A stretch of DNA of 64,000 bases, from the NCBI GenBank assembly GCA_029339195.1, contig JAPTJF010000177.1, forward strand, positions 1 to 64,000, read 5' to 3'. The stretch is from Micractinium sp. NFX-FRZ. Taxonomy: Eukaryota > Chlorophyta > Trebouxiophyceae > Chlorellales > Chlorellaceae. This document shows positions 1 to 64,000 of the stretch, piece after piece. A model generated the notes under the pieces. The model did no database searches, had not been told where the DNA came from, and worked only from the letters and a program-made list of their open reading frames with translations. The position numbers and the translations under genes are program-made. Position 1 is the first letter of the stretch. The number at the start of each line of letters is the position of its first letter.

Positions 1-10
1 CCCCCGCCAT

Positions 11-81
11 GGGGGCCCACACCTCTGCTGGTTTCCTCAACCCACGCCCAAGGGCGTATTCTTCTTCTTCTTCTTCTTCTT
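11..81 (+). repeat. Dispersed (TTC)n-tailed element, copy 1
   Basis: This is the first of four similar copies (others at 10288, 18029 and 24282). The head starts near GGGGGCCCACACC, carries the block TGGTTTCCTCAACCC and a short inverted repeat ACGCCC-AA-GGGCGT, and ends in a run of TTC units. The ending resembles the 3' end of a SINE or of a 5'-truncated LINE. The left flank is cut by the window edge, so a target-site duplication cannot be tested here. Confidence 0.7.
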
Positions 82-842
82 GGCTTGCGGCTCACCACTA
101 GGCAGCACGTGCCGTGGTCCAGCGCCGCCCACAGCTGCCGCCCCCGTGGGCTGCTGTGCGGCTGCTGCAGCGTGCGAATGGAGTTGCCGTGCGCAACCAA
201 GCCTTATGGTTGCGTTAGCGTTGAGGGCTCTATATTCTGCTGTGAGTCTCGGTGAGGTGCAGTCATGTGCTGGGCTAGAGATCTCCCCTAATGCGCCGCA
301 CACGCCTGCACCCCCCCTTGATTCGGGGGTGCAGCAGAGCCCTGAGCCGCGTCAGCCTGCCGGCACTGGGCTGGGGCGCTTCTCCAACCACTCCAGGCTC
401 ACGCGCAGCACCGCTGTGCCGCCTGGCAGGCAGATTGCAGCATTTGCTTGCAGCTCTGCATGGGTGAGGAGGTGGCGACGAGGGTGGGCATAACTGTGCG
501 CTGTGCATGCGAGTTGAGGAGGCATGCGGCGGCTGAAGCACGCAGCAGAGATGACGGCAGCAGCAGGGGGCACGCAACGATGCATGCGTCGGTCACCTGG
601 CAGCGTGAACAAGGGCAGAATTGTTGGCACCCGCTTGGGGCCCATGATGTTGTGAGCATGGACGCAATGCTCCGCGCCGCTTTGCTGCACGAGGACGGCA
701 GCACGGCACGTGACGGTGGGGTCTTTCAAACAGGCTGCATGCGTGGCCAGGGCAGCGTGCAGCCACCAGGCACTGAAGCCTGGCAGTGCCACATGGCAGC
801 TGAGGCAATCACTCACAGGGCAGCGGCAACCCTGTTTGTACA
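82..842. other. No gene seen; 3' flank of the BTB gene
   Basis: The stretch is GC-rich with overlapping open frames on both strands. None of them shows a recognisable domain or a convincing exon with splice sites. It lies downstream of the minus-strand BTB gene and would hold its 3' untranslated region. I found no TTACA (minus-strand TGTAA) signal here. Confidence 0.5.
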
Positions 843-2412
843 TCAGGCTGCAGTACATGCAGGATAGTAAGAGGCTGCTGCAGCTGCCACCAAAGAGTGG
901 CGCGCTCCGCCAACCAAGGCCTCCGCCGCAGCACTCACAGCATGCAGCTGTGCCACCTGGCCATGTGCCACCAAGCTGATCTGGCAGCGAACCAGGTGGC
1001 CGTCCACGCTGCCGCCGCTTTGCTTCTCATCGAGCCACGACAGGCGCCACCCGACCTGGGCGCCTCCTTGGGCGGCGCCGGCCGGCCAGCGGGGTTGCAC
1101 CTCCACCTTGTAGTTGAGGCCGCAGCTGCCGCTGCCCAACGTGCAAAACAGCGTGTCCTGCCGCTCCAGGAAGTTGGGGATACGCCAGGAGGCAGACGTG
1201 CCGTTGATGGCATAGTCTCCCTCATGCTCCACGGCCTTGAGCAGGAAGCTGCGCTGTGGGATTTGGCGTGCGGCTGCCTCTCTCAGCTGCGCAGCCCCCT
1301 GGGATTGGACCGTTGCGATGGCGACCGCCATCAGCACTGCCCTGGTTGCCCTGCTGCTCAGGCTGCTGAGCGCCGCCACGGTGGCGCAGGTGCCGACGAC
1401 GCGGTCTTTGAGCATCAGGTCTTTTGCAAGCGCCCTGCGGGGAGAGCAGGCAGGAGCGAAGCGCCAGTGAGACTGGGTGAATGCGAAGGCAGGCTGGAGG
1501 TATACAGGGATGGGAAAGCGGAGGCAGGCAGTGGCACTGCTGGCAGCAGCGGTAGTTCCGCACGAGTGCCCAGTGAGAGGGGCTGCTGCACAAAGGGCTC
1601 CGCACAGCTGCCTACCTGACGGCCTCGACCCACGTCTGCTCCAGCTGGCAGGTCTCGGCCACGGGCAGCCAGCGCAGCCAGCCTCTGCCTCTGCCACCCT
1701 GCCGCGCTCAACCAGCAAGTTGTCCAGCGCTGACAGCAGGGGGGAGGCGCCTAGGCTGTGTGCGAGCTGAATGATAGCCGCCAGACGGTCGTCCCCCATC
1801 CTACTCAGGTACCGCACCGCTGTGGGCTTGTACATGCCGTGCAGCACATCCAGCACAGCCCGCAGGCTGTAACTGGAGAAGGGGGTTTCCAGCACAACAG
1901 GCTGCGCCTGCACGCGGCACCGGGAAGAGAAGGAGGGGCGTTCCGTGTCATTCAGATGAGGGGGGCACACCTTAGCGTTGTGGCCTGCCTGCACGCCAGC
2001 CCAGGGCAGGCAACGCCCTCTATGTCGGCTTTTATCGGTGCATGCTCGCCCGCTGCTGCAACTGCAAGCCGCCCTAGCTGGCGGTTCGCAACCGGCTGTG
2101 CCTGCGCTGCATTCTGCGTTTCGTGCAACCATTCCAGCGGTGCACATGCCGTCTTGACAGTACACTTACGGTGTCCTCTCTCAGTCGCTTCGACCCGATT
2201 GTGGTGCCCTGCTCAGTCATTGAGAGGAAGAGGCCCTTGAGTACCATGCTCTGTGCCGCCAGCACTTGGCTGTGAATCGGCAGCTCAACGCCACTGTGGC
2301 GGATGGCCGCATCAGCCAGCCCTGCCAGCTCTGCATCCGGCATGTATTCCTTCATCAGGTCGTCCAGCGGCGGCATTTCGCCGGCCTGGATCCGCTGTTG
2401 CAACGATGGCAT
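843..2412 (-). CDS. BTB/POZ-domain protein with apparent frameshift
   Basis: I model three exons: 2170-2412, 1616-1907 and 843-1434. Exon 1 begins at MPSLQQRIQAGE and contains the start of a BTB fold (VELPIHSQVLAAQSMVLKGL). Exon 2 continues it (VVLETPFSSYSLRAVLDVLHGMY, then LAHSLGASPLLSALDNLL). Exon 3 holds LAKDLMLKDRVVGTC followed by a C-terminal region whose SWRIPNFLERQD loosely recalls a MATH/TRAF domain. BTB proteins usually act as CUL3 substrate adaptors in the nucleus or cytosol; that role is inferred from the family. The oddity is that exon 2 is one base short of keeping frame. The peptide WLRWLPVAETCQLEQTWVEAV, which fits exon 3 in phase, lies in the next frame from about position 1700. 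This may be an assembly indel, a missed tiny intron, or a broken gene. The start was chosen as the first ATG of the open exon; the upstream GTG is ignored. Confidence 0.7.
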
Positions 2413-3371
2413 TGCGCCGCGAGCAAGGTGCAACAACTGCACGGGGGGTGCGAGGCGGTATGAGGGCGGCGGCAGGCGGCAGAGGCGGCGGCAGAAGAGT
2501 GGCGGTTCTGGTGGACTCGTTCGCGCATGCTTAGCTCACGAACCCGCTGATTCGAGAGAGCGACGACAAGTCGGTGAAGAACTAAGCCGCGCCTTCAACG
2601 CTTCGCAGGGGGGGTCAGTGTGTAAGATCAAGGTAGGAGGAGTTGGCAAAGAGGACCCAAATGACAGACTCTGGCGCACATGAAGCGAGCATGGCCCAGC
2701 ATCAGAGAGCACGTGCGGCAGTACCACACGGTGGTCCACAGGCTGCTGCCAGATAACGGAAACTCCAGCAGCGCAGAACAATTACGCGTGAGTGCACAGC
2801 AAGGAGCATGCGCAGTGCTGGGGCAAGCCGGGTGCAGCGGGCAAGGGGCAGGTCGAGGCGTCGGCGCGCTGCGGCAGCAGCGGCAGGCTGGCCGAGCCGT
2901 AGCTGCTGCCGGTCAGTGGGCAGCAGCGACGGCAGCAGCATGTCCAGGTGAGCGCCCGGTATTGCGTACTGGCATGCTCACCCTACAGACTTGCTAAGTA
3001 CCGTAGGAAACGGTTGGTATGCGTGCAGGCCGCTGCCACGCTGGCGCATGATGGCAGCGCTAGCAGCGCTCGCCGCTGGTCCCAGCAACTCCCATCTCAC
3101 TCCGGCTTTACAAGGTGCAATGCAGGCATATTAGTCAAACGAGCTCACTCAGGCTTTACAGGATGCATGCACGCACTTATTTCAACCATACTGCTTGATT
3201 GGTCCAAACAAAGGGCACCTGGAAGCCCCATTCTATTCATCTGTGCATCAGTACGCTTGCTCATACCCCCTCTGTGTTAGACTGGCTCGCTGAATCAAGC
3301 CGGTGCCGTTTCCCGGCCTGTCCGCCTGCCCCGCCCGCTGCCTGCCCTTGCTCCGCGATCCCCTGCACCCC
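2413..3371. other. Intergenic spacer between two minus-strand genes
   Basis: About 960 bp separate the BTB start from the stop of the coiled-coil gene. I see no gene. The left part should contain the BTB promoter; the right part contains the 3' end signals of the coiled-coil gene (see 3108-3160). Confidence 0.55.
3108..3160 (-). terminator. Two TGTAA polyadenylation signals (minus strand)
   Basis: Two TTACA pentamers on the plus strand (3108-3112 and 3156-3160) read TGTAA on the minus strand. They lie 212-264 bp past the stop at 3372. TGTAA is the usual polyadenylation signal of green algae. The two sites sit in a short duplicated sequence (GGCTTTACA in both). Confidence 0.6.
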
Positions 3372-6300
3372 TCAGGCGAAAATTGGCACCTCCTCCTCCC
3401 GCTCCGCCTCGCGCCCGCGCCCCTGACCCTGCTCCTGCTCCTGCCACACCGGGTTCACGATCACTCGGTGGGCGGGCGGGGTGGGAGCCTCTGCCAGCAT
3501 GGACTGCACTCGAGAGGGACGGGCAGATGCACGGCCAGCTCAGCTGCTGGCTGGGCAGCACTGTAACGTAGCTCAGGCGCAGCTCAGCAGGCACGCTTCA
3601 GCACCTGGGAACACTGCACCCAGCATCACCAGCCACGCTCTGCCTGCTGCGATCGCAAGGCAGCGCCTCCCCAGCACAATGCCCTGCCCAGGTCCGCCAC
3701 AGCACACCGAGAGGAGCACACCAGCAGCACGAGCTGGGCCCCTCCCCCACCCTCCCAGCTCTGCTCTCACCGCAATCTGCCAGCTGCTTGGGCCCAGCTG
3801 CTGCACAGGCACTGCCTCCTCCTCCACAGGCACAGTGGGCGCCTCCACCATGCCTGGGACGTCAAACCGCTGGCGCTGGCGGCTGATGGCAGCGGCGATC
3901 TCGGGGGTGGGGGGCGTGACGCCCACCCTGCGCAAAATGAGGGTGGCAGAAGCGGGGATTCAGAGAGGAGGGGGAGTGAGGAGAAGGGAGGGGAAGGCAG
4001 GCACAGTGGGGGCTGTGCTGGTGCTGGCGGCCCCAAAGCGGCAGCAGTGTCGGGAGCGGGAGGTGCGGCACTCACCCCCAAATGGGAGGAAGAAAGGGAG
4101 GGGGAGTAGGAAGGGAGTGAGGGGCAGGCAAGCAGGCACATTGGGGTGTGTGCCAGTGGTGGCTCTGCTTGTGTGGGACGCTGGTCGAGCCTTACAGTCC
4201 ATGCAAGTTGCAGGCAAGGCTCACATGGGCGCCGGTGTGCGGGCTTGACGCTCCTGGGACTCAACAGCCGCCCCGGCCATCTCACGCTGCAGGGGCGGGT
4301 CAGGTAGGTCGGGCAGAGGTGCAAAAAGGTTAGCGCCAGGAGAGTGTGGGTTCATGAAGCCAGCAGAAAAGAGAGGGCCTGCGGAGTGTCGGCCGTTCCA
4401 GCCCACCTCACGCTGCGGGGGCAGGGCAGGTAAGGCGGAAGCTGTGTCTCATGCAGTGTAAGAAACGTCCCACATGGCTTGCAGAAGCCAGCGGAGGCCA
4501 CCCTTGGCACCCAGAGTGAGGGCTCAGTGGAGCCAAGAGCTGGAACCAAGAGCTGTACCCCAAAGACTTGACGGCTGCCAGGCATCTCCGGCATCTGGGG
4601 CAGGGCAGAGGAGCAGCAGAGCAAGTGCCAGCTGCTAGCCAAAGCACGCCCCCCACAACCATGTGGGCAAGCACACCATCTGCGGCTTGCAACCGTCTGC
4701 GAGCCACACAATACTCATTTGGAGGCGCACAATACTCATCTGCTGCCAGCGTCTCACCTGGGCCTGGGCAGTGAGCTCTGCGGTGCGCCCCTCCTCCTGC
4801 ACACGCTCCGCCTGCGTTGTACGGTACGCGCAGCAGCAGCAGGGGAGGGATGGATCAAGTGCACTGCAGGTGGGTTTCAATGCACAGCACAGCACAGCAC
4901 AGCAGCAGGTGACCGGATGGATGAAGTACACCGCAGGTGGCTCTAAAGCACAGCGCGGCACAGCACAGCACAGCACAAAACCGCACAGCCGGTCCCCTCA
5001 CGGTTGGAGGTTGCAGGGAGGCTGCAGGCCTGCCCAGCCTGCCCAGCATGCGCAGCAGCAGGCACCCACCCGGGTGGCCAGCGTGGTGGCAGTCTCTGCG
5101 CGGGTCTCCGCCTCCGCCAGGCGCCGCTCCATCCTCCCCTGGATGAGCTGCACCGATTGCAAATGGCAATATTGGAGGTTATGAGAACATGCACTGGCAG
5201 TTTAAAGGAGGAGGTAAGTGCCCCAGGCGCCGCTCCATCCGGCCCTGGATGAGCTGCCCCGATTGCAAATGGGGCCAGCTCCAAAATTGGAGCTCAGACG
5301 ATGCTTGCACGGGCATCTCTTGAGAGGGGCTAAGTGCCCCAGGCGGCGCTCCACCCTGCCCTGGACGACCTGTGAAGCAGCTAGACAAGCCAGCTGGCAG
5401 TAGGGCGGGGCTGGTGACGACCTCACGGGAGCAGCACAGCACAGCACAGCACAGCACAGCACAGCAGGGGGAAAGCGAGCACCCACCCACCGCACCTGCG
5501 CCTCCGCCTCCAGCCTGTTGGCCCGCAACTCAGCCTCGGCCGCCTGGCGCAGGTGCTCCTGCCTGCACAGCACGGCACAGCATGACCAGGGCAGCGGCAG
5601 CGGCAGGGAGACGAGTGGGCACACTTGAAGCTCAGGTGGCAACCCGGCTCCTCCTCACCTCCCATCCCATCCTCTTCACCTCCCACTCATGCCTCATGCG
5701 GGCCCCTCCCATCCTCACTTCATACCAGTGTTTCACGTCCACTCACCGTGCCTGCTCGGGCCCCACCGCCTGGCGCACCACCTCCAGCACCTCAGCCTGG
5801 GCAGCCTGGGCCGCCGCCTCCAGCTCGTTGGCGCGCTGCACGTGGGGCATATCAGCGAGATCAAATGCTGGAATGATAAACAGCAGGTTCGGGTGGGCAG
5901 ATGCTTGGGCGCACACACACTCTCCAGCAGCACTGTGCCCTCGCCCCTCTTCCCTGCCCTGCCCTGCCCGCCGTCTCTGCACTTGCCCCCGTCCTGTGCC
6001 TGCCCGGGCCACCCCGCCCTCACCTGCTGCAGCAGCGCCGCCTCCCCCTGCCCTGCCCGCCGTCAGCTCTGGCCCCTTCCCTTCTTGTGCTGCCACCCCC
6101 TGTCACCTGCTCCTGCGCCTCCTCGTGCTGCTTGCTGCCCATGGATAGCAACACCCACCCGCCCCCTGCTGCTTCCGACCCATGGATAGCTTCACCTGCC
6201 TATCCACATCACCCACCCCATTACCTGCTCCAGCAGCGCCGCCTCCTCTCACATGCTCCCCACCGATAACAACCCCACACACACCCATCTCCCTGTTGGT

Positions 6301-9300
6301 CTCTCCAACCACCCCCCACGCACACCTGCTCCAGCAGCGCCGCCTCCTCTTGCTTTTCCCCTGCCCGCCCCCAGTCAGCTCTGGGCCCCTGGCTGCTTTT
6401 GGTGCAACCCACATCCCACACACACCTGCTCCAGCAGCGCGGCCTCCTCGTACTTCCTGCCAGACAGGTCGGTTGGCTCCAGCGCCTCGTCAGCAGCCTG
6501 CCAGGTTTTGTGGAGGAAAGGGTTTGGCAACGTGGGTCGGGGGCATGGGCAGGCGCCTCGGCAGCCTGCCACAGATTGTTGGGAGGATGGGGAAGGGGCG
6601 CAGGTCGAGCACCAGGCACGGGGCAGTGCGCACAAGGTGGCGCTCATGCTAGGGCATGCTATCTGGGCTGGAGCAGCCAACACAGCGGCGGCAGCGCCGG
6701 ACCTGTTTGGAGCGCATGCGGGCGGCCTGTGCCTCCGCCCTGGCTTGTTCCATGCGCAGCAGCAGCAGGGCTGCGACAGGGACCAGGGGGAAGGCATGTT
6801 GAGGGTGACATTGCGCAGTTTGCTGGATACTGCCGCACGTCAAGAGTCTCTCATTGATGTGCGTGGCCGGGCGCACACATTCATGCCTGGGCAGAAAACA
6901 CGCCCTTCAACTGTCGATGGCCTGGCACGCTGTGCCCCCCCTCCACCCTCCAGCCGGAGCCAGCCAGCCCTCCGACCGCAGCCAGCCAGCCGCCGCCCTC
7001 ACCAGTCTCCGACTGCTTGCTGTACAGCACGCGCCGCCAGGTGTCGCCCTCCACCTGCAGCCTCTCCATCTCCAGGCGGGCCCACTCAATCTGCAGGCAA
7101 GCGGCGCATGAGGCACAAGATGCACACCACCATGTATGTAAGTATGTGTGTGTGTGTGTGTGTGTGTGTGCAGCGTTGGATGAGTGAAGAGTGCAGTGCG
7201 GGGTGGTGGAGTGGACCCCAGCACTCTGCCCCTGCTCCAGCCATCCCCCCTCCATGCCCCTGCTCGCCTCTTCACGCAGCGCAGTGATGCGGTTGCTCAG
7301 CACCCCAATCTCCGCCTGGCAGGCCTGCGTACAAGGGAGCGGGGTTGTGGGGAATGGGCCGGGCACTGTGCCTCCTGTGTGCTGGCAAGCACATGTGCCA
7401 CAGCACCCAGCCCTCCGCCTGGCAGGCCTGCAGGCAAGCAACAGGGTGGGTAGCCAGCTGTGCACTGCTCCCTGGCTCAGCTGCCTGATCCCCGCCTCAC
7501 TGGCCTGCATATGATAGTGCAGGCGATCCACCCCCCTACCCCTTCCTCTCCCCACCCCTCCCTTCCCCAATGGAGCCCCCCCTGCATGTGCCAGGCAATC
7601 GCTCCCCATGCCCGCTGTCTCCAGACCTTTCCATCACCACGCACGTCGTTCTCAACCCTCGGTATCCCCATGCCCCTTCATCTGCCACGTCGATGTACTG
7701 CGGCAGGTCACTTCTTTACCACCCTCATCCCCTCCTCTGAATATCCCTCCCTCCCTCCCTCCCTCACCTCGATGTACTGGGGCAGGTCCCCCGCCGACAC
7801 AAAGTCCACGCGCTGCTGCCACTCAGCCTGCTCCTGGCGCTTCACCATCAGCGCGGCTGCAGGCGGGCAGAGGGGAGACGAGCGGGCATGCTTGTGAACA
7901 TAGAGCTACAGAGGTGTGGCTGACATTCACTGCTTCCGATCCTCCTGCTCTTGGCGCACCGCGTTGCTGCAGGAAGGAAACGTAAGGGGGGGGGAGTGTT
8001 TGGCATGCAAGAGCTTGCCAAGACGTGCTGCAGGGGGAAGACGTGTGCGCGCGGGTGCGCCCTGCTCGCAATCATGGTCAAACAGCGCCCATCCGGTGGT
8101 GCGCGCCCCGTCACGTCACATCTTTCTGATCAACAGAATGCGCCGTGAGCGGGCGCGTGCAGTCAGGGCGTAGCGTGCCCGACATGGGTGCGCCAAAGTG
8201 ACAGGGTGAAAGCAGCCGCAGGGCGGGCGCTTACATGGCGGATTCGAGCCCTGCTGAGGGCCCCTCCCCCGCCAGCAGCTACGGTGCCACGGCACATGGT
8301 TCGGGCACGAGCATGCGCTGGCGGGAAGCAGTCAAGGAGGGCCCATGAGGTGCCAGGTGGCAAGGCAGCGGGGTGGGTGGGTGGGTGCCTGCTCGCCTCG
8401 CACCTCGCTGCTGGACCAAACGACAGGTAATGGGGTCTTTTGACCGCTTCCAGCCAGCTCCTGCCCTTGCTGGCACCACACGGTGCGCTGCCCACTCTGA
8501 GGCAGAGGGAAGCTCGCTACCAGGCACACCCCAAAGCCCCTTTGATCAACGATACCTGCTGAACCAAGCTCTCCTTGGTCCAAGCACTGCTTGAACCAGG
8601 CGGGACTTTTAACAGCCACCAAGCACTCGTTTCATCTGCATGCTCGATCCAGTCAGCGCCCCAAAACCTCGGCCTCCCCTGCTGGCAGCTGCCAGCAGCT
8701 GCGGCGGTACTGCCTGGCGTATCTGCAACATGCGTTGGCCGGCAGCAGCGTGGCCGACCCGTTGCCAGGAAGGTGTGCCGGCAGCAAGGTGGCAAGGGTG
8801 TGCATGCCACGAGCGCCCACCCTGTTGCCAGCACCACATGGACCTGGCCACGGCTCCTCCGCTGACGCCTGCCTTCCCAATTCCTGCCCTTGCCGGCACA
8901 CGCAGTCCTGCCAGCCTGTGCAGCGCGCGGCACCAGCAAGGGCAACAGGGCGTACCGTGCCCGACGTCGCTGCGCCAGGGTCAGTGACCGGGTGAAAGCA
9001 GCCGCAGGGCGGGCCCTTACATGGGGGATTCGAGCCCTGCGGATCCATGCTACCACACTGACAAACTGTACCGACAAGTGCCTGCATCTCAGGGTGCCTC
9101 CTGGTCTCCCAAACTGCCTTGCACTCAGAACCTTGGGCGCGGCAACGCTGAGAGGTGGCCCGTGTCCAGGCCCACCCGCCGGCTGGAGTCTGCATGCCCA
9201 CAGCACACCAGGCACGCTCAATCAGACATAACCAAGGCCCAGCCAGCAGCTTCGATGATGGCAGCCACAGGGGTGCAGCAAGAAGTGATTCATGCTCCTT

Positions 9301-12300
9301 GCACGTGTCGATCGCGTGGTACAGGTTTGGTAGGTTGGTCATGCTCTGGGACAGGCCGGGGGGTGTTGTCCACGGGGTTGGCAGTGGGATGAGCAACATA
9401 CCTCACCTCTACCACGCGATCGACACGCGCAAGGAGATGAACTACTTCTTGCCTGCTCGTGAGGCAGCTGCACTGTGGCACCGTCCCGACCTTAAAGTGC
9501 GAGCCAGCATTACCATGGGGGGCAGAACGCCGAGTGCGACGCCCACGAGGCGCGATCATCCAGGCGCCGCCCCGGCCCAGAACTGCTCTGGCAGAGCGCC
9601 TGAGTGTCGTTGGAACCCCGCTCAGTGCCGCCGCAGCCGGGCACGCGACATGGTCACCCAGGTGCCGCACTGGCACAGAAGGCAACGCTGTCCGTGCCAG
9701 ACGCAGGGCCGCAGCCCGCTGGTGGGGCAGCGGCCTTGCGGCTGCCAACGCAGAGTCCCACTCTGTGCAGCTCACACACTTGATGAACACGCTGCATGCA
9801 TGGCTTGGATTGCCATCTCACGGTGCTAAACCGCCACCGCAACCCATTCCCCTGTGCCCCTAGTTGCCTGTTGGATGACACCTCTTCCCCACACACCCTA
9901 CCCAACCAATCTGCTCGGGTGGGTGCGCCGGCCAGAAACCCCATCCACCCACCTACCTGCAAACGTCCCTGCTCCCCTCAAGCCACTAGCTTCCCACCGT
10001 GCCAAACTGCGCGCCTGCCTCTGCTAGCAGCCACAAAGCCACATTCGAGCTCAATTGCACCTGCCAGCTGCTCCGCCTGCCGTGCAGTCTCGTGGGCCAG
10101 CGCAGCACGGCCCCACCCTGCTGCACCCACAGACACAACCGCCCCCCCGGCCTGCCGCTTCTTGATGCATCAATCCACACCACAGATTCAGCCACCAGCC
10201 AGCTGCTTCGGTTCCAGCTCTATTGCGTCGGCCTGTGCGCCAACCCCGCCATGCATGCCAGCATTCTGGGGCGCACTTCTTCTCGTTGGGGGTCCACACC
10301 TGCTCTGGTTTTCTCAACCCACACCCAAGGGCGTACTATTATTATTGTTCTTCTTCTTCACCTCTCCTTCTGCAATCCGTGCAGACTCCCTGCTTGCTAG
10401 ACAGCTGGCGGACCAGCCCTGTACCGCGCACGGCTGCCCCACCCCCACCCACCCACCCACCCACCCGCCAGCTGCTCCGCCTCCACCTCCTGTTCATATG
10501 CCAGCTGCGCCATGTCGCCGCTCTCAGCCACCAGAGCCTGGGCGCGGCGCTCCAGCACCTGCCAGTGGGTGCGGTGTGTGTGTGGGGTGGGGGGCGAGGG
10601 CGGGGGCACGGGTTGGGAGGTCATTTTGTGCCGCCCGGCAGGCACATTGACATACACCTTGTGCATAGCCGCGCCCTGGCCAGAGCTGCCGCTTGCGACT
10701 TGCCATTTCTTTCATGCTCTGCTCGCTGCAGCACAGCACCAGCCGCCCTGCGGGGGCGCCCTGCCACGCCCCTGCGCCCCCCATCCCATGGCAAGGCGCA
10801 TGACAACCACAGCGCACCTCAGCGTGCAACAGCGTGTCGGCGGCATGCAACCACAGCGCACCTCAGCGTGGAACAGCGTGTCGGCTGCCTGCTGGCGCAC
10901 GCGCAGCGCCTCCAGCTCGCTCTCCTCGGCGACGGCGGCAGCGGGGCGCGCCGCCATCACCACCTGCGGGCAGGATGGGGGGCACGGCAAGCGGAGGGAG
11001 CTCAAGGGTTGACTCAAGAAATTTACACTGGCGCCGCCCTGCGGGGGTGCGCGGGCAGGGGAAGGGAGGGAGGGAGGCGGCGGTGCTCAGTTGTTTGTGC
11101 TGAAGCAGCCCGAGTGTTTTGCTTGGGGGCAGTTGCCGCTGAGCGCGTTGCGTCCGCAACCCGCTTGCACTGCAGGTGCAGGGCAGCGAGAGATTGAGGG
11201 AGCAGTGCGCGGCACTTTGACACACCAGCAATGAGATGTGTCACCGCAGGCGCTATGCACACGTATGCTGTTGTGCTGTACTAGCAAGGGCCGCTGCTAG
11301 GCGGTGATGGGCAGGCATTGGCTGCGCAGCCTGCGCCAGCCCTGCACCCAGCATCAGCAGCTGGCAGCGGCTGGCCCCTCACCGCACGCCGCTGCTCCTC
11401 CGCCTGCTCCGCTTGGACGTAGCCACGCCACTCCTCCTGCGGGTGGGCATGGCGGCGGGTGGTTGGCGGGCGTTTGCAACGGGGAGTGCCTATTTGGCAG
11501 CAGGCCAGGCCTCAGGGGGCTTGCATTCACCATGCTTCACTGCATGCTTTTGACCTTTGCCTGGCAGAGGTCAAAGCCCTGAGACACGTCGGCCCGTCAC
11601 AATTCCCGTTGTTGAGAAGACCCCACCAACCCACCCACCGGACCCCACGCACCTGCTCCCACTTGCTCTTCTGCACCCGCGTGGCGTCGCGCTGCAGCTT
11701 GGCACGGGAGGCGTCCGCCAGAAGCCCCTGGCTCTGCATCTCCAGAAGCTCGGTCTGCGGCCGACACACGAACAGAGAGTTACGCGTTTGCACTGGGGGC
11801 ACCTGTTCTTGAATGAATAAGATTGGCAGCGGAAAGCAGCCCCTGGCTCTGCATTTCAAGCAGCTCGGTCTGCGGTGCAGGCGAGGACACAACAAGGGTA
11901 GAGTATGGTGTAAAGCTAGGAAGGAAGGATCGCCCTGGCTCTGCATTTCAAGCAGCTCGGGCCGCGGTGCAGGCACTGAGAAAGCAATGAGAAAGCACAG
12001 TGTAGCGGTGTGGAAAGGAAAAGATGGCAGGCAGCCCCCACGTCCCATCGGGGCAGCCCAAGCCTACATCACAGACTGGCACAGGCGCAGCAAGCGCAAC
12101 CCAAAATTGGAGTTGTGCGGCACCCGTCAGCTGATTGGTGCCGCATTTCCAACTTGGGCTGCAGATGATGCACCTTGCCCAGCTCTTGATGTAGGCCTGG
12201 GGTGCCCTGAAGGGACGTGCGGGCTGCAGGCCGGCCCAGAGGCCCCACTAGTGCCGCCGCCCCACCCTGGCAAAGGCGCAGCAGCTAACGCCTGCATCCA

Positions 12301-15300
12301 GACCTGCCAAAACCACACAACCGTGCTGCACCACGTAAACCATAGGTGCTCGCTTGCCTGTTGGCGCAGGCACAGCAGCTGCCTCCTGCTTCGACACCTA
12401 ACACCCGTACCCATCCCAACACATGCGTACTGCCCCACTTGTGGTGGAGGAAAGAAAGGTCCCCACCTGCTGGCGCAGGCGCAGCAGCTCCTCCTGCTTC
12501 GCCGACGCCACCTGCTGCGCCTCGCTGGCCTGCAGGCGCAAACCATTCAACGGCGAAGGACTGTGAGCAGGGGCATGAGATGGGAGCTGAGCGGGCACCA
12601 ACAAGAGGTCAGAGACGGGCAGAGCGGACTGCAAAGGGGTGCATGCTCGATGGCATGGATGCAGTGGCCGACGGTGCGTGTCTTTGGCCCGAAGCTGGTC
12701 GAACGAGGTCGGGAACGGGCTATAAGGGCGGAGGGCAGGGGAACCTCGCGAGAGCAGCAGGCACCCACTGGCAGGCCGGGTTGCAGCGTGCAGTGCCAGG
12801 CGCAGCGCGCCACATGCCTCGCTGCCTCCAATGCACGCTGCCTGCTGCTGCCTGCTGTGTGCCGCGCCCACTCACCGCCCCGCCACTCTCGGAGAGACCC
12901 TGTTTGCAAGCATAAACCGGGTATCCCTCCCGCCCCAGGCACCTGAATGGCGTGCTCTTGCACCTTCATGCCCGCCACCTCAGCAGCCGATGGCGGCACC
13001 ACCTCATACGTCGGGCGCGCCTCAACCTGCGATTTGGCGGGGAAAGCAGGCAGGGGTGGGGTGAGACAGCACGTTGGGGTGGCTTGAGCTGCAGGTTGCA
13101 GGCAGCAGGCAGAACGCATCCCATTATCAGGTCTAGAGAAATAGTTTAGGATTTGCAGTTGCATCCAACAACACAATTAGCGTCACCAGGACACCTGAGA
13201 GATGCCCCAGGGTAGGCCAGGGCAGACGAGGCAGCGGGGCCGACAGCCGCTGCCCACCTGCCCACAATCCCTTCCCCCCATACTGCCACATCCCTTCACC
13301 CCACACTACTGCATTCCTTCCACCCCACACTGCCCGCATCCCCTCCACCCCACACTGCCCGCATCCCCTCCACCCCACACCGCCCACGCCCACCTGCGGG
13401 ATCCCCACAGGGGCAGCCTGAGCGGCAGCGCCACCCGCTGCGCCAAAACGCTGCACGTGCACCCTCTCGCCCTGCTTGGGCTCCGGCAGCAGCGTGCCTG
13501 GCACCTCGCCTGCAGGGGCGGGCCAGGCAGGCAGGCAGTTGTTGTCGGAGGCTCACTTCTCTAGAGGGTCACTTGGGTAAGCAGTCAGCAAGAGCAGGGT
13601 TGCATGCCTCATGCCACAGCACAGGCGGCCACACGCAGCCTCAGCAGGAGCAGTGGGTTCATTGTCTGCGCTGCCAGCAAGGAAGACAGGGCGTCGCAGC
13701 GAGCGCTCACCCTCAGCCGCAGCCGCAGCCGCAGCGCCGCCCACCACCACGGCCTCGCCCCCTCCAATGCGCCCGCGCCGTGCGCCCCTCTCCTCCAGAC
13801 GGGCGGCAGCGGCCACCGTGGGGTGCATCCCGGGGGCCACTGCGGTTGCCACTGGGTGCATCACCGGGGCAACGGCCACAGCGGGGGCGGCAGCCACTGC
13901 TGTGGGGCCTGCAGCCACCCGCCGCGCGCCCATCTCCTCCAGGCGCGCGACAGCCGCCTCCGTTGGGTGCATTGTGGGCATAGCGCTTGCCAAGTGGGTT
14001 GCCATAGGCGCGGGGGCGATGCCTGCAGCGGGGGCGGCTGCAGCGGCCAGCGGCATTGGGGCCTCGCCGGCAGGGAAGGTAAGGGTGGGTGGGTTGTGTG
14101 CAGCTGGCTCCACGGGCAGGGCTAGCGGGGACAGCCACATGGGGGAGCTGCTCTCGGGGCTGAGGAAGCCCTCCCGAGGGTACAGTGTGAGGCGCGCAGC
14201 TGCCAGATCTAAGTGCTGCTCTGCCAGCTGAGGCCACTTGTGCGCCTCTGCTGCTAACCTCGCTGCTCCCGCCCCGGCTGCGGGCACCTCCTCTGCCTCT
14301 GCATACGTGTGGTGCAGTACCACTGCCAGGGGTGGGGCAGCTGCCAGGCAGCTGCCAGGGCTGCCCGCGCTTGATGGTACCGCACCTGCTGCTGGGGACA
14401 CGGCGGCAGAGGCCTCAGCCGGCGGGGAGGGCAGCCTGGCGGCTGCAGCGGGAGTATCAGGCATGACTGGCGCCTCGCCGCCGTTGCCTGCGAGGGTGCC
14501 ACGCAGAGGGGCCGGCAGGGTCAAAAGAGTTGGCTGCTGTTCCAGCAGAGGTGCGGGGTCACAGCGGACAAAGCATCAGGCGCTGTGGATGCAGCTTGCA
14601 GGTCGAACAGAACACAGGACAGCGCTCAAGGCACAACAGCACGCCGGCGGGTAAGCAGGCAGGTGAGTAGGGGTGGAGAGCTGCGGTTGTGCGACCCACC
14701 TGTGACCGGCATTTCAGCTCCGCCCTTGGTAGCGCCCCGCCCCACAGCAAGCGAGGCAGCCGCCTCTGCTGTCTCCTCCGCTGCCGCCATCCTCCCTCCC
14801 TCTGCGGCAGCAGCGGGGGCAGCGGGAGCTGGCAGGGCCACGTCAGCGCCGCCTGCGGCACCGCCGGGACCCGCCCCTGCTGCCGCCACACGCTGCTCGC
14901 GCTGCTGTGCCAGCTGTGCCGCCCGGCTGGCGAGATCTAGATCTACAAGCACCCGCTCTGCAGGCTTGTGGCCCGCCCCGGGAGGGGGAGACGGCTTGAC
15001 CAGCGCCGCGGCTGCCGCCTGCTCACCGGTGCTGAATCCAGAAGGCTCCAGGCCCCCCGTGCCGGCGCCGCCAGCGCTGCATGAAGGGACAGGGGTGGTG
15101 CTGTGTGAAGCAGTGGCAGCGCCAAAACATGGAGCACAGACTGCGAAGCCTTTGAGGCCAGCTTGCAGCCAGCTTGCCCTCCGTGGATCCCAACTCTAAA
15201 AGTAAAGAACTCGGCTGAAGCGCCCCGGTTGATAGACAGCTGTGTGCGTCAGGCATGAGCTCTCGCCTCCCAGCGTGCATGCTGGGACTCCAGCAAGTTG

Positions 15301-16063
15301 CAGGCAGGCCAGAAGCGACGAGTGCAGCAGCCAGAGGAAGCCTCTGGTTGTGGCTTCCTGCATGCTGACACGCGCCTGAAGCACCGCCCAGCAGTGAGCG
15401 CCGCCCCACTCACCTCGATGCGCCTTGCCGTGGCCACGTCTGACACTTGCAGGACCACGGAACATTCAAGTTCGGGCTTGAATTCACCCAGATGTGCCCT
15501 AGGGCCCAGTCCCCCTACCTGCTGCCCTGCCCCGCAGCTAGCCCGCTCACCTGGCTCCCAGCGTCTTGCCCGCCGGTGCCGCCTCGCCCTCCATGCCCGC
15601 CCCAGCCGCCCGCTCCTCTGCAAGCAGGAGCATGGGGTGACTAGGTTTGTGGGAGCAGTCAAGGGAGGCAGGGCTCAGCCTCATGTGCCGGCTCGTGGCG
15701 ACGGCTTGCAACCCCCGCGTGCCCGCCGCCCGCTCATCCTGCCTTCCCGCCGCTGCCAACCCCGCCGCCCCTGCCCCACTACCGAGGCCATGAACCCATC
15801 ACATCCTGCCTGCTGGCCCAATCGCCCCTGTAACAAGCCTTCCGAGGCCGCCGCAAGCCCTCAAGGTTCGCCCGCTCGCAGCTGCCCCGGCCCTTTGGAC
15901 CCTTGCCTGCGGCGCCTCGGCTGCCCTCCTCGCCCTCCTCCTTGCCTGCCCCCAGGCCAACTGTCTCCTTGATGCGCTGCAGCCAGCCAGGGGAGGAGGG
16001 CCGCGCCTGCTCCCCCTGCGGCTGCTCTGTCTCTGCCACCGGCGTGGTATCCACGGCCGCCAT
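3372..16063 (-). CDS. Long coiled-coil protein, 24 exons, function unknown
   Basis: My model has 24 exons joining in phase to exactly 1,009 codons: 15907-16063, 15551-15617, 14700-15076, 13711-14487, 13394-13509, 12943-13026, 12467-12529, 11653-11754, 11383-11436, 10862-10963, 10465-10558, 7768-7856, 7268-7324, 7003-7090, 6703-6770, 6426-6497, 6107-6127, 5747-5835, 5496-5562, 5070-5147, 4758-4811, 4225-4286, 3771-3927 and 3372-3503. The N-terminus (MAAVDTTPVAETEQ) is not an obvious transit peptide. Residues up to about 500 are Ala/Pro-rich with a repeated MHPTxAAxARLEExGARR motif. The middle is heptad-rich coiled coil (KQEELLRLRQQ, RLEMERLQVEG, ANELEAAAQAAQAEVLEVV). The protein ends VIVNPVWQEQEQ...EEEVPIFA. 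A structural, plastid or flagellar scaffold is possible; I do not recognise the family. Introns 1 and 13 use GC donors. One intron is 2.6 kb and full of repeats. Many introns carry copies of exon edges. Confidence 0.72.
4883..5466. repeat. Intronic (ACAGC)n microsatellites
   Basis: Three short arrays of the pentamer ACAGC occur at 4883-4905, 4949-4977 and 5431-5466, all inside introns of the coiled-coil gene. The same pentamer recurs in introns of other genes at 23921, 44449 (as CTGTG) and 48395. Confidence 0.8.
5216..5378 (-). repeat. Two partial copies of the LIQGR exon start
   Basis: The exon at 5070-5147 begins CAG|CTCATCCAGGGGAGG and encodes LIQGRMERRLAEAE. Segments 5216-5268 and 5331-5378 repeat the acceptor and the first 30 or so exon bases (LIQGRMERRLG, VVQGRVERRLG), then diverge into intron. 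They are 5'-edge duplications lying upstream of the real exon in the transcript. Confidence 0.8.
6024..6449 (-). repeat. Array of heptad-length mini-exon copies (EEAALLEQ)
   Basis: The exon ending at 6426 finishes with EEAALLEQ and a GT donor. Further copies of the same 24 bases plus a donor stand at 6326-6349, 6225-6248 and 6024-6047 (QGEAALLQQ-like). A related 21-base unit with clean AG and GT borders, HEEAQEQ, lies at 6107-6127. Spacing is about 100 bp and flanking intron sequence is also repeated (CAGCTCTGG near 6064 and 6375). Every unit is phase 0 at both ends, so inclusion would lengthen the coiled coil by 7-8 residues without changing frame. I include only the 21-base unit in the main model. 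Confidence 0.7.
7143..7170. repeat. (TG)n microsatellite
   Basis: A run of about twelve TG dinucleotides lies in an intron of the coiled-coil gene, next to the exon at 7003-7090. Confidence 0.85.
8165..9045. repeat. Direct repeat pair of about 95 bp in the 2.6-kb intron
   Basis: Segments near 8165-8260 and 8945-9045 share long stretches, including GGGTGAAAGCAGCCGCAGGG, CTTACATGG and GGATTCGAGCCCTG. The last block resembles a tRNA T-arm or polymerase III B box, but no tRNA cloverleaf can be folded around it. Both copies lie in the large intron between the exons at 10465-10558 and 7768-7856. Confidence 0.65.
9273..9462. repeat. Inverted repeat / long hairpin
   Basis: The core arms 9295-9342 and 9389-9436 are 48 bases each and pair at 42 of 48 positions, with an 18-base perfect run. 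They are separated by a 46-base loop. Weaker pairing extends the arms to about 70 bases. Read outward from the loop, both arms open with ATG and give related peptides (NLPNLYHAIDTCKE and NIPHLYHAIDTRKE), so the structure is an inverted duplication of a once-coding or coding-like fragment. It lies within an intron. A small-RNA precursor is one possible role. Confidence 0.75.
10048..10212 (-). repeat. Two copies of the AEQLAG exon end
   Basis: The exon at 10465-10558 ends GCGGAGCAGCTGGCGG|gtggg. Near 10048-10085 (GCGGAGCAGCTGGCAG|gtgc) and 10178-10212 (CCGAAGCAGCTGGCTG|gtgg) its last 16-20 bases plus a donor are repeated downstream in the intron. Confidence 0.65.
10288..10359 (+). repeat. Dispersed (TTC)n-tailed element, copy 2
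   Basis: It matches copies 1, 3 and 4 through GGGGGTCCACACC, TTTTCTCAACCCACACCCAA and GGGCGTA, followed by a mixed TTA/TTG/TTC tail. It lies in the 2.6-kb intron of the coiled-coil gene. No clear target-site duplication was seen. Confidence 0.75.
10818..10844 (-). repeat. Copy of the AADTLFHAE exon end
   Basis: The exon at 10862-10963 ends with AADTLFHAE and the donor gtgcgctgtggttg. The same exon end plus donor recurs about 45 bp downstream in the transcript, with one changed base in the exon part. Confidence 0.8.
11843..11970 (-). repeat. Two copies of the TELLEMQSQG exon start
   Basis: Segments at about 11843-11876 and 11934-11968 repeat the acceptor and first 30 bases of the exon at 11653-11754 (ELLEMQSQG). 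Both lie upstream of it in the transcript, inside the preceding intron. Confidence 0.8.
12351..12398 (-). repeat. Copy of the KQEELLRLRQQ exon end with GC donor
   Basis: The segment repeats the 3' end of the exon at 12467-12529 with small changes and is followed by gcaagc, a GC-type donor, where the real exon has gtgggg. Confidence 0.6.
13279..13386. repeat. 25-bp minisatellite, about four units
   Basis: Units of about 25 bp (CACTGCCCGCATCCCCTCCA plus CCCCA) repeat about four times immediately downstream of the donor of the exon at 13394-13509. Confidence 0.8.
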
Positions 16064-16495
16064 GTTTCAAATCGCTTATTGATAACTCTGAAAGCAGTGG
16101 GTGGGAGGGGGGAAGCAGCGGTGCGGCGGCGGCTGCCTGCCCGCATGGCGCAGCGCACCCATGCGCACGCCGCTTTTGGGCTGTGGTTGGGGCTGCCCTG
16201 TTTTCCCTTAGTTACAAACCTTTGAGCTGTCGAATCAAGTGAGAAGGGGCTGCAACTATCCTGCAAGTCAGGCAGGATGGACAATGCTGGCGCTCGCCCT
16301 GATCATAGCCGGCGGCAGTTGTGCGGCGGCACAGCACGCATGTCGCGGCAGGTGGCTCAGCTGGCCCACGTGCCCATGTGCTCCTCTCCACGAAATAGAT
16401 AATCCACCGACATCCGGCCACTGTTTCTGGTTCATCGAGCTCCGCGCAGTGCCCAAAGTCAGTTGCAGCCCGCACGCCCACTCCCGACCCACACC
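16064..16495. promoter_or_regulatory. Divergent promoter region of coiled-coil gene and psbO
   Basis: The 432 bp separate two start codons that point away from each other. No TATA box stands out at an obvious position. The region would serve both genes, so coiled-coil expression may follow the light-responsive pattern usual for psbO; that is inference. Confidence 0.45.
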
Positions 16496-19400
16496 ATGCA
16501 GTCCGCAGCCCTCACCGTGGCTCCCTTCACGGCCACCAAGGTCACCACACGGTGAGAATTTGCACACCCCGCGTGTGTCGGGTGGCCATGCTGCGCTGGC
16601 CGCGTGTTCAGCGCCCGCGCAACACATCACTTGGCACCTGCATCGCGCGGCGCTCACCGTGCACGCTGCTCTTATCCACCCACGTGCGACTGAAATTGCG
16701 ATATGCACTGCATCCGATGCAGCGCGCCCCGCACCGGCGCCGTGCGGGTGGCAGCTGCAGCACGCCCCGACGTTACACCGCTGCGGCGTGCGGGAGAGCT
16801 CGGGCAGAAGGTTGCTGCCGGCGCTGCTGCCGTGCTGGGCAGCCTGCTCATCGTCACACAGGCACGTGGTGTGATTAATTAAGGCCCTGGAGGCTGTGAA
16901 GCGGCTGTAGAAGAGAGGTGGCTGGCTCTGCGCACCACCCCATCCCGACCTCCACTGCCCCATCCCGCACGCTCACCCCCCGCCCTTGCTGGCCCCCTTG
17001 CTTGCAGCCAGCTAGCGCTGGAAACTTCACGTATGACGACCTTCAGGTGGGCCTGAACTCTGAATGTGTTAAGTGGGCTTCAATTTGCTCTGCATGTGGA
17101 GACGATCGTCCTCCCGCCCAGCGGTGCTGTGACGCCGCTGCCTCCGCCGCACCGTGGCCCCCTGGCCGGTTTGTGCTCCCAACTGTTGCCTCCTGCTCCC
17201 AATCGTGTGCCCTCCCATCCCACCTTCTGATACTCCATTGAACCAAGCCGCCGACCACCCACGTCCTGCCCCTACCGGGAGTTGACAAGCCTCTCTCCAC
17301 TGTTCCCTGACTCATGTTCACACGTCCCCCCACCGTGGCGCACCCGGGGCTCTTCCTCCTGGCAGGGCCGTCCCATTGAGGGGTGAAGGACGCGCCCTTC
17401 ACCGCGCGGCTCCTCCCCACTGCTGCCGCTCCGCCAACCTCTGCCTGGTACTGTACTCGCTCACACCTTGCCTCCCCTCCCGTTTACAGGCCCTGTCCTA
17501 CCTGGAGGTGAAGGGCAGCGGGCTGGCCAACCAGTGCCCCACGCTGGGGTGAGCAGCCCAGCCACTGCCCTGCCCATGCATGCACACTGCTCAGGGCGCT
17601 GCCACCAGCCCGCATGCTGCCCAATGCACCCCGGCTTCCACCACCCTGCATGCTGCCCCAGTGTACCCGTGCTGCTGCCGCCCCACATGCTGCCCCGCAA
17701 GCTGCCCGGTGCACCCTTGCCGCCGGTGCCCTCGCATCCTCTCCGCCCGCGCTGCTGCCTTGCAAGATTCCTGCCCTGCCGCCTGCCTGAATCCCCCGCC
17801 AGCCTACCAGACACACCCGCCTGCCGTTTTGCCCCTTGCCCTCGCGTCCCCCGTGCCCCCGCTGTGCACCACCTCCGTACGCCCCTTCACGTTGCCCCTC
17901 CATCCCACCCACCTCGCCCCACCCGCAGGTCCGACGCTGACGAGGGCGCTGCCAGCCTGGCACCTGGCTCCTACTCAATTGACAAGTTCTGCATGGAGCC
18001 CAGCGCCTTCAAGGTGCGTGCGTGCACGTAACACCTCTGCTGGTTTCCTCAATCCCACGCCTAAGGGCGTATTCTTCTTCTTCTTCTTCTGCGTGCACGC
18101 GGGGGCAGGACACTTTGTGCCACTCTGACATGCTGCATCGACATCAGCAGAAGCAAGGGGGGCGGGGGCAGGGCATGTTGTGCCATTCCGACATGCTGCA
18201 TGCACATCAGCAGAAGCCAGGGGGGTGGCATTGCATGAGCGGGACGGTGCAGTGGCGCCGTGTGTGCCGATTGGCAGGGGCCTGTGTGGTGAGGGGGATG
18301 CAGTGAGGGGCGGGGCATTCAGCACCCCACAGAGGCATGGCGTGCCTGCTTTGCCTATTTACACCGCTGCGTTGACATGTCAACCTCGCTCCCACATCAC
18401 ATATCACGTGTTAAACAGCGGCATCTCAGCCCTCTGCCACACCCCGATTTGTCGCCGCGGCTGTGCAGATCAAGACCGTGGGCAGCGAGGAGTTTGAGAA
18501 GTCCACGCTGCTCACCCGCAACACCTACTCCCTGGACCAGGCAAGTGGCGAGGGCTCGAGGGCTGCAGTACAGCTGCTGTACCCCAGGGCTGCGCTGCCG
18601 CCTAGCCAGCTGGCGCCAGCAGTGCTGACATGGGCCGGCCGGCCACTGCTCAGCCGCTGCAATACCAGCCCCCTCGACCCGACCATGCGCCTTCTTCGGG
18701 CACCGCCTTCCTTGATGCCCCTCATGCGTGTCGCCTTCCTACCCACCCTCCTTGCGTGCACGCCTTCCTCCGATTGGTTCCCTTGTTCACGCCATGCCGT
18801 GCTGCAGATGACGGGCTCGCTGACCGTGGGCAAGGACGGAACCCTGGAGTTTAAGGAGGAGGGGGGCGTTGACTTTGCGCCCGTCACTGTCAAGGTACAG
18901 GGCGCTGGGTGACATGCACATGAAGCATGGACTGTACGTGCATTGTAGCAGCCTTCTGTTGTGGGGGAGGAGGGCACGCACCTGCCGGGGCGGGACATGA
19001 GATCCAGAGCGGCGCAGGCTGCGTTGGCACAGGGCAGGGGCTGCACCCGGTGCACTGTTGGCCAGCCGCTGCGCGTGCTGTGCATGCTGCCTCCATGGCT
19101 GGTTTCCCTGGTGCCCGCGGGCCCGCCTGACCACCAGACCTGCGCCGCTCCCGCCGTGGCGCTGCCTGCAGATCCGGGGCGGCGAGATGGTGCCCTTCCT
19201 CTTCACCGTTAAGAACATGGAGCTCAAGGTGAGGAGGGCAGCCATTTGGTATGGAGTAGTCTTTAGCATTTTTTGAGTCCACTCAAGTCGGAGGCTCAGA
19301 GGCTGGCAATCAACGGGCCCGGCAAAGGGCGCTTGTCCGTCCCCTCCAACCCGTGCCATCCACCCGCCTGCTGGCCCCACTCACCGCGCTGTTTGTTCTC

Positions 19401-20312
19401 GCCCATGCTGTGCCTGTTATTGGTGCAGGGCCCGGGTGACGGCTTTGGCGGCACCTTTGACGTGCCCTCCTACCGGGGCGCCACCTTCATGGACCCCCAG
19501 GGGCGCGGCGCCGCCAGCGGGTGGGATTACGTGAAGGGCCTGCAGGCTGCGGGCGCGCAGGGTAAGCAGGGAAGGAGCATGGGCAGCATGCATGCCAGCC
19601 GGAGGGCAGCAGTGGTGTGCGGGGGGCGGGGCGGAATTGGGCGGGTGGCGATGCAGCACCCGAGGGAGCAGTCTCTCCTTCGAAAGGGGCGGGAGAGGGA
19701 TGAGGCAGTGCCTGACGCACGCTAAGCGACACCAGTGTGGCGCCCTGAACACGCATTTGACATGTGATGAAGCACTTCTGACTTCGTTCCCCTCCTCTGC
19801 CCCCCTCCTGCCTCCCGCCTGCTGCAGATGAGCTGGCGGGAGAGAACATCAAGAGCGCTGCGGCCACCCGCGGCGAGGCGGTGTTCGCAGTCGCCAAGGT
19901 GGGTGCGCGCAGGGGCGGGCAGGGATGGTGTGTGTGGGTTGATGGAGGACCAGCAAGCAAACACGATTACCTCAAGGCAAGTAGGTACCCCATGCTTGTC
20001 CCCACCTGCCCCGGGCTGCGCCGACCCGCCTGGACACTCACACCACCGTCACAACCACGCTGCTCGCCTTGCCAGGTGGCAGTCAAATACTTTCGCCTTC
20101 CAGATTGTATCTACGCCCTAAGCTGTAGCCTGGCACATTCTCATCCCCATTCCTTGCCCTCCCCCTTGCTGCCCTCCCCCCCAAAGGTGGACCCCGTCAC
20201 GCGTGAGGTGGCGGGCGTGTTCCTCACCCGCCAGCTGGCGGATGACGACCTGGGCTCCAAGGACCCCGCGACCGTGCAGGTTGAGGGCGTGTGGTACGCC
20301 CAGCTGTCGTGA
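16496..20312 (+). CDS. psbO: PsbO, photosystem II oxygen-evolving enhancer protein 1
   Basis: PsbO is the 33-kDa lumenal protein that stabilises the manganese cluster of photosystem II. Eleven exons: 16496-16551, 16723-16868, 17012-17046, 17490-17548, 17929-18013, 18469-18540, 18808-18894, 19172-19228, 19429-19561, 19828-19898 and 20187-20312 (309 codons with stop). The N-terminus is a bipartite presequence: a stromal transit part, then a hydrophobic stretch (VAAGAAAVLGSLLIV) ending in the ARA site before SAGNFTYDDLQ. Family landmarks include the cysteine pair (ANQC and FCMEP), TRNTYSLDQMTGSL, DGTLEFKEE, VPFLFTVK, GGTFDVPSYRGATFMDP and the end VEGVWYAQLS. The intron after SLDQ has a GC donor (gcaagt). 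The sequence is more divergent than usual in the middle and near the end (KGLQAAGAQ, FLTRQLADDD), so it could be a paralogue beside a canonical copy elsewhere. Confidence 0.95.
18019..18099 (+). mobile_element. (TTC)n-tailed short retroposon, copy 3, with 10-bp target-site duplication
   Basis: The inserted part 18029-18089 (61 bp) matches copies 1, 2 and 4 and ends in TTC repeats. It is flanked by the perfect direct repeat TGCGTGCACG at 18019-18028 and 18090-18099. It lies in the psbO intron after exon 5, starting 15 bases from the donor. A target-site duplication and simple-repeat tail without coding capacity point to a non-autonomous retroposon or a 5'-truncated LINE end. Confidence 0.8.
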
Positions 20313-20656
20313 GCGGCGTGGGTGAGGCCCAGGGGAGGGCCTCCTGCCGCGCCTTGTGTGCGCGTGGTTTTTGAGGCGCCGCCGCTGGCGCCCGGAGCGG
20401 GAAGAGAGTTGGGGTCCCCAGTTGTGAGCCTCCGGGCACACAGCAATCTGATTATTATTGTCATCCTCCAGTTTTGATCGAGTACCGATGTAACCTGTGC
20501 ACTAAGGAGTTGAGAGGAATGATACACACATGGCATGAGCGGCGGGGCGGGCGCTATGCCTGCTGCGCCTTCAGGATGGCGATTGCTGCGTGCGATCGCG
20601 CTTGCGGCAGTTCCCGTGATCTCCACCAGGTCCCGTAGTTCAATTGCCGAGCCAAG
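20313..20656. other. psbO 3' region and promoter of next gene
   Basis: The 344 bp contain the psbO 3' untranslated region with TGTAA at 20489-20493, then the upstream region of the small thylakoid protein. No other gene is seen. Confidence 0.6.
20489..20493 (+). terminator. psbO TGTAA polyadenylation signal
   Basis: TGTAA lies 177 bp past the psbO stop, in an AT-richer stretch. This is the expected green-algal signal. Confidence 0.75.
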
Positions 20657-21285
20657 ATGCGCAGCGCCGCGCCTGCGCAGGCCCACTCTGCGTCGCAGCC
20701 TCGGCGCGCAGCCACCGTCTGCAGCAGCGTCGCGTCTCGACGCCCGCAAGCTCCCCATGCAGCAGCAGCCGGGCTGTGCAGCTTGCTGGCAGCGGCGCAG
20801 CTAGCCGTCCTCCCGCCGCCGGGTGCGCCGGTCAGCCTACTCACCACTTCATGTCCCACAGCATTGCCACACGCTGCCTCTGCCTGCCCCAGCTCTCCCC
20901 GCCGCCTCAAACCTCTTTCCTATTTTTTTGTGCAGATGCACATGCCCTGGAGCTGTCGGCCTCCCAGCAGCAGCAGCAGCAGCAGCGCCAGCTGGCGCCG
21001 CCTGCCACGGCGCCCCTGCTGCTGGCTGACGTGGCGGCACCGCTGGTCGAGCCCACAGCAGAGCAGGTGGCCGCTTTTGAGAGCGCCCGTGAAGTGACAG
21101 GCGTGAAGTGGGGCGCCTACTTGGTGGCCTGGGCCGGCTGGCTGGGCTGGGACCTCTACCGCCAGCAGCAGCAGAAGAGCGCAGAGGAGGAGGCGCAGCG
21201 TGCGCAGCAGGGGGGCAGCGGCGACGGCGATGGCAGCGGAAGCGGCGGGAGCGACGTGGCGGCAGGCGGCAAGACAGAAGATTGA
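20657..21285 (+). CDS. Small thylakoid-targeted single-span membrane protein
   Basis: Two exons (20657-20822 and 20936-21285) give 171 residues. The N-terminus is rich in Ala, Arg and Ser with no acidic residues, followed by a hydrophobic stretch (AAAAGLCSLLAAAQLAVL) and an AHA site before LELSASQ. That looks like a bipartite thylakoid presequence with two RR pairs upstream. The mature part has a Q run, then one predicted membrane span (VKWGAYLVAWAGWLGW) and a charged Gln/Glu-rich and Gly/Ser-rich tail. The splice creates the D of DAHAL across a phase-1 junction. I do not recognise the family. Its position directly behind psbO in the same orientation may be coincidence, but both products would go to thylakoids. 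Confidence 0.8.
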
Positions 21286-21385
21286 CTTGCATGTGGGTGC
21301 TGCTCGCCGGCCACTCGGCTGCCTAAGCGTGTGAGTGCACGATGGGCGCGCTGTGCTGGCTTGGCCGCCTCGGCTGGGCATTCGG

Positions 21386-21390
21386 TGTAA
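21386..21390 (+). terminator. TGTAA polyadenylation signal
   Basis: TGTAA lies about 100 bp past the stop of the small thylakoid protein gene. Confidence 0.7.
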
Positions 21391-21449
21391 CTCCCACTCT
21401 TACAACATTGGCAGGAAGGTCACTGGTGGAGATCAGCTGACGGATGGGC

Positions 21450-21805
21450 GATGCAGAATGAAGCACGGGGATGGAGGGTGGTTAGAGAGGGGAGAAGGGC
21501 CAGTGCTTCGCCGAGAGCCAATGCTTGGCAGAAGCACCCGCTTGTCGCGGTACGCAGCTGGGAGTGCAAATTGAAGCATGGGTATGGAGGGTGGATGGAG
21601 AGGGGAGGAGGGCCAGTGCTTCGCCGAGACCCAATGCTTGGCAGAAGCACCCGCGTGTTGCGGTACACAGCTGGGGAGTGCGGAATGAAACACAGGGATG
21701 GAGGGATGGAGGGATGGGGTTGAGGGCTCTGGTGCAGGCCGGGGAGTGGGACAAAAGGCTCGACAGGGGCACCCGCAGATCTCGGCAGGCAGTTGGGGGT
21801 TGCAG
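21450..21805. repeat. Tandem repeat of about 113 bp, three units
   Basis: Two well conserved units (about 21459-21572 and 21573-21686) share TGAAGCA-GG-ATGGAGGGTGG, GCCAGTGCTTCGCCGAGA, CAATGCTTGGCAGAAGCACC and GCAGCTGGGAGTGC-like blocks. A third, more degraded unit follows to about 21805. The array lies between convergent genes. Confidence 0.8.
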
Positions 21806-22389
21806 AGTAAACCACAGGGGATGGACGGGTCAAGGCAGCGCGTCAGGTGCGGTCAACAGGATCAAGCGAGGGGCGGAGCGCAGGCAAGTTTGGATTGAAA
21901 GGCTGCTGGCCGGCATGATTCAGGCGCCAGTGCTCAGGGGGAGCGGTTCAGGTGAGTGATGTGGGCAGGGAGGTCGGGCGAGGGAGGCAGGGAGAGAAGG
22001 CAGTCACAGGGTGCAGTGGGGAGGGACAGGTGTGTAACGTAAGCGGCCGGTTGGCGTTGCATGCTTGATGAGTGAACTCGGCTGCGGGAAGCGGGATGAG
22101 CGTGGATGGAACCTCGAGCCAACGAGAAAGGCAGTACATGGTAAAAGTCGAATGCGATCGGGAGCAGTCAGCTTAACGTCAGCTTTTCAGTGCTGATAGG
22201 TCGCTTAGGAAACAGCACATTGGCGTTGAATGTACAAAGTGTGGGGCGGGTGGGTTCGCAACAGCACATGGGGGCAGTGCAGCAGCACATGGATGCAGCG
22301 GCCCACAGGCGTTGCGCTGTGCTTGGGGGCGGATGGGGGTGCCACTTGTCTGTGTGTAAAGTGCATAGGTGCCGATGGGCGGGCAGAGA
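21806..22389. other. Intergenic, no gene seen
   Basis: This is the spacer between the tandem repeat and the stop of the metalloprotease gene. It should hold the 3' untranslated region of the protease. No coding exon or signal could be supported. Confidence 0.5.
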
Positions 22390-25300
22390 TCACCTGCACC
22401 GCCCGTTTTTGTGGCATTTGTTGGTGCAGCAGTCACTATGGATGTTGCACGCCAAGCCAACGGGCCGGCATGAGGAAACCGGACGGGGGGGCAGCGGCGG
22501 GGGAGGAGACGGGGTGGGCGGAGGGGGCGCAGGTGAGGGGGGGCGTGGGGACGGGGGTGGGGGGGAGGCTGTGGGAGGCGGGGTCGGAGGCTCGGGGTTG
22601 GGAGGCGGGGGTGACGGGCGAGGGAAGGGGGGCGGGGGGCGGGGAGGCGGCGAGGGGCTGGGGGGCAGGGCGTTGGGCGGCGGCGCCTGGCGGCGCCCAA
22701 AGCACTTGGGCTGGCGCAGCGCAGCCGCTGCCACGTGGTCCCGCATCACAGTGGCGATTCGGCTGGGGGCCACGCCGCAGGTATGGCCCACTCCAAACGT
22801 CATGGCCTGCCAGGAGTGGGCGAGGGGGGCATGGGCGACAGGGTGGGAGGACAGCAGGGCAGGAGGGGGGCAGGAAGAGCCTCCTAGCAGTGGCGCTAAT
22901 CAGTTGAACCGGATGCCGGGGACTCACAGGGAGACAGACAAAGAAGAAGAAGAAATAGATTACAGCCCGAGGAGGTAGGGTTGAGGAAGCCGACAGGAAG
23001 CTACGCCACAGGCACCAGTCAGCTGCCATGCACACACAGGCAGGCAGACAGGCAGACACACAAACCGCCTCACCCCCCGGCCACACACACACGCAACAAG
23101 CTTGGGTGCCTGCTGCCCTCCCCGCCTCACAATGTTTCCGTAGCCGCCGGGCTGCTGGTGGCAGTACGACATGATGGTGCCGGCGCCGCCCCCGCCCCCG
23201 CTGAAGTACGGGGTGGGGCTTGTGCAGGAGGGCAGGCCGGTGGCGGTGGTGTTGCAGGCAGGGGAGGCCCAGCACCCATCCACGGCCGCAGCCACTCCGC
23301 CTATGGCGCAATAGTCGTGGGAGTGAGGGCTGCAAGGTGAGGGCAAGGGCGGGGTGCGGGTGGGGTGGGGTTGGCATGGGCAGCGGAGGCAGGAGAGTGT
23401 GGTGCGGGAGGAGGTGGAAGAGGCCCCGCTGTGCGCAGGCCACACGACCGCACATCCCAAAACGAGCATGGGTTTGCGGCCTGGGGCAGAGGGAGGAAGC
23501 GATCTGGGCAGGGTGGGGCTCCCGCCGACCCCAGCTGCCACCCACCTTCCCAGGGCACCCGCCGAGGCCCCGCTCGCCCCGGCAGGTTCCGTGTCACAGG
23601 TTTCGTTGTGGAGACACAGGCTGTCAGCCTTAGTTAAATTGACAAGCGCAACTGCTGAATATGACTGGAACAACGCATGATATCTCCCCTTATCCACCCA
23701 CCCCACCTATTGAAGTTGTGCCCGATTTCGTGGAGCAGCGCTGTCACGTCCCACACCACGCTCTGGGGGTTGTTGTTCTGCATTGGGCAGAGCGGCAGGC
23801 GCCTGGACAGTCAGGCGGGTGGCGGCAGGGAGAGGGAGAGGAGAGAGGTGCAAGGCTTTGCGGTGCAGCACAGAGGAGGAGCATGGGCAGCATGGGCAGG
23901 GCAAGGACAGGGCAGGGCAGCACAGCACAGCACAGCACAGCACAGCATAGCACAGCACCGCACAGCATGCATCACTGCGGCGCCAGCTGGCACCCACCTG
24001 GCTGGTGGTTGCATCCCACACAAAGTCACCGGCTATTCCGCTGGAGAGGCCTGCCAGAGCAGAGGGCAAAAGATGAACACGGAAGGGATCAGGGAAGGCG
24101 GGAGCACGTCATCAAGGAACCTTTGCCAAGGGCATGGCCCTTCTGATGCCAGCACAGCTGCCCCGGGAGTGCCCCGTGCACATCCCCAGCACGGCGCAGC
24201 AGGGGCACTGGCACGCCTGCCTAGCCGGGCGGTGGGAATCGTGAGGAGATAGGAGGGCAGGGCGCCTGCTGAAGGCATGCTGGGGGTCCACACCTCCGGT
24301 GGTTCCCTCAACCCACGCCCCAGGCAGATTCTTCTTCTTCTTCTTCTTCTTCTGCTGCTTGTGTGCCCACTGCTACTCACCGTATCCCCAGTCTCCCGAA
24401 GGGCCGTCCCAGTAGTTGCACAGCACCTGCCAAGTTGTGGGAGACGGGGGGGCACACATCCGTTTGTTACGTCCGAATCGTCCAGTTGGAGGCACCCCCT
24501 GTCGTTTGATTGCAGCGACAAAGAGGATTGGCATGTCGCAGGGCACGCCTGCTGCTGCAAGGGCAGCAGCATGCTGTACCCCGAATACTGCAAAAACATT
24601 GTGTGCTGTGCATGCCCTGCCAGCCGGTGCAGCAGCCTGGCTCACCCCGATCCACGCGATGCCGCCCCCTATGTTCTTGCCGCTCAGCATGTGGGCAAAG
24701 GTGCGTGGGATGGCCTGCGGAAAAATGACACGTGGGAGGGGGAGGTTTTGTGTCAGAGAAACAGCCGACGACAGGCACCACCAGTAAGAGGCGTCAGTAG
24801 CAGGGACCACCTGCAGCACCGGCGAGAATTCACCTGCAGCAGGGGGCTGCAGCATTGGAACGCAGCAGCGGCAGGGTCCCCAAGCGCCGTGAGCAGCAGC
24901 AGCAGCAGCAGCAGCAGCGGCACCAGCAGCGGCAGCAGCAGCGGCGGTGGCGGCAGCTTGAGCAGCTGCGGAGCGTCAGGTGCGCCAAGGCAGCGTGCAG
25001 ATATGATGAGTTCCTTCCTCGTAGCTACAGGCAGGGGGCTGCAAAGAAGGTCCCCGCAAGGCGGGAACTCGGGTAGCGTGCCCGCTCGCCTCCCCCTGCA
25101 CGCCCATCTCCCCTGCCCCTCACAGGCCGGCCATCCGGTGGGTGTCAATACCCCACCCTTAAGCAAGCAAGCAAGGACGCTGCCAGCTGTGGCCACCCGC
25201 CTGCATGTTGACGTTCCAGTAATTTTTGATTGCGTAGAGAGCATTGCTGAGGCCGGTGGGTGTGGGGTAGGGGTCGCTGTCGGCTCCACCCGTCCACAGT

Positions 25301-27918
25301 CGGATGTAGCCTACAAGACAGGGTGGACAGGGGGGCGCAGGGAGGAGGGGCTTAGCAAACGGCGGAGTGAGATGCTGCCGTTGTGAAGGTGCTGCGGATG
25401 GCTGTGCTGGGCAGCCAGCAGCTCCGCACAGCGCCCCCGCACAGCAGGCTCTGAGCGGGTTGCTGCTGCGGGGGACATGGGGCGGGGCATGACTGATGCA
25501 CGGCGCGGCGGCTGCACACCCGCTGCACACCCGCTTTTCCAGAAGCGCACGCACCTATTTTGAGGTCCGTGTCGATTTCTCGGCTGTACACCACGTCAGC
25601 GTCTGCCCAAGGGAAAGCAGGGAGAGGGGGTTGCTTCAATTCAGTTGCTTGTTGACAACAGTGGGCATCAGGGCACCAGGTAACCAAAGTTGATTGTCTG
25701 CAGACTGTGAAGCCAGGTGGCGTCTTCTCACACTTGGCATACAGAGCATAGCAGTTGCCGCGCAGTGCAGGGAACCCAGCCAGCTTATGTAGGGGAGGCG
25801 GCCAGTCAGTGGGAGAAGGCAGGAAGGATGGGACACCCATTGTGTGGAGTCATGCAGCGGCGGGCGTGCCCGCCCCACCACTAGCACTCTGGCACCGGCA
25901 GGCAGTGGTGGGGCCAGGCAGCAGCGCTCTCTTGCGTCGCCACCGCCCAGGCCCGGCCCCACCTAACCAGCCTGAAGAGCACACCCACATGCACACGCAC
26001 ACGCACGCATCGAAGCATTCCGGTGGCAGGCGCCCCCTGCGGCCAGCAACCAGCTGCCAGCAGCGTGGCGGCGCGCCGCGCCCCGCTGGCACCCAACCAG
26101 AGGCAGCCTGGTCGCCCTGCACGCCAGCCCCCCGCCCTGCCCCCCAAGAAAGTCGACCACACTCCCCTTCCACCCCCCCTGCCCCCCGCTCACAGCCAAA
26201 CAGCTCTGCCGCGTAGTCCAGCGCAGCCTGCACGTCGTTGAAGCGGCTGTAGTACTCCCAGTCCGTCTCCACGGCCACTGTGGCCACGTAGGCAGAGTCC
26301 TCCACATAAATGTTGGGCCCCGTTGTGAGGTTGGAGCCGGTCCTGATTGCCTGCAGGGGGGCAGGAGGTGGGGGAGGGAGGAGGGGTGGCAGTTGGGCGG
26401 GGGCGGGCAGTGAGGAAGAGGAAGGTGTGACAGTCCAAGGGGCGTGGGGCTGAGGAAGCCAGTACACCATCAAAGCCAAAGGCGGCAGCAGTCAGCTGCC
26501 GATGGGTTGGGAGGAGGGGTTGGAGTCGGGTGGGAGGGGGCAGAGGAGGCACGCTGGGTAGGTCTGCAGGGGGGGCGGGATGCAGGGGAGGGCGACAGGG
26601 GGATGATGCTTGTGGGGCGGGGGAGGGGGAAGGGGATGCCAGTCGGCTCCGCTGAGTGGCGATGGATGGAGGCCACGTCAGTCGGTGGTCTGCATGTGGC
26701 CAGGGGGCGGGCGAGCGGGGAACGGGGATGCAGGAGAGATCGGCCTGGCGTTGGGTCGAGGGGCGTTTTGGGTGGGCACCTGGAGCAGGGGAGGGCGCGA
26801 GAGTGGGCAGGAAGTGAAGGAGTGGGAGGGCCAAATGGGAGTGAAGCGGGGAACGCAGAGGGGGGCATCCTCCGGCGGCCGGGCAGGGGTCAGGTGAAGC
26901 TAGCAGGAAGGTGGCCTGTGAGGATGCGGGGCACGTATGAATGCCCATACGGAGCGGAGCGCGCCCGGTACCGCGCTGCCTGCACTCCAAGAGGTGAAAC
27001 GAAGCGATGAGTGGGGCGCGAGGGGGCAGACTGGGCTAGTCCGGGACGACTGGTACCGGACTCGGGTGCTAGTGGTCCTGCCTGTGTGTACCAGACAGGC
27101 TGTTGGTGGACTGTCAGTGTTCCAGCCAAGGGGCAGAGGGGCGAGATACCCACCTGCCGCCCCCCGGTGGCGCCCTCAGGCACGCCCTGCCATGGTGGGG
27201 AGGGGCGGGGGCAGCAAGCAGGCAGGGGGGAGGTACCGCAGCGCCGGCTGCCCCGCACCTGAAGCAGCTTGCGGGCGGACTCCGGCACCTCTTCGCCGTG
27301 AGAGTGGCTGTCGTCGTGGCCGTGCGCGTGGCCCTTGCCCGGCAAGTCGTCCGTGCCGCAGCTATGGGGGGCCTTCTTGAAGTCGTGGGGGCGCGCCTTG
27401 CGGGAGCGCAGCCTGCCCAGGCCCTGCCCCTTGCCGTTGCCGCCGGCGTTGCTGCCGCCGGCGTTGCCGTGGCCGGGGTTGCCGGCGGGCTTGCCCAGCG
27501 CCCAGGAGGCCTCCCCCTGCCGCGCCATGCCGGCAATGGAGCCGTCCTCGCGCACTGACAGCATGGCCGTGGCACCTGGCTGGCCGGCCAGGCCGCCCCG
27601 GAAGTAGAGGGTCGCTGGCGCCGGCTGCAGCACCACCTGCCCGCCTTCCCCGCGGAGCTCTACCACTGCATCGGGCTGCCACACCTCGTAGCGCTCCAGC
27701 TCGAGTGCCACCTCCTCTGCCTGCCCCTCCAGCTGGGCGCCAGTGAGGGTGAGGCGGCCGCCGCGGTCAACGCTGCGCGCCGCCAGCAGGACCGCCTCAG
27801 CATCAGCAGCAGTGGCGGAGGCCTGCGGGGCTGCGGCCGCCAGCCGCGGCGCCAGCAAGATGCATACCAGGGCCATGGCTGCCAGCCAATTGGCCGGCAA
27901 GCGGCGGGGAGTGGGCAT
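22390..27918 (-). CDS. Secreted metzincin-type metalloprotease with proline-rich linker and cystine-knot-like tail
   Basis: Ten exons join in frame to 609 residues: 27259-27918, 26194-26350, 25555-25602, 25201-25310, 24646-24714, 24381-24426, 23998-24050, 23707-23777, 23131-23329 and 22390-22806. A signal peptide (LAAMALVCILLAPRLAAA) is followed by a propeptide with a possible cysteine switch (PHSCGTDD) and a His-rich segment (GKGHAHGHDDSHSHGEE). The zinc motif HEIGHNFNSPH is split by an intron and reads HExxHxxxxxH with Asn at the usual Gly. HDYC and the Met-turn TIMSYCH follow. This fits reprolysin-like, gametolysin-like extracellular proteases of algae. The C-terminus has a Pro/Ser-rich linker like algal wall glycoproteins, then a 28-residue domain with six cysteines spaced C-x6-C-x5-CC-x3-C-x5-C. 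The exon 4 donor is GC. The start at 27918 is the first ATG; an inner Met precedes the hydrophobic core. Confidence 0.88.
23921..23967. repeat. Intronic (ACAGC)n microsatellite
   Basis: About nine pentamer units lie just downstream (transcript sense) of the exon at 23998-24050, in the intron before the zinc-motif exon. Confidence 0.8.
24282..24352 (+). repeat. Dispersed (TTC)n-tailed element, copy 4
   Basis: It matches the other copies (TGGGGGTCCACACC, TTCCCTCAACCCACGCCCC) and has a tail of eight TTC units. It lies in an intron of the metalloprotease gene, in antisense. A diverged, inverted relative may lie at 22938-22998 (GGGTTGAGGAAGCC next to a GAA run). Confidence 0.75.
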
Positions 27919-29448
27919 GCGTGCGCGGACGACGTGCAGCCAGATGGCGAACGCTCCGACGTGCGGACCAAGGACCAAGGAGGGCGTTGCTGACTGCCCG
28001 CGCGCTGTAGCAGTGCTATTTTAGCGACGGGAGCGCCCGGAAGGCCAGCGGCCGGGCATTTGTGCTGGCCTGGAGCATCACCTGCCCAGCTTCCGTGCTC
28101 CCTGCACCAGCTGCCACACACACCACGGGCGGGGTCCCGCCCTTGGGTCCAGCCGCCCACACTCGCCAGATTCCAGTCGAGTAGACCATACTGTGCATCC
28201 TGGTCACTATTTGAGCCTGCCGTGGAGCGTCGGTTACCGCGGGCGTCATTTTCGCTTCGACCAGGTGCCCGGAGTGGCAGCTGGTAGGGCCCCAGCCGGG
28301 CTGGGGCCGGTACAGGCAGCTTCTCAAAGTGGCTTCCGCAGTAAACGTCTGCTCAGGAGCGTCTTCCCGTAGAGCAAAAGCCGTATAGATACGCTTAATG
28401 ACGCATTTGCGTGGGGTACCTGGCTGCTACATGCGCAGCAGCTGCAGATTTGGAGTGCTCCCGGCTATGCCATGCGGTGCCGCCCCACCTGTGCCACACA
28501 CCCCGCCCTCAGCTGGACAGGACGGACCCCACCTGTGGGCGGTGATTTTGACAGTAACCACAAAGGGCGGCAAGGAAAGAGGGCACCACAGCCTTGCAGG
28601 CTAGCGGCCAGCGGCGGGCGGTACTGTTGCATCAGCAGGGCTGTCCAGTGGTCCTCAGGACCAGGCTGGCTGGCAGGCTGCTGGGGGCCGCACGCCAGCG
28701 CCTGCAGGGCAGGCATCCATCTGCAGGGCACTGGGTCGCCAGCGGCGCAGGCACCGGGGCTTTCGTGAGCAGCATATGTCATGTGTTGGGCCGTCACAAA
28801 GCGTGTGGACTGCGACGCGTCGCTGTGCACCAGATGTTGCGCAAAGAGAGCCGGGCTGTGCAGCTGAGCAGCCGCTGCTTATGAAGGACCCCCGTGCAGC
28901 GGCAGGTGCGAGGTGGGGCGTCCACCCTGGCCGCCTGGACGGGCTGGCTGTCACGAAAGCTAGCAAGCAGTGCACTGTATGCCCATCAATGCTCACGGGG
29001 ATGGGTTGCTCTGGGTGGGCTGGCCGTGTCCCGCCCTGCTCTCCTCTCTGTCACCGGGCGGTCCCAGTCTGGAGCTGCCAGGTCAGCAAGTCACCTCCCT
29101 TCCCACCAGCACACAGCCTCGTCACTAATTTCCTGTATGCCGAGCCCTGGCAGGTGCCTCGACCTTCTGCCTCTCCCCTCCCCGCCGCCCCCTCTGCACG
29201 CCCCCGCCGGCCCTGCTCTTTCTTCAGCAGAACCTTGATTAATCGCAGGGTGCTTCTTGCGCATCTTGCTCAATACTTGTAAATGATAAAGCGTGCCGCG
29301 TCAGTACAAACATACAAGGGGAGAAGAGAGTGCAGAGTGCGGGGGAGGGCATCAGCGATGGGGAGCGAGCTGTGCCATCATCATGTGGCAAAGGGAGTGT
29401 CTGGAGCAGCGGCAAGCAGCGGTCAAAAGGGGCCGCCACGCCCCACGA
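27919..29448. other. 1.5-kb intergenic region
   Basis: The region lies between the protease start and the stop of the CGL160-like gene, both on the minus strand. It should contain the protease promoter on the left and the 3' end of the next gene on the right. Open frames on both strands show no domain, splice pattern or motif I can support. Confidence 0.5.
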
Positions 29449-32122
29449 TCACTGCGCCGGCTGCTCCGGCTGCCCCTCTGCGGCGGCCGCCTGCGCCGGC
29501 TGCTGCGCCGGCTGCTCCTCCTGCTCCTCCTGCTCCTGCCTCTGCTGCTCTGCCTTCTTGGCAACCTCTCGGATGTCCAGCTTTACGTCGTCCACCTGGC
29601 AGCGGCAGGATGCAGGGCAAACAGTGGTTGGGGTCAACGTTGTTCAGGGCACACGGTGCTTGAACTGACTGCCTCCTTCGCCCGCCCAGCTTCACATCAT
29701 CCACTGAAGCAGGTGACAAATGCAGGGCAAACAGTGCCTGAAGTCAAAGCCTGTTTGGCCGCTGCACCTGCGCGACTCGCGCTCCGGCCCTGGCGTGACA
29801 CGCAGGCTGCCTCAGCTGCATGGGGGCACTGGGGCACCCCTCAAGGGTACCCTGCCCTCCTCGTCCCTCCAACTTGTCAAGCAAAATAAACCGAGACACA
29901 ACGTTGTTCACCAGCTGCCACCGTTGTGCCGCCGCCCCCCTCACCTGCACCAGCACGGGGCGTGCCGCCCGCAGGATGTCCTCCTCGGTCAGCGGCTTGG
30001 GCTTCAGGTCCTCGTAAATCTTGAGCACCAGCGCCACCTGGGGGCCGGGAAGGGGCACACAGGGCACAAAGCAAGGGCAAGGGGCATTGCGAGCCGTTTG
30101 AACCTGACTGTAGAACATTGCAAGCAGTGGCGCGGGCTTTAGGCCGTAGGAAAGCTCGGCACGAGAGCCAGCTGGAACAACAGAAGCAGGGCACAGAGAT
30201 GGGCAACTGTCCCATCCACTCCCTGGTCGGCCAGTGCCCCGCTGCCCACTCACCCGCTGCCCCACCACATCCCCGGCGCCTGCCCTCCCGCTGCCCCGCC
30301 TGCCCTGCCTGCCTGCCCAGGGCCCCGCCCCCCCACCTTCCAGCTCAGAACGTCCTCCCGGCAGGCATCCCTGCTCCGCCAGCCACAGCTGGCCCCTTCT
30401 GGGCTAGCCTGGTCCCGCCAAATGCACCTCGCAACGCGCCCCTTTTGCCTCCTCCTCCTCTGCGCCCCTGCCACCTGCCACACCCGCCACCCCACGTCCC
30501 TCTGTGCACAACCTCCTCTACCCCGCTGCCCCCGCTTCCCTGAGCCCCCGTGCCCGCTCACCTTCCAGCTGAGGAACCCTCCCAGCAGGCAACCCTGCTC
30601 CACCAGACCCAGCTGCTCCTCTGGCCCGGCAGTGGAGTTGTAAGCCGCCGCCAGGGCCAGCAGTCCCGGCAGCACCAGCAGGCGCGGCTGTAGGGCCTGG
30701 CGGTACGCGGCAAAAAGCTTGGCGGCCCACCGCAGCAGCTGAGGCTCCACGGCCTCTGCATGGGGGCAGGCAGTGGGGCGGGGTGAGCAGGATGGTTAGA
30801 GAGCGAGACAGCAGGCACGGCTGCAGGGTCTGATAATTGGCAGCGTACAGCCCAGCAGCCTGGGGACAAGGGCAGGGCGGGTGTGCGGGGTGAAGGGTGG
30901 TGGGGGAGCAGGAGAGCGGGGGTGGGCAGCTGCGGCAGGGTGCGTGGGTGCACGCTTGGGTGGAGGCGGCATCGCCACAGGCCCCGCTCCCGCCTTGCTG
31001 CCTGCCCATGCAACAGCCCTGCGCCCTGCCTCTGCTGCAGAGTCAGCCAGACGCCCTCTTAACATGCAGACACTGGCACACCACAGCCGCAGGGCGTCCC
31101 ACCCCTTGCAGCACGGCGGTATGCTCCCACCCCCTCCACACCACCCGCCACTGAAGGCAAGCACACCTGCGTCCTTCAGGGGGATGCGGTCCCCTGGCTG
31201 CAGCCTGTCCACGTCAGCAATCAGCCATTTGAAGTACCCATACCCCGCAGCCGCCCCCACCAGCTCACAGAACGCCGCCTGCAGGCGACGGGCGCGGCGC
31301 ACAGGCAAAGCGCAGGCAGGCGGGCAGGATGAGCGGTGGACTGGAGGGTCGTGTTGGTGGGGCGGCGTGACGCCAACGCCGCGGCACCCAAGCGTGTCTC
31401 GCACACTCATGGCCCTCAAACCCCCAGGTACTGCTGCCGCTCAAGCCCCCACAACATGTGCCTCCTCACCTCCTCAGGAACCGCCAGCAGCAGGTGGAGG
31501 TAGCAGTCGGGTGCCTCAGTGCAAGCTGCATCTACACAGCCCTCCCCTGCCCAGGACCACCACCAGCAGCACACAGCAGCCTGCGACAGAGCCGCAAGCC
31601 AGCACACTGCATCCCCACCTCTCCAGAGGCCGCCAGCAGCAGGTAGCCGCTGAACAGCAGGCCAAACCGCCAGGTGCGGAAGAGCAACCATTCCTGAAGG
31701 TCGGCATACTCTTGCATGCCCTCTGCATATGCCGCCTCTGCCGCCGCCTCCTCAGCCGCCGCCTCCTCTGCGGTCATGTACACAAACTCCATGCGTTTGA
31801 CCGGCTCCCGATTGCCGTACAGCCGCTGCTGCTCGGCATCTTCCATCCGCTGCTGCTCTGCCGCTTCGTCGGCGAGCGAAGAGGCGCGCACTGCCGCCGC
31901 CGCCGCCCGCCGCCCCGCTGGCGGTGGCAGCACCGGCAGGGGCAGGCGGCGAGCCACGGGCCAGGGGCCGCGGCCTGAGCAGCTGGCGAGCTGCTGCCTG
32001 CAGGGCGGGAGGGGGGAGCGGGGGATAAGGCGCCTGCATGGTGCTTGTGGCTAGGGCGGGCTCGTCCTGCTGGCGGGTAATGCGCATTACCTGGAGGCAG
32101 CAGCGGTGCAATATGACGCCAT
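29449..32122 (-). CDS. Plastid membrane protein, CGL160 / ATP-synthase-protein-I-like
   Basis: Six exons (32091-32122, 31619-31997, 31167-31278, 30562-30755, 29945-30037, 29449-29595) give 318 residues in frame. The N-terminus (MASYCTAAASR, then Arg/Ala-rich) looks like a chloroplast transit peptide. An acidic stretch (EEAAAEEAAAEAAYAEG) precedes four predicted membrane spans: FRTWRFGLLFSGYLLLAAS, CELVGAAAGYGYFKWLI, RLLVLPGLLALAAAY and LVEQGCLLGGFLSWKVALVL. The tail is a charged, Gln-rich helix. The order PRLLVL, then a span ending GGFLSWKVA, recalls the membrane domain of CGL160, the green-lineage factor that assembles the chloroplast ATP synthase membrane ring, related to bacterial AtpI. 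That assignment is from memory of the motif pattern and is tentative. The start ATG lies in a 32-base first exon that joins in phase 2. Confidence 0.6.
29680..29706 (-). repeat. Copy of exon 6 start of the CGL160-like gene
   Basis: The segment repeats the start of the exon at 29449-29595 (VDDVKLDIRE becomes VDDVKLGG) about 100 bp upstream in the transcript. The neighbouring intron sequence ATGCAGGGCAAACAGTG is also repeated (29611 and 29728). Confidence 0.8.
30336..30412 (-). repeat. Copy of exon 4 end of the CGL160-like gene
   Basis: The last 50 or so bases and donor of the exon at 30562-30755 (EQGCLLGGFLSWK|gtgagc) recur about 225 bp downstream in the transcript in a diverged form that reads EQGCLPGGRSELEGG in the original frame. 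Confidence 0.65.
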
Positions 32123-32771
32123 ATGGCCGCGGTTTGTTGCTGCAAGCCTCGACTGAGCCGAAAGTGGCGGTGGTGCGGGAGGCTGCTCGTCAGCTGAGCG
32201 GCTTGCCGTCCGATAATTGAGGGTGTGAAGCTGCGCAAGAGAAATCAAGACGACTGCACACGCGATCGGGCCCTTCTGGGGTGGAGGGTGTTAGGCTGGT
32301 GCCAGCAGGCGGTGGGCGGCAGGGGCCAAGAGCGAACGCATGCATGTGAATGTTAATGCATCTTTGCTCACGATACGTGCTGGCAGACCCAGCCTGGCGA
32401 TGACACACGTGCATACATGGTGCAATCGCTTCCCTCAAACCGATCGCACGGCGCCCAAAGCCAACCTGCTTCCAGCAGAAACGCCGCTGCCGTTTCGCAC
32501 ATGCATGCTTAGCAGCGTACCAGTCACCATGCTATGTATGACTGTTCCGGTTGGTACATTTGTTTCTTGACTGCTTTCTATTTGAAGGAGGCCCACCAAA
32601 ATTTGGCTCTCCGGGCGGCCGGGCAGAGAGACGGGCAGCCAAGCAGCTGCAGTCGGCACCCCCACCGTGCACGCATGCCTTGATGCCCTCCCCTGCACAA
32701 CACAGTGCATCTGTGAGTTGATATCGTTTGAAAGCCCGTCAAAGGTGTCCTTTCTGAGGCTCCTGCGACAC
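32123..32771. promoter_or_regulatory. Divergent promoter region
   Basis: The 650 bp separate the start codons of the CGL160-like gene (minus) and the Q-rich gene (plus). The middle is richer in AT than its surroundings. No specific binding site can be supported. Confidence 0.4.
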
Positions 32772-33924
32772 ATGCTCTGGCGGGCATCGCGCTCGCGGCG
32801 GTGCCGCCGCCTCTGCCAGGTCACTGCCCCGCCAGCAAGGGTTGTCAAGGCGGACCACGCCCCAATTGCGGCCCCGGCTGACAGGCCCCTCCAAGGGGGT
32901 GGGTCGGCAGTCTGGCAGCGGCGGCATTAGCCGCCGCCAGCCAGGCTGTCGCGTATCACCCCCCAGTCACCCAAGCGTGTCACCTTCTTCTTCTTCTTCC
33001 CTGCAGTCTCCGCCGCACCACATGACCTTGCAGCAGCGTCCTGGCGCTATGCCCCTATGCCACTGCTGAGTTCGGCTCCGGGACTGGCTGGAGGCTTGGA
33101 GGCGCTGGCTGTCCGCGAGTTGGTGGTCGTCATGCAGCACGCAGCAGCAGGTGCGTGACTAGAGGGCCGCGAGCAGCCTGCCGCACATGCCAGACTGTGC
33201 CAAAGTGCTGGGCAGATCGGTGACCTCCCACATTCTGTCCCACCCGTAGGCATGCACACAACCAGAGTCGGAACCCCGGCGGCGCGCAGCGCGCCACAGG
33301 GCCCCGCTGCCACCCCGACGCTTCGAGGCGGCGCCGCCGCCAGTGCGCCGCCAGCGCAGCCACCGGCAGCGTGGCATCATCAGCATCAGCAGCGTGCTGC
33401 AGCAGCTGCAGCAGCATCAGCAGCGGCTGCAGCAGTGGCAGGGACGCTGACCTGCCCGGTGTCGACGGCAGCCTTTGCCGCAGCCCTGGACGCCGGCAGC
33501 AGCCTCCCCCTCACATGGCTGTCGCACTGGCAGCAGGTGGAGGCGCGGCGTGCAGCCCGCCGTGCGCTTGTGGCCAGCACGCGTGGCCGGCAGCAGCAGC
33601 GCCTGCACCAACGCGCCACCCTGCTGCACGGCGGAATCGCGGCAGCCGACGTCAGCAGCAGCAGCAGCAGCAGCCCCAGCAGCATCCGGCCAGAGCTCGA
33701 GCCGCAGCTTCTGGTCAGCAGCAGCAGCGGCGGCAGCGTGGAAGGCAGCCTAGACATGCCTCCTCTCCAGCAAATGAGTGAGCTGGATGAGCTCACCTGG
33801 CTGGCCAGCCACCCGGCGGAGGGGGATGCAGCCGCCGCCGGCGCCGGCATGCGCAACTGGGCGGAGCACCACCGGCAGCAGCAGCAGGGGCAGCAGGGGC
33901 AGCAGGGGCAGGGGCAGCCTCACG

Positions 33925-33957
<33 letters not shown>

Positions 33958-35127
33958 GGCAGCCTCACGGGCAGCAGCAGCAGCAGGGGCAGCAGGGGCA
34001 GCCTCCCGTGATCGGTCTCACGCCCGAGGCAAGCACGGCGGCGCAGCAGGGGCCAGTGCAGCTGTGGGTGGGTGAGGAGCTCGTGAGCGCACGGCCCCTG
34101 TGGATTGCCGTGTACCAGCCGGAGCCAGGCGGCCCCGCCAAGTGAGCCGGGCAGGGCGGGGATGGGACAGGGTTGTGCTAGGGTGGGGCGCTGTGGGGGG
34201 GGGGCAAGGCTGTGGCGGTGGACGGCAGGGTGTGAGATCTGGCTGCTCCGGGGGGTGGTTTGCCTCATGCCGCGCAAGCAGGCCCACCCAGGGCGCCATC
34301 CCACCGCCTTCCTCCGTGCACCCGTCCCACCCCCCAACCACCACCAGCCCCCCTGCTTGTGCGCTTGCAGGCTGTGTGAGAGCGGGGCCCCACTCCTGCC
34401 CGGCGCTGTAGGCCGCATCTTAGAGACCCCCCTCTTTACTTGCTGCACACGACTCAATCCAAATGCCCCCGTGCCTCCCCCGCTCTCTGCTTCCCACAGG
34501 CTGTTTGAGAGCGTGGCCCCGCTGCTGCCCGACGTGGTGGGCCGCCTCTCAGCCGACATCTCCCCCTTCTGCTCCGTGGCCGGCGGCATGCGGTTTGGCG
34601 CCGCCGACGAGGCGGCGGGCGGCTGGCTGAACTACTTTGTGGGCCTGGTGGGCGGCGTGGCCCCGCATGAGGACGACATCCTCTGGCCTAACAAGGTGAG
34701 CATGGGGGATGCTTAGTTAAGGTGGTGCAAAGTGCTGGCTGCGACATAAGTACTTGAGGTGCTGCTGCTGTGGGCGAGAGGTGCGAGGTCAGCTACTTCC
34801 ATGCGGCTGGCGGGAGGCGCCGCGCTGCACGAGGGCGTCCTTTTTGTGCCCAACTAAGTTTCCGTTCCAGGCACGACTTTTCGACGGATTTGATGCACTC
34901 ACGTTGCGCCGCAGGTGCTGCACCGCGACCGCGTGCTGTTCAACGTGCGCAACGGATGGGATGTGGCCCGATTCCTCTCGGAACCCAGCCGTGAGGATGT
35001 GGAGGAGCACCGCACCAACCTGCTGCGCCTGGCGGCAGAGCGGGGGTACAAGCGGGGATGGGCCTGGCACATGCTGTGCCTGAGGTGGGGGGAGGGCACG
35101 CTGCGCACGCTGGGGCTGGAAGTGTGA
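32772..35127 (+). CDS. Q-rich, probably organelle-targeted protein with GYKxGWAxH C-terminus
   Basis: Five exons (32772-32898, 33007-33150, 33250-34141, 34500-34695, 34915-35127) give 523 residues in frame. The N-terminus MLWRASRSRRCRRLCQ is strongly basic and fits a mitochondrial or plastid presequence. Exon 3 carries Ala-rich, Ser and long Gln/Gly-Gln tracts (QQQQGQQGQQ and similar), which look disordered. The C-terminal 140 residues are the best conserved-looking part: LFESVAPLLPDVVGRLSADI, GWLNYFVGLVGG, NVRNGWDVARFLSEPS and GYKRGWAWHMLCLRWGE. A GY(K/R)xGWA(W/Y) motif is familiar from C-terminal extensions of some plant helicase-like proteins, but no helicase motifs are present here, so I give no function. 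A near-copy of the exon 4 start lies in intron 3. Confidence 0.78.
34370..34430 (+). repeat. Near-copy of exon 4 start in intron 3
   Basis: After GCTTGCAG this segment reads LCESGAPLLPGAVGRI in the phase of exon 4 (LFESVAPLLPDVVGRL at 34500). The acceptor is intact. No good donor follows and the frame runs on into intron. It could be used as an alternative acceptor or cryptic exon. Confidence 0.8.
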
Positions 35128-35531
35128 CGCCGCTGCTCCCACGCTTTACCAACCCCTGCTGGACTCCCTCTGTTCCCTGGCCTGCTGTCCGTGCCGCCTC
35201 ACACGTTTGTCCCTCCCTGTATAATAGCACCTCCCTGTTGCACCAGGCTTAGCCCCGCTGCCCTGTCTCTTGCCCCACAAACCGGGTTGTACTCCTGTTT
35301 TCCTCCCCTTGCTCTTTCAACTTCGTTTCATGTTTAGCAGCTTTGAAGGTTGAACTGTAACTCGCTATGAGAACCCCCAGGCTGCCAGGCGCCGGTTGAA
35401 GGCCAGAGCCTTGCTCGGCAGCCGGGCTGGTGCTGCCATCAAGAGAGTTCGAATTGTTCCCACCCCCCCAGCGGACGGCAGCCTGCTGTGGGCGCTGCGG
35501 GCGGTGGCGGCAGACCCGTTGCCGCTGGGAC
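35128..35531. terminator. 3' region with TGTAA signal; promoter of METTL4-like gene
   Basis: TGTAA at 35356-35360 lies 230 bp past the stop of the Q-rich gene. The rest of the 404 bp leads up to the METTL4-like start in the same orientation. No other gene is seen. Confidence 0.6.
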
Positions 35532-38500
35532 ATGTCGGCTGTGAAGCGTCCACGAGTCTTTTTCTACCTCTCCATGCACTTTGCGGCTCCCGACCTTGTG
35601 CTGCTAGACCCCAGGGCCGCCATAGTTCGTGAATACCGTGAGTTCGCGCCCCCGCGCAGCGCCTTCTCCCTACCGGCGCCCTACCAAAGCCGCAAGGATG
35701 TAGACGAGGGAGCGAGCGATGGAGCGATGCCAGGCGGCGGAGGAGGAGACGGTGGTGGCGGCAGCGGCGGCGAGCCGGGGCCTGAGACAGCGGCTGCGGT
35801 AGCACAAGGCGTGATGCCTCCTGACCTCACTGTCACAGCCGGAGAAGGACGGCGGCGCAAGCGGGGGCGCAGGACATACATGCCAAACGAGAGGGAGCAG
35901 CAAGCGGCGGCACGGCACGCCGAGTATGCACCAACGCTGGCGGCAGCTGCGGACGCGGTTCAGACGTGGTTGCACGCCAGCGCTGCTGCCACGGTGCAAG
36001 AGGCTCTGGCCGGTGCCGCAGCTGGCGGCAGTGGCAAGGGGGCATTGGATGGCCAGGGTCAAGCAGCTGATCAGCAGCAGCAGGGGCAGCAGCAGAAGGG
36101 GCATCAATGGCCAGGGCTTGAGCAGCAGGAGCCAGGCGGGGACAGCTGCAGTGTTGGTGAGTCCGACCAACCGGACTACTTGGCTCTCTTTGAGATGCGG
36201 CATGCCCTGAAGCCACGGTTTGAGTTTGCTACAGAGACTCCGGGCAGCAGCAGGGGAGCAGGAGCAGCAGCAGCGGCGGCACGTGATGGCAGGGCGGCGA
36301 CACTTGGCAGCGCTGCACAGCAGGAGCAGCAGGAGCAGCACGAGCGGCAGGAGCAGCAGGGCGGCAGGCGGCGGCAGGACGTGCAGCAGCAGCAGAAGCA
36401 TGCGGGCCACCTGTTCAACCGCCTCATCAGCAGCGACGGCCCGCCCTGCTGGCCCAGCGGTGGCAGCGCCAGCGGCGGCAGCGGATGCAGAGAGCGGCTG
36501 GCCTATGCGGCGGGCCACCCGGTGCTGCTGCCGCCCAGCTGCCGCTTCCTCATGTCGGACGCCCGCCAGCTGCAGCCGCTGCTGGATGATGCGGAGGCAG
36601 GTGCGGTTGGCTGGTTTTGGTGGTAATGTGGGGGCTACCGTGTGGGCCTTCTCCTTGGTAGCCACTTTTGACGATGAGGAGGCAGGTGCAGTCACCGGTA
36701 TGCAGGGGCTGCAGGGTCTTGTGCAAGGATTCTTCTTACTTCGTAGCCATTCGCAAAAGTGTGCTGGTGCAGCCACTGCTGCTCGGTGCATTTGTTTCAG
36801 GATGTGTGTGGGTGGGGGTGGGGGTGGGGGTGCGTGGCTGGAGGTGGGTGCGTGCTGGCAGGTGTTCATGACTGCAGAGCTGGGTTGGGCCTGCCTTCCG
36901 CCCTGCCCGCCACGGCTGCCACCAACCTGGCACCCTCACCCCTGGCCGCACTCTTTCCTTCCCCCGCCTTTCCCCCTGCCCTACCTTCCTACCCCTGTGC
37001 CCTCCCTAACCGGCCGCCCCCAGCACCCAGCTCTGCATGCCCACGCATCACCCACCTCCCTCCTGCCTCCCCCTGCTGACTCTCGACCCTAGCCTCCCTT
37101 CCCCCACGCCAAAATGCAGCTGGCGGGTACCACTGCATCGTGCTGGACCCTCCCTGGGAGAACAAGTCGGTCAAGCGCTCTGCCCGCTACCCCACCCTGC
37201 CCTCACGCAACCTGCTGGGCCTGCCGCTGCGGCGGCTGATGCACCGGGTGAGGCGCTCACTCTCAGTTGGATTCAGAGTAAACAAGCCCTACCAGGTGGT
37301 GTGTGCTTGTGTTGAGATTTCCCTGCAGCACACCTTGTGCCTGTTTTGCGTGCCCCCCCGCAACACGGGATGTCCATAGCTGCACGCGTCAGAGGGGAGG
37401 GTGCTGCCCAGGCCTGCCTGGACAGCTGCCTGGAAGTGGTTGGGGAGGCAAGCAGGCACCGTGGCGACGGGGTTTAGCCCCACTGCCGCCTCTGGCTACG
37501 TGCCTTGTTCCCGGCTGCAGCCGCGCTGCCCTGCTTTGCCTTGGCATGAAGTCCCCTCCCCTTCACACCAACGGCGTGAAAGCATTACCACAAACTCTCC
37601 TGCAGTGCCTGCCCCTGCAGCACAGCTGCCGGGTGGCGCTGTGGTCGCCTCAGCACGGAACGCCTTTGCTCCATGGGACTCTGAACAAGCATCTCAACTA
37701 ACACCCGACCTTTAACACCGCCCGTTCCCACAGGACGGATGCCTGGTGGCGCTGTGGGTCACCAATCGGGAGCGGCACCGACGCTTCATTGAGACAGGTG
37801 GGCTGTGGCTGGGCTGGTTCCTTCGGAGAGCGCCTGGACGCAGCGGGTCGTTCCAATGAAAGATGTGTGCTGAAGGGGACAGCGGGTGAGCAGGGAAGCA
37901 GGTGGACGGCGGGTTGGTTTGGTTGGGCAGCTGCAGGCAGGCTGGCAGGCAGGCAGGCATTGCTGCCCCTTGCGCCTGTGATCAGCTCATGGGCTGGCGG
38001 ACATTCCCAGACCGCCCGCCCGCACACCAGCCGCCTCCCTTCCTGCTTGCCTTCCCCCCGCAGAGCTGTTGCCGGGCTGGGGGCTGCGCCAGCTGTCCAC
38101 CTGGCACTGGCTGAAAATCACAGACAGGGGGCAGCCCGTGGGGCGGCTGGTGAGACTGCCTGTTGCTGTACTGCCTCTGGGGGCGGTTAGGGAGCCTGCT
38201 TTCGCGCTGCTGCCTGCGTTGTGTGCCTGGTCTGCCTGGTCTGCCTCCCTCCACCTGTGTCCCTGCTCTCCGCAGCCCGGTTGTATCCGCCCGGCTGCCG
38301 CGCCATGCTGCACGCTGGCACACCCTTTTGCCCCCGCCACACCCCGGATGTGGCCCCCCTGCTCCCCCCGGCAGGACATCGAGCACCGACGGCCCTATGA
38401 GTCGCTGCTGCTCTGCTGGCCCGACCATCTGCCACCCCCTGGCCCACCTGAGCTGGCTGATGCAGCGGGGGCACCGGTGGCAACAGCAGCAGCAGCAGCA

Positions 38501-39338
38501 GCGGCAACAGCAGGAGCAGCAGGAGCAGCAGGAGCAGCAGCGGCGGCAGCAGCAGCAGCGGCAGCAGCAGCAGCAGCAGCAGCAGCAGGATCACCAGTTT
38601 CAGCAGCAGCAGCAGGAGCAGCGGCAGCAGCAGCAGCAGATGCAGAACGAGCACAAGGCACCGTGGCAGCATCAGGCCCTGATGCGCCAGCAGGGGCCAG
38701 CGGCTTTCACCTCCTGCCCGGGCGGCAGCTGGTATTGGCGGCTGTGCCCCCGGCCGCTCACAGCCGCAAGCCGCACCTCGGCGCCCTGCTGCTCCCGCTC
38801 CTGCCTCCGGAGCCGCGCTGCCTCGAGGTGCGTGCTGCCTGCTTCCCATGACCGCCCGCCGCCCCAGGAGCCTGGCTTCACCTGACTGCCTGCCTGCCTG
38901 CTGCTTGTCAGCCTGCTTGCCCGCCCCTGGTTCCATCACTGCTGCTGCCCACTTCCTGCCCCGTCCCGCTCCGGCCACTGCTGCTGTGTCCACTTCCCGC
39001 CAGCCCCCGCTCCCGCCACTGCTGCTGTGCCCACTTCCCGCCCGTCCCGCCCACTCCTGCCCTGCCCTCGCGCCCACTCCCCACCTGCTCCCGCCACTGC
39101 TACTGCACCCTTCCCGCCCCCGCCCCTGCCCACTCCTGCTCTGCCCCCGCCCCCCAACTCAGTCCTGCCTTGCCCTCCTTCCCCGCCCACTCCTGCCCTG
39201 CCCTCCTGTCCCCCCCGCCCTCCCCCGCTTCAGATGTTTGCCCGGGAGCTGCACAGCAGGTGGACCAGCTGGGGCAACGAGGCGCTGCGCTTCCAGGGGC
39301 TGCAGCACTTTGTTGAGGCGCTGCCGAGTGTGATGTGA
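35532..39338 (+). CDS. METTL4-like: METTL4-type MT-A70 adenine methyltransferase
   Basis: Six exons (35532-36600, 37120-37247, 37734-37797, 38064-38149, 38375-38827, 39234-39338) give 634 residues in frame. The MT-A70 core shows the catalytic DPPW (residues 366-369) followed by ENKSVKRSARY, typical of the METTL4 branch, then CLVALWVTNRERH, LPGWGLRQLSTWHWLKIT, RRPYESLLLCW, SRKPHLGALLLPLL and the end FARELHSRWTSWGNEALRFQ. The family transfers methyl groups from S-adenosylmethionine to adenine N6 in DNA or in snRNA/mRNA; which one applies here cannot be told. The N-terminal half is Q-, G- and A-rich and poorly conserved. A long CAG/GCA tract in exon 5 (about 38480-38590) is read as polyalanine between two core strands. 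The start MSAVKRPRVFFYLSMHF was chosen as the first ATG in frame. Confidence 0.92.
36667..36691 (+). repeat. Copy of METTL4-like exon 1 end
   Basis: GATGATGCGGAGGCAG|gtgc at the exon 1 donor is echoed as GACGATGAGGAGGCAG|gtgc about 90 bp downstream. Confidence 0.75.
37616..37650 (+). repeat. Copy of METTL4-like exon 3 start
   Basis: The acceptor and CTGGTGGCGCTGTGGGTC of exon 3 (37734) are echoed as GCAG then CCGGGTGGCGCTGTGGTCGC about 115 bp upstream. Confidence 0.7.
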
Positions 39339-40338
39339 TGGCGATGCCTACAGGACGCTTTCAGAGTGTGCAGCACTTTGTTGAGGCGCTGAGTGTGGAT
39401 TGACAGGTGCTGCGGACGGGGCGCTGCGCTTCCACAGCATGAACCATTCTGAGCAGCGCTAGGCAGACAGATGGCCAGGCAGTGATAGCGGCGGCGGGCA
39501 GCATCTGGTAGCACGTGGCAGCATGCGGCAGCATGTTCACTGGCCCAACCGCCCGGCACGTGACATGGCACATTGTGCCGCACATTGTGCAGCACATTGT
39601 CCGGCACATTGTGCAGCGCAACCCACTGCCGGCTCCAAAACGCTTCCATGCACTGTCGGCCTTTCTTAATCTGCGCTCCTGCCCAGATGGCAAAGTGCTG
39701 GCCTCGTGTAGCCAACACCTTTGGCTTCAAATGCTGGCGAGTATGTGCTCCTGCCCAACCCCTTCACTTAGCACTAATGGGTTGAGTGAAGCATGGCAGT
39801 GCAAGAACTAGGATTCCATTTTATTTTAATAGCATGGCAGGCACGGGCCGTATACAGCAGCAGCCATGGGCGCCCTACCAAGTGCACCTCTGGGTTGCAG
39901 AGAAAAGGCAGCTTTACAATGTGTTGTCAGAGTCACGAGTTGTGTGCAATTCTCCGATGCCACGCAAAATCAGGAGGCAACAGTCCGGTCGTTTTGAGGA
40001 GCAGTGAGGTACGAGTGCAAGTGCTGGTGCAGGCCCACGTGGGCGCGGCGGGGCAGGTAGCAGGTGCCGGTCGCGACCACCGCTTTGTCCAGATTCAGTC
40101 AGTGCTAGTCACTTGGACCGGTATCAGTGCAAGAAGCAGTCTCAGAACAGTTGACTGGGGAGTTTGGGTTTCTTGGAAGGGGATATTGCCGGCAGAGCAA
40201 TGACGCCAGTGTTGACAACATCGGCCCCCTTGGGCAGGGCTGAGCGGGGCTGGGCTGCCGCTTGGGGGTGGGTCATGCCTGGGCCGTTGCCATCTCTCCT
40301 GCCTGCTTCCCAACGTCTGCAACGCCAGGCGTGCCGTT
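39339..40338. other. Convergent 3' region with exon echo and TGTAA on minus strand
   Basis: The 1.0 kb lies between the convergent METTL4-like and RPA-motif genes. At 39362-39395 the last METTL4 exon is partly repeated (GTGCAGCACTTTGTTGAGGC). A run of CACATTGT-type repeats lies at 39568-39620. TTACA at 39914-39918 is a TGTAA signal for the minus-strand gene. No gene is seen. Confidence 0.55.
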
Positions 40339-41377
40339 CTATCCGCCCGCGCGTCGCTGCGAGCTGGCATCGTCTGCAACAGCTTCATCTGTGCCCCCCG
40401 CCGCTGCCGTGCCGGCGCTCAGCGGCTCCGTGGCGGCTGCTGCTGCCGAGCCGGCGGCAGGCGCAGTGTGCATGGGCGGTGGTGTGGCCTCCAAAGACGC
40501 GGCTGGCTGTCCCCACAGCTCCGCATCCAAGTTAGCCGCCGGTTGCTGCTGCTGCTGCTGCTGCTGCTGGGGCCACTCGTCATGGTCGCCGCCCACCCGC
40601 TGCCGCTTCCGCCCACCCTGCTGCTCTCCCTCGCTCGCCGCCGCCGCCTGCCCGGCGTGCAGCTGCGCCAGCAGCAGCGGCGGTGGCGGGGTGTAGGCGG
40701 GGCGGGGCCCGGCGCGTGGCGTCAGGGACAGCAGACCCGGCGGGGTGGCTCCAAAAGTGAGGGTGCGCTGGACCATGGGGCTTACCGGTCCTGCGGATGG
40801 TGGCAACCAAAGCAGGCACAGCAGGGAGGCAAAGCGGCACGTAGGAGGAGAGGCAGGGTGAGCAGGGCTATGACTGGGAGCGGCAGCAGAGCTTGGCAGC
40901 ACCCAGCCTGGCAGCCTTGCCAGCGTAGCAGGTACTAAAAGAGAGGGCTGCTGCCGCCCCTTGGCAGGCATGGCGCACGAACAAAGGCTCCCCCGCAGCG
41001 GTCCACCAGGCAGGGCAGCAGATCCCAGCCTCGCCAATCACAGCAGGCAGGGCAGCAGATCCCAGCCACACCACCGCAGGCAGGGCAGCAGATTGCAGCC
41101 TCGCCACAGCAGGCAGGGCAGCAGATCGCAGCCTCACCACAGCAGGCAGGGCAGCAGACCCCGGCCTCGCCACAGCAAGCTTCCCACTTGCCTGGGCCCC
41201 TGATGCGATCCAGCTCCCGCCTGACCACAGCCGCCAGCCTGGCAGGCCCCATTGGCTGCTGTGGAGGGGTGCCGTCGGCTGCCTCAAGCCCATCCGCCTG
41301 TTGCTGGGGCTGCTGGGGCTGCTGCTGCTGGGGCTGCTGGGGCTGCTGCTGCTGCTGCTGCTGCTGGATTGGGGACG

Positions 41378-41408
<31 letters not shown>

Positions 41409-43145
41409 GTGCTGCTGCTGCTGCTGCTGCGACAGTGCCTGGTGCTGCTGCTGCGGCTGCTGCTGCCTGGCAGCCCGGATGGCAAGAGCCCGCTGCCGGT
41501 TGGCCTCTGCCCGCTGCTGCTGCTCGGGCGTGAGCTGAAGCTGCTGTGAGGAAGGCCCCTGGGTGGGCGAGGGCGAAAGGGCTGGCACACGGGGGGATGG
41601 CTGGCTGCCTGGCCGGCTCCCTGGCTGGCTGCCAGGCGGGCTTTGCAACTGCGAGGATCCGGCTGCAGCGGCGGCAGCGGCGGCAGCCGCCTCCTGCTGC
41701 TTGGCAGCCCGGATTGCTAGGGCTCTCTGACGATTGGCCTCTGCGCGCTGCCGCTGCTCTGGTGTGAGCTGCAGCTGCTGTGAAGACCCTGGGCTAGGGG
41801 TGTATGAGAAGGCAGGCACAAGCGGGGACGGCTGGCTGCCCGGCCGGCTCCCTGGCCCGCTTCCGGGCTGGCTGCTGGGGGGGGATTGCCAGTGCTGCTG
41901 CGAGCCCCCGGCTGCTGCGGCGGCAGCGGCGGCAGCCGCCGCCTCCCGCTGCTTGGCAGCCCGGATGGCCAGCGCCCTCTGCCGGTTGGCCTCTGCCCGC
42001 TGCCGCTGCTCCGGTGTCAGCTGGACCGACTGCTGGTGCTGTGCCTGCTGTGCGTGCTTTGGTTGCGACGTCTGCTGGGGAGGCTGGGCGGGTGATCCCA
42101 GATTTCTGGCTGCAGCAGCAGCCGCGGTGCTTGCAGCGGCAGCAGCAGCCGCTGCTGCCGCCGCCGCCTGCTGCTGCCGGGATGCCCGGATGGCCAATGC
42201 CCGCTGGCGGTTGGCCTCTGCTCGCTGCCGCTGCTCCGGTGTGATGTGCAACTGTTGCCGCCGCGGTGCCACTCCGCCCTGCACATACTGCTGCTGCGGC
42301 GCCGGCAGAGCCTGCGGCTGCTGCCCAACCGCGCCAGGAACGTGCTGCTGCTGCTGCTGCTGCTGCTGCTGGCTCCACTGTGGCGCAGACTGAACCACGG
42401 CGTCTTCCTGCAGCCGCGGCAGAGGCAGGGCGCCAATTGGTTTCGTTCAAAATGTGTTTGGCAGGTGTGAGGGAGTGGCCAGGGGTGAAGCGGAGGCGCA
42501 GGCAGGCAGGGGGGGCGAGATGTCTCCTGCAGGCATGTGCAGGCCTCTGCCCCAGCATGCATGCCAACCGTGCAGAAGATGCTCAGGAAACCAGAGCAGC
42601 AGGCCTGTTCAGAAGCACGGCAGGCCTGCAAGAAGTGGGCAGCAGCGGGTAGAAGGCAACACCTGTGGGCTGCTGGGATGCCAGTCCCCTTGTGACTCGG
42701 CCAGTGCGGTGCTGTACGGCTGCTGCTGCCACTGCTCCTGCTGTGAGTGCCGCCGCAGCTGCTGCTGCTGCTGCTGCCGCTGCTGCCGCTGCTGCTGCTG
42801 CCGCTGCTGCGCAAGATTTTGAGCCTCCTCCTGCTGCTGACGCATCTCCGCATCGTGCCTCTCTGCCTCTGCCAAGGCCCACTCAAGGGAGGGAGGATCC
42901 GTGCGCCCGACAGCTTGAATGATCATCGGGCTGCTAGCGGGGGCGGCGGGGGCAGCCGCAGGGCGGGTGGGCGGGGCCGCAGGGCGGGTGGGCGGGGCGG
43001 GGGGCGAGTGCTGGGACAGCTGAGAGGGCTGCGACAGCTGAGAGAGGAGCGTGGGCATGGAGGGGTGGGCTGATGACTGCGGCTGCAGCACCGGGCGATG
43101 GGGGGAGGGTCGGACGGCACCTGGCAGCGGCTGGTGGTGGTGCAT
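40339..43145 (-). CDS. Protein with four RPA32-binding-like repeats
   Basis: Three exons (42663-43145, 41192-42407, 40339-40790) give 716 residues in frame; intron 2 has a GC donor. The N-terminus (MHHHQPLPGAV) is Pro/Ala-rich, then Gln-rich. Exon 2 contains four tandem copies, about 240 bp apart, of a basic helical motif LTPEQRQRAEANRQRALAIR, at about 42165-42240, 41950-42025, 41700-41775 and 41465-41540. They are separated by Ala, Ser-Pro-Gly and Gln spacers. The motif closely resembles the N-terminal RPA32-binding helix of the fork-remodelling enzyme SMARCAL1. The end of exon 2 (ARLAAVVRRELDRIRG) is helical. Exon 3 starts near VSPMVQRTLTFGATPPG and ends in an acidic, Ala-rich tail with a possible nuclear signal (GGRKRQRVGG). 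A multivalent partner of replication protein A in the nucleus is my inference. Confidence 0.78.
41010..41175. repeat. 33-bp intronic minisatellite, about five units
   Basis: Units of about 33 bp with the core CAGCAGGCAGGGCAGCAGAT repeat about five times just inside the GC-donor intron of the RPA-motif gene. Confidence 0.8.
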
Positions 43146-43800
43146 AGCCCCTGCAGGAGGCTGCTCATCAGCAGCGCCGCTCCCGCTGCAAACCAGGCAT
43201 GAAAATAGAGCGTGTCAGGTAGTGCAGACTGCAGGCGGAGTGAACATCTACGGAAGGGCACGGGCGGCAGCACTTCCGGCACTGCCGGTGGGTGTGGGGG
43301 GAGCAAGCGCACAGGTGCAATGTTGAGCTGCCGGGCGCCAGCGGCACGCTCACCGCCCGCAATCCGACATGACGAGTGGCGTTGTCCCACAGGTTTAGTG
43401 GTGTCACCCGGCCGAGCGCTCCTCACAGAGCACCCCAGGCGAGGGTTAGGTGACGAACACACGGCCGAAGCGGCCCGGTTCGCATCATTCCTGTCACTCG
43501 AAAAAATCACGCGACTGATGCAACAGGTACCGACACCGAAAGACGAGACAACCGAGGCGGGCCAAAAAGCACGAGAGGAACCCACGACGTCTGCAGCAGG
43601 ACTGAGCGCGGATCCTGCCCTACGATGAAGTTTGCAAGCTCAATTGGCGTTGCCCAGCTGGGGAGGACGTGCAGCGCTTTGGCAGTGGGAGCCTCTGCCA
43701 CGTCTGCAGACGCCCGCGTGAGCAGGTTCCCTCGGGTGGGGTCTTACCGCTGGAGCAATACCCAGTGACATATAATGTCCATTTTGAGCTTTGATCGTGC
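43146..43800. promoter_or_regulatory. Divergent promoter region
   Basis: The 655 bp separate the starts of the RPA-motif gene (minus) and the GT92 gene (plus). An upstream untranslated exon is possible. I cannot support a particular binding site. Confidence 0.4.
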
Positions 43801-44680
43801 ATGGGCCACGAAGAAGTCAGCCAAAGCGCTGCTGCCTCCTTTCGCCGTCCTGCCAGGACGCGGCGCCTCTCCCTGGTCATTCTCGCGCTGCTAATAGTAG
43901 CAGCAGCGTTTCAGGTACGCCGCCGCGCTGCGTCTCAGGAGCTGCTGGCAGCGCACGACGCCTGCCGTTGCGCCTCTACGGCGGCGGCCGCACCGCCTGT
44001 CCCGCGTGCAACATTCGCGTGCACATTCTCCCCCGCATCCACAGGGCGCCGGCCTGCTGCCTGGAATGCACTGCAAATGCTTGGACAGCGGGAGCTCGAG
44101 GGCCACCATTGAGATAGATGTAGTGACAGAGACGAGGGAGCCGCGTGGGGCGGAAGCGGGCCCGAGAGCGGCCGCCCAGGCTGGCCGGCTACACCCCAGC
44201 TCAACCAAAGCTGGCAGCCAGCCGCAACCTTTCGATGATCCACCGGAGGGCCAAGATGACAGCTACCTGGCCATGTGCCTGGCTGCAAGGGGTGAGAGGC
44301 ACGGGGGGCCAGGGGTCTGGTGGACGACGCGCTCCATGCACGTTGTGCACCTAAGCGGCGTGCGGCAGTCAAGCCGGGTGCACATCAGCTCTGGGTGTCC
44401 AACGCCCAGCGTGCCCGTGCACAGCAGCGATCCTCAACTGCTGTGCTGCCGCTGTGCTGTGCTGTGCTGTGCTGTGCTGTGCTCGGCTGTGCTGTGATGG
44501 GTCTGCACCACTCAATTGTCGGCACTCCCCTCTCTTTGCAGATGAGCACTGCGACATACGTGAGTGGGCGCTGCACCACGCTTTGCTGGGCGCTCGCAAG
44601 CTCTACATCTTTGACACAGGGGTGAGCTCTGCGACCATTACTAGCAGGCAGGCAGGCAGGCAGGCGGGCAGGCAGGCGGG

Positions 44681-44716
<36 letters not shown>

Positions 44717-46496
44717 CGTGTATTGTGTTCTGCATAGGCACATGGCTTGGAAGTAGGTGTACACATCACATGCTTACCAGCAGGCTGCCCTCAACCTGCC
44801 CCTGCCTCTCGGCCGCTCGCACCCCAGGGCCCAGGCCCTGACACCAGCACCCGCCTACCAGCAGCAGACGCAGCACTGCCTGGCCTCCCCCAACCCCATT
44901 GCCCCCGCCGCCCAGCCAGCCACGCTCACCCGACTCCCTCTGGCCCCTTCCCTCTCTCGCTCTCCCTGCCCCGCACCGCCGCAGTCCGAGCCTCCCTTGG
45001 AGGCGGTGCTTGAAGATCTGATCGCCAGCAACCTGGTGTCCTACCGCTACATCCCAGCTAACGGCAGCCGCCAGCTGGCGCAAGAAGTCGACTTGCCGCC
45101 AGATCCGCCCCCAGAGGCGGGGCAAGCGGCCTGGGACTGGCACTCGCTCATCAACAGGCTCTGCCTCGAGAGCTACGGCCAACGGCACCGCTGGATGGGT
45201 GAGAGCGGGAGGCGGATTAGAGGCAGGCGGGGGGCGGCGCCCTGGCTGGGGCAACGCGTTGAGGCCGCATGCTGCTGTGCATGCTGTGCCCAGCGGGCTT
45301 GTTGACAACAACTGCATGAGGGCTGTGGGCCCCGGTGGCAGTGCCCAGGAGGCGGCGCGGTGCCCTGGGCAGCCTCCTGGAAGCTAGCTACCTGTCGCAC
45401 GGTGCCAGCTTCTCTTGCATTCAGTGCTCTAGCTAGCCCCGCTCATTCGTACCCAGCGTAGTTCTCTGCCCTCGCACCACCCGCTCCTTGGCATGTTTTG
45501 GCTTTCAACCTCACTGCAGGTTTCATCGACGCAGACGAGTTTGTTGTGCTCACCGATGACAGGGTGCCTTCCCTGCCCGCCCTCCTCCAGCGGCATGAAC
45601 GCCACGGCGGGCTGGCCCTGCACTGGCAGCTGTTTGGCAGCGGCGGGCGGGTGGAGCGCCCCGCGGGCGGCGTGCTGGCCAGCTACACATCCTGCTGGCG
45701 CCAGGCGCGGGGGGTGCACCGCCACGTGAAGAGTTTCGTGCAGCCGCGGCATGTCGAGCGGCCCAGCGACTCACACAGCTTTGTGTACCGGCACGGCCAG
45801 GGGGCAGTCAACACGGCGGGCGTGAGGGTGGAGGGGCCAATTCTGCACGGCGGGCAGGCAAGCAGGCGGAGCTGGGGGCTGGCTGGGGAGGGGAAGCTGG
45901 CCGGCGAGAGGCACGTTGGGTGCCTGGGTGGTGGGCCAGGCAGGCAGGCCGTGCATGCAGGCGTGCAAGCAGGGGTGCTGTGCCCATCGCCCCAATCACC
46001 AATTGCTGCTGCCCCTTATGCGTTTCTCTCCACCTGCCCGCACCTCAATGCCTCTCCCCATACCGCCCCCCACCCACTGCCACTGCCCACACACTGCCAT
46101 CACTCCACCGCGCCTCCGCCCCTGCTGCCACTCACCGAGAGCTCTCCCTGGGCTGCCACGCCCACCCACACCACCACTGCGCAGGTGTCCTATCGCGGTG
46201 CTGTCCTGCATCACTACGCCTCCCGCAGCCTGGCCGACTTCCAGATTAAAAACCTCCGAGGGGACAGCACAGGGGGTGCCAAAACTTTGGACCACTTCTT
46301 CAAATGGCACCGCGGCAGTACGAGGACGTGCAACCTAGCGGTACCGCTGGGGCAGGCCCTGGGCAGGCAGTACGACCTGACCCACAACGTACCGCACCGA
46401 TGCCTGCGGCCGCCGCGGGATGCTGCCGGGGCGGGCGTCGGCAGCGGCGGCAGCAGCACCGACCGCAGCACAGGCAGCAGCCAGCTGGGCGGTTGA
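43801..46496 (+). CDS. GT92-family glycosyltransferase (type II membrane protein)
   Basis: Six exons (43801-43914, 44045-44291, 44542-44621, 44985-45198, 45520-45857, 46185-46496) give 434 residues in frame. Residues 20-40 form a signal anchor (RRLSLVILALLIVAAAFQ), which fits a Golgi type II enzyme. The catalytic region shows the GT92 (DUF23) pattern: YLAMCLAARDEHCDIREWALHH, ARKLYIFDTG, the DxD-like GFIDADEFVVL, LHWQLFGSGG, KSFVQPRHV, VLHHYASRSLADFQIK and FFKWHRGSTRTCNL. Plant and animal members make beta-1,4-galactosyl linkages on cell-wall galactan or N-glycan cores; the acceptor here is unknown. The intron after ILHGGQ has a GC donor. The tail is a short Gly/Ser-rich extension. Confidence 0.9.
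44449..44720. repeat. (CTGTG)n and (GGCA)n microsatellites in GT92 introns
   Basis: A (CTGTG)n array lies at about 44449-44492 in intron 2 and a (GGCA)n array at about 44643-44717 in intron 3. The first is the complement of the ACAGC pentamer found in other genes. Confidence 0.85.
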
Positions 46497-47479
46497 CAGG
46501 CGGCGCACAACCTCCGGGCAGCCCCACGCTATCAGTACTTAATCCTCTGCTGTACCTGTTCACCCATCACTGTCCATTCTTTTGATACTTGTCATACCTT
46601 AGTCTTCCTGCGAAGACCGAGTGCTGAGCGTGAGGGGGGGCGAGTTGGAGTAAGCGCTGAGTGCTGGAGTGGCACTAAGCGCACTCGAGTTGGACAGAAG
46701 CGCTGATCAGCGCTCATGAGCGCTCCAACAGGGTCCTCCGACCCACAGTGCACCACCACGTGGCACGCTGCATTCACGTGCAGGATGGACCATGTGTGCT
46801 GCTTACTCACGCATGGCGGTGCTTTTCAACAGAGCCCTACCGCTTTCAGATTTGGGGAACAAGATGGGACACAGGTTTCTTCCGCTGTGGCGCTGCTGAG
46901 GCAGGCGAGTGGGCACCGCCACACAGGTGCCGGTGGCAACGATTCGCCGGGTTGAGGGGCAGCTGGAAGGCTGCAAGCCACGCACTGCTTGATACCTGGC
47001 AGGTATCAAGAGGAGAAGGGTGGCTTGCCGGCACGGGCACGGGCCGCTGACGCCCCTTACAAGCGTGATGTTACCCACGTTGCTTTTGTAGCACAAGTCA
47101 CGGCAGGGCATGAGCGCCAGGGCTAGTGCCAGCACAAGCAAGCGCCGGCATTGGCGGGCCAACCGGTACCGGTCGGGAGGCTTGTGGACATCATGCCTCA
47201 GCCGGTTGCCAGGTTTGAATAACCGATGCGATCGCGCTGCAAAATTCCCCCCCAGAGAATCAATCAATCAATCAATCAGTTGTTAGGAATTCAAATTTTC
47301 TACAAGTCACAGCTGGCAGGCACATGGAACACGGTTGTAAACACAGGCGGCGCAAGTGCAGGGCTGCCCGCATCGATCGGGATGCTCGGTGATGGCCAAT
47401 GAGGTGATGATCACTGATGGCATGCCCGAGCTCGCAGGGGGCTGCCCGGGCAGCCGCCTCGGTGCCTGCTGTGCCTGCT
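46497..47479. other. Intergenic region with palindrome cluster
   Basis: The 983 bp lie between two plus-strand genes. At 46640-46730 the hexamer AGCGCT recurs with GTTGGA in both orientations, and 46699-46714 is a perfect 16-bp palindrome AGCGCTGATCAGCGCT. A short (AATC)n run lies at 47258-47278. No gene could be supported. Confidence 0.55.
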
Positions 47480-48930
47480 ATGCAGTGCTCCGAAGCTTCA
47501 TTTAACCCCCGCATGCCCCGTTTTAACCCCCACATTCCCCGGGGACCTGCATCTTATCCCTCTAGGGCGCCGGGAAGCGCCAATAAGGCGCAGGCGGCTA
47601 GGGGCAGGATGAACGGGGTTGCTTCTGACAGGCTGCTTGGAGTCTCTCTGCGCGGTCCTGCCCGCATCCAGGCAGAGTTCAAGCGCCTGAGGCGGGAGGT
47701 GGCGGGCGCTCGGCTCTTCGGGGTTACTTCGGTAAGCGGAAGGCCGCTGCCGGCGGCGGCAGGCGCGCGCGCCAGCAGGCACCAGTTGAAACGCAACGAG
47801 CACACAGTGCCTGCCGCACCCCGGGCTGCCGCTCCCCCTGCACAGGTGGACATAGTGGGCGACCAGCTGAATCTGTGGAGGATCCAGGTTTCCGCTTTCG
47901 ATGCCGACACACCCGCTGGGGCACAGCTCAACAGCGACTTGGCCGCCCTGGAGGCAGCCTGGGGCGCCGACGCCGCTCACGTGCTGCTGGAAGTCAGGTG
48001 TGCTGGCGGGCACATGGGGTAGGCAGCAGCAGCAGCGTGTGCGCGGGCGTGAGTGCGAGAGTGAGGGGGGATGGCAGCTACCAGGCCGCATGTGGGCATC
48101 AGCGGCTGGCGGCCGCACAACCCTCTTGGCTGCTGGTTGGACCCACACTGTCGCGGCCTGGCAGCTGCAGCCCCTTGCTGCTCCTGGCTGAAAAGGCAGC
48201 GCGCCTGTCTTACCTATATATAGCAGGCGCCCTTTGCATGCGCGCTTTTGAAGCACCTCTGGTCCACTGCCTCGCCGCCTTCAAGCTGAACCCTGCCCCG
48301 CCCCAGTCGTCCCATGCAGCTTCCCTGACGATTATCCGGCCCAGCCCTTCTTCCTTCGTGTGGTCCGCCCCCGCATGGCAGCCTATTCAGGTGGGTGCTC
48401 TGCTGTGCTGTGCTGTGCTGTGCTGTCGTGCACGGCCCTAGACTGCCCTGCGCTTTGCTGTGCTGTGGTTCGCCCCCTCACCCAGGTGGGTGCTGTGCTG
48501 TGCTGTGCTGCGCTGTGCTGTGCTGTGCTGCCCTGCACGGCCCTGCACCGCCCTGCGCGTTGCTGTGCTGTGGTGCACACCCCCGCATGGCGGCCTTCTC
48601 AGGTGGGTGCTGCGCTGTGCTGCGCTGTGCTGCGCTGTGCGGGACTAGCCTGTGCTCCGCTGGTCTCACGGCATTCCGGCATGCTGGCCACGCTGGGCTG
48701 CATTGCTTGGGCCAGAAGGCACCCGCATGATGCCTTCCAGGCAGCGCCTCCCTCCCTCCCTGCGCTCAGCTGCATTCCTTCAAGCCTTGCCGCTTGCCTG
48801 CAGGCCACGTCACAGCGGGCGGCAGCATCTGCATCCAGGCGCTCACGCAGGGCCCGGAGGACGGCTGCTGGCGGCCGCACCTGTGCGTGCCACGCCGCGT
48901 GTGCTTTCCGCGGCGGACCTGCCCGCCCAG

Positions 48931-48964
<34 letters not shown>

Positions 48965-51900
48965 TTCCTACCTGCCCGCATGCCCACTCTGTGCATGGGG
49001 TGCAGGCAGGGCCAATATGCTTGCAGACAGATGTCCACTGCCCGCCTGCTCTTCCCCGCGCGATTGCCAGCGAGCCTTTTCAACCGGGGGGAACCGAGCG
49101 TGTGACATCCACTCACTGCCGATGACTTGGTGCCTCGCCACCCCTGCCTCCTGCCCTCCCTGCAGCTCTGTAGAGAGCGTGCTGGCTCTGGTGCTGTTCA
49201 ATTTTCTGAATGCTGAGGAGGTGGTGGTGCAGACAGCGGCGGGCGGAGGGCAAGCAGGGCCGCTGCGGATCGACATGCAGCGAGGGCGCGGCGTACTGCA
49301 GGCAAGGGGGCTGTGCAGTATGCGAGTTTGGCACGAACCAGGCGTTGCAGATACAGCGCAGTGTGGCATGTGACCCTGCGTCCACTGGCATCCCGGCAGG
49401 CAGCTTGGGTAATGTGAATGGCCGCATGCACCTGCTGTGCCCGCTGTGCATGCCTCCCAAGCCCTCTCCGCACACCGCGCGCCTCTCTGATTCCCCCCAT
49501 GCCTGCTTGCCTCCCCAACCGGCACTGCAGGAGTACAGCAGGCATGAGGCAGATGCCGGCTTCCAGCGCCTGCAAAGGCACCACGCTCAGAACGGGTGGG
49601 GCAACCCGGCGCCTGCAGCCGCCGCGCCGCAGGGGCCAGCCCGGGCAGCAGCACTGGGGGCATCGGCGGCGCGCCTGCAACGCCCAGCTGCAGCCTCCAC
49701 AGCTGCCGCCTCTGCCGCCGCCGCAGCAGCAGGCGCACCGAACCAGCTGGGGACCCTCATTGACAGCGCTGCCGTGAGAGCTGGAGCCTCAGCCGCTCGG
49801 GCCCGGCTGCCGGCCGTACGCGCCAGCAGGCAGGCGGGCCCGCGGCCTGGGCCAGCAGCAGGCACAGCAGCTGCGGCACCAGCCTCCCAGGCCAACAAGA
49901 GGGAGGCTTCAGGGGTGATCGAGCTGTTGTCAGACAGTGATGATGATCAGGTGTCGCGCCAAGTGGTGCGCAGCAGAGCCAAGCGCCAAGCGCTGGACCG
50001 CAACCAGCCTGCAGCTGCGGCTGCGGCTGGGCGGTCCTTGGCCCGCAGAAGGGGAGAGGGCGGCGGGGCAGGAGCAGGTGCATCGGCGGCGGCAGCAGCA
50101 GGTGGCCGCGGTTGGGGCACGATTGCTCCCAGTCCCGCGGATCTTGAAATAGACCTGACGGCCGATGATGACGAGCCGGCGACCAGGGCACAGCAGGCAC
50201 AGCAGGCGCAGCAGGTGCAGCAGGTGCAGCGGCAGCAACGGCGGCGGCTGGGCAGCCCACCGCGTTGGGGCGCTGGGGCTGGGGCGGCACGCGGGCGCTC
50301 TTCCTCTCTGTCCCAGAAGCGACACCGCCCGCTCGCTGCAGCACCCGCAGCACTGTGTCCGGTAGTAGAGGCAGATGAGGATGCCCCACAGCCTTCTCTG
50401 GCTGAGCGCTTGGAGGCAGCCAACGCGCGGCACGGCCTGGATCTCAAGATGCCACCCCCGCACTGGGAGGTGACAGACGCACTGCTGGAGGGGCGGCTGG
50501 TGCTGCGGGAGCTGCCCCTGCCAGGGGCGCCGCAGCCCAAAGAGCAGGTGGGGTGGAGTGGGGTGGGGAGCGGGGGCGGAGGTCGAGCAGGGGGCAGTTG
50601 TTTCGGGGAGAGACAGATCCAGGGAGGGTGTGGTGGTGGTCGAATCAGGGGCGGCTGGTGGTCGCTGAGCTGGCGCTGGCGGGGCGCCGCCGCCAGAGGA
50701 GCAGGTGAGGTGGGCAGGGCTTGCACAGAGTCAGGGCCAGCGGCAGTGCCACAGGCTGCAGCTGGGCCAGCGGGTGTGTGATGGCTGGGCAAAGCTGGGG
50801 TCAGCTGAGAGGGATGGTCAAGGTTTGGATCAGTGGAGAGGGCTGGTGTCAGTGGAGAGGGCCGGGCTTGCATGGCTGGCGCAGGGCAGGCTTGGAGGCG
50901 GCACCAGTGCGACAGCTGGCACTGCACGGCGCCTGCCTGCCTGCCTGCCTGCATGCCTGCCATCGTTCCGCATCGCTCCCCATCCCATCACCTTACGCCC
51001 CGCTGCCCCTGCCGTGACCCTCCCTCCCATGGCTTGACCCCTCTGCCCCGCCCCGTCCTCTCCTCCACCCCAGTTGCCTCTGATGGTGATGCTGGTGTGT
51101 GTGTGTCCTCTGTCAGGCACCCCTCTTCCTCTGCCCCGATGGTTTCAACACCTTCCCTATTCCTGTCCCTTCCCCCCCAGCCCTGATACTCCCATGCCTT
51201 CCCATCCCTGCCCCGCCTACCCCTGTTGCCCTCACCCCCACTCCATCGCAGCACGACGAGGCAGCCATCGCCGAGCTGCAGCTCAACGGCGTCTCCCGGG
51301 CAGAAGCAATCCGCGCACTGCAGGCCACCGGCGGCAGCGTGGAGCGCAGCATTGCTGTCCTGCTTCAGCAGAGCTCTGAGGGGCAGGGAGGGGCCGCAGC
51401 AGGCCCCGATCCTGCAGCTATGAATGAGATGAGGGCCAATGGGCTGAGCAGGGAGGATGCAGAGGCGGCACTGGAGGCGTGCGGTGGGCGGGTGCAGGAG
51501 GTGAGGGGGCATAGGGGCAGAAGAGGAGGGGGCACCCGGGCAGGGACGGTGCAGTGCTGGCTCTGGAGGCGTGCACTGGGCAGGTGCCGGAGGTGAGGAG
51601 GGGGACAGGGGGCCATGTGTTGTGCTGGGCTGAGGCAGGGATTCGCTGCACTGTGCGTAACGTGGTGACCCCTGCTGCACCCGAGTTCCACCCTGATCTG
51701 CCCACCTGCTCCTCATCAAACCATCATCATCATTACCACAATGCAGACCAGGGAGCCAGCGGCTCCTGCCGGGACCAGCTGCCTGGGGCCCCTCTGCCAC
51801 CCTGGCCACCGCTGCACCCCGCATTGCTGGCCTCTCAGCGCCCAGCCCCTGCTCCCCTGCTCCCCCTTCAATCCCTAGGCACTGGAGTACGCTATCGAGA

Positions 51901-53926
51901 CAATGAGCTCCGGCGGCCCGGCAGCTGCGGCCCGCCGCACAGCGCCAGCACCAGCTGCCGCTGCTGCTGCTGTAGCGGCGGCGGCGGCGGCGGCGGCTCG
52001 CAACACAGCGGCAGCAGCTGCTGAGGCGCGTGCTCAGCGGGAGCGGGAGGCGAAGGATGCGCGGCGGCGTGCTGAGCAGGAGGAGGTGGAGGAGGTGCTT
52101 GCAGCGTTCCATGCGGGCGGGGTGGACCGGCGGCGGGTGGCCAGGGTGGAGCGGGTGCAGCACCTGGACCTCTGGACGCAGGTGAGCTGAGGTGGCAGCA
52201 AGCTGAGGTGGCAAGCTGAGCTGGCATGCTGATGTGGCAGCTTGGCCAGGCCGAGGCATCCGGTGGAACTAGCACCTGACCTCTGGACGGCAGGTGGTTG
52301 AGCTGGCATGCCAATGTGGCAGCGAGCTGAGCTGGCATGCCAACGTGGCAGCGAGCTGAGTTGGCAATGTATCCGGGAAGCTCAGATGTCCACCGATGCC
52401 CACAAATGATATGGCAAGCACCAGCTCAGCCGCAACCATCACAGACCTGCCCCATCGTTCCGTTTGGGTGCAGTACCAGCACCGCCGCGCACGCGTGGCG
52501 CGGGAGGCGGGAGGCGCTGCTGCGGTCAATGAGCGCCGCCTCTTCCACGGAGCAGACAAGGTGGGGGGTGTGCCGCTGCCGCTGGAGCAGGGGCACGACC
52601 CGTAAGACTTGTGTGGTGCGGTGCTGGGGCGAGTCTAAAACCTCTGAGGCTGGCAGCATGCATCGGGGGCCAGTTGGCACCTGCGGCTTGGCACCTGCGG
52701 CTAACAAACACGTGCTGAGGATGCACTTCCAGTGGTGCCGGTCATCGTGCGGAGCTGGCAATGGGGGCTCCCTGGCCTGCCTGCCTGCCCGCCCGCCTGC
52801 CCGCCTGCCCGCCCTCTTCCCTTGCGTAGCCTGCCCCTACCCCTTGCGTGCCAATCACCCTCTCACCCTCTCGCCTCACTCCTCACCCGGCCTGCCTGCC
52901 CACCCTCCCTGCCCTCCCCTGTCCGGCAGGACACGCTGCACATCATTGTCAGCGAGGGGTTTGATCACAGGGTGTCCAACCAATTCGGCACGCTGGGGTC
53001 AGGTGGGCGCAGCGCGCGCAGCACGGCCAGCGGTGCACTTGATCGTGAAGGGGAGCTGGTCTCCTGAAGACCTACTGTATCTCAACCATGTACTTATTAT
53101 CTTGCCTTGGACACACTGCAGGCGTATACTTTGCCGACCACTCCTCCTATTCTGAGAGCTACAGCAAAACCGCCAAGCACGCTGCCAACCCGGCAGCGCC
53201 GGGCCTCCCATTGCCCTTGGGGTGCGCACCGCTGGCAGCTCTCTCTGCAGCTGAACAGATCGCGCACTGCTCGACTTCCCGGCTGTCAAAAACGCGGGCA
53301 ATTGAGCGCTTTATTTGATGGTTGGTGGCGATCTGAGCGACTAGTTACTGCATGCCTCTGTCACCCTCTTGCTCACTCCCTCCATGCCTGTTCCCTGCAG
53401 TGGTGCAATCATTGGAAATATCTTTGGCGGTGGCGCCGGTGCGCCCATGCTGGCAGGCTGGCCGGGCGCACCCGCTGCGCCCGCAGCACCAGCGGCTCCG
53501 CCTGAGCGGCGGGGCGATGCCAAGCCTCGCTTCCTGTCGGATGGCTATGCCATGCTGCTCTGCTCAGTGGCGCTGGGCAGGCAGTGCCCGGGGCTGTGCG
53601 GCCTGCGCCGCCCCACCGAGGGACACCAGAGCTCCACCGCCGGCGTCACACATGCAGTGTTCGACAACAGCCAGGTGCGGGCAGCGACACCAGCGGCGCC
53701 ACCGGCAGCAGCAGTAGCCCATGCAGCAGCCGATGATGCAGGGCTGTAGGGGGTGACGCCCCTGCTGCTTGCTGGCACCGGCGGATGTGAGTAAACAGCC
53801 AACTGCCTGCTGTGCCCGCTGTGCCTGCCGTGACCTCTGACCCTGCTGAGCCCGTTCTACGGTGCATGCCGCCCTTCACCATGCCTTGCGCAGGCCTATC
53901 CCACCCACATCATCCACTTCAAGTAG
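47480..53926 (+). CDS. Fusion protein: UBE2Q-like E2, SIMs, UBA domains, PARP catalytic domain
   Basis: Thirteen exons join in frame to 941 residues: 47480-47731, 47846-47997, 48320-48390, 48804-48882, 49166-49301, 49531-50547, 51252-51500, 51879-52181, 52474-52560, 52930-53002, 53122-53221, 53401-53674 and 53894-53926. Residues 85-253 are a UBE2Q-type E2: FPDDYPAQPFFLRVVRP, GGSICIQALT with the candidate catalytic Cys168, SVESVLALVLFNFL and RHHAQNGW. A linker follows with two SUMO-interacting-like motifs, VIELLSDSDDD (about 359) and EIDLTADDDE (436). Residues 570-665 form one or two UBA domains (AAIAELQLNGVSRAEAIRAL, AAMNEMRANGLSREDAEAAL). The PARP domain (about 725-941) shows VERVQHLDLW, RRLFHGADK with His778, FDHRV, GSGVYFADHSSYS with Tyr809, and the end AVFDNSQAYPTHIIHFK. 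The third triad position is not Glu, so mono-ADP-ribosylation is likely. The intron after GVLQ has a GC donor. The alternative start is MNGVASDR at 47609. Confidence 0.88.
48391..48640 (+). repeat. Exon 3 end echoes and (CTGTG)n in the E2-PARP gene
   Basis: The exon 3 end GCATGGCAGCCTATTCAG|gtgggtgct is followed by a (CTGTG)n run. The donor context recurs at about 48470-48495 (CACCCAG|gtgggtgct) and 48577-48612 (GCATGGCGGCCTTCTCAG|gtgggtgct), each again followed by CTGTG-type repeats. The unit is about 105 bp and tandem. Confidence 0.8.
50686..52295 (+). repeat. Exon-end echoes in E2-PARP introns 6, 7 and 8
   Basis: Three further exon ends are copied downstream with a donor. Exon 6 (CCCAAAGAGCAG|gtgg) recurs as CCAGAGGAGCAG|gtga at 50691-50710. 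Exon 7 (CTGGAGGCGTGCGGTGGGCG) recurs at 51562-51595. Exon 8 (GCACCTGGACCTCTGGACGC) recurs at 52266-52295. Confidence 0.75.
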
Positions 53927-54547
53927 GAGGGGGACCGCCCATGCCACCACCTGCCAGCTGGAGTGGACAACGCTGCTGAACGCAGCAACTTCGGGTGGCA
54001 TCCGGGCAGCGGCTGCACACCCAGCCACAGGCTTGGCAGGCACGGCAGGCTGCCTGGCTCTGCCATTCAAGCGCGTCAGCTGCCTGCCTGCATCGTTGAG
54101 CTGGCTGGCTCGCATGGCGTGGGACGTGCACAGCAGGCGCAGCATGGCATGGGACGCGCACAGCAGGCGCAGCATGGCGTGGGACGTGCACAGCAGGCGC
54201 AGGCGGGCTCCAGGAGCGAGCCTGGGACCGAGTCGTGTCTGTTTGGCGCTTTTAAGAGCCATGCGCCCATGCGGCTTGAATCGTACAAGAGTGATAAGCT
54301 ATGCATGAAAGATGACGGTTGAGAGGTGTGAGGAGAGGCAGGTGGCATGTGCCAATCACAAATATATATTCAGTGTTAAAGTATCGATGAATAGAGTGTA
54401 GTGTGGGTGCACCTGGGACATCAGCAAGCTGCAATGGCACAGCAGGCCTGGCCAGGCCAGGCCGACAACTGCATACAGCCCAGCCTGCCGACAGGGAGGC
54501 GCCGTCCCCCCCAGCCGCCTGCTGCCACATGGTCAGCCCGACCTCCG
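53927..54547. other. Convergent 3' region with 30-bp tandem repeat
   Basis: Between the E2-PARP gene (plus) and the SGNH gene (minus), three 30-bp units containing GGGACGTGCACAGCAGGCGC lie at 54112-54201. The rest is AT-richer towards 54370. No gene is seen. Confidence 0.6.
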
Positions 54548-56800
54548 TCACATGAATGCCTTCACTTTGGCCTTCAAGCAGTTGATCACCTTGCGCTGCC
54601 CCGCGTCCGTCAGGTGCGTGCCGTCCTTGTACTGCCGCGCATTGAGCGGGTTGAGCCCCGTGTTGCAGTCAATGAACAGCACCCCCTGGTGGCGAGGCTG
54701 GCGCGTGAGGGTGAGGTACCCCTGGTTGGCGACCCTCATGTTGGCAGTGCTGCAGGCAGCGGCAGGCAGGACGGGCGGACGTTACAGCGGGCAGGCAGGG
54801 TTGGAGGCGTCGGCATGAGTGGTGGGTGCCATTGCCGGCGGGCGCGAGGTGGCAGCTGGGCAGCACTCTTGCACTCTCTAGCTGGGCAGCACTCTTGCAC
54901 CCTCTGTACCACGGCAGCGGGCGCTTCCTCTCCTCAGATGGGCAAGCTGCCCCCCAGCCAGCCAGCCAGCCTGCCAGCCTGCTTTCCATCGCTGGTGTCC
55001 CTGCGTTCTTGCCTGCCGGGCATGATGGCCAGGATGGCAAGCTTGGAGGTGGGGTACGCAGCACGCAGCCACTTCAGCAGCCAGTCAACATATGCCACGG
55101 GCTCGTGCCGGTCATACCGCACGTTGATGTACCCTGCAAGGGGGCCACCAGCGTGTGTGTGTTTGCGGATGTGTGAGTGCGGGCGAGGGCGGGACTGAGG
55201 GTGGAGTGGCGGGGAGTGGCGGGTGCATGCACGTGCGGGTTACAGGGGCGCTTGGTACGTGGGGAGTGTGGGGATGCCGACCGGTCGCGTGGGAACCGAC
55301 CGGCTGCCAGCAGGGCGGGGTGCTGCAGGCCACGCATGCATTCCCTCTGCAGCCCTGCAGTGTGCCACCCCAGCGTGCCGCCCCAGCCCTGCTCCGCCCC
55401 CCTGGCAGGCGGGGCTTGCTTGCTACGCCCCATTGTGCCGACCCAGCTCTGCTATGCCCCCTGGCAGGCAGGGCGTGCTTGCCACGCCCGCTGCTCACCG
55501 ACATTGAGGACCAACACCTTGGGGGCAAGCTTGGGCCGCTCCTTGCCCTGGACAATCCGTGCGGCAAGCTCCTGCGAGGAGGGGGTCGAGGGGGAGCGGG
55601 AGATGGAGTCTGATGGGGTGGGGGAGCGGGAGGGGGAGCGGGACCGGGAGAGTGCATAGTCGCGGTGGGACTCAAGGCGCACTGGTTGGCAGCAAGGCCA
55701 GAAGCAGCCTTGCGGCAAGTTTGCATGACAGCATACCATAGCATACCATAGCATGCCATAGCATGCCACCATGCACGCTTGAAGGACACCACGCTGCCCA
55801 GCCCCCGGTAAGCACGGCCGCTGCTAAGGCTACCGCCACCCAGCACTCTTCCGGCAAGCAGGCGCGCATGCAGGCAGGCGGGCACGGCACGCAACAATGC
55901 AGGCAGGCACACAACAATGCAGGCAGGCAGGCAGGGATGCAGGCAGAAGGCAGGCAGGCAGGCAGGCCCGGCATCCCCTTGATGAGCTTGCGCCCCTTCC
56001 CGGGTGGTCGAGGTGTTCCAGACACGGTCACGGTTTTCCAGACACGTTGCAGAAAACTCAGACCCCTACTTCTGTGCTTATACTACACGCATCTCCCACT
56101 AATTGTTATTCTCACCTCCACGGAGGATCCTCCCATGCCCAGCGGGCTTGCCACCTGACCGGGGAAGAGCTTGTCCCACACCTCCTTGCGCCGGTCCGCC
56201 ATGTAGGCTGTGTTTGAGTCGCCAAAGAGCGCCAGGTCGTACCGCAGCCTGCGCCGGTTCTTGTCTGTCACGTCAGCGATGCTGGCGTCCAGCTGGCGCT
56301 GCGAGCTTGGGCGCTGCGGCCCGATGCGCACCCAGGAGGGTGTCGCAGGCAGCGTGGCTGCAACGGCGGCGCCTGCAGACACGGGGAGGCAAGGGCAGGG
56401 CAGGTTGTGCGGCAGGCGCTGGTTGCGCTCGAGTTGTCTAGGGTGGCTGGAACTTTTCCAGGCAGCGCAAGGTGCGGCAGTGGTGCACAGTATCACCACG
56501 GCAGCAGCAGACGGCAGCACAGCGCAGCGGCAAGAGCGGCGAAGGAGCAGGCCACCTTGCACAGCAGCGGCTGCGCAGGGCACATGTCCCAGTTTTCTGG
56601 CAGCGGATGATGGCACAGCCCCTCAGGCTGTGGCTCGCTACGGGCAACAAATAATGTGCGGCCGCGATGTGCGGCCCTTGAACGTTTCCCAAACTGCATT
56701 CAGATGCTTCGACCCGCATCTCCTGCAACTTGCCTGCGACCCCTAGCAAGACCGCAACCAGAAGGCGCGCTGCATCTTGACTTCGCGCTCGGAATGCCAT
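54548..56800 (-). CDS. SGNH/GDSL-type hydrolase, secreted or membrane-anchored
   Basis: Five exons (56734-56800, 56116-56372, 55499-55571, 55013-55133, 54548-54749) give 239 residues in frame. The N-terminus is a signal peptide or anchor (ARLLVAVLLGVAGAAVAA). The SGNH blocks are visible: DLALFGDSNTAYMADRRKEV (block I, catalytic Ser in GDS), LGMGGSSVEELAARI (block II Gly), KVLVLNVG (block III region, where the Asn sits before V-G), AILAIMPGSTANMR, and the block V KDGTHLTDAGQ with the catalytic Asp and His. Such enzymes deacylate lipids or polysaccharides; the small size fits the lysophospholipase or acetylesterase type. The substrate is unknown. Introns 1 and 4 both use GC donors, an unusually high share for one gene. 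A 26-bp tandem duplication lies in intron 4 (54854-54904). Confidence 0.85.
54854..54904. repeat. 26-bp tandem duplication
   Basis: AGCTGGGCAGCACTCTTGCA followed by C(T/C)CTCT occurs twice in direct succession within an SGNH gene intron. Confidence 0.85.
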
Positions 56801-57624
56801 GCCGAGCAGCGCTGCGAGAAGGTGGTTGGCTGGAGTGCCGAGTGTGATGTCAGCGTAGGGGCGGGCGCGCTCAGAATGGCATCAGAGAGCGCAAAGAGGG
56901 CAGTCCTCATGCGGTCCCGCCTGGCGCCCCGTGGCAGATCCCGCCGGCAGCATCAGGAACTTATTCAGTGCAGGATCATAGGCGGAGATCTTGCCTGTGT
57001 TTGAGCGGCAGAAGCCATCCCAGATATTTACAAGCAAGCAAGACTCGCATTGTGCGTCTCATTTTGGACAGCACCACACGCATGGGCCTTCAGTGTTGTC
57101 AAGTGCACGGCTTTGGCGGTTGGCGGCGCCACTGGCGACATGGCAGCTGGGACTTTAGGGGCAGCCTCCGGCCCGCATTTAAATGATCAATGCCGACAGG
57201 ATGAACGAGGCAGTTTGGGGCATGCCACCTGGGTGAGAGCTGGGGGGCGGAAGCACACACAACACAGCTTGGGCCAGCCTGCACCAAACAGCCAATTAGA
57301 TCTAGTATGCATCAACTGTTCTCCTCGAGCCTGTGCCATACCACCTCTCATCCGTTGCAGGAACATTTCCTTTGCAACGGATGTTTTTGCAGAGTTTCAT
57401 GTCACATGAACCATAGGACGGGATTGCCACCAGGGACCTGTTGACATCGCGACATCATGTGGCATGCCTCAGCGCCCAGCCAGCGCCGGCGGCCATGACG
57501 CCAGCTGGCATGAAGTGGCGAGCGCATTTTGTGTCGCTTCTGATGCCCTGTGCCACCAAGGGCAATTTGGGGGCATCGGCACAGGCGGCGGCGGCCTCAG
57601 CAGAGAGTGTCGAGGGCTTCGAGG
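56801..57624. promoter_or_regulatory. Divergent promoter region
   Basis: The 824 bp separate the starts of the SGNH gene (minus) and the ankyrin gene (plus). An open frame runs from 57464 into the ankyrin gene in another frame, but the spliced start at 57625 gives a better ankyrin repeat. No binding site is claimed. Confidence 0.4.
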
Positions 57625-60600
57625 ATGCAGAGAACCCCAGTCGTGGCCGCGATTGAGGCAGGCGATGTGGAAGGGTGCGCAGCCGCGGTGGCGTTTGACC
57701 TCGTGCTCGGCCCTCCTGCGCTGCGCCACCGCCGCCGCCCGACTCCTGCCCGCCCTCTGCCGCCGCCGCCGCCTCTGCTCCCCAGGGGGCCTTGATCAAC
57801 CGGGAACGTATGCTCAGGCCTGTGATTTCCTGCCCTCCTGTAGGCTGGCCAGAGTGCTGGACAGTGGCCGGGACGTGAATGCCCCCGTCAACCTGCTGCC
57901 AGAGAGGACGGCGCTGGAGCTGGCCGCTCAATGTGGCGAGCTGCCGCTTGTGCGGCTGCTGCTGGAGCGGGGCGCATCGGCCCGCCACCGCACCACAGAG
58001 GATAGCGATGCCCTGTCCCTGGCTGTGCAGTGAGCAGCAGCGGCCGCCGCCTGTCTGCGTGCATGCCTGCTGTGTTGCTGTGTTGCTGTGTGCCCTGGCT
58101 GTGCAGTAAGCAGCAGCCGCAGCCGCAGCCGCAGCCTGCATGCCTGCTGTGCTGCCGTGTCNNNNNNNNNNNNNNNNNNNNNNNNNNNNNNNNNNNNNNN
58201 NNNNNNNNNNNNNNNNNNNNNNNNNNNNNNNNNNNNNNNNNNNNNNNNNNNNNNNNNNNNNGCAGCAGCCGCAGCCGCAGCCGTAGCCTGCATGCCTGCT
58301 GTGCTGCCGTGTCGCTGTGTGCCCTGGCTGTGCAGTAAACAGCAGCCGCAGCCGCAGTTGCTGTGTCCCTTGCTTGTGCAGTGAGCAGCGTCTGCTGCCT
58401 GCCCTAATCCTGGCCTTGGCTTGCGCAAGGTCTGATACCGGCTCACCCTCCCACCGCCCGCCCTGTCACCGCCATGCTTGCAGGGAGGGTCATGCCGCCC
58501 TGCTTGAGCCCCTCTTAAGCGCGGGCGCCGCCGGCGTGAATGAGCTGCGGGGGCGCATGTCTGCAGACAAGCAGCGCACCCTGGAGCAGGCCGGCATGCT
58601 TAGCACCACATCGCTGGCTGTGGGCGGGATCACGCCGCTGGCACTGGCAGCCATGGCCAACCGTGCCGCCTGTGTTAAGGTTGGACCATAGCGTGCATGG
58701 CAGCAGCTGCTCAGGGCGTTTGTGACATCAGCTGCACATCAGTTGGGGACAGCTGGGGGCGACAATGCGTGCGCCTTGAGCGATCTGTTGAATGCCCCCT
58801 CAGCACCGTCATTCAGAGAGCAGAATAGTGTGCAGCCCACAGCGGGCGACTGCCGTCGGTGCCCTGCCACCACCACCACGGCCACCACCACCACCCCACC
58901 ACATGGATCTCCCTTGGACAGCCTTCCCCTGCAGCCCATCCATCCCCCACCACCCCCCGTTGAATCTCCTCCCCTTGCAGCCCTCCCACCACCAAACCCC
59001 TGTTGAATCCCCTCTTCCCCTTCAGGAGCTGGTGAGGCTGGGTGCAGACCTGAACACCGTGTCCCCCGCACTGGGCTTCACGCCAGCGCAGCACGCCGTG
59101 CATGCTGGCTCCCCACAGGCGCTGGCAGCGCTGCTGGACGCGGGTGCCAACCTGGCAGTCAGAGGCAAGCCCCCGCTGCTCATGCCTGCCCTGCCCACCC
59201 CTTTTGCATCCGCCTGCCTGCGCTGCGTTGCCCTTTCCTGTCCTGCCCTGCTCTGCCCTGGCCTGCCCTGCTTGCCTGCGTGCCTGCCTGACTGCCTGTC
59301 TGTCCTCCATTTTGCACCCTCTGCTGTCCCTGCTGCCTGCATCCCTCCTCCGTCCAACCTGCTGCTTCCTCCGCTTGCAACCACCATCTCTGCAGACGCC
59401 AAGCGGCGCAACCTGCTGCACCTGGCAGCCAGCGGGCCTTCGGACGGCGGCTACTCATGCCCAGGCGGCCGGGAGCCATCGGGCGGCTGTGGCGCCGACG
59501 ACTGCCGCCATGCCCGCTGCTTGAGGGAGCTCTTCTCTCGGGGCTGCTGCCTGGGATTGCTGGAGGACCAGGAGGCGGAGAGGGGGCACACGGCGGTGCA
59601 ATCAGCAAGCCTGTGAGCTCGGTGACTGCTCACTCGCGCCTGCTGTGCATGCCGCGCCACGCCAGGTCACCCTGGAGCCAGCTGGCCGCTGGCATGCAAC
59701 TAAGCCTAGGAAAGGGCAGCCTGCGCCGCCTTGCGGCCCAGTGTGCACGCCATACGGCCTAACAAAGTATGCATGCATGCATGTCTGCGTGCATGCAGGG
59801 CTGGGCATGCTGCCGTGCTGCAAGTGCTGCTCAGCAACGGCGGCCAGCCTGCGCGGCGGCCGGGGCAGCAACCATTTGTTGAGCCCCTCATGCTGGCCTG
59901 CACATTGGGTATGCGGCTGCCTGCTTGCCTGCCTGCCTGCCTGCCTGCCTGCCCTCCTGCCTGCCGCAGGCGCAGCCTCTGCACCGCCACCAGCGCTGAA
60001 TGTGTGTGCAAAGCTGCTCGCCTGCCCATTGCTCGGCGCATTCAATCAATCAACTACATTTGGGGTCCACGGAGCCAGCAGGACTCGTGGAACGGCATTG
60101 CGTGGCTCCTGCTGCTCGACTCTCCCGTAGTGATGTCATCAACAGCCCCCTGTGCTTCCCTCTCTCAATGCACACAGGCTCCCCCCGTTGTGTGGAGGTG
60201 CTGCTGGACAAGGGCGCCAAGTACGAGGGGGCCTGCGCTCCCGGCAGCAACCTGGACGGCATGACGCCGCTTGTGGTGGCTTTGATGCCCGAGGACGAAG
60301 AGGAGGGCAGGGAGGAGCTTGCGCCCGGGCACCTGGCGTGCGCACGGCTGCTGCTGGACAGGCAAGGGAGGGGGAGGGGTGCTAGCTGGATGGGCTGGCA
60401 CGTCAGGGCTGCTGTGCTGAACTGTGCTGTACTGCGCTATGCCGTGCTGTGCCATGCTGTGATCCTGCGCCAGGTGTGACATGCAGCCGCAGCCTGCAAG
60501 TCCTGGTGCGCAGATGTGAGCGTGTGGCAGCGGTTGGGCAGGGCGATGCAGGCCTCTGCTGCTTGTGCACTCCCAAACGGTGTGCCAAGGGCCTGTCCTG

Positions 60601-61497
60601 TTGCATGCCGTACTGCAATCTCTCGTCCCTGCAGTGTTGTCGCATCGTGGGACCAAACCCGAATGTCTTCAACACCACCCAAGAACCCAAACCGTACATG
60701 GTGCATCGCCTACCCTTAACCCCAACCACTGACCCCTTGCAGGGGCGTGGCTTCCCCCAATGAGGTTGCCGGCTTCACTCTGGACCCCCGCATCCCGCTC
60801 ACCCCGCTGCATGCTCTGCTGTGCGGCGCTGTGGATGTCAGCCTGGACGCCGTGCGCCTGCTGCTGGACGCGGGGGCAGCGGTGGAGGGCACAGGCGCGC
60901 CGAGCGCTATGCACAGTGCCGAGGCCCTCGTTTTTTTGTTGTCTCCGAAGCTGGACATCTGCCCGACCCTGCCGCTGTTCCGGCTGCTGGGCAAGCTTGC
61001 CGGCGCCTGCCTTGGCTTGGCCCACAGGCTTTGCTCCTAGCCGCTGCCTCTGAGCCTAGAGCACGACGGGCGGTGTCATGTTATCTCACGCATGCCCTTG
61101 GCCCCCTGCCCTCCCCGCTTTCCTTCCGCAGCGGCTTCTGCCACAGTGGGCACCCCTCTCCTCATGGCAATCGCCACCGGACGGCTGGAAGTGGCGCAGC
61201 TCCTGCTCGACCGTGGGGCCAGCGTGGCGGCCACCAACGCCGCCGGCTTCACCGCTGTGTGCTGGGGGATGTACAGCGCAGACAGGCTGCGGCTGGTGCT
61301 GTCGGCGATGCAGCGGCAGCTCAGCAGGGCGCAGCGTGCGAAGCTCTACCAGGCGCGCACGCTGCGGGGCGAGGCAGCGTGGGAGGTGGCGGTGCCCGAG
61401 GGCGGCCTCCCCTCGCGCGAGTGCCGGCAGCTGCTGCAGCAGGCCATGCGGCAGGACGGGCTGGCAGTACAGATACCCGGGGCACAACCCGCAGCAC

Positions 61498-61534
<37 letters not shown>

Positions 61535-64000
61535 CAGCAGCAGCAGTGCCCAAGACGCAAGCGGCAGCAGCGGGGGTACTCTCGGCGCTAGCGGCAGCGG
61601 CGGCGGCGGCGGCGGCAGCGAGCAGCAGCAGCAGCAGCAGCAGAGGAAGAAGGGTAAGAAGCCCAAGTCCCATCTGGGCCCGGCGCTGAGCCAGTTTGAG
61701 CTCACGCCTGACACAACTTTAGAGGAGATGCAGCAGGCGGGGGTGGCCCTCACCTGGATCGACGTCACCGACCCAAAGCAGGTGTGTGGCCTGACCTGGC
61801 TCATGCGGTTGCTGTATGGCCTGTTGGTAAATGCAGGTACATGTGGCTGTTGGTGAATGTGTTTTATGGCTTGCAAGGCTCGGTTGCTGCAACCAGCAGG
61901 TGGGCTGCTTGGCTCGTGTGGAGGTGTGGTTGGATGAGGGGAGGGCGCATGTGGGGTGGGCAGGGTGGGGTGGAGGGTAATGGGCTGGCTTTGGAGTGCG
62001 GAATTAGGAGCCTGGGAGGCGGCAGCAAAGCGCAGACGTAGGGTGTGTTCCTGGGCATGGCTGTAGCTGACTGGGGCATGACGCCCCATGCACAGCGGCG
62101 TCGGCCTGGGCACATTGTTGCACACCGGCCTGGTGCTAGCCGGTGCATCGTTCGGCAAGCTGCCTGCCGCAGATGAGGTGCAGCAGTGCGCCAGTGCCGG
62201 TGCGCGTTGTGGCCGCGCTGCTGCGGTGGCACAGCTGCAGGGCGCGGCATATTGCCCAGGGCAGGAGGCTGCTGACCCCCTGCTACCAGGCTCATCCACC
62301 GGTGGCCTTGCCGACTGTTTACATAAGCATGCCCTCCCCTGTCTGCCCCCCTGCAGGCGGCTGCATCGCTGGCAGCGGTGTTTGAGGCCAAGGAGCGGGC
62401 GGCGCCGCATGAAGTGTACATGGGTGTGTTTGACCCCGCCTGGCGCACGCTGGCGCCAGCGGCACAGCAGGTGGGGAGGGGCGGGGCGTGCTGGCACCGC
62501 ATGCTGCTGGCGGCTGCGCAGCAAGTGGGGGCGTGGGTGATCCCCCCTGTTCCTCTCTGCCTTGCCTGAGCCCACTCACACAGCTGTGGCCTGCCTGGCG
62601 GTCCCCCGCCAGCCGCCCCCGCCTTGCCACCCACAGCCAGCCCACGGCCAGACCATGTTCCAGCGCCGCCTTTCGTCTACTGCCCGCCCCACTTCTGCCC
62701 GCATGCAGGCAGAGGCCCGCCGTGTGTTGGCCCTGCTGCAGCCGGGCACAGATTTGGAGGCCCAGATGGATGCTCTGGCCTTCATGTCATGGGCGGTGCA
62801 GAACGGCACGCTGCGCGCGCTGCTGCTTAAATCGGGTGAGCCGGGAGTGTAGCGGGCACGGTGCACCGCACCGCTTTCACTCCTGGGTTCGGTGCCTATG
62901 CGCACCACTGGCCTGCCTGCTGCACCACTGGCTGTTGCTCTCGAGGGGAAGGTATTCGGCTTGCAAAGACCGCCGACCAATCAGCTTTTGCTGGAGAGGA
63001 ACGGTCCGTCCCGTCCGGTCCTCCCCGCCTCCCTCCCGTGCAGGCCTGGTGCGCCGGCTGTGCGCGCTCGTCACCCCCGCGGCACTACAGCATGAGCTGC
63101 GCTGGCACAACGCCCTCCTCTTCACCCTGCTTCACCTGCTGCTGCTGCAGCCAGGGTGAGTGCCGCCTTGCACACTACTTCCTGCTAGGCTAATGCCTCG
63201 GAGGGTAGGTGGGGGACATAGCGACTGCCCTGCCCAGTGCACGGTTGCTACTGCGGGACGTACTGACTGCCTGGCCAGGAGCAGAAATGCTACAGCCCGG
63301 TCGCTGCCCCGCTGCCCCCACCAGACAGCGGCTGCCAGGGGCTGCTGTCCTCTGCTCCCCTGCCACCGGCGGATGCAGGGTGCCGAGATAGAAGACGGGG
63401 CAGTGCGGACAGTCGGGCCAGACTCACACTTGTATGGCACTGCCCATCCCCTCTCTCTACCGAAGTGACTCAGATATGCACGCACATGCGCATGCACACA
63501 CACATATGCACACATGCACACAATGCAGGCTGGGCGCCCAGCTGTGGAGCGCCTCGCAGCTCGGCTGCTACCTGCTGTCTTACCTGGAGCACGCGCTGCC
63601 GCCCACCGGCGCCGGCGGCGCCAGCCTGGCAGAGCTGGCTGCCAGCATGCATCCACTGTGCCTGATCCAGCTGGAGCGCTGCGTCAGCATGCTGGGCAAG
63701 GCAGGTGCGCCGGCGCGTGTGTGTGTGTGTGTGTGTGTGTGCATATGTAAATGCGTTGTATTGTGCGATCGATTGAGTGAACTGGAGACGACCAGGGGGG
63801 AAGGATGCCGGTGGAGTTGCACTGGTGTGGTTCGTGCACGCATGCATACTGGCTTTCACTTACCTGTGTTGGGCAAGGCAGCGGTTGCGATGCATGAGCC
63901 GAGCCGACGCCTTTGCCCGGCGCTCGCCCAGCGCGGGAGGACATCAGCCGCCATCCGCCACATACCCCTGCCGGCCCCTTGCGGTGTGCAGAAGCAATCG
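57625..64000 (+). CDS. Ankyrin-repeat protein, 3' end beyond window
   Basis: Fourteen exons are visible, the last cut by the window: 57625-57674, 57844-58029, 58484-58679, 59026-59164, 59396-59612, 59799-59908, 60178-60361, 60743-60990, 61132-61781, 62357-62470, 62709-62835, 63044-63155, 63529-63704 and 63992 onward. All join in phase, with about 770 residues so far. Ankyrin units include TPVVAAIEAGDVEGLARVLD, TALELAAQCGELPLVRLLLE, AGHAAVLQVLLSNGG, PRCVEVLLDKGAKYEG, TPLHALLCGAV and TPLLMAIATGRLEVAQLLL. After a Gln/Ser/Gly-rich and basic linker (RKKGKKPK) comes an unrecognised helical region (LTWIDVTDPKQ, VFDPAWRTLAP, LRRLCALVTP-like, CYLLSYLEHAL). Ankyrins mediate protein binding; no enzyme motif is seen. 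Three introns use GC donors. A 100-N gap lies inside intron 2, so no coding sequence is known to be missing. Confidence 0.85.
58021..58385. repeat. Tandem array of exon 2 end echoes around the assembly gap
   Basis: The exon 2 end CTGGCTGTGCA|gtgagcagc recurs as CTGGCTGTGCAgtaagcagc (about 58098), CTGGCTGTGCAgtaaacagc (about 58325) and TTGTGC-Agtgagcagc (about 58373), with (GCAGCC)n and GCATGCCTGCTGTGCTGCCG between them on both sides of the N run. Confidence 0.85.
58162..58261. other. Assembly gap of 100 N
   Basis: Exactly 100 Ns stand between two copies of the same repeat unit. The round number suggests a gap of unknown length. Confidence 0.98.

What the first reader, a model, noticed from the sequence alone, without database searches (positions are those of the whole stretch)
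47480..53926. Single-chain E2 (UBE2Q-like), SIM, UBA and PARP fusion
One in-frame 13-exon model joins a UBE2Q-type ubiquitin-conjugating domain with its candidate catalytic Cys168, two acidic SUMO-interacting-like motifs, UBA-type ubiquitin-binding repeats, and a PARP catalytic domain with the His778 and Tyr809 landmarks. The third PARP triad position is not Glu, which in the family goes with mono-ADP-ribosylation. To my knowledge some fungal PARP-family proteins carry a UBC domain, but after the PARP domain; this order with SIMs and UBAs between is not one I know. The chain could read SUMO or ubiquitin, ADP-ribosylate, and transfer ubiquitin to the same target, or ADP-ribosylate ubiquitin itself.
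Basis: partly seen in the sequence, partly recalled or inferred. Interest (0 to 1): 0.92.

Follow-up and report, generated by a model that had tools for sequence, protein, structure and literature searches.

The report
Ubiquitin-and-ADP-ribose writer in one chain
A gene from a likely green alga is predicted to make a single protein that joins a ubiquitin-attaching domain to an ADP-ribose-attaching domain, a pairing also found in eleven other named green algae, and it likely puts both tags on the same target, which would couple two signalling systems inside one enzyme.

The parts
47480..53926 (+). whole gene model, 13 exons, 941 aa plus stop
   Evidence: in frame, consensus splice sites except one GC donor
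47609..47611 (+). Met44, more probable start codon
   Evidence: both Micractinium proteins and Chlorella P0004 start close to here
47480..47731 (+). exon 1
47846..47997 (+). exon 2
48320..48390 (+). exon 3
48804..48882 (+). exon 4, holds E2 Cys168
49166..49301 (+). exon 5, GC donor
   Evidence: GC donor at the same place in the paralogue
49531..50547 (+). exon 6: E2 end, SIM-like motifs, PPxHW segment
51252..51500 (+). exon 7: UBA1 and start of UBA2
51879..52181 (+). exon 8: end of UBA2, long helix, PARP start
52474..52560 (+). exon 9, PARP His778
52930..53002 (+). exon 10
53122..53221 (+). exon 11, PARP Tyr809
53401..53674 (+). exon 12
53894..53926 (+). exon 13, Thr935 and stop
47651..49599 (+). 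UBE2Q-type E2 domain, residues about 58-253
48806..48808 (+). His160, at the place of UBE2Q1 Tyr343 and of the HPN Asn
   Evidence: His in 19 of 19
48830..48832 (+). Cys168, predicted thioester cysteine
   Evidence: Cys in 19 of 19
49915..49947 (+). SIM-like motif 1, VIELLSDSDDD (359-369)
50143..50175 (+). SIM-like motif 2, LEIDLTADDDE (435-445)
   Evidence: read from the translation; not matched by the strict pattern
50452..50523 (+). PPxHW...LPLPG segment (538-561)
   Evidence: a PPxxW-type start in 17 of 21 proteins
51255..51356 (+). UBA1 (571-604)
51408..51893 (+). UBA2 (about 622-657), split by an intron
52074..53923 (+). PARP domain (718-941)
52546..52548 (+). His778
53127..53129 (+). 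Tyr809
53903..53905 (+). Thr935, third triad place

Best explanation
The locus is predicted to encode one protein with a UBE2Q-type ubiquitin-conjugating domain, SIM-like motifs, two UBA domains and a PARP domain, and this protein likely binds a SUMO- or ubiquitin-marked target, likely ADP-ribosylates it, and would pass ubiquitin from Cys168 onto a hydroxyl or lysine of that same target. Shown by sequence: the open 13-exon frame, the domains, the catalytic residues, and the same E2-PARP pairing in relatives. Inferred: mono- rather than poly-ADP-ribosylation (Thr935), the hydroxyl preference of the E2 (no HPN motif, His160, His248 and Trp253), recruitment by SIM and UBA, and the order of events. 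In relatives that keep Glu the PARP might also make polymer.
Against: No activity, transcript or binding was measured for this gene. Thr935, and the degenerate PARP-like domain of the paralogue, leave room for a PARP that binds but does not modify. UBE2Q1 Tyr343, one of its three needed residues, is His here. UQ_con is just below its Pfam cut-off. UBA passes Pfam in only 6 of the 19 proteins scanned. The strict SIM pattern was not found in 4 of 16 linkers, and in 2 of the 12 that have it (P0007, P0016) the shuffle p is above 0.05. The models are of middling quality (mean pLDDT 50.5 and 61.3) and are of relatives, not of the window protein.
Confidence: 0.5

Rival explanations
1. The PARP domain is a reader, not a writer: it binds NAD+ or ADP-ribose and thereby aims the E2 at ADP-ribosylated places.
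For: The third triad residue is Thr or Ala in 8 of 15; the paralogue has lost the His too (LFYDSDQ) yet keeps the E2 Cys; human PARP9 and PARP13 are precedents (recalled).
Against: His778 and Tyr809 are kept in all 15 PARP-bearing proteins but the paralogue, and Glu is kept in 7 of 15, which points to catalysis in much of the family.
Confidence: 0.25
2. The PARP domain modifies ubiquitin or the E2 itself and so switches the chain's ubiquitin activity on or off, like the PARP9/DTX3L pair.
For: E2 and UBA in the same chain would bring ubiquitin close to the PARP site; PARP9/DTX3L and ubiquitin modification (reference title seen; activity recalled).
Against: Nothing in the sequence points to ubiquitin as the acceptor; SIM-like motifs suggest other targets.
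Confidence: 0.15
3. The model joins two neighbouring genes, an E2 gene and a UBA-PARP gene.
For: No transcript of this species was available; the exon 6 to exon 7 intron (50548-51251) is 704 bases long.
Against: Same order in relatives from other assemblies; one unbroken exon spans the joint in the paralogue; no TGTAA (a green-algal polyadenylation signal, recalled) lies between 47480 and 56000 on the + strand, a weak point since none follows the gene either.
Confidence: 0.03

Closest known systems
Fungal Clade 6A PARPs (PARP with UBCc domain)
   Same: A PARP and a ubiquitin-conjugating domain with active cysteine in one chain (PMC2964712, passages).
   Different: There the UBCc is at the C terminus, most have an N-terminal FPE domain, and the PARP is of clade 6; here the E2 is N-terminal and the PARP is nearest, among solved structures, to PARP12 and tankyrase. 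No fungal sequence was compared here.
Chlamydomonas reinhardtii PARP with UBCc, called a PARP6/8 homologue in 2014
   Same: Probably the same family: XP_001691462.1 (P0015) has E2 then PARP and was found by the E2 search. The text (PMC4245714, section 11) notes a UBCc in a C. reinhardtii PARP without giving order or accession in what I read.
   Different: The 2014 text files it under PARP6/8 and reports a cysteine motif for PARP6/8 homologues; that motif is absent from P0015 and the window protein. UBE2Q type, SIM-like motifs and UBAs in green algae are not mentioned in the section read.
UBE2Q1/UBE2Q2
   Same: Nearest E2s by sequence and, for two relatives, predicted fold; no HPN; His409 and Trp414 counterparts present.
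   Different: Tyr343 is His; no long N-terminal extension; fused to PARP.
PARP12, PARP10/14/15 and tankyrases
   Same: Best matches of the PARP domain by sequence; tied with wheat SRO1 by fold.
   Different: Third residue Thr here (Glu in tankyrase); a variable alanine-rich loop lies within the domain; neighbouring domains differ.
Human PARP6 and PARP8
   Same: An E2-related RWD fold is predicted next to the PARP domain there (PMC10450202, passages).
   Different: RWD has no catalytic cysteine as a rule; here the E2 cysteine is invariant.
DELTEX E3 / MARUbylation system
   Same: Links ubiquitin and ADP-ribose on one target (PMC7615817, abstract and passages; PMC12000418, abstract).
   Different: There PARP, E2 and E3 are separate proteins; here E2 and PARP share one chain and Pfam finds no DTC domain in it.
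SidE-type single-chain ubiquitin ligases (recalled)
   Same: ADP-ribosylation and ubiquitin transfer in one polypeptide.
   Different: Different folds and no E2; named only as an analogy.

Membership tests
UBE2Q E2 family | Nearest E2 by sequence and fold | tested here: met
UBE2Q E2 family | Catalytic cysteine, no HPN motif | tested here: met
   SGHVTAGGSIC, Cys168; SGH in place of HPN; Cys in 19 of 19
UBE2Q E2 family | Tyr343-His409-Trp414 set complete | tested here: not met
   His248 and Trp253 present, but His160 in place of Tyr, as in all 19
UBE2Q E2 family | Extended N terminus before the UBC fold | tested here: not met
   about 57 residues (14 from Met44) precede it in the window protein
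UBE2Q E2 family | Ubiquitylates hydroxyls | not testable with these tools
   needs enzyme assay
PARP (ARTD) superfamily | PARP catalytic domain over Pfam cut-off | tested here: met
   56.5 bits against 26.7
PARP (ARTD) superfamily | His and Tyr of the triad | tested here: met
   His778, Tyr809
Poly-ADP-ribose polymerases proper | Third triad residue Glu | tested here: not met
   Thr935; Glu in 7 of 15 PARP-bearing proteins
Clade 6 PARPs (PARP6/8 kind) | CX2CX9-19CX4C motif | tested here: not met
   absent from the window protein; present in 1 of 21, P0013
Clade 6 PARPs | PARP domain closest to PARP6, PARP8 or PARP16 | tested here: inconclusive
   none of these names is among the best 60 of 100 matches shown; whether PARP6 or PARP8 has a solved structure was not checked
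Fungal Clade 6A PARP | UBCc after the PARP domain | tested here: not met
   E2 at 58-253, PARP at 718-941
Fungal Clade 6A PARP | N-terminal FPE domain | not tested
   no FPE profile at hand
UBA domain proteins | UBA over Pfam cut-off | tested here: met
   37.2 bits against 22.4, two stretches
SUMO-binding proteins | SIM pattern with acidic flank | tested here: met
   VIELLSDSDDD; 0.02 expected, p 0.019
SUMO-binding proteins | Binds SUMO | not testable with these tools
   needs binding assay

The most novel reading that the evidence does not exclude
A self-contained maker of ubiquitin-ADP-ribose conjugates: the PARP domain puts mono-ADP-ribose on a SUMO- or ubiquitin-marked target and the UBE2Q-type E2 of the same chain esterifies ubiquitin straight onto a ribose hydroxyl, with His160 or His248 as base and no DELTEX-like E3. 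The dual mark reported from mammalian cells would then have a one-enzyme form in green algae.
Probability: 0.2. Interest if true: 0.93.

Novelty: new variant of a known kind. Interest (0 to 1): 0.76.

Why it matters
[quoted passage not shown] Here a UBE2Q-type E2 and a PARP sit in one chain, found in Trebouxiophyceae, Chlorophyceae and Bryopsis, with the PARP active site differing at its third residue (Glu, Thr or Ala) while the E2 cysteine is kept in all 19 proteins that cover it. That gives a natural series for asking whether the two reactions are coupled, whether UBE2Q-type E2s act on ADP-ribose, and what Glu loss does. It also puts UBE2Q-type E2s in green algae, although a 2024 survey called them specific to Metazoa with lower scores in fungi and protists (PMC11354881, passage).

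Tried and rejected
Two-gene artefact: rejected on relatives, the paralogue's unbroken exon and shared introns. PARP6/8 assignment: not supported for the window protein (no C4 motif); closeness to PARP6, 8 or 16 by sequence stays undecided, since none was among the 60 of 100 matches shown. Poly-A signal scan: TGTAA occurs once on + in 46000-56000, at 47336, before the gene; none after it, so it says little. Family search PF00644 on the own genome found nothing, though the gene is there; so the empty DTC (DELTEX) search, whose controls did not ring either, says nothing. P0008 as a third paralogue in this genome: 7 of its 8 matches are the window gene, 1 is C470. A PARP6/8-type E2 fusion like P0013 in this genome: only the two known loci matched. 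Weak matches at C24 and C143 are not supported by other exons. First fold model: PARP part poor, so a second, compact relative (P0015) was folded. Three flanking open frames: no Pfam match. Tree: 14 of the 21 proteins, left out being P0004 (near copy of P0003) and six without a PARP match; third residue changed at least 4 times on each of three trees; E2 and PARP trees agree on the Chlorella-Micractinium group, most inner branches are not starred and three PARP rows have long branches. The count cannot tell gain from loss. SIM test: 16 of the 21 proteins were given; P0004, P0011, P0013, P0019 and the paralogue were not. Protein searches: searches scored only the 7988 candidates sharing most words, and only 483, so absence elsewhere is not shown. 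Literature: eight searches. Those aimed at this fusion listed, by title and start of abstract, 10 of 133, 4 of 4, 3 of 3 and 4 of 5 papers; none of the listed ones is about this order. One review of the dual mark holds none of the words UBE2Q, fused, fungi or plants (PMC12687431, word search). The library lacks most subscription papers.

Full report
Gene model. Thirteen exons between 47480 and 53926 on the + strand translate without a stop to 941 residues. Acceptors of exons 2-13 are AG; donors are GT except a GC after exon 5. Micractinium relatives start at a Met close to Met44 of the model, so 47609 is the better start.

Active sites. Of 21 proteins gathered (window, paralogue, P0001-P0019), two fragments (P0010, P0011) begin after the E2 cysteine; in the other 19 the cysteine and a His eight places before it are invariant. 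That place is Tyr343 in UBE2Q1 and Asn in the HPN motif of usual E2s (by counting from the cysteine; HPN spacing recalled). UBE2Q1 needs Tyr343, His409 and Trp414 and attaches ubiquitin to Ser, Thr, glycerol and sugars (PMC10971424, passages read). A His..GW or HGW end follows in 14 of 19, with the UBE2Q1 spacing in 11. The five without it are the paralogue, P0005, P0008, P0013 and P0019; some of these may be faulty gene models. A histidine near the cysteine recurs in hydroxyl-ubiquitylating enzymes (PMC7615817, abstract and passages). Fifteen of the 19 have a PARP match; the four without are P0013, P0016 (named partial), P0018 and P0019. Of the 15, Tyr is kept in 15 and His in 14; the third residue is Glu in 7 (Gonium, UWO241, MMETSP1392, Myrmecia, Bryopsis, C. 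reinhardtii, Volvox), Thr in 5 (window, two Micractinium, two C. vulgaris records) and Ala in 3 (C. sorokiniana, C. eustigma, paralogue). On trees of 14 rows this takes at least four changes.

Is it one gene? Three protein searches found E2 plus PARP in Micractinium (two), Chlorella vulgaris, C. sorokiniana, Myrmecia, Gonium, Volvox, three named Chlamydomonas and Bryopsis, eleven named algae, and in the MMETSP1392 record. All searches rest on shared short words, two scored a capped list, and the third looked only at proteins of 498 to 1585 residues, so absence outside green algae is not shown. The own genome has a second copy on contig C470: nine exons, 497 residues, with E2 cysteine, no UBA found, PARP-like domain over the Pfam cut-off (2.9e-7) but with Tyr for His and Ala for Glu, and a hydrophobic C-terminal stretch (residues 465-483, mean hydropathy 2.38) that may be a tail anchor. 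Its first five introns match the window gene in place and phase, GC donor included, and its sixth exon holds the E2 end, the PPxxW...LPLPG segment and the PARP start in one frame. So the joint does not depend on a splice guess there.

Linker. A strict SIM pattern with an acidic flank is found in 12 of 16 linkers tested (16 of 21 proteins given) against shuffle means of 0.00-0.11; ten of the twelve have a shuffle p under 0.05, P0007 (0.056) and P0016 (0.088) do not. The four without it are P0008, P0009, P0012 and P0017. A PPxxW-type start of the segment before the UBAs is in 17 of 21; it has no name that I know.

How it may work. Most likely the SIM-like motifs and UBAs bring the chain to SUMO- or ubiquitin-marked proteins, the PARP domain adds ADP-ribose, and the E2 passes ubiquitin to the same target. 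The boldest reading is ubiquitin placed on the ADP-ribose itself, the mark called MARUbylation (PMC12000418, abstract), without a DELTEX. None of these steps was tested. The rival that the PARP only binds is serious, given Thr935 and the paralogue. Macrodomain and ADP-ribosyl-glycohydrolase exons in the same genome fit a working ADP-ribose system.

What is known. Fungal Clade 6A PARPs have a C-terminal UBCc (PMC2964712, passages). A 2014 survey notes a UBCc in PARPs of fungi, a moss and C. reinhardtii, and UBA in Acanthamoeba and Trichomonas, under PARP6/8 (PMC4245714, section 11). So E2-PARP pairing is known; what I did not find in print, within the searches named, is this order with a UBE2Q-type E2, SIM-like motifs and UBAs. 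Myrmecia also has a separate protein, P0013, with the same E2 type and the PARP6/8 cysteine motif; Pfam and the solved structures find no PARP domain in it, so a second fusion is only a hint.

Taxon. The window's nearest relative is Micractinium tetrahymenae (79% over 152 E2 columns); that it is a chlorellacean alga is an inference.

Noticed in passing
L017:3970-7147 (own genome, contig C470): Paralogue with the E2 cysteine kept, a PARP-like domain that has Tyr for His and Ala for Glu, no UBA found, and a hydrophobic C-terminal stretch that may anchor it in a membrane.
   Followed up: partly
P0013, Myrmecia bisecta: A UBE2Q-type E2 followed by the CX2CX9-19CX4C motif of PARP6/8, with no PARP domain found by Pfam or among solved structures: possibly a second, separate fusion of this E2 with a PARP class.
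   Followed up: partly
49301/49302 and L017:5447/5448: GC-AG intron at the same place and phase in the gene and its paralogue; the extra residues in Chlorella vulgaris P0004 at this point suggest that gene finders stumble over it.
   Followed up: partly
50452-50523: PPxHW...LPLPG segment whose PPxxW-type start is in 17 of 21 family proteins, with no Pfam match reported there.
   Followed up: partly
P0019: Record in which the E2 start is joined to a protein with two kinase-like Pfam domains (PF03109, PF01636); looks like a faulty gene model.
   Followed up: no
48390-48640: Intron 3 is full of tgctgtgctg-type repeats.
   Followed up: no
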